A stretch of 64,000 nucleotides of DNA. It comes from Isoetes taiwanensis (lineage: Eukaryota > Streptophyta > Lycopodiopsida > Isoetales > Isoetaceae). How positions within the stretch are numbered: position 1 is the stretch's first letter; each line of letters opens with the position of its first letter. The stretch spans positions 2,895,089 to 2,959,088 of the forward strand of contig JAJEKV010000101.1 of assembly GCA_021234155.1 (NCBI GenBank), given 5' to 3'. A program made the translations under genes and the position numbers. The notes beneath the pieces were generated by a model that was not told where the DNA came from, searched no databases, and saw nothing but the letters and a program-made list of their open reading frames with translations. Shown here one piece after another: positions 1 through 64,000 of this stretch.

Positions 1-212
1 CATATAGGCACCCATGGAGACTCGAACTTCGAGACACAAGCTTTCGATATCGATCGTAACGTTCCTAACCGGCACATGCGCTTAACCAGCTGGGCAAAAC
101 CGTCTAGGCGTTTATGAGTAGTCGCTTCTACCCATTTTATGTGTGTCTCGGGGCATACGTGCACAACATTCCAAGGTTAGAATACTTTCGGCGGTCTACC
201 ATGGGCGTTACA
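1..212 (-). mobile_element. TRIM retrotransposon, partial (copy A)
   Basis: Bases 1-53 match the internal domain with the primer-binding region, and about 54-212 match the LTR at 33,152-33,305. The LTR end and the adjoining ATCTG target duplication are corrupted here (ATGGG). The rest of the element lies outside the window. Confidence 0.75.
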
Positions 213-798
213 ATGGGTCAGTCACCCTTGGCTTCTACCGTGAATAGATCCCATTATTAGGGGGTCGTCTTCCTCTTTAGTCTTCAAAAGAAAAATGAAC
301 ATGATTTAGGAAAACTTTTCAACCACGAGATCATGCTTAGCGTGAATTTAAAGCTAAACTAGTATAATTCAATTTTGGCATATTTCTAGCTCCTATTATA
401 GATCCCTTTATCCATCCATATTTTACACTCACGTATCCTTATTGAAGACTACTATCTCTAATTGTCAAACCTCCGGTTCATCATGTACCCCTCTGATTTA
501 AAACTACTAAGAACTATGTTCTAAAAAAATCGAAACAAAAATTATATTTCTAAGTAGAATCCCGAGCATTAAAAGAAGGTGGTAGTATAGGTAATGATTG
601 TAAGGAAAGTACTCAAATTCATGCAAAGCATATCCTTTCTACTACAGTCCGTATTTTGTGGTGAAAAGGCAGATTAAATACCTTGAATAGGTCCTGATCA
701 ACGTCCTAAAAACTTCTGAGAAGAGCCGGTTTTGAGTTTCCTCGGCCACCCCTCCACCTCGGCCCGTCAGCCTGGGCCACCTATCGTTTTTAAGACAT
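213..798 (-). pseudogene. Exons 1-2 of the RGG/DGQH gene, damaged (copy A)
   Basis: Exon 1 runs from the ATG at 798 down to 682, followed by a GTATTT donor. Exon 2 corresponds to about 213-285. The acceptor seen in copy B (CTGCAAAAG on the plus strand) reads CTTCAAAAG here. One point favours this copy: codon 19 of exon 1 is an arginine codon (CGA), while copy B has TGA there. This suggests the in-frame stop in copy B is not ancestral. The rest of the gene lies outside the window. Confidence 0.55.
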
Positions 799-3700
799 CT
801 CAAATCTCCTAGTGTAACAGAAGCCGGAAGGTCGCTTGGATAACCGCTCGGGCTGCTTGAAAAAAAAGAGCCGCTAAAAATATTCTACACCGCATGAAAA
901 ATTGAATTTCAAGAGAACCCAATATGTGATTTGAAATATTCTTGACCTAAAAATAATAATGATGAAGATTCACTTTAAAAAAAAGAACCCTCCGGCCCTG
1001 GACTTCTTTCATTGAGTTTTTAAATACCAATCTACCGAAGTTCTTTCTATTGATTATTTTTATCCGTTGTTGTGTATTTTATCTTGACTAATTTTGCATG
1101 ATGTGCTTAAATTGATGAAATCGTGCATAAATTGAGAACAATATGGGTGTAAATGTGGAGACCCATATGTGCAAAACAAAGAGCTAAGACTAAGAAAAAA
1201 AATAAATTTTGTTTGATCTTACTCACAAATCTATGATTTCATTTACGCCATATATTGTGCTTTTTTGCATTTAAGTTTTGCCCCCTTGGACACCTTGCCG
1301 CTTGACACGGAAAAAGTTGTTTTGTGCCTATAGCACTATAAAACACATTGATGACATTTTTTCTTTTCCTCAATTTATCGCCATGATATATATAATCTTA
1401 CCCACCGCCCCCGCTTGCATAAAGCATGCTCTTATCATGATCAAATTAAAAGAAGCCAATCTGCATGCCTTCTTGCCCTTTTAGTTTCATTCTTTTTATT
1501 TCTAACCTTTTTCTTCCATATTCTATCCATCTTTTTCTCGGGCCATGAATCATTCCCGCCCGTAATCGAGAAGAAGCTTTTGCCATTCTTTGTGCCTTTA
1601 CTATTTGGCGGTAAAATGACAGGAGAAAAGGGAAGGAGCAAGTGAAGGCTAATGTTTGAATTCCTCCAATATTTGAAGGCATCAAAAAGAAATTGCACAA
1701 GTTTTTTCTTTTTTATTTAAAATGATTATGGATGGTATGATGGATGTCTTGACAGCCTAGAAAGGCGCAAAGCAGATCCCATGAACTATATAAAAAGTGA
1801 TGAAAAAAGTATAAGTGATGTGAAAGGGATAGAGCGCCGCCATACGGCCAGGTAGGCGAGGGTGCCACCGACACGGATGGGACTTGCCACCCTCTATAAT
1901 TGATGAAGATGAAGTGATGTTAGAAGTTTTTAGTATTTTTTCCTTTTGGAAGACTTCTAAGGTATTTTTTGAAGACTTGAAGACATTTTGAAATTGGATT
2001 TTTGTTAAGTTGTGATGCTATTTTTGAGGACCAAATTGAAGACATGAAGTTCAAATGAGGATTTTTGAAGAATTCATTGGGGCGATGAATAATCACAGGG
2101 GGAGGGAGGGGAGGTGGGGAAGGGAGGGGGAGGGGGGGGGGGTAACATTGTGTGTTTTATCTCTTGACTCACGGAGGAGGAATTAGCAATGTTGTGTGTT
2201 TTATATTGACCGGCTATTTTTGCATGATGTGCTTAAATTGATGAAATGTGTGCATAAATTGAGAACAATATGGGTGTAATATGGAGAAAATGTAAAAAGC
2301 GGCAAATATTGTGGGAGGAAGCATTTATGATAATCGGCGGGAATCTATGGACTTGAAGGAGTATTAAAGTCCTTAAAAAATATTTTCAATGGTTGACATT
2401 CCGCTGGATGATGTGTCATGAATCGGAAGAGCATGGTAGTTGCAAGGAGTTCTAGATGGCCTAGATTTGATGTGTTGAGTTGGCAAGAGATCTAGTGAAC
2501 TTATGGTAGTTAGAATTTAGATCTAAGGTTGAGATTTTTGGCCCAAATCGGTGGCGAGGATCAAGTGTGTAGCCAAAAATTGTGAAGAAAGCAGGCCAAT
2601 TTTGGAAGATGACATCACGGGCAAAGTTCTTGAAGTTGTGAGTATCTTTCTTGGACGATAATATTATGTTGAAGTATGATATTTTGAGTATGGTTATGTG
2701 ATTCTCTCATCTATTATCTCTCAATTTTTCTAATCCCAAATGAAGTTATGATATGAATTGGTGCAAGAATTTATGATGGAATGATTATGTGGTGATGTAT
2801 GATGCCGCGAGAGTGAGGCTTAGCCTCTCTCCATATACTTTGAATTTGCTTTTAGTTCTTTGGTCTTGAGTTTGCCTTGGATGCGTTGACCAAACTAACA
2901 CCCCCTAAATGTAGTTAACCTAATCTTTCTTCCAATGCAATTTTCAGAAGCCTTTTCTGCTTCCCGCGCTGTGATTTCGGGAACTTCGATTGACTTTCTC
3001 AAGAATGGCTCTGGCACGCGATCTCGTTCCTATAACTTATACAAACTATTTAATCCATTTTGTAACCAGGACCTAACCCATTTTTGAAAGGGTTAAGCTA
3101 CATGTATATAACAAACAATCTTCATATAAAAGCATGTTTAAGTTGCGCTTTCGACACGACAAGTTATGTGCAGCAATAACTCAACCAACTGTTTATTAGC
3201 AAAATTTGTACCCATGTCTTGCTCTTGTACAAGTGGAATCCCACATTGCTTCAAACAATTATAGGAATGCGATGAGTAGAAAAAGTTCAAACAATGAACA
3301 TCATTTTATTCAAAGGCGGAAACAAATAAGCCAATAAATGCATTAAAACATAAAAAGCCTGAAACAGGACCAATGACACTAAATTTCTAAAAAATGCATT
3401 ATCCAAAAGTCATATTAGTTGGAAGGAAAAGACTTTATTTTCTTGATAGGAGATGCCTTCTCATCAAATTTGACAATGATCCACATAATAGAATAATATA
3501 CAAAAGCACTAAAACACTTTAACTTCTTAAACATAGGTTTCATCTCACGTGAGAACAATAGTTTCTCTACAAGATGAAAACAAAAGGCCTAAAACACAAC
3601 ACACATAGCTCCTATTGATTGAATGTGCAAACTCTATTTGGTTATTGCTAAGCTAAAGAAACCATATTGCAAAAACAAAGAATCTGCCAAATAATTTTAT

Positions 3701-5990
3701 CTCATTAATTTTAGACTGCTCTTCTAGGACCCAATCTATATAATCCAACATCACAAAGTAATTTACGATGATCCTTTTCTTGAGTTATCGCTTGCCCCTG
3801 CTTCTAGAAGTTACATTTAGTCATGTACATCACAGTACGGGGACTATTCAGCACCGACGGACCAGGTCAAGGCGAGGATCCATGATGGGAGCCTTGAGGT
3901 GGGTCCGTCCAGGCCCGGCGGGGCCAGCCGCCCGGTGAGACCCGCCTTGGAGTCAAAGAGCGTGCCCAAGAGGAGGACAAGTGGCAGACGTCACGCCGGC
4001 TTATCGACATCGGTGTCCCGGCGTGACTTTAGAGCACCTCAAGAGCCTTGCCGGTATTCCTGCAAATCAAGCCTCCTTCCGAGTCGGCCGCAGGAATCGG
4101 CTTGATTAATACATATTGGGCCAAGGCATTGTACCTATATATATGAGTAGAGCTAGCACTTCGATTTTTAGATGGTTTTTGGTCTTATCTCATACTGTCT
4201 TCTCTCGATTCGCGAGCTCATGTATCTGAATTGATATCAAGAGTTTGGTTCTCTTCATTTGTGTTCATTGTCCTTTTGTTTTTCTTGTTTGTCTCTTTCC
4301 CTTCCTTAGTTTCTTTGCAAATCCCGCTGTGACACAACTTACCGGATTCTCCCCCTGCTTTTGATCCACGTCCTCACTCCTAGTGAGGGCTGTCTTAAGT
4401 GTGAGTTCCCCGAACCCGGACTCCCAAACAATTTCAAATGGACTTTTCAATTCAAGCTAAAATCAATTCTTCAAGTTTAACCCCCAAACTAATTACGAGA
4501 GTGAACATTAGAATAGTGACACATGTTTTTGGGAAAGGATTCATCTTGTAGGGCATCATGTGAGTGTCATGTGGACCTTCAACTCTATGATATTCAATGG
4601 AAGAAACATGATATATAGATGACATCTCATTTGCTCTTCTTCAAGCTATTACAATCATCTTTCTTGACAAAATCTACAAGAGATCTGGGGAGAAAAGAAC
4701 TACGAGAGTCCGTAATATCATTTTATTTCGTTATACAATCCTTGTTATTCGAGCACAAGTGCCCCATAAGCATATGGTGATGGTAGCAAATACAACCGCT
4801 ACAAAAATAGAAGTAAGTTTATCCATAAGAACATCATCGTAATCAAATGATTTGCATATTAGAAGTAAAATTTATTCATAAAAAACATCAAGTAATCCAA
4901 GATTATGAATGCAAAATAGACACTACTTCATGATTACAACTTGTGATTTAGACATGATATACTTGATGGCAATATCATTTCATTGTCTATTCATTCCATT
5001 TGAACCAACAACAAAATCCCAGTGGCACCCGCTCTATATCTCTACATATTTCAACATAAACCACATGCTTGAAGGCACGTTTCTTCCTTAGATTCTATTA
5101 ATTTCTTATAGCCAAGTCCTGTCTTCAAATCCTCATAATATGTCATTCTCTTGAGGGTCTAATGGTAATGACCATGTCATACCAGATCTATGTAGATACT
5201 TCCTCTCAATGCAGCCCCTCAATTAGATACAACAATCCATTTAATTTGTCATTTTTATCCATAACTCCATTATTTAACTATGGGTTCATTTATCTTTAAA
5301 GTTCCATGCTATTGCTATCTTGTGGAAGTACTACAAGCTTCGTAGGCCTGATTCATCTTAATTTCAAGGATCTCAAATTGATTATGATCACTTTTACAAT
5401 TTCTCGATTACTAGGTTCTTCAGTATGTACACCCCTCTTCTAGGCCCCAATTGTGAATTGATAATTTAGGCCTTGTATTAATCCTGCAGGGTTACAATAG
5501 AAAAGCATAAATTGACAATAGATAGTACATTTCTATTTCTTCTTCCTCCATGGTTTCTTTCATTTTGTTTGATTGCTTTTATTCTTGATGCTTCCATCTT
5601 TGCCGTAGAAGTACCAATCACATCATTTATTTAAATACGCATCTAAAACCATGGTGTGTACTACGCTAGAGGGCGTCGACCAATAATGGACCAATAACCA
5701 ATAGTGGCTCACAGAAAATGGATCATATTTTCTTATAATTACATTCTTTATGCATTAATGTGGGATCTTAAAATAACGCCAAATATGGACTTCTAGGCTT
5801 TGATCCTGAGTCGTTTATTTTTAGTAATAGTATCTCATCCATTACCTTTAACAAAGTAAGAGGTCCTATGACGGATAATCCTAGCAAAATTCTTCTTACT
5901 TTAAGCATCCTCCTGTGGAAGCATTTCCAGGGTAACATATTGCAAACCATGTTCTAGAAAGATTGTAAATAGCATTTTCGGGGAAAGGCA
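799..5990. other. AT-rich non-coding stretch (copy A)
   Basis: No convincing gene. It holds two copies of a ~93 bp repeat (from 1,069 and from about 2,191), a G-rich run at 2,097-2,141, and at 3,840-4,110 the damaged equivalent of the short K/Q-rich ORF of copy B. The open frames here are short and not preserved in copy B. Confidence 0.6.
2097..2141 (+). repeat. G-rich low-complexity run (copy A)
   Basis: Runs of three to twelve G separated by single A or T. The same site in copy B (35,191-35,236) has a different G pattern, as expected for an unstable homopolymer-rich tract. It has G-quadruplex potential on the plus strand. Confidence 0.8.
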
Positions 5991-7850
5991 ACTCTTTATG
6001 CGTGAATGTCAAAAGGCTTTTCAAAGATCACTTATTTCTTCATGCAATAGAATGCCAAAAACTTTTCAAGATCACGATTTTTTTTTTACAATGCTTTTCA
6101 TGAGTGTGCATCCATTGATTTTACTTCTTCTTTTTTTGGTTGTCTTATTTCTTATATTTACACAACAAGAAGCTTTTACCATATTCCCCTACCGAATACC
6201 GCCGTAATGCCATATACAGAGGATGAGAGTTGTTTTGGCGGGATGTGTGTCGACGCCAAGCATTCTACCGTTAGGTATTCCGGGTCCGGGCAAATTCTCT
6301 CCACTTCAACACTTTTTGGCCTCTACATTGACCGCTTAGAGCCTGCTTACTAAGCATGAGGGGGATGGCATGTACAACTTTGTACCAAGTCACCTGGGCC
6401 ACCATCTATGCGACGATGTTGGACCTTTCCCCGCCCACACCTCCCGTAAGCTAAGGGCCAGCCTCATCCGCCACCTTGCATAATATTCTCAGCTGCTACG
6501 ACATGCGCGGAATCTGGCCAAGACCAGGTGGTTCTCATATCCTCTTTCACGCTTTACCCCCACCGGGTGACTCACATATCTGGGGACAAGCCCAGTGGGA
6601 GGTCAATGCCTCACCTACAAGTACCTAGGGGTGGAGAGTTCCCTCCCCCGCCTCATAGGAGGCCCATCCGGCTAAGGTGACAGCCAGGGCCGAAAACGCT
6701 TTTATGCCATGCGTGCATCAACAGCCACCGCGTAGCCTCTACATGATCGGGGCCATCAACACATCTGCTTCGTGTGTGCCGGTCAGCCCGCCCTTCCGTG
6801 AGGTCGAAAGTGCTAGGGGCCCTGGCTTCAAATTTTGGCGACCAATTCGAATGACTTGAGCAAAAAGTGAAGGCATTTTGGCACCTGCACTTGGGTGAAA
6901 CCTTCAGCCCCCATCGTGACTCTCTCTGGCCAAGTAGAAACCGATTCTTGCCTCTTCACGATGTACCTCTTGATAGACATACATCGCCTATTTTCGTAAA
7001 AGTGGTTACTATGGGTGATGTTACCTCGCGACTGCTTTTCTTTACGCCGGGTGGGTAATGGGGCCCGGGCAGCTGCTCGTGGGCCTCGCGAGGGGTAAGA
7101 GAGACGCTGGTTCGCATGGAACGCGTGTGAGCAATGTATGTGCGCGGTAGTGGGACATATATAGAGGCCCCATCGCGGGACAAACATGGGAGTACCTGAC
7201 GCTTTGCTTCCTCGGGTAAGCTCGGGACCCCCGCCAGCCAGAGCAAAGCCAAGACGCTCATTACAAGGAGCACATCAAACCCGGGCTACACCCCGGCCCT
7301 CAAGTAGCCTCTACCAAGGCTTCCACCGGCCTCGAAAAGCGAGATACTCATTGCCTCCATTCGCATGTGCCTACCCACCTTTGCACGAGACTTCCGGGCA
7401 GTGGGATTGGGAGCCCCGCCGATTGCTGGCACGCCGACGGGCTATTGAGGGATGAGTTCCCACACTTTCCGTGAGTTGCCCAAAGATTCGGGGCCGTGAT
7501 CCCGCCGATAATGCCTTTAGTACCTACTACTGCCCCTACATTTGCTAATGAACACACCCTCATTACATGCCTCTGTGTATCGCATATCCGTGAGGTGTTG
7601 ATCCGCGGAGCCCACCCCTTTTGCCCCTCTCTCTCACCGGCCGCTCACCGACGCACTACGTACCTGCATACGAGCGTATATATTTTGCAGTGCTCGGCAT
7701 TTCCTCGTAGATATTGGAATGTATTTGTCGTACAGCTGATTGTCGCACCAGTTTTCCTAAAAATCGGGGTTTTTCAACTGGGTAGTAATCCGGTCGCTTT
7801 TGTATTGGGTCCCATAGACCCATTGGTCTCCTCGTGGGATCTATGAAAAT
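5990..7850 (+). mobile_element. Non-LTR retrotransposon (LINE) reverse transcriptase, wrecked (copy A)
   Basis: Aligns with 39,060-40,850, where the reverse transcriptase is readable. Here the YADD-like block and flanking motifs are broken by frequent small indels and no frame exceeds about 120 residues. The block is GC-rich against an AT-rich background, as in copy B. Confidence 0.65.
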
Positions 7851-10800
7851 ACCTTCTTTTTTCTTCCAAAATCCAACAAGAAAAGGCCTAAAATTTTGTG
7901 TTTTTAACCATGAAATGTATATTTATTGTAAATAGCTTGGAAAAATAAAGACTTCAAGTCGGATTGTTGGATGAGATTTCACAAATGGAAATCATAAATT
8001 GAAATAGATGGCTCATAAATCATGCTTTATATTCCCTTAGGCACAGAGCATGGAGACAAGATCAAAATTGTTACAATGGGCCTTTAATGTTCGGCTTCTA
8101 TTTGGTGTAACCTTTATCTAGCCTAATATGAATACAATTTCATAGTCAAATTATCAATGTAAGGGAATTTGTTACTTTATTCAAAGAACTCCAAGGATTC
8201 ATAAATGATCTTGGGAAAGTTCCTAACAATCCAAAAAAGTCCTACAATTTTAAACTGTGTGGCCATACATTTACCCAAATGATCCATTTTACTCATATTC
8301 CCTCCGAAGTTTTGGGGGAAAAAGCTCATTTTCTTACCTCAAATCATTATTATTGATAGTCAAAGAGGAGATTACATGTTTTAAATTGAGCATATATTAA
8401 TGAAAACCAGCCCTATGTATTGATAGAGTCCTTTGTGGAGCCGGCGGAGATTTAGTGGAAACATATATATTCTGTGACACTATCTAGGTTCAAAGACGCT
8501 TAATATTAATTATATTTCAAATGGAATTAATGGGCATTATGCACCCATCGCCTCTTTCCAAGCGAGAGAAACTAAGAAAAGGAGAAATTTAATTTCAATA
8601 ACAACAATACAAAAAAATTAATTTTTATTTTGGTTTAAATCAGAGTTCTTCAAAGGGTCTTATCTAAAGCGTAGTAAATCGTGTATCTCATGTTCCATCA
8701 GAGCTCCCAGAGACAAAGAGCTCAAACCTCGGGTTTATAGAAACGGCTAGGCCATCTAAGGACAAAGCAAGCATTGGTATATAGTCATCCATGCCGAGTC
8801 CCAAACATACTACTAGATATTTAAGAATTTATTCCTCGAATCCTAAGGACTTTAATTTTCACATCATTTTTAGATCAAGAGAACTTTGGAGTCGCTCACT
8901 TTAAAATGTGGAGCAAAAAGATATCTTCATAAAAAAATAGGTGAATCAAGTTGGAAATGATTGAAGGATTTCCAAGAAGAATAGATATGTTTGGTGGATA
9001 ATGACCCAATTAAGTGTCGCTTTGAGTATGGATCAGTTGCATAAACTCTCCAACATGGCACCTAGCGGGATGAAGTTGAAGAAAATTGGGTATCCTCAAG
9101 TAACACTAAAATGTTTAATCCCCCTACGCTGCCTATTCTCTTCCCCAAAACAGGGACCCCAGATATGTAAGAAAAAGCCAACGCCAAAGACGTTGATTTG
9201 GTTGAAAAATTATTTACAATTTTTTGCACTCATATTTGGTGTACTTTTGTAACTGCATATAGTTTATATTCATATAAAAGATGCTTTTTATGAAGAACTC
9301 TGACTTTTTGCATTTTTCTTCCTTATAAAAAATTCATCTTATCTTTACCTTATTCTCATTTGCTATGCTTTGTTCTATCCAATGCCATGCGTAAGTATAT
9401 AATACACAACTCATGCATTATTTCTAATAATTCACTTTCAGAAAATGACGCGCATAGGGCACACACGCACGCGCGCGCGCGCGGGTGTCTGCACGCATGT
9501 GCCTTCACGCAAATTTTTAATCAAAATCTAGTTTAAATGCCCGAAGTTCGAAAAAAAATGTGGAATACCCCCAAACAATGAAATTGGTGGTTAAATTGAG
9601 CCTATAGGGTTATTGTCGCTTATGCATTGAGAAAGATAGTCTATGGAAGTTTTAACATTTCTCTCGGATAAGCCAGAGGTGTGGAGGTTTGTAGTTATTA
9701 TAGGTACTTTTCTGCAATGACGCTTTGAGATGATTGCTTTGGCCTTGCCAGTCATTTACCACGCCCAATCCCTTTCGGTATGGCTTTTGCCCTAATGTGT
9801 GACTTTCGTGAGCAAAACGAAAAGAAGCTTGTGTTGTCATTCTAACCGCCTATAACAAGATATGTGGGATGCAAACCATAGAAGGCCAAGATATTGGTAA
9901 TGTAGTATGATGATAGAGGGTTTAAATCCTCAATTGTAATACTTCAAATCTTATCCTTTGTAATTTTATGAAATGGAGAGTAGCATATGATAGTCCAAAA
10001 TCCGGCACTACATTGGAATGTGGATCTTACTTTGAGGGGCCAATTTCTTGGATTATAGATTGTTGCTTCTGATCCAAAATGTTAAAAATTCCTTTTGATC
10101 CAAAATGTTAGAAATTCCTTTTGCACCGTGATCCTTATATGATATTTCTATGGCAAATTTTAGGCTAAAGGGAAGTTCAAATCCCTATCCCACATGCAAG
10201 AAAGCATCTGTTGTACTTTTGTATTTTGTGGCAAATTTCTGGGCTTTGAAGAAGGGTTCAAATCGTGATTTATTTTTTATGCAAGAACGCATCTAGGTAA
10301 TTTTTGTTGGCTATGGTTCAATAATTGTAGTGTGATATGGAAAATCTAACTCCATCTTCATTTCCAAGGGCAGCCCTGCTTTGTCCATTGGTAAATATCC
10401 CTTCTTACATTAATGTTAAGTTTTTAAGACCAGGAATCAACCATTAGGGAATGATGCAAAATAAACAAAAGTTGTTTGAACCAAAATTAGTTCCAACCTT
10501 GGCAGATCCAGTTTACTGTCAAAAGGGGCCTCGACCCTACCAGACATAACAATTTTTGTCTAGTTTAATGGTGAAAATAGACTTCATTCTAGGTGTTGGC
10601 ACAGTGCTTGAATTTATATCAACATATGCCAAGTTTTAAGCCAGCATTACATTGCCTTTGAAGCAAAACAGGGTTGGAATTTCCTTATCTTCATAGCAAA
10701 CGTGCAGGCACATGCAAAGCCCTCTAATTGTGCATACAAATCAAAGGCCTGTACAAGAGCTTGCATATGATCACACTTCTCGTGTATTACAGTTACAACT

Positions 10801-10880
10801 CTTATGTGGGAGTAAAAGGGCTCAATTTTCTGGAGCCTACACAATAAATAAAATAATAAAATATTGATGGGAAGCACAGG
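7851..10880. other. AT-rich non-coding stretch with (CG)n microsatellite (copy A)
   Basis: No gene seen. It contains an alternating CA/CG tract at about 9,461-9,486 and, near 10,060-10,300, the damaged form of two short tandem duplications described for copy B. Confidence 0.6.
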
Positions 10881-13095
10881 CTACTTCCCCCTTTTAATTT
10901 ACAGTGCACATAAAAAAAACCTGACCCCCAAAAAATCCAAGAGCCTGACCAACAACGTTCCACTGAAAACATATATACCATGCCTCATTAGTTAGGTATT
11001 ACAAAAACAAAGCAGAACCAGGTATAGAAGGAAAAGGCCAATAAAGTAAAATTACTGTGATCAAAATGGCAGTCCACCAAACAAAGGAACCATCCAAACA
11101 ATATTGTCCCAAGATCCTGCAAAAAACAGAACGAGCGATTAAACTTTAGTTCAGAATACTTTTTAAAGAAGTTCTAGATGAATGCTTATACCTTTATATT
11201 CCACACATTGTCTAAAAGCCAATGGTGAGTTGAGTGATGTGTTCAAAAAAATATAAAATAATTAAGATACAGAATGCTAAGATGCAACGAAAAGCCATAG
11301 TATGGCCTGAAAGCAGAAAAAACAGTTGTAAGAACTACACAAATGATAAACCTTCAACTGAAGTAATTAAAGAAGAAAAACCTTACCTGAAAACCTAGTG
11401 AATGCATATATGGAAATCGCGAGTGCTGTGCCAAGTTCACCAGTCAGAAAAGGTCCACAAAAGTAGTAATGGGCCACAGATCAATCCTGGTACACCAGAG
11501 ATGAGCCTATTGTGAACCATTTGATATTTTTCCAAAAAGAAACAGAGAATAACATAATGTAACGGCAGTGGGGATGGGTTGATCTGACATAATAGAGCCA
11601 TTGACGATCAAAAACTCCCTCTAAATAGCCAGGGCAAGACGAGTCTAAAATGCATAATGATATTGCAAGGAGATGTATATATTTGCCCCTTACACATGGA
11701 ATAAAAGAATTCCAAAGTGTACAAAGAGTGGTGGTCCAAACGAGGGTTTGATAAAATGGCAGACATATTGGTCCATTCTATGAGAGTAAGACATAGAGGT
11801 AATAATTAACGATATCAAGAGTGGTTGCACCTAACCGTGGTATATATATAAGCAGATAAAGTGTTATTCCAATGGGCTAAACAAGGCTTATTATGAGGGG
11901 GAGCTATCTTTTACCGCTACACCACATTTTAGTCCTAAAACTATTAAGCCTCCAGTTGCTTTTCTCCTGGAAGGCAAAATACCCATTGTAAACATTTTAT
12001 TTTCATAGTCATGGAGTAGTTAAATGCCAAATGTAACAAAAGCATATTGTCTGGCTATATAATTTACATACCAACACTGGCAATCATAGCAAGATAATAG
12101 CAGTTGTGATATTGGCTAATCACCATAGAATATCCACCAATATCAAATGAGAAACTCCTAACTCCAGCAAGTAATGCCCCTATCACAATAACAAACACAC
12201 TGTAAAAAGATGTTAGTAACATTTCAAGTATCAGCAAGAGAATAACTCAGTCATAATAAACCTGCCAACAATGGGGAGGAATGTCGTTGACCCATGATTA
12301 CATATATTCCATAACCATTGTAAAGAAGACGGTGGTTCTAATGTAGGGTTGTATACATGGGTTAACTAACTCCTCTTTAGCGATGCCATCCCAACTACCT
12401 AACAAACAGAACAACATTAACATAACAAAATGCAAGATAATCAGCAAAGACCAGAGACCCAGGTTTTACCATGTACAATAGATATGACAAGGAAAGTGGA
12501 GATGTTTTCTTCAACAGTCGAAGTGGAACTATTCCTCTTTACTGGAGCATCTTTTCCCCAAGAAGGTCCATATGCTCAATCTCAAATGTTATTACATTCC
12601 AAGAGCGTAAAACATACAGGAGCAGGGGTCGAGCTTACCATCTGACTTTGAAAGTTTACAGTGATTATGCATAGAAGAACTCCTAAAACCATCCTTGCTG
12701 GCATTTCTACAAAACCAATATGTTACCTGAAAAAGCGTAATAACATTTGCACATGGAAACTGTATGATGATAATGTTGCCTTGTTGAAGAAAGCAGGAAC
12801 ATTACTGCAAGTCCAACTCACATATTAGGTGAAATGATAAAACTTGCTAATCATAGCCAAAAATGCTGAACAAAACTTAATATATATTCATAGGGGAGAA
12901 ACTATAGGGCATTCTAATGCCATGTACAACTTCTAACTGATCCATTGGTTTTCATTATCTGGAAGATGGAACTCTGTTCTAGATTTACATAGTGGTGAAG
13001 AAACGTAACCTACCAGCACACAGGCCATAAGATAAGGCAGCAAACAACTTTTTGCTCATCTTATCGCTCTTCCTGGAAACTCTTCGGTCCCCCAT
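10881..13095 (-). pseudogene. Nucleotide-sugar transporter gene, damaged copy (copy A)
   Basis: Second version of the ten-exon gene at 43,849-46,008, with the same exon order and the start and stop at the same relative places. Many exons carry small insertions. The last exon, for example, has several lengthened homopolymers (C, A and T runs) that shift the frame, and exon 1 has GGAAACTC where copy B reads GGAATGCTC. Splice-site dinucleotides are mostly still visible. It is either a recent pseudogene or the same gene read with uncorrected sequencing errors; the error pattern favours the second. Confidence 0.7.
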
Positions 13096-14340
13096 AGCAA
13101 GGTCCCAACCGGATCGTGATTTTATCAGCAGGGAGCATCATACAACAAACTGCGACATCAAGCAGGATCAGCACAGCCCTAGGCTATATCTGGACCATAC
13201 CGCTAATTCCAGATCACCGCGTTCAAACAGCAACTGCCTCTAAATCTATATTAGATGCTCGCAGAAAAGAACCCAATTTGGTGAAAAAAAACAGAGAATA
13301 TGCAAAAGGACAATGCCTTTAAATTTCTTTGGACCGACAAAAATAAAGGATTGGAGCATTGGAAGAAGGGCTGGATCAGAGAGCATAATGGGCTGTGAAG
13401 ACGGATGGGTAGGCGGCGCCCAAGGCAACTGGAGGAGGAGGAGGAAGATTTTATTACTGTTTCTCTACGTTTAAAGGTCAAGACCTTTAATCCCATAAAA
13501 GACCTTGGACTTTGATAAATATATTGACATCCGCCATGGGTGTACATTTTTTTGCCCTTTTCTTGGAAAAGCTTAAAAGCCTGCCGCCATGTTTATCCCT
13601 TTTGTTCGTTCTTATTGCCTTGCTTAGGCCCTTCGTCTATGCCACTTTGATGTTAAAAAATTTCTATTCTATTCTATCCAGTTTTAACATTTAACAGGGG
13701 AGGTTAACCTTCCTTCTTGCAAGTTATGGCCATCATCGAGGTGAGTTCCATGGATCAAAACTTCTTGACCCCTTTTGTTTGGGAACGTATGCACCAATAT
13801 TTGTCATAGCCGGGTAATTTGGAAACACTTCAGGGATGTTGGTATTGAGGGCTTGGGATTCCATTGCAAAACTGAAAAATATGTTTAATCCGGAAGTGGC
13901 AATCGATGGGTTTATCCCACCATAGCGTAGTAAAGGCAAAGGGATATACCGTAGGACTTGATGTGATTAGGTACTTTTAGAAGCTGGTCCTATTCCTTCT
14001 TTAGGTGTCATACTTTAGAAGGGTTCCTATCTTCTTTAGGTGTCATTATTCTATAAGAAGGTATGGAGGAAAATGATGTCGATAAATGTTAAGCCGCTAA
14101 TGTTGCAGCCTATTCAATATTAACTATATCAAGTGGGGGTTAACTATATCAAGTGGGGGTCGTGTGTGGAAAAGGAGTTGGCTCTCTCTCTATAGTACCT
14201 ACCCCTCCCCGAGAAGACGGGTGATCTCCGCCATAGTACCCATATGGTGGGGGGAGAAGAGGTGAGGCTCTCTTTGAGTACCTCCCCGGGTGATACCCTC
14301 CTCATTTAGCTGGCAATTCTTTCAATCTTCCCTTTCATAA
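13096..14340. other. Upstream region of the transporter copy and gypsy leader (copy A)
   Basis: Non-coding. It contains the damaged versions of the two tandem duplications that are clean in copy B (36 bp and 21 bp units), here at about 13,970-14,046 and 14,120-14,160. Confidence 0.5.
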
Positions 14341-15497
14341 GGGACTGTACTTTACACTATACCATTAAGAACAAATATGCCCCAATTGACCGGGGATGAT
14401 TTGATGGATCACCGCAAGGAGCAAAAGGTCTTCTCCACGATAAATCTAAGGTCGCTATCACCGATCAGAATCAAGGAAGAGGACATCCGAGACTGTGATC
14501 TAGATATGGTCATTATGAGTTCACGTTGATGTCGCTTCTTTACTGTCCAATCCTCCAAAGAACCTTCATGAGGCCATTGAATGATGTTTTCTCCGGGCGA
14601 GTTCCTAGATACTTTACTCTCATAGTTTTTTGGTGACATTCCTAGTCTATAGCAAATCCTTAGAGGAGCATGTCCAAAAGACTTGAGAAAAGTACTTGAA
14701 AAGTTGAGGGAGGTGATCTTTTTTATGGTTATCCAAGTGTCACTCTCAAGAATGAAAAGAGTAGAGTACTTGTGGCATGTAATCACAAAATGTAAGGGGA
14801 TCTCCACCCACCCCTCGCAGAAAGATTGAAGCGGTGAATCGGATTGGGCACCCTCAAAGAACATACATGAAGTGAGGAGCTACGCTTAGCAGAGTATTAT
14901 AGTAGGAAGTTAAGAACTTTGCAAAGGTGGCAGCCCATTGACTGACCCTCACCAAAAGGTGAAAAGATAAAGGATTAGGGCCAATAGTAAAAGGAAGGCC
15001 CATGCAAAAGATTTAAGATATTAAAGGAAGCCTTTAACGACCGGGCGCTATGCCTTAGTCTTGCGTTATCCAAGCAAGGATAAGCTTGTAGCTTAATAAT
15101 GCATAAAGGCAAGATAGCAACCGAGCAAATTCTCATGCAGAGGGAAGGGTAGTCGCGATACTCCAAGAAGATGAACGATGCAGAAAGCAACGCTTTACCC
15201 CGCACTCATGACCACAAGAGCTTCCCGGCCACTGGGAGGGCCTTGAGAATCGGAGACACTACTTGTTGGGAAGAAAGTTCCAACTAGACATAGATCATCA
15301 AAAGCTCTCCCAAGTATTCACGCAAATTCACTCAACGGTGTAAAGGAGGTGGATGGAGTTTCTCAAGAGTACGCATCGGGGCCAGTCTATAAGCCGCAAG
15401 CTAAAATGTAGTAGCGTATGCGCGCCTCTAGGAGACCATTGAAGACAAGAACCCATTGCAACGCTTATATCACTCTCTCTCACAAGTGAGTATGTAT
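14340..15497 (+). mobile_element. Ty3/gypsy pol fragment, frameshifted (copy A)
   Basis: Nucleotide counterpart of 47,220-48,358. Reverse transcriptase and RNase H words are recognisable only in pieces. The fragment stops abruptly at the duplication boundary within the connection between RNase H and integrase. Confidence 0.7.
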
Positions 15498-17200
15498 GTG
15501 ATAGCAGCTCTTGGTTTCATAGTTGATTATTAGTTATGCTTTGTTGCTTTGTGGTTCATCTCATGTAACTTGCCCGCCAAGTTTATACTTGTTCTCACAT
15601 TATTCGCTTATGCAGGTTTTTCCTTACGTCTTGGTAACCCTTTTTAGCTTTCGTCACCCATCCCGCTTACATGCTCCATCCAAGTTCGCCTTGTCGGTTT
15701 TTGGTCCAAATTTGTCCCTTTAGCCTCCTATTGCTTTAGCACTTTAGCTTGTTCTTATCCCACCCAGTTTTGGTCATAGCTTCGGGTTTATCTCATTTGC
15801 CCTTTAGGGTCGCGGTCTTTTTCTTCGCGATCTTGTCCCTGTTTCTTCATTTCCCTTTTTCTTATTTTGCTCCTTTAATCTATTCTCGTTTTCTCTATTA
15901 CCCCCTTTTATTCTCTTCGTTTTGTGCTTTTAGGGCTGACATCATAGTCGCATCGTTTTTCTCCATTCATTCCTTTTATTCTTTTGGCTCTTTGCTTGTA
16001 TGGTTGGTTTGCCGATATGCTTTGGGGTCTTATCTCATGTGAGTTGGCTTTGTTAGGTTATATTCAATCTACTTTGTCCTTATTTGTTTAGTTTGTCTGC
16101 GGCGTTTATTGCCTCTAGAACCGTTAGCTTTCTTACTCGGTTCAACTTGTTTGACATGTTTGATCCGAAGTTTTTCTTGTCATTTTTTGTTTTCAAATTT
16201 GTACCATCAACTCCCTTTGCTTTTTAGCATTTCTTCTTGTCGGTCTTAATCTTTAGATCCCACTTATTTTTTATGTTTCTACTTTGTGTATTTGGTTTGT
16301 TCGATACGTGTTTTCTCCTTTTCTCTCCGCATTATGTCACGTGAATCTTTGTCTTCACTGCTTTGGCCATGGTATGCTGAGACCGCCTGGTAGGCAATAA
16401 TGAAAGATTAGCAGACGGAGATAAAAAACTTTTTTCTTGAGTGGCTGCGTCCATCTTTGCAAATGGACAAAGACGTACGTAAAAAGCAGACATGCACCAC
16501 ACCATCAGGTATGCATGTACTAAGGAAGTACACTAACTAATTAAAATAGTATTAATAGTGACTTGCCCTATGAGCCGAGATAGCAGAGATTAATAGATGA
16601 ACTCTTATTGCCCATCGGCATAGACAAGATGTCATAAATTACCGTGGAGAGATAAGCTTTGTTACCTACTTGAGCAGGGAGGAAGACGCATTAATAATAA
16701 AGTCTATAGCCTGCAGCATTTTAAGACAAAGATAAAGATAAACAATCAGAAAGGAAGAGCTGAAATAATAAGAGACTTTTGTGTGGGCTTGACCTCCATA
16801 AAGGATCGCATGAAATGACATCAGCTACACCCTTCGTGTATAATCTCATAGAAAATATCCAAGTACTAACGTAAAGACAATAAATAGGGAAAAAAGGGCT
16901 TATTACATTTCGCATACGTAACCGGCTCTCTGGGCGCTCGACCTCCGCTTTCACACTCAGTCCGCTTTTACATATCGGGTCTATAAGAAGCCGCAGCAGA
17001 CTCGCGAAAAGCAAATGGCGTGGAAGGTACATCAAGATCTTAGCTGCTAGTTAATTAGCTCACCCTTTTTTGTGCATTATTTGCTTAATTAAGGGTGCCT
17101 CCAAAACGATTAAAATGTCAATTTCTTAAGTATTTCGCCTTCTTCTGTATTCTAGATATGTTTTGTTTGTTTTAGGTCATTTTGTGATTGGGTTTGTCTA
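15498..17200. other. Pyrimidine-rich stretch without a recognisable gene
   Basis: 15,500-16,370 is strongly T/C-rich on the plus strand. The hydrophobic open frames in it reflect base composition. 16,370-17,060 has short frames on both strands with no family resemblance. I see no element ends here. Confidence 0.5.
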
Positions 17201-17239
17201 TCGTGCATGAGAACAATGGTGTTTTTAGTGCTTGTCCTT

Positions 17240-20200
17240 TTTAGCCTATGCGCGATAGACACAAAATCTTTTTTCTTTTTTTATGCGCCGCATAGACACA
17301 AATCTTTTTTTCGTAAGCTTTTGCCTATCTTGCCAAGATAGACACAAAGCTTTTTCTCAAGCTTGACTATCGCATGGGCCTTTTTAATCTGATCCTATGC
17401 GCGCATGGGCATTACACTTTTTACTAAAGGTCGCTATGGGGGAGAAAAGATTTTCTCAATTGGTTGGCTATGCGCTGCGAAAGTTTTAATACCTTACTAT
17501 TTTTAATATTTCGGAAGAAGAGAAACCTTTGTAACGGGTAGCCGGGGATGATGAAGGTGGATCCTCCCGGAGGCAGCCCGTGAAGAGGAGGACGACGGGC
17601 GACAAGAGTCGATGCGCCGCTCCAAGTCAAAATTCTTGGATTTGGAAGATGGTCCCATTTTGTAAGGATCAACAGGTTGCTTGTCGTGGGGTACCGGATG
17701 ATCTAAATCGGGCAGATTTTTGTATTTGTACATTTGTTCGAGACCGGCAAGCAAACACAAGACCTCGAAAGCTTTAAGATGTGACGAGGGCTCCGTGGAT
17801 GTTGGTCTGTTTGGTATGTTCCACATCAAGTGCACAACCACCACCAAGGGCAGGTTGAACATGTATATTCCGTGGGGATAGTTCATTTTTTGCTGAAGCT
17901 TGTCTTCTCTAGAAGATATGCAAGGCTACATTCAGCAAGAATGAAGAGTAAAATTGTAAGTGTTATTTTCCCTTGCAGAAGACTGCACCAACGGTTTGGT
18001 CTATGACATCATAGGTTTTACGGCGGGATCTTCTTCTATACTAAAGGATCTTCTTTTTGAACAAAAGGATGCTCATAAGTTCTAGCACCTCCCCGCTAAG
18101 CCTGCTGGGATGCCATGCCTCAAGTTGCTGCCTAAATCATCCCTGCACTCTAAACTGTTGAGGTGGCAACATTGATGAAGATGAACCGGGATCCCTAATC
18201 CGAGGAAGAGGAAGAGTTTGAGGTTGAAGTGGTGGAGAGGCCAAAAAAGAAAGCCAAAAGAAATTATTACAAGGCAGCCCGGTGACCCATTAATCGCCTC
18301 CACCAACTAGCAAGGCATCAAAAAGCCACTAAGGTAGTTTTGCCTCCAAAGACCGGGTACAAGGATTGCCAAGAAGGGAAAAAGACATGGCTTCTAGGAA
18401 GCTCAAGAAATTGAGAGCCGAGATGTCGGGTGCCGGGATCATGCACCGCAGGTGATTGTGTTAAGTTGTGCCCAAAGGATGAGTCACGGTGAGAAACCTT
18501 TGGGGTGAGAAAAATTTACTCACGGTCATTTATACGCTCTTAAAGAACGATAAAGGGACAGACCAAATGCGCTACAAAGACCGACATTTGCATTGTTGAT
18601 CCCTTCCGGTGCATGGAAAGGGATTTGTTTGTAAAGGAAGAGGATGAAAGCTTCTGTGTATTTTGTTTTGGGTGGCACTCCATGCTTTTAAGGCAAGAAG
18701 GCAGCTTTATAAAGAAACTAAAGAACATTGCTTCTCTCAAATATTTGCATTTGTTTACGTGGGTGTTATTCTTCGACCACGAAGCCAAGTTGCTTGCTAC
18801 GAGCCACAATGTGGACAATGAATATCGGATGAGCATGAGCTTCAACCGACAAAATTAAGTTTATGCATAAGGAATAACAGCTTTTTTAGGTCGAGCATAA
18901 GGGTGACAAAGATATAAAGGATGATCAAAACCTTTATCCGGCTCTTAAAGAGCGGTGTGCTCTGAGTCTTTGCTTTAACATACAACTCCAGCGATGCGAG
19001 CATCTCTTACGAGAATAACGACAACTACTTCCAACTAGCTTTTAGGCATGGACGCAAGATAAGATAACTTTCTTCTCAAGTTCTTTGACCATCTGCAGAT
19101 AGTCTGTTCAGTTTTTCTTACCTTTATTTCTTTCTTGTTCCTTTTAGGTCACGGGAGCTTCAAAAAAAAAAATTTGATATGTTTTTTGAGGGTACACTAA
19201 AATCAAAGGAAAGGTGAAGGATCCAAAAAGAAAAAACCCGAACCCCGCAAAACTGAATGACATGGGTATCATGGTCCGGAGGGAAATGCACGTGGTTTAG
19301 AAAAAATAGAAAAAAGTTTGTGAGGTGGTGCTGTAAGGTGGTCAATGGCCACTTTACCTTGGAGGAGATGCGGGGTGAATTCAAGCAATGAAGTTAAATT
19401 CGATCCAAAACACTAGCCGGTTCTTGTTGGTAGTTTACGTTCTAGAGTTTTAAGACTCCTTACTTTTTGCAGGCCAAAGGATTGTGCACTCTTGTCGAAA
19501 GACAACTCATGGTCCACCTTAATCGTGACACATTGGAAAAAGTTAAAGAATTATACCCTACTTGGTCAGTCGGATGAAAAAGATAAACCAATACGGCCAA
19601 TTTTCCTAACGGGTAAAATTTGTTGTTCCCCTACTTATCTTGTTGTGTGCCTAGATGGTAGCATAGCACTACAAGAAGTCCGTTAACGTGGTGCTATCTT
19701 GGCATAGGCTGATAATTCGGAACTTTTGTTTTCTTCTTCTTACTAAAGCTGTTTTCTTGTTGTGTGGAGTAAAAGCGCATAGCACCACAAGAAGTCCGTT
19801 ACTGTGTTGCTATGCGCGCATAGGAAGAAACTTTGCACTTTCGTCTTCTTGTTCTTACTAAAGGCGTGTTACGTGGTTTTAAAAAAAATAAGGACCCGAT
19901 GGCGCTTGGGAGTTTTTAACATGGTTAGACTTGCTAAGGAAAATGGCGTAAAGCTAAAGAAGAAGGAAGAAGCTGAGCAAAGTTTTGTACCAACAGAATT
20001 TGAAAGGTTTGACATGTTTGGTCAGAATTGTTTATACCAAATATATCATGGAAATTGTGTCAAACTTGACCATACATTGAAATCTGGCAATTATTAGTTT
20101 GTGTATTGCTGATATTCCTTATGGGTTCAAGCTACGATAGTCGAGGGAGATGATTCTCCATTTACTTATGCTCAATTTGATTCTTTCTTGAGTCGTTTAG

Positions 20201-21085
20201 GTCAAAATAAATCCGCACCGCTTTGGAGGATAATAGTTTTTCATTCAAGTAATCAGGCAGGTGGTACAAGCTGCAATGAGAGAGCACTGCAAAGCTGGTT
20301 ACAAGCCAGCCATTTGGTAAGTTATTTCTTTTTGCTATGCGCGCATAGCACACAATAACTCATTGGTTGCGGTTGCAGGTTGAAGACGAATGTAAGAGGA
20401 AATGGCGGTGGTGCAAGGCTTATAAATGTTTGGGAACAGATGCACATTGGTTACCACATCATTGGTGGGCAGAGAAGCATTTTGCACTATAATACTGCTG
20501 GAATGGATTTATGCAATCGTTTCAATTCAGATCATTGAAATTAAGACCGATTACACGAGTCATTATAGTCAATCCCCTATCAAAAGCCTCTTGACTTATT
20601 AATACCCTTTTAGAGATGTTTTCACGGCCGGTGGACCGGGTCGTCGATGCACCTTCGGTGGGGACCACCTTGGCGTGTGCTTTAAAAATTCGAATCGCCT
20701 TGTAATTGATTTTGATAAGGATTCTGTGGTTTATATAAAATCCAGAATAAGTTCTCTCGCATGACCTCCCGGATGAAATGCGGGGAGGTTGGCCTTAGGA
20801 TAAGGATGGTAATCCCGCCAGACTTCAAGCTCGAGCCTTTGCCGCCACTCACCGGGAACACCAACGATCCGCCGAAGTTACGTCGAGAGCTTGTTCCTCG
20901 TGTAAGAAGAGCTTCAAAAGGTTGTGGAAGAGAAGGATGCCTCGCATTAACGAGGAAGTTAATCTGACGGCTCTACTAAGGTTCCCTCTCCTCCAGTTCT
21001 CGATGGCGAACTTGTTCACAAAGGATCCTCCCTCTTGATATTTAATGTGTGCTAAAAAGGACATTTTTAAGTGCGGCGCATAGAC
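17240..21085. repeat. Dispersed palindromic motif CTATGCGCGCATAG
   Basis: Perfect or near-perfect copies occur at about 17,243, 17,281, 17,325 (variant), 17,395, 17,466, 19,650-19,710, 19,776-19,823, 20,334-20,349 and 21,072. The best is a 16-base perfect palindrome, GCTATGCGCGCATAGC, at 20,334-20,349. The motif is usually followed by ACACAA or preceded by TTGTG. At 19,650-19,710 and 19,776-19,823 two related ~50 bp units, each able to fold on GCATAGCAC/GTGCTATGC arms, lie about 120 bp apart. Copies sit between coding-looking blocks. Confidence 0.75.
17520..20560 (+). pseudogene. Spliced plus-strand gene of unknown family, decayed or mis-read
   Basis: I do not recognise the family. Coding-like blocks follow plausible acceptors: TTGCAG before 17,979 (a block beginning EDCTNGLVYDIIGFTAG), TTTTTGCAG before 19,473, and GGTTGCAG before 20,379. 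A clear donor, CATTTG|GTAAGT, at 20,317 makes a 62 bp intron with the last acceptor. Blocks include an acidic stretch with a nuclear-localisation-like PKKKAKR (about 18,200-18,285), an 81-residue frame at 18,613-18,858, and a 58-residue frame starting MVRLAKENGVKLKKKEE at 19,921. The last block (20,379-20,538) is Trp/Cys/His-rich (KRKWRWCKAYKCLG, HWLPHHWWAEKHF). Frames shift between blocks, so no complete product can be given. It may be a transposon gene. Confidence 0.4.
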
Positions 21086-22540
21086 ATTCTTCCTTCCTTT
21101 TGTATTTTTGTGTCGTAAGAAGTGCATCTTCTTAGTGTGTCTTAACACAAAAATCGTCAGCTCAGCTTTTAGAATTGGCCATATTTGGAATGCAACTTTA
21201 TTTTTTTTGGTATTTTTTTTAAATGGTCAAACTGGCTTAATTTCGTTTTTTGAAAAAGGAATAAGCAATTGCACCCACAGGTCATTAGTGCGTTTGCCGC
21301 GTCACCTTGTTTGATCCCAAAGGTCAACCAATGTCTACCCATTTTTCCTCAGTGCCTCCACGGTATTCTTGATGTTCAGCGGGTTCCATGTTGACCAAAT
21401 ACCAACTTCGAAATAACCTAAATGCCTCATCTAGCATCTCTCCTTCAAGTGCGATTAGTGGATAGATCCACTTGGAATTTGATTCTCGGTGTCGGTGAAA
21501 CCCGACGGAGCCACTTTATTTTTGGAAAAGTCCTACAAAGAACTCCATTTTAGGTCAAATCGTCCAACCTTCTTAGAAACACAAGGGAAGCTGAAACATC
21601 AAACATGTATCCGGTCAGCAAGATATGATTAATATGCACACCCTTATATTATACATTTACCAATAATACAAACGCCCGGACATGATTTGTATTAGCTTTA
21701 ACCAAATCGCACTTTCGGCGTGATTTAGTCTAACAATGAAATGTAATCAAAGCACGTTTGGCGCGATTTAATTCAAACTGAAGATAAACTAAATCATGTG
21801 TGACGCGATTTCATCTGCAAGGCGAGCAATACTAAGTACATACAATGGCGTCTGCCATACCTATCATCTTCGGTTTATTTGCCGCCGGTCGGGACACATC
21901 TCCCCTTCGCCATCCTTATCTTATCTTCGTTAAAATTGTTATTTTCTATTGGTTAGTTTCACGTCCTTCACAATTGACATTATTTTAGTGTTGATTTGGC
22001 AAATCCCAGAATCACTAAGGTCGCTTGGGTTATCAATGGCCCCTTCTCTCTCGGTTGCCTTATCAATTAAATCCTTGTTAAACTGTGAATCTATTGTATT
22101 GTTGGTTGCATCACCCGCAAGGGAGGCAAGGATATCCCTCATGTTCGCATTATCACACTACTTTGAGCAGCCAGTTTAGCAGCTAGTTGCTCATTACTTT
22201 CCTTATCGGTCCCGGATTACTAGTTAAGCTCACCGGAACCATCGTCCATTTTGAGTTGGACAAGTCCACCAGGCTTTTGATTGCTAAAGATTTCAGGGTT
22301 GCCATAAGGGCATTTAGGAGATTTGGCAAAGTACAAGCATGATGAATGGTTTAAGGCAGTCTTTTGTCTTCTCATCACTCACAAAACAATGACATCTTCT
22401 AACACCCATTAGAGCCTCGAGGCACGTATAATCTCAACATGAAGCTCCAAACGCGTTGTGTCAATTAGGATTTTTTATTTAAGGGGCACTTCTCCTTGGT
22501 TAGTAGCCCGTGCCAGTCTCACCACTTAGGAGAGGGGTCC
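20600..22540. other. Mostly non-coding; possible small minus-strand coding block
   Basis: 21,939-22,142 (minus) encodes an acidic, serine/aspartate-rich 67-residue frame starting MRDILASLAGDATNN, and the DNA just upstream (22,180-22,330, minus) reads as further coding-like sequence with CPYGNPEIF. 21,710-21,825 holds three copies of a motif resembling AAAGCACGTTTGGCGCGATT, related to the arrays at 23,870-24,105. Nothing else is recognised. Confidence 0.35.
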
Positions 22541-22630
22541 GATCCTCATCCTCTTCGATTCATCCTCATCCCCGATCCACGATCGATCGATCCCGATCCC
22601 CGATCGATCCCGATCCGATCGATCGACCCG
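22540..22630. repeat. GATC-rich simple repeat
   Basis: A run made almost entirely of GATC, CGAT and CCCGATC words. GATC is palindromic, so both strands look alike. It lies just downstream of the last recognisable exon of the DGQH gene. Confidence 0.85.
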
Positions 22631-23869
22631 TATGATAGAATATAGTTGTTAAGTCTGGATCATCTAGAAGAAAACATTTTCATGCACTGCTTTTGTCACT
22701 CTTGGCTTTAGCATTATCATATTCCTCATTTGACAGCATAGATATCATAATGAAGATCACATATGCCATCTCCAGTGCTCTTCGCAGCTCATTATCCCTA
22801 ACATCAGATATTAGGCATCCCTCCCTAATAACTTTGAGGCACTCCAGATCATGAGCAGCAGATAGTGCATGTAGATGTGAGTCACCTGAAGGACAAACGA
22901 TGACAATAGTAAAGGACCTCTCAGCTGTCAATCCTTTACAGCTGGTAAAGAAGATGATATAGTCCTTCTGGTTCATCTCCATGTCTCCTCTCCTACCTCT
23001 CTGTCCAATACAAAGAGTGATATGTTTCTAAGGCAAGTAGTTGATTTTGGCAAGAGACCTTTGTACCCAATGGAGACTGACTACTGGACAGTGTCTTCTT
23101 CTCCAATAATCTTCTTCATACTTTTCTTCTCAACTCGACCAGTATCTTAGGGGGCAGAGTCTCTTTATGTTTTACATTTTTAGCCTTCCAATTCTTTAGG
23201 AAGTCCTTTAACCAAAATACAAACTTCTTAATGTCATCATTACTGACCTTGTACTTGTCCAGCAATCCAAATTCAGATAATGCAACATCCATCAATAGCC
23301 TTTATAATTCGGTTCCTATAGTTGTCTTGTACGTACATCCTTCACATGGCTGCAGCACTCATGAACGAAGGACATCCTATCCTTAGCGAAAGCACTCTTC
23401 TTGTACAAGGCTTCCTTCTTCAGGAACTGGTTTAAAACCCAAATGGTCTCAGTGTCGTCTAGCCCTTGAGTCATTTTCATCTCTGTTACATTCAAGTCAA
23501 AGATGCTTACATCAACAGTATCTGACAGCTTCTTTTGTGCATAAGCGTCACAGAATTCATTCCACGCCATACTACCTCCTTAAAAAAGGCAATCTTATAC
23601 GAGTCTGTTGGACTTGACATGCTAGATGTGTTATCAGAAGGATCTGCATTGTCATCACTACCTTTTTTCTTCGATTTTCTTGCAGTCTTTTTCGTCTCCT
23701 GTATAATTGTCTGCGACAGACTCCGCTCCAGCAGCTTGAATGCCTCAGACTTTGACCCGCCCTTTCTCGTGGGTAATGGGCAGCCATATTCCATCCATTC
23801 TTGACGGGCATGGCGCAGTTACTCGGCATATGGACTACAATAGTACAGAAATTGGATCAGTATCTTAGA

Positions 23870-24105
23870 ACAGAAACACGCCTAACGCGAATTGAATTGA
23901 TTTAAAAGCACGCCTGTTAACACAATTCATGTCAGGCGGTGTCCTCACATCAACGCAATTCGTGCCAGACGTGCTTTACGCTATGTAGAAAGTATGCCTG
24001 GTGCGAATTGAATTGATCAACATAGAAAGCACGCCTGGCGTGAATTGAATTGAATTAAAAGCACGCCTATTAACGCAATTCACGCCAGACGTACTTTTAA
24101 ATCAA
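23870..24105. repeat. Left subterminal repeat array
   Basis: About six degenerate copies of a motif around AAAGCACGCCTGGCGTGAAT followed by TGAATTGATTTAAAAGCACG, some inverted (CAATTCACGCCAGACGT). Some copies are joined by GTGCTTTACGCTATGTAGAA. Matched by the right array. Confidence 0.85.
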
Positions 24106-24106
24106 A

Positions 24107-24134
24107 GGTCTAAGTTAGATATTGGGGTACAAAA
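24107..24134 (+). repeat. Terminal inverted repeat, left
   Basis: 28 bases identical to the reverse complement of 31,604-31,631. Similarity continues imperfectly inward (GCTTTTCGTGCTTGATCTGC on the left; AGCAGATTAAGCACGCGAAG on the right, read inward). Confidence 0.9.
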
Positions 24135-24299
24135 GCACCCGTCCGGACGCTCTGCTTTTCGTGCTTGATCTGCTGTGTTTGGGGGTGCTTGGAGAGCGGG
24201 AACACGATGATCCGTTTTTAGCAAATTGCTTAGGATCGATGACATGGCTGTTCAGAAAATCAAATTGGTTCAAAATGATCCGGCGCTGGATACTGTTTT

Positions 24300-27200
24300 T
24301 GAGATGTATGGGTCTGTTTCTTGAATTCTTTTTGTGGCGGGAATGATCATTCAGCTTGTACCTCCAAACGAAGCGTTCTTTGTAGATCCACGGTTTCTCA
24401 GTCTTTGCAAAATTCTACGTACATCACGATCCTCAATGGATCAATCAGTTTTGATTTGGATGAGGAAAAGAGACTCAAAGTTTTCGGGAAATTCAAGCCG
24501 AGAGAAGAAGGCAATCAAGGCAATAAAAAGAGAAAAGAGAGAGAGAAAGAAAACTTGCACCGAAATTGAGCGAGGCTCGAGTCGCGAGAAGGCTTCAAGA
24601 ATTGTCCAAAAAAATGGACGATTATTTCAACGAAATCACAAAGCCTTTGAAAGAAGGGGATAAAGCAATGGTGGTGCATGTGATTTGTGAAGAGAGTGAA
24701 GGCGAAATTGCCATTTGGGAAGTGGATTTTGTTGATCATGATCAAAGCAAGATCATGAAGAATGTGACTAAAAAATGTTCAGAGAGACACTCAATGAACA
24801 AAAGAAATTAAGGAAGAGCAGATGTATTGCAAGCAAGAAAGTCTACTTTGCAAATGGTATCTTCATCAGCAAAATCCATCAACCAATCTGGCCACACCGT
24901 CTCCTTCATATATCTAGAAAATCTGTTGTTGCCGCAACCGTAAGAAGAATAATGTAAGACCAAGAATGTGGTCCGTGGGTCAATGTTTTCAAGGAAAAAG
25001 AGGTGTGATACATTGAGTGACGAGGTTAGGAATTGTGTTTACAAGTTAAGACCGGACAGTAAAAACACGAAGTTTCACCATACTGAAGAAGCATGTGAGA
25101 AAGTTTGTTCTGGCCAGATGGCGATAAAATTGATCATCCAATACAACCGCTTGAAATATCTCGGGTGATTTCCACGCTTAGTATGTTTCTTACATTTGCA
25201 TATATCCTGTTTCTATGTAGATCTTCTTTGTTTGCGGTTGCAATTTTACATGAACTTCAAGAAGGAATATAATGACATTAAGATTACCCAAAAGCACATT
25301 TGAATTCTTTGAAGCCATCATTTGTGGCGCTTTAAATGAAAGAGAAACTTGTCACGCCAATATCACATGCACTTTGAATATGTGATGCAAGCACTCAACA
25401 AAATCGAAACAGATCCAAATGGCGTGCATAAAGATTGCAACCGTACTTGTCTTTGTTTGTGGTGATGGTAACTTTTGTGCGACCAAGAACCATGTTTATA
25501 AATCCACTAGTGATTTTTGGAGGCAAATGATCCGCCCTAAGGATGAAGATGAAGCGTGGTACAAACATAATTGTCTGATGGTGGCATGCAAGGATTGTGG
25601 ATTGAAAAGGTACTCTTTTTTTAATGTTAAGATGTTTGAACATTCTATTTTGAGTTGTTAAGATGATTGATGCAACATCTTACAAACAAATTTCTGTGTG
25701 GTATTACAAACAGGTTGCCAATATGTCCAAAGGAGAAGGAGGAGTCTGATTACAAAGTGGAGTGTAAAAACAGTTTGAAAAGGTAGTGTATTTGGCATTT
25801 GTGCTTAAATGATTTTTGTGCTTGTGATTGTTGTGCTTGTCTTTGTAAACTTACAAACTGATCTTTTGTTTTCAAAAAAAAGCAAAGAGGTTGGTTACAT
25901 GAAGGAGACCACCAAGAAAAAAATGGCAGGAAAGAAACCAGCAAAGGTAACTAGACTTGCATACAAGAAAGAGAGCCTGCCCCAATTCCAGCAGCATGCT
26001 TCGAAGACACTGGTACAATTCATCCCACACAATTATGTTGCACACTGGCAGGCAAAGCAATTCAGGAAGTGCTTGGATACTTTTCCTGAAGGTGCAGTTG
26101 TCTCGGTTATTGATTTTGCTGAAAATTACAGTTTTAAAATTCAGAAAGAGGCACAATCTTGCCAGCTGGCGCTATCGATCAGGCATCAATTTTGGTTCAT
26201 ATCACATATAGACATGCACCCCGGGATGAGATAGAAGATATGGAAGCTAAGGAAGCGAGAGAAGGGAACTAGAGAAGGAAAAGCAAAGAAAGAAAGAGGA
26301 AGACAACTCGCCAGATCATCGGCCAGTAATGAGAGGAGAATCATAAAGGAAGTACATTTTTATATTTCAGATGATAGAGATCATAGCAGTGAGTTTGTAC
26401 AACATTGCTTGAAAGTTCATGCATTGGTGGCTCGAGTACAAAATATTTTGTACAACAAACATATTTTTGGAGTGATGGTTGCACAAAGCCAGGTTCAAAG
26501 GAGCAAGACCTTTTGGTATTTAGGAAGGAACTATGTCAATAGTGAAGGAATTGAGTATGAATGGAATTTTTTGCCACTCTCATGGGAAAGGAGAACATGA
26601 TGGACAAGGTGCAATCCTAAAAAGGATTTTGCAAGAGAACAATTGAAGTATGATTCCCGGAAATTGAGCTGCCAAAGACGTTGTGGATTTCATGAATTGG
26701 TATATGATGAACAACCCACCGGACCCAAATATAAGAAGGTAAATTCAATGGGTACCATTGCATTCTTCTTCATTTGAGGTGACATTTTTCTGTTCTATAT
26801 TGCGTGTTTTTGGCATATTGAACCGAAAATGTAGACAAATCTGAAAAAGAGGGAATGGAGATCACTTTGTGGGAGCTCTAAACTTCATTCCATCAGACCA
26901 TGTGATAAAACAAATCCTGCAAAAGTTGCCCACGAGGTGCCTCTCTTGTTTCTCCCCTTTTGCTTTCATGGGAAATGGGATGATTGCATGAACAAAGCTT
27001 GATTGGGAGCTTGGTCCACAAATGAACTGAAGTTGAAGAAATCTATGAGAAAACAATCACCAACAAAAGCGGTTCAAGATGAAGATGAGGATGAGGATGA
27101 AGAAGAGGATGATGATGAGGCTAATGAATACCTCAGTTCTGTTCTAGAAGTTGGAGATAACTTTGCTGTAAATGCAGATCCAGAGGATGATTAAGGAGTT

Positions 27201-27480
27201 GACTTTTATGTTCTTAGGTGTCTGAGACTAAAAAATACATTGTTAGATGCATATGAAGACTCATGGGGTTCTCGCATTTGGTGTGGGAGAAGTCATAGTT
27301 TCCGCCACTACTACAAGCGCATTGAGATGCACTCAACTTTGAGTTATTAGTGGACAAGCCAGTTGCTAGTGTGTACAGTCACCTTATTAGACAAGTGAAA
27401 TTTGATATGGAGAGTCTTGGCAACAACAAGTTCAAGATGAGTGAAGAGACATGCCAAAAAGTGATGGCATCCCTTCACGT
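24300..27480 (+). pseudogene. Transposase-like gene, DFAENY / SDG / HGKG family, frameshifted
   Basis: The core is at 25,860-26,640. A lysine-rich lead is followed by FIPHNYVAHWQAKQFRKCLD and then VVSVIDFAENYSFKIQKEAQ. In the next frames come QxSILVHITYRHAP, a WSDGCTKPGSKEQ block near 26,465 and HGKGEHDGQGAILKRILQEN near 26,580-26,640. This order (D in DFxENY, D in SDG, then WxFFATSHGKGxxDG) is that of a widespread, poorly characterised eukaryotic protein family found in animals and plants and often multicopy; I take it to be a DDE-type transposase. Upstream (25,419-25,661) a Cys/His/Trp block (W...HNCLMVACKDCGLKRYSF) fits the family's N-terminal region. Downstream (27,003-27,240) an acidic linker precedes GDNFAVNADPEDD and DFYVLRCLRLK. 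Four or more frameshifts or introns separate the blocks. Confidence 0.6.
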
Positions 27481-28229
27481 AGACCGCTAACTGCTGCCGA
27501 CCGTTTTTCGCTTACGCTTCAAGAGGCGTAAGCACATCATTCACATGTAAAGTGGCTCATTGCTGCTACATTGTTTCTAACAAACCTATCAATGGAAGCT
27601 AACAAATTCTTTGTTGCCACGAAATTTGTAGTCCCGACCGACTTTGTGCAATGTATCTTTGCCGGTGCTTTGGTGCTTTTCTCGCTTTGTCTGGCCGTGC
27701 TAATTGTTTTCGCGAGTTTATGCTTAACATCGTCATCCCCTTCGGTTTGGTCCTTGGAAACAAATGGTGGAAACTTTCGCAAGTGTTCAATTGGGGGATC
27801 AAGCCAAGACAATGCACAAAGTAAATACTCTAAACCCTTTTTACATGTATATGTTCAAAGATTGGCTTCATATACGAGGTTTGTTTGTTTAACCAATTAG
27901 GATTTGGACTTCATCTTTGGATACGTAGACAAGCATAGGAGAAACCATTACATTCAAATATAAACTGGGACAACAATTTTGCAAGTAGAAACTCGCAAGT
28001 GCGGGTAAATATTATATTCATTAGATACAAAATTGTTACAATATATGTACAAAGCGTACAACTCACTTGTTGTAATCATTCTGATTACATCTGAGCTAAG
28101 TTATATAAATATTGAAAAGAATCTATAGACTCTTATTCTACTGCGGAGAATTCCCAAGGTCGCATCATTTGAAGTGCCGTGTGATAAAGAATAAGAGTAG
28201 TATCGTGTGTTTTATCTTCTCTTGCGTGC

Positions 28230-31200
28230 TCTTCATCCCTCGTTCATTGACAAAATCAAGATATTACCTGCAGGATTGTTATTATTATCTTCATGTACTT
28301 TATCTCCCGCCTGCATCAGTATGTTTATACTTATATCATCTATGAAGCCTTGTAGCTTAGACATCTCCTGGCTACCAACTTGTACTTCTGTTTCTATTTT
28401 CTCCAAAACATGCTCCATGTGAACACATTTGTTTATCTGTTTCTATGTTGCTATCATTTTTATTATGAGTTGATGCAGCAGAGTAGTTACCTCAATTGCT
28501 TCCTCGAACCGCAGAACTTCTAGGTTCTCGTCAAACCAAGTAATTCAAATCAAACAACATACAAAAAATGCAACTAAATGAATTGAAAGCAATGACATTA
28601 CTACAATCACTTCAATAGCATAACAACACAACTAAATGAAATTAAACAACATACCTTAACAATTTCCTTCATTAACTGAATGCTTTTGAGAATAGCCACT
28701 TTCCACCTCGCTCGCTCACTTAGATGGTCAGCCAGAAGCCTAAGTATATCGATGTCCTCTTCTTGAACTTTATCTTCAACATACCGCTTTGCGGTAACCA
28801 CTTTTTGAGGATTCTTGGCATGGAGCCAAGTTTCAGAAATGCAGACTAAGAAATTGAAACCTTTGTCATTGATGTCATTATCAAATTTTTCAATTATGAA
28901 GCAAGTGTCTTGTGGGGACAAGAAAGTCTTGTACAATGAGTCATCAAACTAGCACTAGCTCCCCTACATCCTCAAAAGCCTCATACACTTTTACAATTGG
29001 CTTCATAAGCACTGGCTTGTTCGGATTCCCCGGAAAATTGAAAGGCATCACCTACGCACTCTTCGACCCCAAATGAACTTGAACCTTCCTATAAAGGAAG
29101 GTGGCACTATAACATTTAGGATTTCTATGATGTTGTGCTTCATCATAGAAGACCATATGGCTACCTCAAACCGGCAAAGCACCCTTCTAAAAACTTTTAT
29201 CATACAGTGCAGACACCACCACTTTCCCCGCATAATGCTTCTTCTCTGTTTGAATTTTAATTTCGGTTCTTTTTGGAATGTGCTCACCAGAACTCCATTT
29301 AAGTCTAGGATGACAAGTTTTTCTTTTCTAAGGGTGCGCAACATTCATAAAACAAAAACTCAAACATCAATAATTCCGACATCAATTTAATGGGGTCTTT
29401 AAATTCAATTCAACAATTCGGGAACATCAACAATTCAGTCTTAAATTTAACATCAACAATTACGACATCAATTTAACGGTCCTAACATCAATTTCGACAT
29501 CAATTTACTTGCTTATTTCAAAGTTTTAGGAACTCATTAATCGAACCCGGACGACCAGTTAACATTTTGTAAATAACATTCTGATGATCACCTTTTGGAG
29601 GTTGTGTTGGCATCTTCTTAGGGGGCCTATCCTTCTTCTTTCTCCATTGCGGTGCTTGTACTTGTTCTTGTTCTTCTTCTACATTCTTCCCTTTATCAAA
29701 GCATTTGTTGCAATGTGATCGCACCACCGGCTTCTTCGTCCCGGATCTACAACTTCATCAACCCCGGAGCTTTCTCCTGCGGTTCTACTCCTCAACCTCG
29801 ACTTTTTATGGTGCTCACAACCTGCAAGCGATACTGTTCGGGCTCTTCTTCTTCATCGGTCTGTCAACCACTAGTGCACGCTTTTACTCTCTTTTGGGCT
29901 TTTCCTTAGCAACTCGAATCGAAGGAAACTAGTTAGAATAGACATGAAATAAAGTTTACAAAACAAACACATAAAACACCAAATGGTTACCTTTTTAATG
30001 CTTTCAGCGTTGTAACAGGACTTGGTGATGCCTACGCCTTTTGTAACAGGTTTTGGTGATGCCACGGCTGCTAGAGTATAATCGAGAACTAATGGAGACT
30101 CAAAGAACAAATTGTGGTGAAGAATTTGATTTGTTTGTAGGGTGAAACAAAAGCACTACTAGTGCCACGCTTCCAAACCCATCACGATGGCTACCTCACT
30201 CCATCTTCAGCTCCAACTTCTAAAACCAAGTTCCACAAACAAATCCCTCGAACTTCCTTTAAGCACCGAAGCATGCCTTCTTTTCATACGAGCATGCAAC
30301 ATGCCAAGTGATAGGCATGTTCACATGGCAACTTCATACTCAAAGTATATTGTGGATTGAATACCAATCCACATGCAAAGACATGAGTTCTCCATAAAAC
30401 ACGGCAACCGCTCTTCATAGTCATGATAGAGATTCTGAAGTGTCTGGTGCATCAACCGCCTAGCGAGCTTCTAAACGACCACGCTTTCTTGAAGTCCTGA
30501 ATTTAAAGAGGCTTTTAGCCTTTGCTTCTTCTCCCTTCGTCTCTTTTGCTTCAACACTTACCTTTGGAAGGCAAGCTTCGGTTTGGAGCGTAAGTAAAAC
30601 TCTCCACTTATTTTATGCTTCAAATCGCAATGGGTCAAATCTTCATCTGTTTTATCCGCTTTGTCATTCAAAGTGATAATTCATTCTCAGAAGTCTACTC
30701 ACCTCCGTCTTTGCTATATCAATCATTACTTGCTCCGTGCTAGGGAGTTGTTGTCAACCTCAATCTTACTAATAATCTTAGCCAAACTGCGTTTTGACGG
30801 TTATCTAACTCGTTTCCAACTTCTTTACTTCCTCATCAATCAAAGAAATATTGAAACTACAATTGCAAACAGAAAATTCATTTTGGCTGACCTGATTTCG
30901 CTTTTAATTCCATCCGAGGTGTTCTTCTTTGAAGGCTGAGGTGTGCTTTGGCCCGAAGGATGTCACGGTTTTCATTTTTTAACATCTTTCTTTACATCCA
31001 TATCATCCCTTGGTTTTTTCTCGACCAAATAGTAACCCGTGACTTGTATGCATCCCAATTTATCTTATGACCCTCATGATCTTGCTCGACGCGACCACAA
31101 TGCTCCCAAGCAAATGCCAAAGCAACGAAGTTTCCTCAATTCGTTGTTTGGTAATCCCGGAATCGTGATACGTGAACTCGACCAAGTCCTCCAATTGTTG

Positions 31201-31349
31201 CTTCAGATGAGTGCGGACAAAATAAATTTTTATTTTGCCTTTTTTCTTTAAAGGATTGAATGGTTTGTCCATACCACCGTTTCAATCTTCTTGATCCATG
31301 ATCCCGCAGCCCGCCGGTTTTTGGCGAGGAATAATCCCTTCTCCGCCAT
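28230..31349 (-). pseudogene. Transposon cargo gene with FCP1/NIF-like phosphatase domain
   Basis: The minus-strand blocks may form one gene. The N-terminal exon starts at 31,349 (MAEKGLFLAKNRRAAGSWIK) and continues frame-shifted into YFVRTHLKQQLEDLVEFTYH. A basic middle block at 29,518-29,727 has HCNKCFDKGKN and KKKDRPPKKMPTQPPKG. At 29,344-29,048 is KLVILDLNGVLVST followed by CRFEVAIWSSMMKHNIIEIL. These match the FCP1-homology (NLI-interacting-factor-like phosphatase) fold of the HAD superfamily, where plant members often carry DLNG in place of DxDxT. Near 28,936 an acidic-pair loop before SLYKTFLSPQDTCF, in shifted frames, fits the family's second acidic motif. The end (28,418-28,233) is a helical acidic block. 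Frames are broken in several places, so activity cannot be claimed. Confidence 0.5.
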
Positions 31350-31603
31350 CGAAAAAAAGCGTTGAATTAACCAAAGAGCAAGGTATGAAGCAAAGGAAGA
31401 AAAAAAATCTCGAAAAGCAGAGGGTACAATTCGAACTGTAAAGTAGGGTATAATCTGCGTACAGCAGATCAATTATCGATTTCGGCGCGAATGATTACGG
31501 GTCTGACAGCCCAGATCATTGTTTGCGAAATGGCGCGCGGGAAACGAGAAGGTGCGAAGAATAGCTGCTTCGCGTGCTTAATCTGCTTCCGCTTGTCGCG
31601 CTT

Positions 31604-31631
31604 TTTTGTACCCCAATATCTAACTTAGACC
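31604..31631 (-). repeat. Terminal inverted repeat, right
   Basis: Perfect inverted match to 24,107-24,134 over 28 bases. The subterminal array follows immediately outside at 31,632-31,745. Confidence 0.9.
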
Positions 31632-31745
31632 CTCAAGGCAATTCGCGTTAGGTGTGCTTTACGCTGTGTAGAAAGCACGCCTTGCGTGAATTAAATTGAT
31701 TTAAAAGCACGCCTGACGTGAATTAAATTGATTTAAAAGCACGGC
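31632..31745. repeat. Right subterminal repeat array
   Basis: About three copies of the same motif as at 23,870-24,105 (GCACGCCTGACGTGAATT, ATTGATTTAAAAGCACG), including the GTGCTTTACGCTGTGTAGAA link found on the left. Confidence 0.85.
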
Positions 31746-32840
31746 TGAATATTAAAATGATAACATTTTACTGTAGTTAATTACCTTTTGTATAGAAACA
31801 TTTTTTCCATTTCGTTTGGTTAATCTTAGCCATATCTGCAGGTGAAGTATTAGCATCCAAGAATCGACATCTCCTATACGCATAGTGATTGTAGAACATT
31901 GTTTGGCCTGTTTGTTCTACCTGCATAATAAGGGCCTTTTGTGCCTCAACTAAATGCTGCCCATCGATGATGACGAATTTAATCTCATCATTTCCTAATA
32001 ACTCCTCGGCATTCGACCACACAGCAGGCTTGTTCGCGATCGAATCCCAAGGTAACACATCTGTTGGCGTAGGCATTTGACCTGGATTACTAATCATGCT
32101 CTAAACAATCTCCATGGCATGTGCTGAATCATATGTTCTGCTAACATAAATGGAGCTTGGTGAACGAATGAGGTGCTTCACATATATAGAGCTGAAAAAT
32201 TGTCTTAAGACCACATGGATAATGGTCAGAGTACTTATTCAGCTTGTTTATGGCCTCCATTTGCGCCACCCTATCTTATTCTTTCTCAAACCCGGAAGCC
32301 TCTATGCCCTCGACAACCACAGGTTGAACATCCTTCCCTTGATTCAGGACCCTCCTAGAAGCTTTCAAGTCAGCTAGTTCTCTAGCTTGCTGCAGGTAGT
32401 GACTTGGTGTCGGTTTATTGAACATGCCTCTACTCACAGCTGTAACCCCGTGGCAAATAAATATTGGTGTAACTGCTACATTAGTGGGCCAACCATACTT
32501 AAAACATGTCTCACCGTTCACATCTGTCTTCATGAAAGTATCTTTGTATGCAGTAGCTCTACAATGAGTAAGTCTGATCAGATCTTTCTTCTGCTTATGT
32601 GTCATCTCCAAGAGCAATTTGCAGTTGACGTCGCCCTCTTCCTCACAAGAGATTACGATCCCTTGTTTGGTCATTTTATCTGCTTCCTTTTTCCTCGAGA
32701 AGGGTGTTAACTCGAGCTTGCCATTTGTCTTGGCGAGGTCAACGAACCACTCGGCACCCTCATCTATTTCCTCTTCAGGGCATGGAGGGGGTCAGTGGTT
32801 GCTTCATCATCTAAGGTGAGATCATATGGTATTACATCTG

Positions 32841-32998
32841 TGTAACGTTCCTAACCGACATGCCCTTAACCAACTGGGCAAAACCGTCTAGACGTTTATG
32901 AGTAGTCGCTTCTACCCATTTATACCGGTGTCTCGGGAACGCCCCACAGGCACATTCAAGGTTCGAATACTCGAGCGGTCTACCATGGGCCCGTTACA
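32841..32998 (-). repeat. TRIM LTR (3' LTR on the minus strand)
   Basis: Starts TGTAACGTTCC and ends GGGCCCGTTACA, forming inverted termini. It carries four extra bases (ACCG) relative to its partner. Confidence 0.9.
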
Positions 32999-33151
32999 GT
33001 CTCTCCTACTAAGACTATGCTCGTCCTCGAGCATCCAAGCTATACCATGTCTATGTCATACCACATCACAATGATTACCAAGTCTTTGCAAATTACCCAT
33101 GCATATAGGCACCCATGGAGACTCGAACTCGAGACCTGCTCTGATACCGAC

Positions 33152-33305
33152 TGTAACGTTCCTAACCGACATGCCCTTAACCAACTGGGCAAAACCGTCT
33201 AGACGTTTATGAGTAGTCGCTTCTACCCATTTATGTGTCTCGGGAACGCCCCACAGGCACATTCAAGGTTAGAATACTCGAGCGGTCTACCATGGGCCCG
33301 TTACA
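33152..33305 (-). repeat. TRIM LTR (5' LTR on the minus strand)
   Basis: 154 bp partner of 32,841-32,998. The primer-binding sequence lies directly beside it at about 33,139-33,149 (plus strand GCTCTGATACC). Confidence 0.9.
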
Positions 33306-34167
33306 ATCTGGGTCGTCTACCCTTGGCTTCTTACCAGGAATAGATCCCGAATTATTAGGGGTCGTCTTCCTCTTTGGTGCTGCAAAAGAAAATGAACATG
33401 ATTTAGAAAACTTTTCTGAACACGAGATCATGCTTGGCGTGAATTTAAAGCTAAACTAGTATAATTCACGCTTGGCATATTTCTAGCTCCTATTATAGAT
33501 CCCTTATCCATCCATATTTTACACTACGTATCCTTATTGAAGACTACTATCTCTAATTGTCAAACCTCCAGTTCACGCTGGGCGTGTACCCCTCTGTTTA
33601 AAACTACTAAGAACTATGTTCTAAAAAATCGAGCAAAATTATATTCTAAAAACAGAGAATCAGAGCATTAAAAGAAGGTAGTATACCGTGTACGTTGCAA
33701 GGAAAGTACTCAAATTCATGCAAAGCATAATACGCTCTACACAGTCTGTATTTTGTGGTGAAAAGGCAGATTAAATACCTTGAATAGGGGTCTGATCAAC
33801 GTCCTCTAAAACTTGAGAAGAGCCGGGTTTTGAGTTTCCTCAGCCACCCCTCCCTCGGCCCCGTCCGCCTCGACCACCTATCGTTTTAGAAGACATCTCC
33901 AAATCTCCTAGTAACAGAGTCGGAAGGTCGCTTGGATAACCGCTCGGGCTGCTTGAAGAAAAAGAGCTGCCAAGAAATATTCTACCTGCATGAAAAAATT
34001 GAATTTCAAGAGAACCCAATATGTGATTTTGAAATATTCTTGACACAAAAAATAATAATGATGAAGATTCACTTTAAAAAAAAAAAAGAACCCGTCCGCG
34101 GACTTCTTTCATTGAGTTTTTAAATACCAATCTACCGAGTTCTTTCATTGATTATTTTTATCCCGTT

Positions 34168-34260
34168 GTTGTGTATTTTATCTTGACTAATTTTGCATGA
34201 TGTGCTTAAATTGATGAAATGCGTGCATAAATTGAGAACAATATGGGTGTAATGTGGAGA
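34168..34260 (+). repeat. 93 bp direct repeat, copy 1
   Basis: Begins GTTGTGTATTTTATCTTGAC and includes GCATGATGTGCTTAAATTGA. It matches 35,281-35,373 at about nine bases in ten or better. The equivalent pair exists in copy A. Confidence 0.85.
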
Positions 34261-35190
34261 CCCATATGTGCAAACAAAGAGCCAAGACTAAGAAAAAAAT
34301 AAATTTTGTTTGATCTTCTGCTAAATCTATGATTTCATTTTCTGCCATTATGTGCTTTTGCATTTAAGTTTTGCCATGCTTTACCTGATGGAATGCCAGC
34401 CTTGCCCTTGACACAGAAAAGTTGTTTTGTGCCTATGCTTGCCATAAACACATTGATGACATTTTTTCTTTTTCCTGAATTTATCTGATGATATATATAA
34501 TCTTACCCAATCGGCCCTCCGCTTGTAAAGCATGCTCTTATCATGATCCAAATTCGAAAGAAGCCAATCTGCATGCCTTCTTGCCCTTTTAGTTTCATTC
34601 TTTTATTTCTAACCTTTTTCTTCCATATTCTATCCATCTTTTTCTCCCAGGCCATGAATCATTCTGCCCTGCCGTAATCAGAGAAGAAGCTTTTTGCCAT
34701 TGCTGTGCCTTTACTATTTGCAGTAAAAAATGACAGAGAAAGGAAGGAGCAAGCTGAAGGCTAATGTTTGAATTCCTCCAATATTTGAAGGCATCAAAAG
34801 AAATTGCACAAGTTTTCTTTTTTATTTAAATGATTATGGATGGTATGATGGATGTGCTGACCTAGAAAGGCAGCAGCATCCCATGAACTATATAAAAAGT
34901 GATGAAAAAGTATAAGTGATGTGAAAGGGATAGAGCGTCATACCAGCCAGTAGAGCGAGGGTGCCACTGACCTGGATGGGACTTGCCACCCTATAATTGA
35001 TGAAGATGAAGTGATGTTAGAAGTTTTTAGTATTTTTTTCCCCTTGGAAGACTTCTAAGGTATTTTTGAAGACTTGAAGACATTTTGAAATTGGATTTTT
35101 GTTAAGTTGTGATGCTATTTTGAGGACCAAATTGAAGACATGAAGTTCAAATATAAGATTTTTGAAGAATTCATTGGGACGATGAATAAT

Positions 35191-35236
35191 CGGGGAGGGG
35201 GGGGGGGGAGGGGGAAGGAGGGGGGGGGGGGGGGGT
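35191..35236 (+). repeat. G-rich low-complexity run (copy B)
   Basis: Long G runs broken by single A residues, followed by TAACATTGTGTG. G-quadruplex potential on the plus strand. The homopolymer lengths are probably unreliable. Confidence 0.8.
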
Positions 35237-35280
35237 AACATTGTGTGTTTTATCTTGACTCACGGAGGAGGGGGTGTAAT

Positions 35281-35373
35281 GTTGTGTGTTTTATCTTGAC
35301 TATTTTTGCATGATGTGCTTAAATTGATGAAATGTGTGCATAAATTGAGAACAATATGGGTGTAATATGGAGA
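35281..35373 (+). repeat. 93 bp direct repeat, copy 2
   Basis: Second copy of the repeat at 34,168-34,260, lying 1,113 bp downstream. No TG...CA termini are shared, so an LTR pair is not supported. Confidence 0.85.
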
Positions 35374-36923
35374 AAATGTAAAAACTGTGCAAATATTGTG
35401 GAGGAAGCATTTATGATGTACTGAAGTGGAATCTATGGACTTGAAGGAGTATTAAAGTCCTTAAAAAATATTTTCAATGGTTGACATTCTGATGATGTGT
35501 CATGAATCTGGAAGAGCATGGTAGTTGCAAGGAGTTTAGATGGCCTAGATTTGATGTTGAGTTGGCAAGATCTAGTGAACTTATGGTAGTTAGAATTTAG
35601 ATCTAAGGTTGAGATTTGCCCAAATCTGGTGGCGAGGATCAAGTGTAGCCAAAATTTGTGAAGAAAGCAGGCCCAATTTTGGAAGATGACATCTGGGCAA
35701 AGTTCTTGAAGTTGTGAGTATCTTTCTTGATCAATAATATTATGTTGAAGTATGATATTTTGAGTATGGTTATGTGATTCTCTCATCTATTATCTCAAAT
35801 TTTCTAATCCCAAATGAAGTTAAGTTATGATATGAATTGGTGCAAGAATTTATGATGGAATGATTATGTGGTGATGTATGATGCCAGTAGAGTGAGGCTT
35901 AGCCTGTCTCATATACTTTGAATTTGCTTTAGTTCTTTGGTCTTGAGTTTGCCTTGGATGCGTTGACCAAACTAACACCCGCCTAAATGTAGTTAACCTA
36001 ATCTTTCTTCCAATACGAATTTTTCCCGACCGCCTGCGTTTCCCGAGCGCCTGTGATTTCGAGAACTCGATTCGGCTTTCTCAAGAATGGCTACAGAAGT
36101 CTGGTACGCATCTCGTTCCTATAACTTATACAACTGTCTAATCCATTTTTGTAACCATGACCTAACCCATTTTTGAAAGGGTTAAGCTACATGTATAACA
36201 AACAATCTTCATATAAAGCATGTTTAAGTTGCACGCTCGATTAATGACAAGTTATGTGCAGCAATAACTCAACCAACTGTTTATTAGCAAAATTTGTACC
36301 CATGTCTTGCTCTTGTACAAGTGGAATCCACATTGCTTCAGCCTGTTATAGGAATGCAGTAATTAGAAAAGTTCAACAATGAACATCATTTTATTCCAAG
36401 GCAGAAGCAAATAAGCCAATAAATGCAAAACATAAAAGCACAAATAGGACCAATGACACTAAATTTCTAAAAAAATGCATTATCCAAAAGTCATATTAGT
36501 TGGAAGGAAAGACTTTATTTTCTTCAGTAGAGATGCCTTCTCATCAAATTTGACAATGATCCACATAATAGAATAATATACAAAAGCACTAAAACACTTT
36601 AACTTCTTAAACATGGGTTTCATCTACGTGAGAGCAATAGTTTCTCTACAGTATGAACAAAAGGCCTAAACACAACACATAGCTCCTATTGATTGAATGC
36701 AGCTCTATTGGTTATTGCTAAGCAGGAAGAAACCATATTGCAAAGCAAAGAATCTGTCAAATAATTTTATCTCAATTAATTTTATCTGCTCTTCTAGGAC
36801 CCAATCTATAATCCAACATCACAAAGTAATTTACGCATAAGATCCTTTTCTTGAGTTATCGCTTTGCCCCTGCTTCTTCTAGAGATTTCTGTTAGTCATG
36901 TACATCCTGGTACAGGACTATTC

Positions 36924-37067
36924 ATGCACACGACGGACCAGGTCAAGGCCAAGGATCCGCAGTCAGGCACGGGTCAGTCGTCAAAGGCCCAGCAAAAGAC
37001 CAAGCCGCAGCAGACCACGCAGTCAAAGAACGTGCCCCCTGCCAAGAGGAGGCGCTCAGACAAGTGA
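36924..37067 (+). CDS. Possible C-terminal coding fragment, K/Q-rich with basic tail
   Basis: A 47-residue frame from an ATG at 36,924. It is rich in Lys, Gln, Ser and Thr and ends VPPAKRRRSDK then a stop, which resembles a nuclear-localisation signal. An AG acceptor-like site (TACAG) lies just upstream at about 36,915, so this may be a last exon. Copy A has the same region with frame damage. Family not recognised; possibly from a transposon protein. Confidence 0.3.
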   Translation: MHTTDQVKAKDPQSGTGQSSKAQQKTKPQQTTQSKNVPPAKRRRSDK

Positions 37068-37214
37068 CAGGCCGTCACCGCCAGCATCAGCATCAGCGTC
37101 AGCGTGACTTTAGGCACCTCAAGAGGCACCGCCAGCATTCCTGCAAATCAAGCCTCCTTCCAGGAGTCGGCACCGAGATCTGACAGTGTCTATATTGGGC
37201 CAAAGGCCATTGTA

Positions 37215-37335
37215 CTATATATATGAGTAGAGCTAGCACTCGATTTTTAGATGAGTTTTTGGTCTTATCTCACTTCTGTCTTCTCTCGATTGCGAGAGCT
37301 CATGTATCACAATTGATATCAAGAGTTTTGGTTCT
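37215..37335 (+). promoter_or_regulatory. Possible LTR promoter/PBS remnant
   Basis: A TATATATA box near 37,216 is followed about 100 bp downstream by TGATATCAAGAG, which resembles the initiator-Met tRNA primer site TGGTATCAGAGC with mismatches. This spacing is like U3/R/U5 followed by a PBS in a Copia-type element, but no coding region or second LTR was found. Confidence 0.25.
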
Positions 37336-39059
37336 CTTCATTGTGTTCTACATTGTCCTTTTGTTTTTCTTGTTTGTCTCTTTTCCCTTCCTTAGTTTCT
37401 TTTGCAAATCCCGCGTGACACAGCTACCGGATTCTCCTGTTTGATCCACGGGTCCTCACAGCAGGGCTGTCTTGCAGGAGTTCCCGAACCCAGACCCCAA
37501 ACAATTTCAAATGGACTTTTCAATTCACAAGCTAAAATCAATTCTTCAAGTTTAACCCCAAACTAATTACGAGAGTGAACATTAGAATAGTGACACATGT
37601 TTTGGGGAAAGGATTCATCTTGTAGGGCATCATGTGAGTGTCATGTGGACCTTCAACTCTATGATATTCAATGGAAGAAACATGATATATAGATGACATC
37701 TCATTTGCTCTTCTTCAAGCTATTACAATCATCTTTCTTGACAAAATCTACAAGAGATCTCGGAAAAGAACTACAGAGTCCGTAATATCATTTATTTCGT
37801 TATACAATCCTTGTTATTCGAGAGCACAAGTGCCCCATAAGCATATGGTGATGGTAGCAAATACAACCGCTTACAAAATAGAAGTAAGTTTATCCATAAG
37901 AACATCAGAATACAATGATTTGCATATTAGAAGTAAAATTTATTCATAAAAACATCAAGTAATCCAAGATTATGAATGCAAAAATAGACACTACTTCATG
38001 ATTACAACTTGCGCGATTTTAGACACGATATACTTGATGGCAATATCATTTCATTGTCTATTCATTCCATTTGAACCAACAACAAAATCCCAGTGGCACC
38101 CGCTCTATATCTCTACATATTTCAACATAAAACCACATGCTTCGAAGGCACGTTTCTTCCTTAGATTCTATTAATTTCTTATAGCCAAGTCCTGTCTTCA
38201 AATCCTCATAATATGTCATTCTCTTGAGGGGTCTAATGGTAATGACCATGTCATACCAGATCTATGTAGATACTTCCTCTCAATGCAGCCCTCAATTAGA
38301 TACAACAATCCATTTAATTTGTCATTTTTATCCATAACTCCATTATTTAACTATGGAGTTCATTTATCTTTAAAGTTCCATGCTATTGCTATCTTGTGGA
38401 AGTTACTACAAGCTTCGTAGGCCTGATTCATCTTAATTCTCAAGGATCTCAAATTGATTATGATCACTTACAATTTCTGATTACTAGGTTCTTCCCGTAT
38501 GGGCACCCCTCTTCTAGGCCCCAATTGTGAATTGATAATTTAGCCTTGTATTAATCCTTCTGGGGTTACAATAGAAAGCATAAATTGACAATAGATAGTA
38601 CATTTCTATTTCTTCTTCCTCCATGGTTTCTTCATTTGTTTGATTGCTTATTCTTCGATGCTTCCATGCTGCCAGAAGTACCAATCACATCATTTATTTC
38701 TGTACAGTCTAAACCATGGTGTGTACTACGCTAGAGGGCGTCGACCAATAATGGACCAATAACCAATAGTGGCTCACAGAAAAATGGATCATATTTTCTT
38801 ATAATTACATTCTTTATGCATTAATGTGGATCTTAAAATAACGCAACATGGACTTCTAGGCTTGATCTGAGTCGTTTATTTTTTAGTAATAGTATCTCAT
38901 CCATTACCTTTAACAAAGTAAGAGGTCCTATGACGGATAATCCTAGCAGCATTCTTCTTACGCCTTAAGCATCCTCCCAGGGAAGCATTTCCAGGTAACA
39001 TATTGCAAACCATGTTCTAGAAAGATTGTAAATAGCATTTTCCAGGAAAGGCAACTCTT

Positions 39060-40850
39060 TATGCAGCGGAATGCTGAAAGGCTTTTCAGCATCACGATTT
39101 CTTCATGCAATAGAATGCCAAAAAACTTTTCAGCATCACGATTTTGCTTTTACAATGCTTTTCATGAGTGTGCATCCATTGATTTTACCTTCTTCTTTTT
39201 TGGTTGTCTTATTTCTTATATTTACACAAGAAGCTTTACCATATTTCCCGCTGCCTGTGCAGAATGCCATATACAGGCTGTATGAGAGTTGTTTTGGCAG
39301 GATGCAGCCGACGGGCCAAGCATTCACCAGTAGTATCGGGGTCTGGCAGCCTCTCACCAACACTTTTTGGCCTCTACATTGACCAGTTAGAGCCCTGGCT
39401 TACTAAGCATGAGGGGGATGGCATGTACAGCTTTTGTACCAAGTCATCGGCCAGCTCATCTATGCGGACGATGTTGACCTTCTGGCCCACACCCGAAGCT
39501 ACTCTGATCTCATCACGGATACCCTAGACACATTACGCCGGGCTCTGGACATGCGGCGTGAATCGGCCAAGAGCCGGGGTGGTTCTCATATCCTCTTCAC
39601 GCCACCCCACGCCTCCTGCACTCACATATCGGGGGCGATGCCGTGGAGGTCCGCCCACCTACAAGTACCTGGGGGTGGAGTTCCCCTCCCCGCTCTGTTG
39701 GGAGGCGTCCATCCGCTTCTTGGTGACAATAGAGCGAAAACGCTTTATGCCATGCGAACAGCGATCCAAGGCGAGACTCTATGATTGGGGCCATCGGTCA
39801 CATCGTTTTGGTGCCGGTCGAACTGTCCTTACGTATGGGGTGAGGTTTGGGGGCGATGTCGTCTCTTTGGCGACTGAATGACTTGGGGCAGTGTGCGAAG
39901 GCATTTTTGGTACCGCACTTGGGGTGAAACCTTGATCCCCCTATCGGTCTGCTGCGAGGCCGGATTCTTGCCTCTTCGTGATGACCCTTGATAGACACAT
40001 CGTCTATTTTTGAAAGTGGTTAATATGGGTGATGCTCGACTCCCGCTTTTGGCTTCTGTTGTGGCAATGGGCCTTGGCGGCTCGAGTGGCCTTGTTGGAG
40101 GGGTAAGAGAGATCGATGGTTCGCCCGGATGGAGCGTCGCGAGAAGCATCGCGTGCGGTGGACATAGAGGCCCGATCGTGGCACCGGGCGGGAGTACACG
40201 GGCGCTTGCTTCCTTGGCAAGCTCACGGGACCCGGCTCTAGAGCGAGTCAAGGCGGCCCATTACAAGGAGCACATCAAACCAGCGTTGGCCGGGGCCCTT
40301 GACTCTACTGCGTTTCGGCTGCCCGAAAAGCGCATACTCATTGCCTCCATTCGCCCGCAGTGCCCACCATCTTTGTATCGAGGCGGGCGGTGGATTGGGG
40401 AGCCCCGCCGGGACGGGCTCTGTCGGTCTTTGTCGAGGCGGGGGCCGTGAGGATGAGTCTCACACTTTCGAGTTGCCCGGCATTGGTCGGATCAGGGCGG
40501 ATACGTTCCTTTAGTACGGACGGACTTGCCCCTACATTTGCTAATGAACACACCCTCATTACATGCTCTAGGGTCGTACATTCAGGAGGTGTTGGATCTG
40601 TGAGCCCACCTTTGCCCCCCCGGCTGCGTGACGGGGCACTACGGTCTGGTACATGAGTGTATATATTTGTGTGTTTTGCATTTTAGTATATTGGAGCGGT
40701 TTGTCAATAGGCTGATTCTTTGCCGGTTTTCCCTCGAAAACCCGCCGAGGCGGGGTTTTTCAATCGAGGGTAGTAATCCAGCGTCTTTGGCGCTTTTGTA
40801 TTGGGTCCCATAGACCGATTGGTCTCCGTGGACGATGAAAATACCTTCTT
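39060..40850 (+). mobile_element. Non-LTR retrotransposon (LINE) with YADD reverse transcriptase
   Basis: The reverse-transcriptase domain is readable across three frames. NAIYRLYESCFGRMQ (39,255 on) leads into a serine-rich turn, then SLSPTLFGLYIDQLEPWL (about 39,350-39,400), then the catalytic block QLIYADDVDLLAHTRSYSDL (39,440-39,510), then YKYLGVEFPSP. The C-terminal region (40,240-40,510) has HYKEHIKPALAG, a Ser-Ile-Arg block and VEDESHTFELPGIG, matching the Cys/His region at the end of many LINE ORFs. Several one-base shifts break the ORF. The block is GC-rich compared with its flanks. Its 5' part (ORF1, endonuclease) is missing. A short tandem duplication at 39,070-39,150 lies at its left edge. 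Confidence 0.7.
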
Positions 40851-43848
40851 TCCTTTCTTCCAAACTAACAAGAAAGGCCTAAAATTTTGTGTTTTTAACC
40901 ATGAAATGTATATTTATTGTAAATAGCTTGGAAAAATAAAGACTTCAAGTCGGATTGTTGGATGAGATTTCACAAATGGAAATCATAAATTGAAATAGAT
41001 GGCTCATAAATCACAGTTATATTCCCTTAGGCAATAGAGCATGGAGACAGATCAAAATTGTTACAATGGGCCTTTAATGTTCGCCTATTTGGTGTAACCT
41101 TTATCTAGCCTAATATGAATACAATTTCATAGTCAAATTATCAATGTAAGGGAATTTAAGTTACTTTATTCAAAGAACCCAGTAGATTCATAAATGATCT
41201 TGTGTTCTCAACAATCCAAAAGTCCTACAATTTTTTAAACCAGGGCCATACATTTACCCAAATGATCCATTTACCATATATCCTCCGGAGTTTTGGGAAA
41301 AAAGCTCATTTTCTTAACCTCGAAATCATTATTATTGATAGTCAAAGAGGAGATTACATGCCGAAATTGAGCATATATTAATGAAACCAGCCCATGTATT
41401 GGATAGAGTCCTTGTGGAGCTGAAGTGGAGATTTAGTGGAAACATATATATTCTAGACACTATCTAGGTTCAGCACGCGTTTAATATTAATTATATTTCA
41501 AATGGAATTAACTATGTGGCATTAAGCACGACTGCCTTTTCTGAAGCGAGAGAAACGAAGAAAAGGAGAAACAGCGACTTCGAATAACAAAAATTAATTT
41601 TATTTGGTTTAACAGGAGTTCTTCAAAGGGTCTTATCTAAAGCAGAGTACCGTGTTGTATCTCATGTTCCATCAGGAGCTCTAGAGACAAAGAGCTCAAA
41701 ACCTGGTTTATAGAAACTGTTAGGCCATCTAAGGACAAAGCAAGCATTGGTATATAGTCATCCATGCTGAGTCCCAACATACTAGACATTTAAGAATTTA
41801 TTCCTGAACCGAAGGACTTTAACTTTCACATCATTTTAGATCAAGAGAACTTTGGAGCTGTTCCCCGACTAAAATGTGGAGCAAAAGATATCTTCATAAA
41901 AAATATAGGTGAACTGTTGGAAATGATTGAAGGATTTCAAGAAGAATAGATATGTTTGGTGGATAATGACCCAATTAAGTGTCGCTTGAGTATGGACTGT
42001 TGCATAAAATCCTCCAACATGGCACCTAAAGGATGAAGTTGAAGAAAATTGGGTATCTGAAGTAACACTCGAAATGTTTAATTCCCTCACAGTGCCTATT
42101 TTCCTCAAAATTAGACCAGATATGCAAGAAAAAGCCAACGCCAAAGACGTTGATTTGGTTGAAAAAAATTATTGCTAATAATTTTGCACTCATATTTGTG
42201 GTGTACTTTGTAACTGCATATAGTTTATATTCATATAAAAGATGCTTTTTTATGAAGAACTCTCTGACTTTTGCATTTTTCTTCTCTATAAAAATTCATC
42301 TTATCTTACCTTATCTCTCATTTGCTATGCTTTTGTTCTATCCAATGCCATGCAGATATAATAACTCATGCATTATTTCTAATAATTCACTTTCAGAAAA
42401 CACGCATAGGGCACACACGCACGCGCGCGCGCGCGCGGGTGTCTGCACGCATGTGCCTTCACGCAAATTTTTAATCAAAATCTAGGCGAAATGCCCGAGT
42501 TCGAAAAAATAAAATGTGGAATAATTTCAAATTAATGAAATTGGTGGTTAAATTGAGCCTATAGGGTTATTGTCGTTTATGCATTGAGAAAGATAGTCTA
42601 TGGCAGTCTAATGATTTCCTCGTGATAAGCCGAGAGGTGGAGGTTTGTAGTTATTATAGGTACTTTTTCTGCACAGAAGCTTTTGAGATGATTGCTTTGG
42701 CCTTACAGTCTGCTCTACGTTCCAATCCCTTCTGGTATGGCTTTTGCCCTAATGTGTGACTTTCAGAGCAAACGAAAGAAGCTTGTGTTGTCATTCTACC
42801 TGTCTATAACAAGATATGGACAAACCATAGAAGGCCAAGATATTGGTAATGTAGTATGATGATAGAGGGTTTAAATCCTCAATTGTAATACTAAATCTTA
42901 TCCTTTGTAATTTTATGAGCTGGAGAGTAGCATATGATAGTCCAAAATCTGCACCACATTGGAATGTGGATTCATTTTCGTAGGGCCAATTCTTGATTAT
43001 AGATTGTTGCTTCTGATCCAAAATGTTAAAAATTCCTTTTGATCCAAAATGTTAGAAATTCCTTTTGCACCTGCATCCTTATATGATATTTCTATGGCAA
43101 ATTTCTAGGCTAAAGGGAAGTTCAAATCCCTATCCTTACATGCAAGAAAGCATCTGTTGTAATTTTTGTATTTTGTGGCAAATTTCTGGGCTGAAGAAGG
43201 GTTCAAATCGTGATTTATTTTGGCTTGACATGCAAGAACGCATCTGTTGCAATTTTTGTTGGCTATGGTTCAATAATTGTAGTGTGACATGGAAATTGAG
43301 GTTCAACCCATCTTCATTTCCAAGGGGCAGCCCTGCTTTGTCCATTGGTAATATGACAGCAAATTCCCATATTTAATGGTTAAGTTTTTAAGACCATAGG
43401 AATCAAGCCATTATAGAATGACAAAAATAAAACAAAAAGCTGTTTGAACCAAATTAAGTTCCAACCTTGGGCAGACCAGATCCAGCCAAAAGGGGCCTAC
43501 TTTTTACCAGACATAACAATTTTTGGCTCCAGTTTAACAAAGCCTGACCCTGACTTCATTCAATGGTGAAAATAGGCTGGGCCAGGTGTTAAGGTGAATT
43601 TTATATCAACATATGCCAAGTTTTTAAGCCAGCATTACATTGCCTTTAAAGGAACAGGGTTGGAATTTCCTTATTCATAGCAACCGTGCAGGCATGTAAA
43701 GTTCTAATTGTGCATACAACCAAAGGCCTGTACAAGAGCTTGCATATGATCACACTTCTCGTGTATTACAGTTACAACTCTTATGGAGTAAAGGGCTCAA
43801 TTTTCTTGAGCCCACAATAAATAATAAAATATTGATGGGAAGCACAGG
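40851..43848. other. AT-rich non-coding stretch downstream of the transporter (copy B)
   Basis: No gene seen. It contains an alternating CA/CG microsatellite, a 26 bp unit duplicated in tandem at 43,015-43,066 (GATCCAAAATGTTAAAAATT...), and a ~90 bp imperfect tandem duplication at about 43,095-43,270. Confidence 0.6.
42411..42440 (+). repeat. (CA)n/(CG)n microsatellite
   Basis: CACACACGCACG followed by about eight CG units and GGGTGTCTG. Alternating purine-pyrimidine sequence with Z-DNA potential. Present also in copy A at about 9,461-9,486 with a different length. Confidence 0.9.
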
Positions 43849-46008
43849 CTACTTCCCTTTTAATTTACAGTACGCATAAAAACCTGACCCCAAAAATCCA
43901 AGAGCCTGACCAACAACGTTCCACTGAAAACATATATACCATGCCTCATTGGGTTAGGTATTACAAAAACAGCAGAACCAGGCATATAGAAGGAAAAGGC
44001 CAATAAAGTAAATTACCAGATCAAATGGCAGTCCACCAAACAAGAACCATCCAAACAATATTGTCCCAAGATCCTGCAAAACAGAACGATGATTAAACTT
44101 AGTTCAGAATACTTTTAAAGAAGTTCTAGATGAATGCTTATACCTTTATATTCCCACACATTGTCTGTGTCAATGGTGAGTTGAGTGATGTGTTCAAAAA
44201 TATAAAATAATTAAGACAGAATGCTAAGATGCACGAAAGCGATAGTATGGCCTGGAAAGCAGAAAACAGTTGTAAGAACTACACAAATGATAAACCTTCA
44301 ACTGAAGTACTAAAGAAGAAAACCTTACCTGAAAACCTAGTGAATGCATATATGGAAATCGCAGTGCTGTGCCAAGTTCACCAGTCAGAAAGGTCCACAA
44401 AAGTAGTAATGGGCCACAGATCAATCCTGGTACACCAGAGATGAGCCTATTGTGAACGATGATATTTTTCCAAAAAGAAACAGAGAATAACATAATGTAA
44501 CTGGCAGTGGGGGATGGGTTGATCTGACATAATAGAGCCATTGACGCATCAAAACACCCCCGAAATAGCCAGGGCAAGACGAGAGTCTAAATGCATAATG
44601 ATACGTAAGGAGGCACCATTTGCCCTACATGGAATAAAAGAATTCCAAAGTGCATAAAGAGTGGTCACAAACGAGGGCTTGATAAAATGGCAGGCATATT
44701 GGTCCATTCTATGAGAGCAAGACATAGAGGTAATACTAACGCATATCAAGAGTGTTGCACCTAACCGTGTATATATATGCGTATTTGGAAGTGTTATTCC
44801 AATGGGCTAAACAAGGCTTATTATGAGGGGAGCTATCTTACCATTACACCACATTAGTCCGAAACTATTAAGCCCAGTTGCTTTTCCTGGAAGGCAAAAT
44901 ACCCATTGTAAACATTATTTTCATAGTCATGGAGTAGTTAAATGCCAAATGTAACAAAAAGCATATTGTCTGGCTATAATTTACATACCAACACGGGCAA
45001 TCATAGCAAGATAAATAGCAGTTGTGATATTGGAAGCAATCACCATAGAATATCCACCAATATCAAATGAGAAATCCCTAACTCCAGCAAGTAATGCCCC
45101 TATCACAATAACAAACACACTGTAAAAGATGTTAGTAACATTTCGTTATCAGCAAGAGAATAACTCAGTCATAATAAACCTGCCAACAATGGGGGAGGAA
45201 TGTCGTTGACCCATGATTACATATTCCATAACCATTGTAAAGAAGACAGTGGTTCTACGCAGGGTTGTATACATGGGTACACTAACTCCTCTTAGCGATG
45301 CCATCCCAACTACCTAACAAACAGAACAACATTAACATAACAAAAATGCAAGATAATTTCAGTAAAGACCAGAGACCGAGGTTTTTACCATGTACAATAG
45401 ATATGACAAGGAAAGTGGAGATGTTTTCTTCAACAGTCGAAGTGGAACCATTCCTCTTACTGGAGCATCTTTCCCAAGAAGGTCCATATGCTCAATCTCA
45501 AATGTTATTACATTCCAAGAGCGTAAAACATACAGGAGCAGGGTCGAGCTTACCATCTGACTTTGAAAGTTTACAGTGATTATGCATAGAAGAACTCAAA
45601 AACCATCCTTGCTGGCATTTACTAAACCAATATGTTACCTGAAAAAGCGTAATAACATTTGCACATGGAAATCCGTATGATGATAATGCTGCCTTGTTGA
45701 AGAGCAGTAACATTACTGCAAGTCCAACTCACATATTAGGTGAAATGATAAAACTTGCTAATCATAGCTAAAAATGCTGAACAAAACTTAATATATATTC
45801 ATAGGGAGAAACTATAGGGGCATTCTAATGCCATGTACAACTTCTAACTGATCCATTGGTTTCATTATCTGGAAGATGGAACTCTGTTCTAGATTTACAT
45901 AGTGGTGAAGAAACGTAACCTACCAGCACAGGCCATGTAAGATAAGGCAGCAAACAATCCTTTTTTGCTCATCTTATCGCTCTTCCTGGAATGCTCTTCG
46001 TCCCCCAT
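43849..46008 (-). CDS. Nucleotide-sugar transporter, SLC35D/UGNT1-like (intact, ten exons)
   Basis: Exons on the minus strand: 45,924-46,008; 45,639-45,715; 45,389-45,556; 45,180-45,313; 44,989-45,119; 44,842-44,886; 44,329-44,426; 44,144-44,251; 44,017-44,073; 43,849-43,923. All introns are GT-AG, phases agree throughout, and the total is 978 bases (325 codons plus TAG), the usual length for the family. Diagnostic segments are NKAALSSYGFPCANVITLFQ, SLRGVSVPMYTTLRRTTVFF, ALLAGVRDFSFDIGGYSMVI, GLNSFGLMWCNG, LNSPLTQTMCGNIKDLG and FGGLPFDL, ending GSGFYAYCKLKGK. These match plant drug/metabolite-transporter superfamily proteins related to the Arabidopsis UDP-GlcNAc transporter UGNT1 and animal SLC35D. 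About ten membrane helices are expected. Likely role: exchanging UDP-sugar for UMP across Golgi or ER membrane. The C-terminal lysines (KLKGK) could be an ER/Golgi retention signal. The exact substrate cannot be read from sequence. Confidence 0.93.
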
Positions 46009-46866
46009 AGCTGTCCCAACCGACTGTGATTTATCAGCAGGGAGCATCATACAACAAACTGCGACATCGCGATCAGCACAGCCCTAGGCTATATCTGGAC
46101 CATACCGCTAATTCCAGATCACCGCGTTCAAATCTAGCAACTGCCTCAAATCTATATTAGATGCTCGCAGAAAAGAACCCAATTTGGTGAAAACAGAGAA
46201 TATGCAAACAGGACAATGCCTTAAATTTCTTTGACCGACAAAATAAAGGATTGAGCATTGGAAGAAGGGCTGGATCAGAGAGCATGTTGGGCTGTGAAGA
46301 CGGATGGGTAGGCGGCGCCCAAGGCAACCGGAGGAGGAGGAGGAAGATTTTATTACTGTTTCCCACGTTTAAAGGTCAAGACCTTTAATCCCATAAAAGA
46401 CCTGGACTTTTGATAAATATATTGACATCCCACATGGGTGTACATTTTTTTGCCCTTTTCTAAAGCTTAAAAGCCTGCCGCCATGTTTATCCCTTTTTGT
46501 TCGTTCTTATTGCCTTGCTTAGGCCCTTCGTCTATGGCCACTTTGGATGTTAAAAATTTCTATTCTATTCTATCCAGTTTTTAACATTTAACAGGAGGTT
46601 AACCTTCCTTCTTGCAAGTTATGACACGAGGTGATGCCAGTTCCATGGATCAAACTTCTTGACCCCTTTTGTTTGGAACAGATGCACGAATATTTGTCAG
46701 TAGCTTTCTGGGTAATTTGGAAACACTGTTGTGATGTTGGTATTGGAGGGCTTGGGATCTCCATTGCAAAACTGAAAAATATGTTTAATCTGGAAGTGGC
46801 ACTGATGGGTTTATCTCACCATAGGCAGAAAGGCAGGGGATATAACAGAGGACTTGACAGATTAGG

Positions 46867-46938
46867 TACTTTAGAAGGGTTCTATTCCTTCTTTAGGTGT
46901 CATACTTTAGAAGGGTTCTATTCCTTCTTTAGGTGTCA
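46867..46938 (+). repeat. 36 bp perfect tandem duplication
   Basis: Unit 46,867-46,902 is repeated exactly at 46,903-46,938 (starts TACTTTAGAAGGGTTCTATT). It adds twelve residues in frame to the surrounding ORF. Confidence 0.95.
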
Positions 46939-47010
46939 TTGGCTCTATAAGAAGGTGATGGAGGAAAATGATGCTGATAATGTTGCTGCTAATGTTGCAG
47001 CTATTCAATA

Positions 47011-47052
47011 TTAACTATATCAAGTGGGGGGTTAACTATATCAAGTGGGGGG
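47011..47052 (+). repeat. 21 bp perfect tandem duplication
   Basis: TTAACTATATCAAGTGGGGGG twice in a row (47,011-47,031, 47,032-47,052). The G-rich end resembles a polypurine tract, but there is no LTR next to it. Confidence 0.95.
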
Positions 47053-47219
47053 TCTGGGTGTGGAAAAGGAGTTGGCTCTCTCTATAGTACCTACCCTCTG
47101 GAGAAGACTGGTGATCTCCCATATAGTACCCATATGGTGGGGGAGAAGAGGTGAGGCTCTCTTTGAGTACCTCCTGGGTGATACCCTCCTCATTTAGCTA
47201 CAATTCTTTCAATCTTCCC

Positions 47220-48630
47220 TTACAAGGGGACCTTGTACTTTACACTATACCGTCAAGAACAAATATGCCCTACCTCGATCAGATGATTTGATGGATCAGC
47301 TGCAAGGAGCAAAGGTCTTCTCCACGATAAATCTAAGGTCAGGCTATCACCAGATCAGAATCAAGGAAGAGGACATCCGCATTCAGGACGAGATATGGTC
47401 ATTATGAGTTCACAGTGATGTCGTTTGGATTGTCCAATCCTCCAGCAACCTTCATGAGGCTCATGAATGATGTTTTCCGCGAGTTCCTAGATACTTTTAT
47501 CATAGTTTTCTTTGGTGACATTCTAGTCTATAGCAAATCCTTAGAGGAGCATGTCCAGCACTTGAGAAAAGTACTTGAAAAGTTGAGGAGGCATCAGCTT
47601 TTTGCGAAGCTATCCAAGTGTCACTTCGCAACAGAAAGAGTAGAGTACTTGTGGCATGTAATCACAGCGGAAGGGATCTCCACCGACCCTGCAAAGATTG
47701 AAGCGGTAATTGATTGGCCGGCACCAAAGAACATACATGAAGTGAGGAGCTTTCACGGCTTAGCAGAGTATTATAGGAAGTTCGTCAAGAACTTTGCAAA
47801 GGTGGCAGCTCCATTGACGGACCTCACCAAAGCAGGAAAGATAAAGGATTAGGCGAGTCATTGGCAAAGGAAGGCCCATGCAGCATTTAAGACATTAAAG
47901 GAAGCTTTAACGACTGCGTCAGTCTTAGTCTTGCCAGATCCAAGCAAGGATAAGCTTGTAGCGACAGATGCTAGCAAGATAGCAACGGAGCAAATTCCTC
48001 ATCATGAGGAGGGAAGGGTAGTCGCATACGACTCCAAGAAGATGAACGATGCAGAGCAACGCTACCCGACTCATGACCAAGAGCTTCTGGCCATTGTGAG
48101 GGCCTTGAGAATCTGGAGACACTACTTGTTGGGAAGAAAGTTCCAACTAGACATAGATCATCAAAGCCTCCAGTACATATTCACGCAACCACTCCTGAAT
48201 TTGAGGCAAAGGAGGTGGATGGAGTTTCTCGAAGAGTACGACTTCGAAATAGTCTATAAGCCAGGCAAGCTAAATGTAGTAGCAGATGCGCTCTCTAGGA
48301 GACCATTGAAGACAAGAACCCATTGCAACGCTATATCGACTCTCACAAGTGAGTATGGCAAAAGGATTGAAGAGATGTTGCCATCAGACGGCGACTTTAA
48401 AGAAGCGTGGGCAAGCCTCTCTAAAGAGGCAAGAACAGATAAGAAAAGGGAGACCTTCAAGCATTATAAAAAGGAAGGTAACCTCCTATATCATAAGAAT
48501 AAGTTGTGTGTACCAGAATCTTCGGGGGTAAGGAAGTTAATACTCCACGATACATACAACAGTCCCATAGCCGGGCATGCAGGGTTCATGAAGACATATT
48601 TCAAGGTCAGAAGCAGCTACTTTTGGCTCG
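47220..48630 (+). mobile_element. Ty3/gypsy pol fragment: reverse transcriptase, RNase H, integrase zinc finger
   Basis: The RT starts with [19 protein letters not shown], continues with [17 protein letters not shown], then (after a small deletion and shift) [20 protein letters not shown] and [20 protein letters not shown]. The catalytic F/Y-x-D-D reads FFGD, so the first aspartate is lost. RNase H follows a TAG stop at 47,850: VATDASKIATEQ, DAEQRYPTHDQELLAIVRAL, IDHQSLQYIFTQ and VVADALSRR. The integrase HHCC start is HDTYNSPIAGHAGF. The fragment then meets a foldback element at 48,631 and does not resume. There are no LTRs, gag or integrase core, so it is a truncated, inactive copy. Confidence 0.9.
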
Positions 48631-48788
48631 GCCATCTCTTTCACCTCGCCTTACTCCCTTTTCGATTTTCCTATTTGAATGATCTAAAGTGCCACCTAAA
48701 ATGAGTGAGCGAACTCATCCTAGAGGGCACTTTAGATATATCAAACATGACAAACAAAAAAAGACTAAGCCGAGGTGAAAGAGATGGC
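48631..48788. mobile_element. 158 bp foldback element (MITE-like hairpin)
   Basis: The 23 bp terminal inverted repeats are 48,631-48,653 and 48,766-48,788 with one mismatch (GCCATCTCTTTCACCTCG...). An inner perfect 12 bp pair, ATCTAAAGTGCC at 48,682-48,693 and its complement at 48,726-48,737, continues imperfectly toward a GAGCG loop. The transcript would form a long hairpin. No target duplication is visible, and the gypsy reading frame does not continue on its right side. Confidence 0.8.
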
Positions 48789-49101
48789 GATTAGTCCATT
48801 AATCCCAATTGGCATCTGTCCCTCTACATCAGTCCCTTTTTTTCAGTGGTCACCATGGTTTTATCTACTATGATGTTCAAAGGAAAGAAGGCCTGACTAG
48901 AGGTCCAGATGTCAAAGACATTGCATGTCCAAATGTTTTGATTCACTCGCATACTTAACTATTACACAACTCAATGCGACAATGCAACAACCAAAATTCT
49001 ATTAAGTCAAACAAATCCTCGTCAACAAACGTGGATTCATATGCATCTGATCTCAGGAAAAAATATCAAAAAAATAATATAGATAGAAGTGTATTGGAAC
49101 C

Positions 49102-49990
49102 TCACGAGACAAGGTAATCATCCTCCACCACCACGTCTGGACCAGGGTTTATCCAATCACCCTGTGGCCCAGGAGTGGGATGCAGGTACTGGTTAATATC
49201 CCGTCCATCCTCACCTTCGTGTGGTTCTTCTACCCCCCTCCAAAGGTCCATCTCACGTTGGCTTTGGAACGCATGCGCTATTCCATCCCTCCTGCGAGCA
49301 ACTAGAGGTGGCAAGGAGGGCATGCACAATTGCATGTTAAGCACGGCATATTGCCGCTCCGGTATAATATATCTATCCTCCGCTGGACAGAATCTACTGC
49401 TCATCATCCAATCCAACAAACACCTCAGATGCAGACGATGTCCACAACCCAAGGCATACCAACCAACTTGAGTCAAATTGTCCCCACAACTTGCACAATA
49501 TCTATAGTCCCCATTCTTTACATCCTCCAACTGGCTCTCATATAGGTATTCGAGAGGGAGGGTCCCGCTCCTTCGAGACTCTAAGGGGATCAGAATCTAA
49601 GGCTCTGGTCGAACCGTGCATATGCTCATTATCTACCCTCAACACCATGTTTTCCGTACCCAGAGCTGCAAGCTGATTCCTCGTGTCTGCTAATTCCGCA
49701 GCCATCTTGTCATGAGCATTCACACGGTCTTTTAAGTGCAAGTTCTCCTCTGACAGTATAAGATTTCAATTTCTTTCATTTTCTAATTGAGCCTTGAGAT
49801 CTGCCTCTTCGGTCACTGCACATGCTGTCGCAACCCCCGCCACTTCTAAAAGTTTTATAGCATCTGCGATCAAGTAAGTTATAATTACAGGTTCATCACC
49901 CAAGGCGCTTTCATAATCGTTCATCTGCTTAACTCTCTTGCTGCTGCTTACGTGCCAAATATCTGGCCTCGGACGTACAACCGAGGTCAC
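49102..49990 (-). pseudogene. Coiled-coil / RING-like protein, broken ORF
   Basis: Three consecutive minus-strand frames read as one protein. 49,990-49,766 begins MTSVVRPRPDIWHVSSSKRV and ends at an in-frame TGA after LKAQLENERN. The next block (49,770-49,550) is a heptad-like coil with HDKMAAELADTRNQLAALG. A single shift near 49,555 leads to the final block (49,530-49,102) with YCASCGDNLTQVGWYALGCG, then HRLHLRCLLDWMMSSRFCP. The Cys/His spacing (C-x2-C ... C-x-H ... H-x2-C ... CP) resembles a RING-type zinc fold, though the last Cys pair is incomplete. An E3 ubiquitin-ligase-like role would be inference. A PBS-like sequence at 50,616-50,640 raises the possibility that it belongs to a retroelement. 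Confidence 0.5.
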
Positions 49991-52173
49991 GCATTTTTGA
50001 TTATCGACCTCGGCCAGACCGAGAACTTTACCTTCTTGCTCTTATGGTTTGCTATGTGATTCAGCTAAAAGGGTCAAGATCTTCCATTGTTCCACATCTT
50101 TCACATCATAAATAGTCATGACATTGTTTGTGCATGGGGTAGAATCAGGCCACAAGGAGAAATACCTAGGTTGTTGAATAATTGATCGTCTTCATTCAAG
50201 ACACCATTAACGGAAGCTTGTTTCACATGCATGAAAGCTTACAATATCATCAAATGTCTACCTTTGGGTGCATAGGTAGAAGCCATATCCAGGATATTGC
50301 TCTGCATTAACAGAGAATAGGCAGGGGCAGCAGTATCCGATTGCCATCAGACATTTTAAAATGCTTGCAAAATGTGAAAAGTTTGACTAAAGACCCTCAA
50401 ATCCATTCATAAGAAACTTTGTAACAGGTTTTATAAGAAACTCTGTAAGAGCTTTTATGAGGCACAAATGGAACAAGACAAGAAAATATAAAATCCTCAC
50501 CTCCAGAACTCCAAGGACCCTTAAATGTATCTCGGTCTAGCCAACAACCAATATGAGCCTTCAAACCTATTTCTAGATGCTTGCATAGAAAACCCTACTG
50601 AAACCGTGAAAATATAGGCTCATTGGGCGCCAAAATGTGGGAAGCACCTTATGTATACGTATTTCAAAAGTTCAAAAAAATGCCTACATGACACATGTAT
50701 TATGCAAAATACAAATGTGAACCCCCTTGACATCTATGTTAGAAGCCAATGTACACAGCTTGCAACAACTGGACAATTTTGAATGGGATAAGGATATGGA
50801 TCTCTTTTATGCTACCGATATGTAAAATTTCACGAGCTTAGTTCAGTTTCTCCCAAAAAATGAATTGGATTAGTTGTTTTATGATGGATTAGATCTGATC
50901 AAATAATCTTTGGCATGGAGAGCTTCTTAAAATTAATTCTCCTTTATTATATATTGGTTGTTGAGTAGTTGGATCTTCATATTAGGATGAAGGATCTGGC
51001 TATGGTGAGGGTGTGCTAGATGAACATTCCCATTTGAATGCCACATAGGACAAATTCAATCGATTTAATGCTAATTTGCTTAGCAAATACATCATTTTCA
51101 AAAAGATCAATTAGAAGTCCGATTTTAATTTAAGAAGGGTTTTAATGGCAGAAGATGTGTGAGAGATATGCTATATCACATCCACCATTTTCATCCATTA
51201 ATACCATCTCTATCATCTGTTTCATCTATATCCATATCCATATGGTTTGTGCCAACATTGTTTATGCATGATCAGATGGTTTGCTGCTCTTTTGGGATGC
51301 TAATAACGTGGTGACAAGCATTTTTTTTGAAAAGCAGTGCAGAGATGCAAGTATGTTTCAAAGCTGCTATTGCTTGGATCCAAAGTGATGCATTCGTGTG
51401 TGCATCAGATCCATGGAAAAGTGGCAAGCATTAGTTGCAATCTCCTCGTCATTACGTTGAAACACAAGAAGGATGAAAGAGATGCTTTGAGTTAAGGAAA
51501 TGTGCCATAAGGAAATTTGCCAATTCAAGGCACTTTAAAGGTAAGAACATTCATCATATGATTGTGGAAAACGGTTAGAAATAGTTTTATTTCTTGAACT
51601 TTGTTTATCAAGCTAGAGCTACGTTGATAACATGGATAAATGTAAATTCCTATTCTTGGCATGTCATCATTGCATCTTATGCTCAACAACGATGGAACAA
51701 AGTGACTGATGGTACAAAGTGACTTGGCAGCATCACCAACACTCCAATTGATAACAAACATCATGCCAATGACTAAAGTTTGGTTATATCGAAATCCAGT
51801 CTTTATCACCCTTAGCATGCAGAAGAGTCAATAAACACAAAGTATCCAATAAAAATCAATAAACATAAAATATCAATTCTTGTTCAACATGACAATCACA
51901 ATAGTGTGTAATTGTGCACACGTCAACGTCAACGGGCAACCTATTGATGCGTTAGCATCTTCTTTAAGACAATCACTGTGCTATGTTGTATGCCATTCCA
52001 TTTGTTTGGATAACTTTCCTTAACCTCTATTACAGCTCCGAGCCCTTTATTTCACTGCTCATGAATAATAAAGATCTAACTTTGGAATTTTAAATAGGCT
52101 ATGTGTGTAGCATGGAAATTAAGATCTGTCCACTATCACTGGAGTCTACTCTTGTTGATTTATTTGTATTGAA
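49991..52173. other. Non-coding stretch between the RING-like ORF and the UGT array
   Basis: At 50,616-50,640 the minus strand reads CCCACA then TTTTGGCGCCCAATGAGCC, an arrangement like an LTR end followed by a TGGCGCC-type primer-binding site. No matching second LTR was found. No other gene recognised. The tandem duplication begins at 51,796, so 51,796-52,173 is the 3' flank of UGT copy 1. Confidence 0.4.
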
Positions 52174-53601
52174 TTATTTGCTCATGGCGTCAGCAAATAC
52201 GTGCAAGTTTTTATAAGAAGACCGAGGGGCTTCTTGCAAAAATTCTTGAACTCGTCTTTTTCATTTGCAAGCCCTCCTCATGAACCATTAGCTTTCTTAT
52301 TTTTTCTGCAACCTCTGTGCCCTCAACAATATCGTTGTCACATAATCTAAGTCCAATTTTCCAAACATCAGCAACAAATCTGCAATTTATGGGTTGTTCA
52401 GCCCAGCAAGGCAAACCCAACATTGGCACCCCTGCATAGATGCCCTCTAATATGGAATTCCATCCACAATGCGTTAAAACTCCTCCCACGAAGGGGGTGC
52501 TGCAGAACTTCAACTTTGGGGCCCGGGTCTATCACAAGCCCTCTGTCTTTGATCCCGCTCATAAATTCATCTAACAGGCCTTTAGAAGATCCTTCGACCG
52601 GATCGGTTCTAAAAGCCCATAAAATGGTCGTTTGCTTGATTCTAACCCGTAAGCAAGTTGCGAGAACCTGTTCCGGTTCTAAATTTGCCATACTACCAAA
52701 AGAAATGTAGAGAACCAAGACCGCAATTGTTTATCTAACCATTTTAAACATGTCCGATCTACTTCCCATTCGAAATCAATGGCGATCGTGTTCTTTCGTT
52801 TGACTTAAGCAACGGACCCAATTGGAATAAAATTTGGAAACTTCAACCGGATGCTTGCGGGGGCATCCGCTTCCAGCTCTTCAAATGTGTTGGCGGAACC
52901 CGTGAGGCCTTTTTCATCATATTATAACGCTTTAATTCTATTCTTATAATCGGGATCGGCAAATGAAGCTTTCAGAGACCGCATGGAAGATCGAATGCAT
53001 TGATTGGGGTTAATAATCCGGGACACCATGAATTGATGGGGCGGTGGCTCTCGATGTAGCCTGGTTAAGATAATTAGTCAATATTAACGAGAAGAAAGAA
53101 ATAAAAGGGGAAACAGAAAGGAGAATAAAAATTGGGTACTTACCTATATTTTTCAGGAATCAAGCCTTCTGCAGCTAGTCTAGGAACCTCTCCATCAATG
53201 ATGTTGGAGGCAACCGAAGCGATCAAAAAACACAAAGACTAGATATCCCAAGTTCTTGTGCCAAATCCGGGGCCCAATTATAAAAGGGATCGGAAATAAT
53301 ACACGAGAGTTTGGGCTCGATTTTTTCAACGAGAAGCTGCACGGCTTGTTTGAGTTGGAGTTGAGGAGAATTGATAAATTCAATAGAATGATCTACTGAG
53401 GAGCCTAATTTTGGGACTACAGTGCTGCCAAGACTGCTCCAAAAGCTCGTGAAATTGTTGTGAATTGAGTATGGTGAGTCTAAATCCGACGGAAATGAGC
53501 CTGCGAGCGAGTTGAAGGAAAGGGTTTATATGGCCCACTTTTTGGAAGGGCAGCAAAAGAGCATGCGCCAGCTCCATGGCTATGGTGGACGGAAGCTCCA
53601 A
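52174..53601 (-). pseudogene. UDP-glycosyltransferase (UGT), tandem copy 1, frameshifted
   Basis: Exon 1 is 53,144-53,601, the intron 53,061-53,143 (83 bp, GTAAGT...CCAG), and exon 2 52,174-53,060. The start is MELPSTIAMELAHALLLPFQ, with the catalytic-type histidine in KVGHINPFLQLARRL. The acceptor side includes CIISDPFYNWAPDLAQELGI. Exon 2 has PNFIPVGPLLKS, VLYISFGSMANLEPEQV and the PSPG box: GGVLTHCGWNSILEGIYAG and GLPCWAEQPINCRF. The box ends in Gln, usual for UDP-glucose users. The end is GSSYKNLHVFADAMSK. Total size fits the family (~450 residues). Defects: one shift near 53,420 (shared with copy 2), another at a T run near 53,227, an extra C in the HP-GG junction, and the WAPQ start of the PSPG box reads DPGPK. 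The family glucosylates small acceptors in the cytosol. Confidence 0.85.
53061..53143 (-). other. UGT copy 1 intron
   Basis: 83 bp, donor GTAAGTACCC, acceptor TTAACCAG. The same length and position occur in copy 2 (55,877-55,959). Many plant UGTs have one intron near the middle; this one lies after about residue 150. Confidence 0.8.
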
Positions 53602-53678
53602 TTTCCATTACCTTCATCATGATATGAATAGGATCACACATTTTTATTTTATGGAAAAAATCATAAGATGCTTCCTAG

Positions 53679-54066
53679 TAAGGGTGGAATCACATTAAGG
53701 AAGTGCCCAAGAAAGATACCTGCGACTTTGGGCCTCCGTTGGACGCATGCCTGGGCGCGCCATTTCTGTTGTTGTCATATTAGGGTGCCCAAACAGAGCA
53801 AGGAACAGATCCACGCCTCAAGCTGTCCGCAAATCAAGGAGATCAGAGTTTGCAATCAGCGCTTCGGATCAGGGTGCCCAAGTCTAGAACGATTTTGGTC
53901 ACCCGAGAACCCCCGACCAAAAAACAGAGGGGTGCCCAAGCCAAAATGGCTGTTTGGGCACTCAAGTATGATACAGGGATGTGCCCAAAATCTCCATGTT
54001 TCATGATCTGATTGGCTTACCGTAAATGCACGATTGGTCGGGCACGCTAATGTGATTCCACCCTAA
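53679..54066. mobile_element. PIF/Harbinger-type MITE upstream of UGT copy 1
   Basis: The element 53,682-54,063 (382 bp) has 16 bp perfect terminal inverted repeats (GGGTGGAATCACATTA) that continue imperfectly, and is flanked by TAA on both sides (53,679-53,681 and 54,064-54,066). A 3 bp TWA-type target duplication is typical of Tourist/PIF-Harbinger. It has no coding capacity. It lies 81 bp upstream of the UGT start codon, so it probably covers the promoter. The interior is rich in GGGTGCCCAA-like words in both orientations. Confidence 0.85.
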
Positions 54067-55013
54067 GGACGCTATGCTTCTCCCGTCCAAGATAGACAGT
54101 CAAAGCCCATGTGATTATGCAGTTAGTTAGGGTACCTTTCCACCCACCTTTAAGGCCCTTTTTCCACACCAGTCTTATTTTGTGGTTGTCGTATTTTTAT
54201 AAGACACTTTTGGGCTCCATGTCACCTCCATGTCATGTATAGGACACGTCCTAAAAAATCAGTTTTCCATTACTTAAATATAAGACATGTACTTTTAATA
54301 TAAGACATGTCTTATAATTCTGATTTTCCACGGGAGTAGAGCTGCAGCAATTCAACAATTCAACTGTAAGCACTTGTTTCAAAAGGATGCAAATTCTAGT
54401 GTTTTAAAAGGATGCATCAATTCAACCTGTAAGCATTTGTTATAAGAGGATGCAAATTCTACTGTTTTCAAAGATATGAATTTGAATTTGAATGTAAAAG
54501 TGACTAGCAATGGATCCTGCTGCAAATTCACAGCTACTGATTTTGACAAGCCTGTAAGAATGATTTGAGAAAGGAATCTGAAACTCTTTGCTGCAAAATC
54601 GCCTTGATGATAAATTGAGCTGCTTCAAAAAATTTCCAGTCTTTATCACCCTTAGCATGCAGAAGAGTCAATAAACACAAAGTATCCAATAAAAATCAAT
54701 AAACATAAAATATCAATTCTTGTTCAACATGACAATCACAATAGTGTGTAATTGTGCACACGTCAACGTCAACGGGCAACCTATTGATGCGTTAGCATCT
54801 TCTTTAAGACAATCACTGTGCTATGTTGTATGCCATTCCATTTGTTTGGATAACTTTCCTTAACCTCTATTACAGCTCCGAGCCCTTTATTTCACTGCTC
54901 ATGAATAACAAAGATCTAACTTTGGAATTTTAAATAGGCTATGTGTGTAGCATGGAAATTAAGATCTGTCCACTATCACTGGAGTCTACTCTTGTTGATT
55001 TATTTGTATTGAA
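54067..55013. other. UGT intergenic spacer
   Basis: Contains palindromic ATAAGACATGTCTTAT (near 54,299) with a related half-site nearby, and an imperfect ~60 bp tandem repeat (AATTCAACTGTAAGCACTTG / AATTCAACCTGTAAGCATTT). From 54,636 it is the start of unit 2. No gene. Confidence 0.6.
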
Positions 55014-56418
55014 TTATTTGCTCATGGCGTCAGCAAATACGTGCAAGTTTTTATAAGAAGACCCCGAGAGGGCGCTTCTTGCAAGCTGCTGAACTCGTCT
55101 TTTCATTTGCAAGCCCTCCTCATGAACCATTAGCTTTCTTATTTTTTCTGCAACCTCTGTGCCCTCAACAATATCGTTGTCACATAATCTAAGTCCAATT
55201 TTCCAAACATCAGCAACAAATCTGCAATTTATGGGCTGTTTGACCCAAAGAAGGCAAACCCAACATTGGCACCCCGCATAGATGCCCTACTCCTCCCACG
55301 GAAGGGTGCCGCGCAGAACTTCAACTGTGGCGCCCAGTCTATCACAAGCCCTCTCGTCTTTGATCCCGCGCCATAAATTCATCTACAACAGGCCTTTAGA
55401 AGATCCTTCGACCAGATCGGTTCTAAAAGCCCATAAAATGGCCATTTGCTTGATTCTAACCCGTAAGCAAGTTGCGTAACCTTTATTTCGGTTCCAAATT
55501 TGCCATACTACCAAAAGAAATGTAGAGAACCGAAGACTGCAATTGTTTATCTAACCATTTTAAACATGTCCGATCTACTTCCCATTTTGAAATCAATGGC
55601 AGATCGTGTTCTTCGTTTGACTTAAGCAACGGACCCACTGGAATAAAATTTGGAAACTTCAACCTGGATGCTTGCAGGGCATACGCTTCCCGGCTCTTCA
55701 AATGTGTTGGCGTAACCGTGAGGCCTTTTTCATCATATTATAACGCTTAATTCTATTCTTATAATCAGGATCGGCAGCGGAAGCTTTCTGTAGACCGCAT
55801 GGAAGATCGAATGCATTGATTGGGGTTAATAATCCTGGGACACCATGAATTGATGGGGCAGTGGCTCTCGATGTAGCTGGTTAAGATAATTAGTCAATAT
55901 TAATCTGAGAAGAAAGAAATAAAAGGGGAAACAGAGCAGAATAAAAATTGGGTACTTACCTATATTTTTCACCGGAATCAAGCCTTCCTGCAGCAGTCTA
56001 GGAACCTCTCCATCAATGATGTTGGAGGCAACCGGGCGTGATCAAAAACACAGCACTAGATATCCCAAGTTCTTGTGCCAAATCCGGGGCCCAATTATAA
56101 AAGGGATCGGAAATAATACACGAGAGTTTGGGCTCGATTTTTTCAACGAGAAGCTGCACGGCTTGTTTGAGTTGGAGTTGAGGAGAATTGATAAATTCAA
56201 TAGAATGATCTACTGAGGAGCCTAATTTTGGGACTACAGTGCTGCCAAGACTGCTCCAAAAGCTCGTGAAATTGTTGTGAATTGAGTATGGTGAGTCTAA
56301 ATCCGACGGAAATGAGCCTGCGAGCGAGTTGAAGGAAAGGGTTTATATGGCCCACTTTTTGGAAGGGCAGCAAAAGAGCATGCGCCAGCTCCATGGCTAT
56401 GGTGGACGGAAGCTCCAA
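55014..56418 (-). pseudogene. UDP-glycosyltransferase (UGT), tandem copy 2, PSPG box partly deleted
   Basis: Exon 1 is 55,960-56,418, the intron 55,877-55,959, and exon 2 55,014-55,876. The first 73 residues are identical to copy 1 and the same shift near 56,235 is present. This copy keeps the canonical VIDWAPQL start of the PSPG box and HPSVGG, both garbled in copy 1. It lacks 32 bases (after about 55,287) that encode the LTHCGWNSILE core in copy 1. SREAYALQASRLKFPNFIPV and VLYISFGSMANLEPK are readable at 55,483-55,701. The C-terminus GSSYKNLHVFADAMSK is intact. If the deletion is real, the copy cannot bind UDP-sugar normally. Confidence 0.8.
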
Positions 56419-56495
56419 TTTCCATTACCTTCATCATGATATGAATAAGATCACACATTTTTATTTTATGGAAAAAATCATAAGATGCTTCCTAG

Positions 56496-56885
56496 TAAGG
56501 GTGGAATCACATTAAGGAAGTGCCCAAGAAAGATACCTGCGACTTTGGGCCTCCGTTGGACGCATGCCTGGGCGCGCCATTTCTGTTGTTGTCATATTAG
56601 GGTGCCCAAACAGAGCAAGGAACAGATCCCGCCTCAAAAGCTGTCCGCCAAATCAAGGAGATCAGAGTTTGCAATCAGCGCTTCGGATCAGGGTGCCCAA
56701 GTCTAGAACGATTTTGGTCACCCGAGAACCCCCGACCAAAAAACAGAGGGGTGCCCAAGCCAAAATGGCTGTTTGGGCACTCAAGTATGATACAGGGATG
56801 TGCCCAAAATCTCCATGTTTCATGATCTGATTGGCTTACCGTAAATGCACGATTGGTCGGGCACGCTAATGTGATTCCACCCTAA
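56496..56885. mobile_element. PIF/Harbinger-type MITE upstream of UGT copy 2
   Basis: Element 56,499-56,882 (384 bp), flanked by TAA at 56,496-56,498 and 56,883-56,885. Same structure and same 81 bp distance to the start codon as in unit 1, so it was duplicated with the gene. Confidence 0.85.
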
Positions 56886-58763
56886 GGACGCTATGCTTCT
56901 CCCGTCCAAGATAGACAGTCAAAGCCCATGTGATTATGCAGTTAGTTAGGGTACCTTTCCACCCACCTTTAAGGCCCTTTTTCCACACCAGTCTTATTTT
57001 GTGGTTGTCGTATTTTTATAAGACACTTTTGGGCTCCATGTCACCTCCATGTCATGTATAGGACACGTCCTAAAAAATCAGTTTTCCATTACTTAAATAT
57101 AAGACATGTACTTTTAATATAAGACATGTCTTATAATTCTGATTTTCCACGGGAGTAGAGCTGCAGCAATTCAACAATTCAACTGTAAGCACTTGTTTCA
57201 AAAGGATGCAAATTCTAGTGTTTTAAAAGGATGCATCAATTCAACCTGTAAGCATTTGTTATAAGAGGATGCAAATTCTACTGTTTTCAAAGATATGAAT
57301 TTGAATTTGAATGTAAAAGTGACTAGCAATGGATCCTGCTGCAAATTCACAGCTACTGATTTTGACAAGCCTGTAAGAATGATTTGAGAAAGGAATTTGA
57401 AACTCTTTGCTGCAAAATCGCCTTGATGATAAATTGAGCTGCTTCAAAAAATTTCAGCTTAAAAAATGGTTTTACCTGCTTAAGAAATGGAGTGCCTTCC
57501 TTTGTGAATCTGCCTGCCTCTGTTAATAGACAAAAAGTGCAGTATCTTTCTATTTCGAAGATTTGCCAGCAACCAATTTCAAAGATTTGCCATCGAATTT
57601 TACCTGTGGCAACCAATTTTTGACCTGTGGTATCCAATCCGGACTGCAATGTTTGACTGTGGCATCCAATCCGACCTGCAATTTCACTGTGGCATCTGAT
57701 CGCAAGAGGATGTTTTGATTATAGTACAGAAGGAACAAGCCAGTTCGATGATTTTACACAATTTTTGAAACTGGAAGCTTGAATCATCACCGGAACAGGG
57801 TTTTCTTACTGGAACAACTTGAATCGTCACTGGAACAGCTCAATGTTTGAAGAAACGACTGGAAGAGTTTCGACCTGCAGTGGCAAACCGAAAGAACTGG
57901 AAAATTTCTGACCTGTTTGGAATTCCGGCCTGCTGCTGCTACTCTGGTAATCGACCTATTTGCTGCTACCTGTGGTAATCCGGCCTGGTACTGCCATTCT
58001 ATTCCATTCCGGCGTCTCCCTCCAGCCCTTTTTTTTTAGACCCTAAATTTCAGGCGAAGAGACCCTCTGATTCGTTGGGATTGAACGCCTTATTTTGTGC
58101 CCGGGGATTTCCCCCGGAAGAAAATAAGACTCCACATTTGTACGGAATGCTTATAAGACATGTCTTATAAGTTGCAGTGGAAAAAGCAACATGTCTTATT
58201 TGCTTATTTGGCCCAATGATATCTTCTAAAATATAAGACATTAGTGTCGTGTTCACAGGCAATTCAGCCCTCGCGGAGAAGAAGCCATCTTCATGATAAT
58301 TACGCTCTCAGGCTTTGGAAAACATGTGAGACTCCAATAAAGCGTCGACCATGTGATTCTAGTGAAGAGATCAATAGCACTGAGCATTTTTTACTTCCAA
58401 TCCCCCACCTTCGACAAGGCAGACTAGCAGTCACAGCTGCCCACACTTCAGATAGGAGAGTCGAGGAACTAACATTGGCCATCCAAGGGGAATCATCCAG
58501 GAATTGTGAAGAAATTCTTGGAGGATCATCCATCCTATTGCTGGAAAAAAAAATTATAAGTCTTATCATGACTATTTTGTATTATCTTTAGTATATCAGT
58601 TATATTAATAAAATGCAATATCTTTTGTTTTGGAATCCTCAATGTTCTTTTGATATAGTTTGCCCACATGATTATATCACTAAACAACTAATGCAAAGAC
58701 AAATGAAGCTCGTGATAAGAATTATGATGTAATATGTGTAGCAAGGACAGTCAGAACTGTCAA
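56886..58763. other. Spacer with degenerate short repeats and palindromes
   Basis: To 57,456 this is the end of unit 2. 57,590-57,710 has three related units around CTGTGGCATCCAATCCGACC. 57,780-58,000 has further short imperfect repeats (TGAATCATCACCGGAACAG, GCTGCTACCTGTGGTAATCC). 58,148-58,170 is a palindrome, GCTTATAAGACATGTCTTAT, followed by AGTTGCAGTGGAAAAAGCAA. The frame at 58,244-58,591 has no recognisable family. Confidence 0.5.
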
Positions 58764-59645
58764 AGCTCACCAAAACAGAAAAGATAAAAGAATGGAGGGA
58801 GGGAGAGGGACTTTGGCACAAGAAGGCTCAAGTAGGATTTGAGAAGTTGAAAGAGGCATTGACAACCGCCCTAGTCTTAATCCTGCCTGATCCAAAAAAG
58901 GATAAGTTGGTCGCAACGGATGCTAGCAAAATAGCGACCGGAGCAGTGTTGATCTAGGAGGAAAGGGTCATAGCATAAGATTCTCGAAAGATGAATGATG
59001 CTGAAACTCGCTACCCAGTCCATGATCTGGAATTGCTAGCAGTTGTGAGGGCATTAAAGATATGGAGATATTATCTGTTAGGAAGGAAGTTCCAACTGGA
59101 AACTAACCATCAAAGTCTTCAATACATCTTCACCCAATCACATCACAACTTGAAACAGAGAAGATGGATGGAATACCTGGAGGATTATGATTTTGACATA
59201 GTCTACAAACTATGAAAACTTAATGTGGTTGTGGACGCCCTCTCAAAAAACCTTTTACCAATAAGAGTGCACTGCAACGCCATATCGACACTCACCAGTG
59301 AGTTTGGCAAGAAGATTGAGGAGACACTGCCAACAGACAAGGACTTCCAAGAGGTATGGGCTAGCCTCTTCAAGGAGGCAAGTATAGACAAATAAAGGGA
59401 AACCTTCAAGCATTATAAGAAGGAGGGCAACTTGTTATATCACAAAAATAAATTGTGTGTCCCTGAATCATTCGGAGTTAGGAAATTGATTCTCCATGAC
59501 ATGCACAATAGCCCAATAGCTGGTTATGCAGGTTTTTAGAAAAACCTACTTCAAAATAAGTAGTTATTATTGGTCAGACATGACGAATTAGATAGCCAGA
59601 TACATTCGCGAAAGCCAGACATGTCAGCAAACAAAGGCGAAATAA
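58764..59645 (+). mobile_element. Older Ty3/gypsy fragment: RNase H and integrase zinc finger
   Basis: Same family as 47,220-48,630. It reads LKEALTTALVLILPDP, VATDASKIATGAVLI, then a stop, DAETRYPVHDLELLAVVRAL, KIWRYYLLGRKFQLE, QSLQYIFTQ, VHCNAISTLTSEFGKKIEE and HDMHNSPIAGYAGF. At least five stops interrupt it. It retains the normal TGAVL of RNase H where the copy at 47,994 reads TEQIP. No LTRs. Its right end abuts a LINE. Confidence 0.88.
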
Positions 59646-59649
59646 CTAT

Positions 59650-61845
59650 GAATCCTAGGAGTGCTACCCTTGGCAGTCTACCAATGCAATTGGGAATGGA
59701 TTAAAGAGGATATCTTTTCTACATATATAGATTTCTTGCAAGTTGACAATTTAAATCCAAGATTGAAAACATGTTGCATTACCTTGGTACCCAAGTATAA
59801 GGAGCCAAGCACAATTAATGACTGGAGGCCTATCACACTTCTATCTGCATTTGACAAAATCATAGCCAAGGCTATGGCAGAGAAGATCAAATCAATTTTA
59901 GCAGAAGGTACCTCACAGACCCAATTTGGCTTCCTTTTGGGTAGGAGCATTCTGAGCAATGTGGTAGCAGTTTTCGAAGGGTTGCACTGGGCCAGAAAAA
60001 CAGGTCAAAAGTAGCCTATCTAAAGCTAGATTTCACCAAGGCTATGACAGCATTAGATGGAGTTTTTTGCATAGAATGATGCTCAAGCTGGGTTGTGGGG
60101 AATATTTTATAGAAGGGGTAATGAAACTGTTGAGATCTGCTCGAGCCTCAGTCTTATTTCAAGGAGAAACAGCTCCAATATTTGACATTAGGAGGAGAAT
60201 CAAGCAAGGTTGTCCCTTGGCCCCCTTCCTCTTCAATATAGCAGCAGAAGCTCTCTCACAGATTTTCTTGCAAGCCTCTGTAGACGGTCTCATTCAAGGA
60301 CTAGAAATGTGGAACGGTTCTCAACAAATCTGTAACCAATTTGCAGATGACTCATTTCTGTTTTTAGAGGTAGAGGGAAATAACTTGTCATGTGCAGGCC
60401 AATTATTGGCCACCTTCTCAATAGCTTCAGGTTGCCTCGTAAATTGGAAAAAATGCTCAGTGCAGTGGCCTTTGGGGTATAGGCATCCTAAATATTTGGA
60501 AAGTTTACAATGGAAAATTATCCCTGAGAGCAAACACTCCAGTTTATTAGGAATCCCAATGGGCATGAACATCACCAATGCGCAAATATGGGACAATGCT
60601 CCTAGGCCTTCATAGACACTTAAATTGGTGGAAGGTAGCAAAGTTATCTCTTGCAGGGAGGATTACTGTGGCAAAATATGTGCTAAGTAATAGTTATGTA
60701 TACATGTCATCAATTCTACTTGCTCCTAGGGAGAAGGTGCAAGAATTAGAAGGGTTGATTTGCAACTTTGTCTGGGGAGGAAACAAAGATGCAGTGGTCA
60801 AAGTTGCTAAGTGGAACTGCAAGAGGGACAAAACAGAATAGTATTACAAAGTAAAGCATTAATAGCCAAATTCATATGGATGATCCTGCAGAAAAAGGTG
60901 AAGTCTCCAGGTATGCACCTCATGAACCAGGCTCTATTATTTTCATGCCCTCTGTCAAGGTATCGCTCCTATGGTCACTCTTCTTTGATCTTAACCAAGT
61001 AGAGAACCCCCCCCCGAAGGGACTTATTTCGGCTTGGAATGCCATAAAGAAGCTATTCACACTTGACATCAACAATTTGAAGCAGAGACCTCTCTATACA
61101 GCAAGACAAGTTTGTGAAGCCATGTTATAGTAGTTTGAAGACTAAGGGGTTACTTCCGGTATCTACCAAGTGGGAGATAGTGATCACATAGGACAACCTT
61201 AAAAACATCTGGAGAAACACTTGGCTGAAATACCTTCCTCCACAAATCAATGCCTTTCTTTGGCAAGTGATCCACAGGGTTCCAAGGTTAATCATCTAGT
61301 CACCAAATGGGACAATAATGTGAGCCCACTCTGCCCTTCGTGTAAAGAGGAAGAGGAATCCATAGAACATTGCCTGATGGAATGTAAGATGCTGCAAGAA
61401 GTCTGGGACTGGAGTCTGGATAGCTTTGAGTACTCTTTAGGAACTAAGGAATTGCTATTAGGAATTCTCACTCCAGAATGGTGTCCCATGAAGAAGATGT
61501 CATTTCACATAGCTAGAGCCTGGACAATTTGGTCAATATGGAAAAGGAGGAACCTCCTAATCTTCGATGAGAATCAGGAGAAATTCATATCATCAAACCA
61601 GCCACTTCACATGGTACTAGAAAGAATTAGAAGATTTAGGTTAGTGTTTGAAAGTGAAGAAGAAGTAAAGGAAGATATATAGGGCAGATATTTAAATCTG
61701 CTCTAAGTCGAAAAAGAGAGTAGTACAAGCTAGAGCCATGTAGCTATCTCCATCTCATATTCATAGATGGGTGCACCCTTGCCATGTGGCTTTCTATCAT
61801 TCTCTCTAAATAAATAAAATCTTTTTTATCCCTCAAAAAAAAGGG
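59650..61845 (+). mobile_element. L1-type LINE, 5'-truncated
   Basis: The reverse transcriptase starts within motif 1-2: CCITLVPKYKEPSTINDWRP, ITLLSAFDKIIAKAMAEKI and TQFGFLLGRSILSN. After a one-base loss near 60,043 it reads YLKLDFTKA then YDSIRWSFLHRMM, followed by RIKQGCPLAPFLFNIAAEAL and NQFADDSFLFLEVEG (the FADD active site). It goes on to NWWKVAKLSLAGRITVAKYV. The C-terminal zinc region is CPSCKEEEESIEHCLMECKM with IWSIWKRRNLLIF. The 3' end has AATAAAATCTTTTTTATCC and a short A run at about 61,838-61,845, typical of plant L1 tails. ORF1 and endonuclease are absent, consistent with 5' truncation on insertion. Several frameshifts make it inactive. Confidence 0.9.
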
Positions 61846-62782
61846 GGAGGGGGGATCATTGTGGATATATGTTAACATGTTAAGTTTGCTGGTAAATGCT
61901 CTAAATGGTACAGCTATGTACAAATAGATGTTGGAGCTTAAGATCACGTTGTTGATGCTTGCAGAATAAATTGGATGCTGCAGATAGATGTTTATGATTA
62001 GATATCAGGCTGGGATTGGTAGGTTGATGTTAGCTACATTGGGCAGGTTGATTTGTAGTGCCATAGAAATAAATTGGTATAGCACTTATTCAATTGACAT
62101 CAGGTTTCTCCTCATGGCCATGTTTTTCTCACAGTAATTACTGGATCTAAATTCTGGATTTTTCGCCACAAAGCAAAGGCTATACGCATGTTGTAGTAAT
62201 TGACTGCAATCAGGTATCCAGCTACCAATCAGAGGAAAAGAAAATCACCCTTAAGTTATTTTCTATATTTTAATTTATCACATTCGCTCGCAGTCGCGGT
62301 TGCTGCAAAGCAAGTTAGGGTAGGTTGTTTTGTAGTCGCTTATCTAGATAGGTCATGCTACTAATACAGGTGTGTTATTAGACTTTTGGCCTAAAGGCAC
62401 AGGCCTATGCCTTTATCTAATGGGATTTGCTAGCTAGCTTTTTTGCACAAAGATAGAGTTGCATGCAAATGCCAGATCTGCTGGTGATCAGGCTTATAAG
62501 TGCTTAAGTGCTTATAAGTGCTACATCTTTGTGCAAATATACCCCGAGTGTTGGATTGTATTTGGAATGTTGCTGAATCCTTGTGCTTTTTGCGTAATTA
62601 CTATTTTTATATAACGTGACGTCTCAATTTTGAAATGTCCTGGGTTTTAGTACCCCTTCCCTTATTTCTTGCACAATTTTGAACCGTGTAATGCTTCTAA
62701 AAACTGATGCAAGGACTTGCAGTAACATGCATGGAAATGCCGTAGAGAGCAGGTCATGGGAGATGATTCTGGTCTCAGATAG
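61846..62782. other. Intergenic region upstream of the PPR gene
   Basis: Nothing coding. A short imperfect repeat, CTTATAAGTGCTTAAGTGCT, sits near 62,493. The likely promoter lies in 62,590-62,780. Confidence 0.6.
62608..62614 (+). promoter_or_regulatory. Possible TATA box of the PPR gene
   Basis: TATATAA about 170 bp before the ATG at 62,783, with a TGACGT (bZIP-type) word just after it at about 62,617. Position is plausible; function not shown. Confidence 0.3.
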
Positions 62783-63685
62783 ATGAGGAACAGGCTCATT
62801 CGATCAAAGTGGAGAGCAAAAAATTGTGGTCAGTTCTATTGCCAATCTGCTTTGGTTGGAATACCCAATGGCTGGGTTTTAGGGTTTCGAGATTATGGAA
62901 GTTGCTCATATGCGATTAAGGCTTTACCGTCTAGCTCTCAGATAAATCTAAGTCTGTGGTATAGGCAGCCTCGATTGCAAAATGCATTGGTATACCTGGA
63001 AAAATCAGAGACAGAGATAGACACCGCTGCCTATGCATGTCTACTGCGGAGATGTAGCAAAGCAAAGGCTCTGTCAGAGGGAAAACTGGTGCATGATCAC
63101 ATTAGAAGAAATGGGCTACAGAATGATCTTTACCTTGGAAACCACCTTCTTGAGATGTACAGACAGTGTGCGAGCTTGGAAATTGCCAGACTTGTGTTTG
63201 AGGGAATTTCTAACAGGGATGTGATTTCTTGGACCATCATGATCGCTGCTTATGCCCAGAATGGCCATTGTAAAGAAGCCATATGTCTTCTCCAGCAAAT
63301 GTACTCAGAAGGCGTGAATCCTGATAGGGTTACCTTTGTGACATTGTCAGAGTCATGCACAGAACCAGAAGCCTTGGCAAATGGTAAAGTTATTCATGCC
63401 CGTGTTATCAAGAGTAGTTTAGACTTAAATGTTGTTTTGGAGACTGCAATTGTTAATATGTATGGGAAATGTGGGAATGCTGAGGAGGCTCGAAGGATTT
63501 TTTGTAGGATGCATCAACGTGATGATGTTTCATGGAATACCATGATTGGCATATATGCAGAATGTGGAGATTCAAAAGGAGGTCTAGAATTAGTCAGACT
63601 AATGCCTTCAGAAGGAATACTGCCAAATAAGATCACCTTCCTTGGCATCCGCAAATTTGGCCTTGAATTGAGGCATTTTGTGTAA
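62783..63685 (+). CDS. Pentatricopeptide repeat (PPR) protein, PLS type, short
   Basis: 300 residues. An N-terminal ~55 residues rich in Arg, Ser and Tyr could be an organelle transit peptide. PPR motifs follow: YACLLRRCSKAKALSEGKLV (about 90-110), a LYLGNHLLEMYRQCASLEIA block, VISWTIMIAAYAQNGHCKEA (about 148-168), VNPDRVTFVTLSESCTEPEA, VVLETAIVNMYGKCGNAEEA, and VSWNTMIGIYAECGDSKGGL. This is the P-L-S spacing of plant organelle RNA-editing/maturation factors. It ends shortly after ILPNKITFLGI, without the E/DYW domains usual for such proteins, so it is a truncated or frameshifted gene, or exon 1 of a split one. Such proteins bind organellar RNA one base per repeat. Confidence 0.85.
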   Translation: MRNRLIRSKWRAKNCGQFYCQSALVGIPNGWVLGFRDYGSCSYAIKALPSSSQINLSLWYRQPRLQNALVYLEKSETEIDTAAYACLLRRCSKAKALSEGKLVHDHIRRNGLQNDLYLGNHLLEMYRQCASLEIARLVFEGISNRDVISWTIMIAAYAQNGHCKEAICLLQQMYSEGVNPDRVTFVTLSESCTEPEALANGKVIHARVIKSSLDLNVVLETAIVNMYGKCGNAEEARRIFCRMHQRDDVSWNTMIGIYAECGDSKGGLELVRLMPSEGILPNKITFLGIRKFGLELRHFV

Positions 63686-63781
63686 AAATTGAAATTTGAT
63701 TGGAAATTGCAATAGATGCAACGGTGTGGCAGTTCTTTGCAAGTTTTTAGGCTGGCTATGGCATCACACAACTCGGTTCAA

Positions 63782-64000
63782 GGAGACATGGCTGCTCTTA
63801 GAACGTCTTCCAGAGGCAAACCTAATTCTTCCCGCTTGGATTTCTCAGATACTGGAGATGAAAAGGGGATACAGAGGATCTGAATAAGGTAGAGAAGCTT
63901 CAATGGAAGAAGAAGGCAGAGCTGGCTGTCCATATTATTTCCTTGATTCTACTTACTTGTGTATTTGTTCTCTACATATGCTCCACCATTCCTACAGAAG
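63782..64000 (+). CDS. 5' end of a probable single-pass membrane protein (runs off window)
   Basis: The reading starts at an ATG near 63,788 with MAALRTSSRGKPNSSRLDFS. After one base is lost in a G run near 63,864 it continues DTEDLNKVEKLQWKKKAEL and then a hydrophobic helix, HIISLILLTCVFVLYICS. A short basic/serine-rich cytosolic tail followed by one membrane helix is typical of type II membrane proteins such as Golgi glycosyltransferases, but the catalytic part lies outside the window. Family not recognised. Confidence 0.35.

Follow-up and report, generated by a model that had tools for sequence, protein, structure and literature searches.

Plant DNA transposons often carry fragments of host genes, and some of them, such as En/Spm and MuDR, are two-protein systems. 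Among the described superfamilies, Sola is characterised, in excerpts of PMC10741241, by a DDD transposase, 4-bp target-site duplications, a size mostly of 2-9 kb and terminal inverted repeats (TIRs) of 11-1124 bp; the same excerpts report Sola from Physcomitrella and describe it as apparently uncommon in flowering plants, and a table in the part consulted of PMC9033089 names a Physcomitrella Sola1. Mutator elements are given duplications of 7-12 bp, and Tc1/mariner elements a TA target, in the excerpts of PMC10741241.

The locus described here belongs to a window of 64,000 nucleotides from Isoetes taiwanensis, that is, the whole stretch of DNA that was analysed, to which all positions refer. 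Positions 24106-31632 of the window (7,527 bp) probably correspond to a cut-and-paste DNA transposon, which is present here as a broken relic copy (Table 1).

Table 1. Features of the element and of its insertion site (window coordinates)
Feature	Position	Strand	Basis
Left target-site duplication TCAA	24102..24105	.	Same as 31633-31636; 4-bp flank overlap at three empty sites
Left terminal inverted repeat, 29 bp	24106..24134	+	Repeat search and copy comparison
Broken transposase gene (approximate limits)	24436..27472	+	ATG by eye, end from tblastn
N-terminal part of transposase with HTH-like segment	24706..25164	+	tblastn; HTH by eye
Cys-rich part of transposase	25386..25658	+	Open frame; counterpart in L081
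IDFAENY, first aspartate (codon 26112)	26109..26129	+	
WSDG, second aspartate (codon 26474)	26468..26479	+	
HGKGEHDGQG, third aspartate (codon 26599)	26581..26610	+	
NIF (FCP1/SCP-type) phosphatase-like domain, broken in the window	28844..29326	-	tblastn; Pfam PF03031
RING-like zinc finger of accessory coiled-coil protein	30215..30376	-	tblastn; Pfam RING models below cutoff
N-terminal part of accessory protein	31037..31287	-	tblastn; weak relative in L222
Right terminal inverted repeat, 29 bp	31604..31632	-	Repeat search and copy comparison
Right target-site duplication TCAA	31633..31636	.	Copy comparison and empty sites

The ends were defined, as an earlier note on this DNA had suggested, by collecting genomic copies. 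The only long perfect inverted repeat is of 28 nt (24107-24134 and 31604-31631) and gives, with one additional base on each side, a 29-bp end; the first base of the left TIR is A in the window copy and G in 15 of the 17 copies that possess both ends. When the left 566 bases were compared with the genome of the same plant (1,658,258,908 bases in 1,110 contigs), 38 of the 40 scored matches (594 candidates) started at query positions 261-273, at or just before the inner repeat, and the remaining two were the window itself and a copy located 33 kb upstream. The boundaries that the earlier note had drawn at 23835 and 31784 are therefore wrong, the true ends lying about 150-270 bases further in.

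The copy set comprises the window and 20 fetched regions of 9.9 kb, i.e. 21 sequences, 17 of which carry both ends and range from 2.2 to 7.7 kb, no right end being found in the other four. A perfect 4-bp duplication flanks 15 of these 17 copies, window included. The duplicated tetramers (TAGT, ATTG, ACAA twice, TACT, AGAA, CATT, AACG, AAGG, TAGA, CTAT, TGAT, ATAT, TTAG and TCAA) do not make any fixed target sequence evident. The exceptions are L017, which shows one mismatch, and L009, in which the duplication fails in that register because the outer G was lost. Internally deleted copies retain the TIRs and the 4-bp duplications; two of the two-ended copies, L012 and L017, lack any match to the core of the transposase and resemble in this respect non-autonomous derivatives.

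The inverted repeats and repeat arrays on which the earlier note had based its boundaries do exist. According to this reading, the locus would be a single 7.9 kb element ending with the outer arrays (23835-24105 and 31637-31784); indeed, arrays lie on both sides of the element, each holding inverted copies of the other, and the copy located 33 kb upstream also consists of arrays plus element. However, besides the position at which most matches to the left end begin, three homologous loci (L078, L079 and L080, all those fetched) are empty sites: they carry the arrays and lack the element, and the two flanks of the window element overlap there by exactly 4 bp. Furthermore, the upstream copy (L009, G000:C910:2885000-2894900) can be aligned with the window along its entire 9.9 kb, at about 86% identity, and shares the TCAA site, and is therefore a segmental duplicate of the element plus its flanks. 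The outer array is also found at many other places of the genome (104 matching pieces among the 40 scored of 287 candidates), and in L017 it continues without the insertion found in the window, another copy of the element being located elsewhere in the same repeat. Since the arrays occur without the element and the flanks overlap by 4 bp at the empty sites, the arrays are the target and not the ends, and the outer-array boundaries, which the empty sites refute, retain a negligible probability. The window copy landed inside the repeat array of an older element, to which the ends and subterminal arrays described in the earlier note belong. The repeat without the gene and the gene without these ends, which that note had named as observations that would go against it, are encountered for the outer arrays but not for the inner repeats.

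The gene-like flanking sequence with AAGCACGCCTGGCGTGAATTGAATT arrays (22600-24105 and 31633-33000) is itself a multi-copy repeat, pieces of which are 82-90% identical in L017, L078, L079 and L080, and the - strand frames of these two segments have no Pfam match. Putative intron edges were noticed by eye on the - strand, with a donor-like site at about 31780 and an acceptor-like site at about 23835, in flanks that are themselves repeat. Elsewhere in the window, inspection by eye revealed open frames that look like a Gypsy-type reverse transcriptase/RNase H polyprotein (47337-48704), one that looks like a LINE-type reverse transcriptase (59968-60615) and one of 300 residues that looks like a pentatricopeptide-repeat protein (62783-63685).

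The protein encoded by the + strand of the element is very probably its transposase. The ordered IDFAENY, WSDG and HGKGEHDGQG motifs announced in the earlier note are indeed present, and their aspartates (D63, D183 and D225) are invariant or at least 90% conserved across 17 core sequences. Of the 17 copies with both ends, 15 match the core, and the gene sits between the TIRs in all 11 aligned full-length copies. The association between gene and ends from which the earlier note had deduced the function of the protein thus holds for the inner TIRs and fails for the outer arrays; it also gains support from another family, in which a related DDD protein is encoded behind recognisably related ends. 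The fold prediction proposed in the same note gave a low-confidence model of the core (pLDDT 55), in which the order of strands and helices matches the RNase H-like b1(D)-b2-b3-a-b4(D)...a(D/E) arrangement and with which the three aspartates would fit a DDD RNase H-like core. Structure comparison of this model placed PIWI, RNase H, IstA and integrase chains in the top rows, none being significant; the model of the 627-residue ORF (mean pLDDT 40) was set aside.

No relative of the transposase was found at useful scores in Pfam, NCBIfam or PDB sequences. The N-terminal part gave weak matches below cutoff, to the IS3 transposase profile (E 0.0014, 18 bits vs a cutoff of 160) and, in a relative, to HTH families; Phage_TAC_4 and CMIP6 were the other weak profile matches. 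Two protein-based scans of viral contigs and one protein scan of prokaryotes confirmed no relative, and plasmids yielded none. The 48 viral contigs with [IM]DFAENY never have SDG and HGK after it, and the other motifs are likewise absent from all 117 of the prokaryotic loci listed with [IM]DFAENY (at least 117 exist), these negatives applying to close forms since motif patterns overlook distant ones. One viral contig that matched once HGR was allowed was rejected, as the match spans stop codons in an unrelated ORF. A literature search, with supplements and most subscription papers outside its range, found no paper on DFAENY. For a transposase family that has no model in the Pfam release searched, this provides the exact ends, the duplications and the empty sites, so that its copies can be annotated and tested.

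In divergent relatives, the transposase core is about 50% identical (L223), 60% (L224) and 68% (L225). The left ends of a related family, family B (L081, L222 and L223), start with GGGTGCAAAATCGGTACTGGG or a close variant of it and, about 35 bases in, have the sequence GTCCGGACGC in common with the left end of the window element, at the right end of which it was not seen. This sequence, located at 24141-24150 in the window and thus present in two divergent families, holds the palindrome GTCCGGAC. L223 shows at 9246-9273 an approximate match to the right end, which indicates an element of about 7.7 kb, with a probable 4-bp duplication, AGCA, one base out of register.

The right half of the element, which is its most unusual part and which the earlier note had overlooked, encodes on the - strand, convergently to the transposase, a coiled-coil protein with a RING-like finger and a phosphatase-like domain of the NIF (NLI-interacting-factor) type. 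Among the 17 two-ended copies, the N-terminal piece is matched in 17, the RING piece in 16 and the NIF domain in 15, always on the - strand. PF03031 scores 18.6 bits on the broken ORF of the window, below its cutoff of 21.8, but 53.1-55.9 bits on the open copies L017, L019, L023 and L226, read unchanged. The RING-like finger matches zf-RING_2 at E 0.0025 (18.5 bits vs a cutoff of 27.3), and its relatives likewise stay below cutoff. The NIF-like protein has no match among PDB sequences at E 0.01. The usual active-site motif of NIF phosphatases, DxDx, contains two aspartates; it reads DLNG in L017, L019, L023 and L223 and DING in L226. As the second aspartate is absent, it is doubtful that the protein, although retained, works as a phosphatase.

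The same region is found in divergent elements. L223 carries the NIF (E 1.35e-17) and RING (E 3.9e-10) pieces in the same order and orientation as the window, the N-terminal accessory piece not being found there by tblastn, and L225 carries both NIF (E 1.7e-18) and RING (E 5.7e-12), again in this order. The 5 kb fetched for L224 contain neither of them; they also lack the transposase C-terminus, and the element may therefore be interrupted. A relative of the accessory protein is present on the + strand of L222 (7630-8647; RING piece 45% identical, E 1.8e-16); lying beyond the stretch common to L222 and L223, it was not counted in the element, and apparently sits in a different element adjoining a family B transposase.

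Linkage was examined between the best 150 of 151 transposase matches and the best 150 of 153 NIF matches (4,419 candidates). At least 53 of the 150 listed transposase matches have a NIF match within 12 kb, in all 53 cases downstream and on the opposite strand, and the distance is 1,484-2,407 bases in 45 of these pairs; for the other 97, no partner is among the matches listed, which does not imply that it is absent. When NIF positions were shifted (1,000 trials), the mean was 0.43 pairs and the maximum 3, vs 53 observed; as the copies are related, the 53 pairs are not independent events. Between subfamilies (L226 vs L017, L019 and L023; dS 1.10-1.16), the dN/dS of the NIF domain is 0.16-0.17. 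Values for the transposase are 0.17 for L099/L082 and 0.11-0.14 for three further pairs, 17 of 21 pairs being saturated, and the within-family NIF values (0.26, 0.34 and 0.79) rest on very few changes.

To judge from these substitution patterns, the phosphatase-like gene looks as if it has been kept by selection. The phosphatase-like and RING-like genes could instead be host fragments, captured in one event or in several and transported without function, as plant DNA transposons frequently carry such fragments; the altered NIF active-site motif and the mostly broken state of the copies fetched from the window family fit this explanation. It is nevertheless improbable given the constant position and orientation in divergent families, the low dN/dS between subfamilies and the open NIF frames present in many copies. 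The same position and orientation in divergent families, the linkage and the low dN/dS make the phosphatase-like gene look like a long-kept accessory gene rather than a one-off capture.

Globally, the best explanation of the locus, in which we have good confidence, is a cut-and-paste DDD transposon, most probably a Sola, whose constrained accessory region would serve the element. Its DDD RNase H-like transposase would bind the 29-bp ends through its N-terminal helix-turn-helix, excise the element and join the excised DNA to a target whose strands are cleaved 4 bp apart. The RING-like and NIF-like proteins would serve the element, and our guess is that they most likely counter silencing or regulate the transposase or host transcription. 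Alternatively, they could belong to the transposition machinery itself, for binding of the ends, synapsis or choice of the target, as suggested by their conserved pairing, by a constraint similar to that of the transposase and by the precedent of En/Spm and MuDR. However, none of the accessory pieces searched showed a recognisable DNA-binding domain and L224 was not seen to carry them, which leaves this direct role rather unlikely. Returning to a role against silencing, it is conceivable, though we put it at somewhat below even chances, that the lineage has long kept in its life cycle a dedicated FCP1/SCP-type phosphatase-like protein and a RING-like partner, with RNA polymerase II or chromatin as possible targets. 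If true, an accessory function of this kind would be new for transposons, and it might go some way towards explaining the thousands of candidate matches of the family in the genome. As the phosphatase-like gene is both linked and constrained, host manipulation by a plant transposon becomes directly testable.

The combination of DDD and 4-bp duplications points to the Sola superfamily, to which the transposon likely belongs. The 4-bp duplications (in 15 of 17 copies and at the empty sites), the three aspartates, invariant or nearly so and putatively catalytic, the 29-bp TIRs and the length of 7,527 bp all fall within its description. A Mutator-like element was rejected on its duplications of 7-12 bp, as was Tc1/mariner on its TA target; Ginger (Gypsy-like integrase) does not apply either, the integrase model being absent among the Pfam matches to the transposase pieces. 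Another superfamily, named or not, that also combines DDD and 4-bp duplications is unlikely: Pfam, NCBIfam and PDB sequences have no relative at useful scores, which would suit it, and Sola was compared by description only, but every Sola feature checked fits and both Mutator and Tc1/mariner are excluded.

Compared with known systems, the element shares with Sola a DDD transposase, 4-bp duplications without fixed sequence, its TIR and size (29 bp and 7.5 kb here) and a seed-free plant host; it differs by the added NIF phosphatase-like and RING-like region, absent from the excerpted Sola descriptions with which it was compared. NIF/FCP1-SCP-type phosphatases (PF03031) are matched over the full domain by L017, L019, L023 and L226, but the domain lies here inside a transposon and has DLNG or DING in its motif; a literature search, again excluding supplements and most subscription papers, found no NIF-carrying transposon. 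En/Spm and MuDR likewise combine a transposase with a second conserved element protein, but belong to other transposase families, with other accessory proteins and different duplications. The Sola2 elements with a captured Fanzor1 of Dictyostelids, as presented in excerpts of PMC3627910, also have 4-bp duplications and a passenger beside a Sola2-type transposase; their passenger is Fanzor1 and not phosphatase-like, and their duplications are AT-rich. What we find new in the element of Isoetes is the constrained phosphatase-like passenger.
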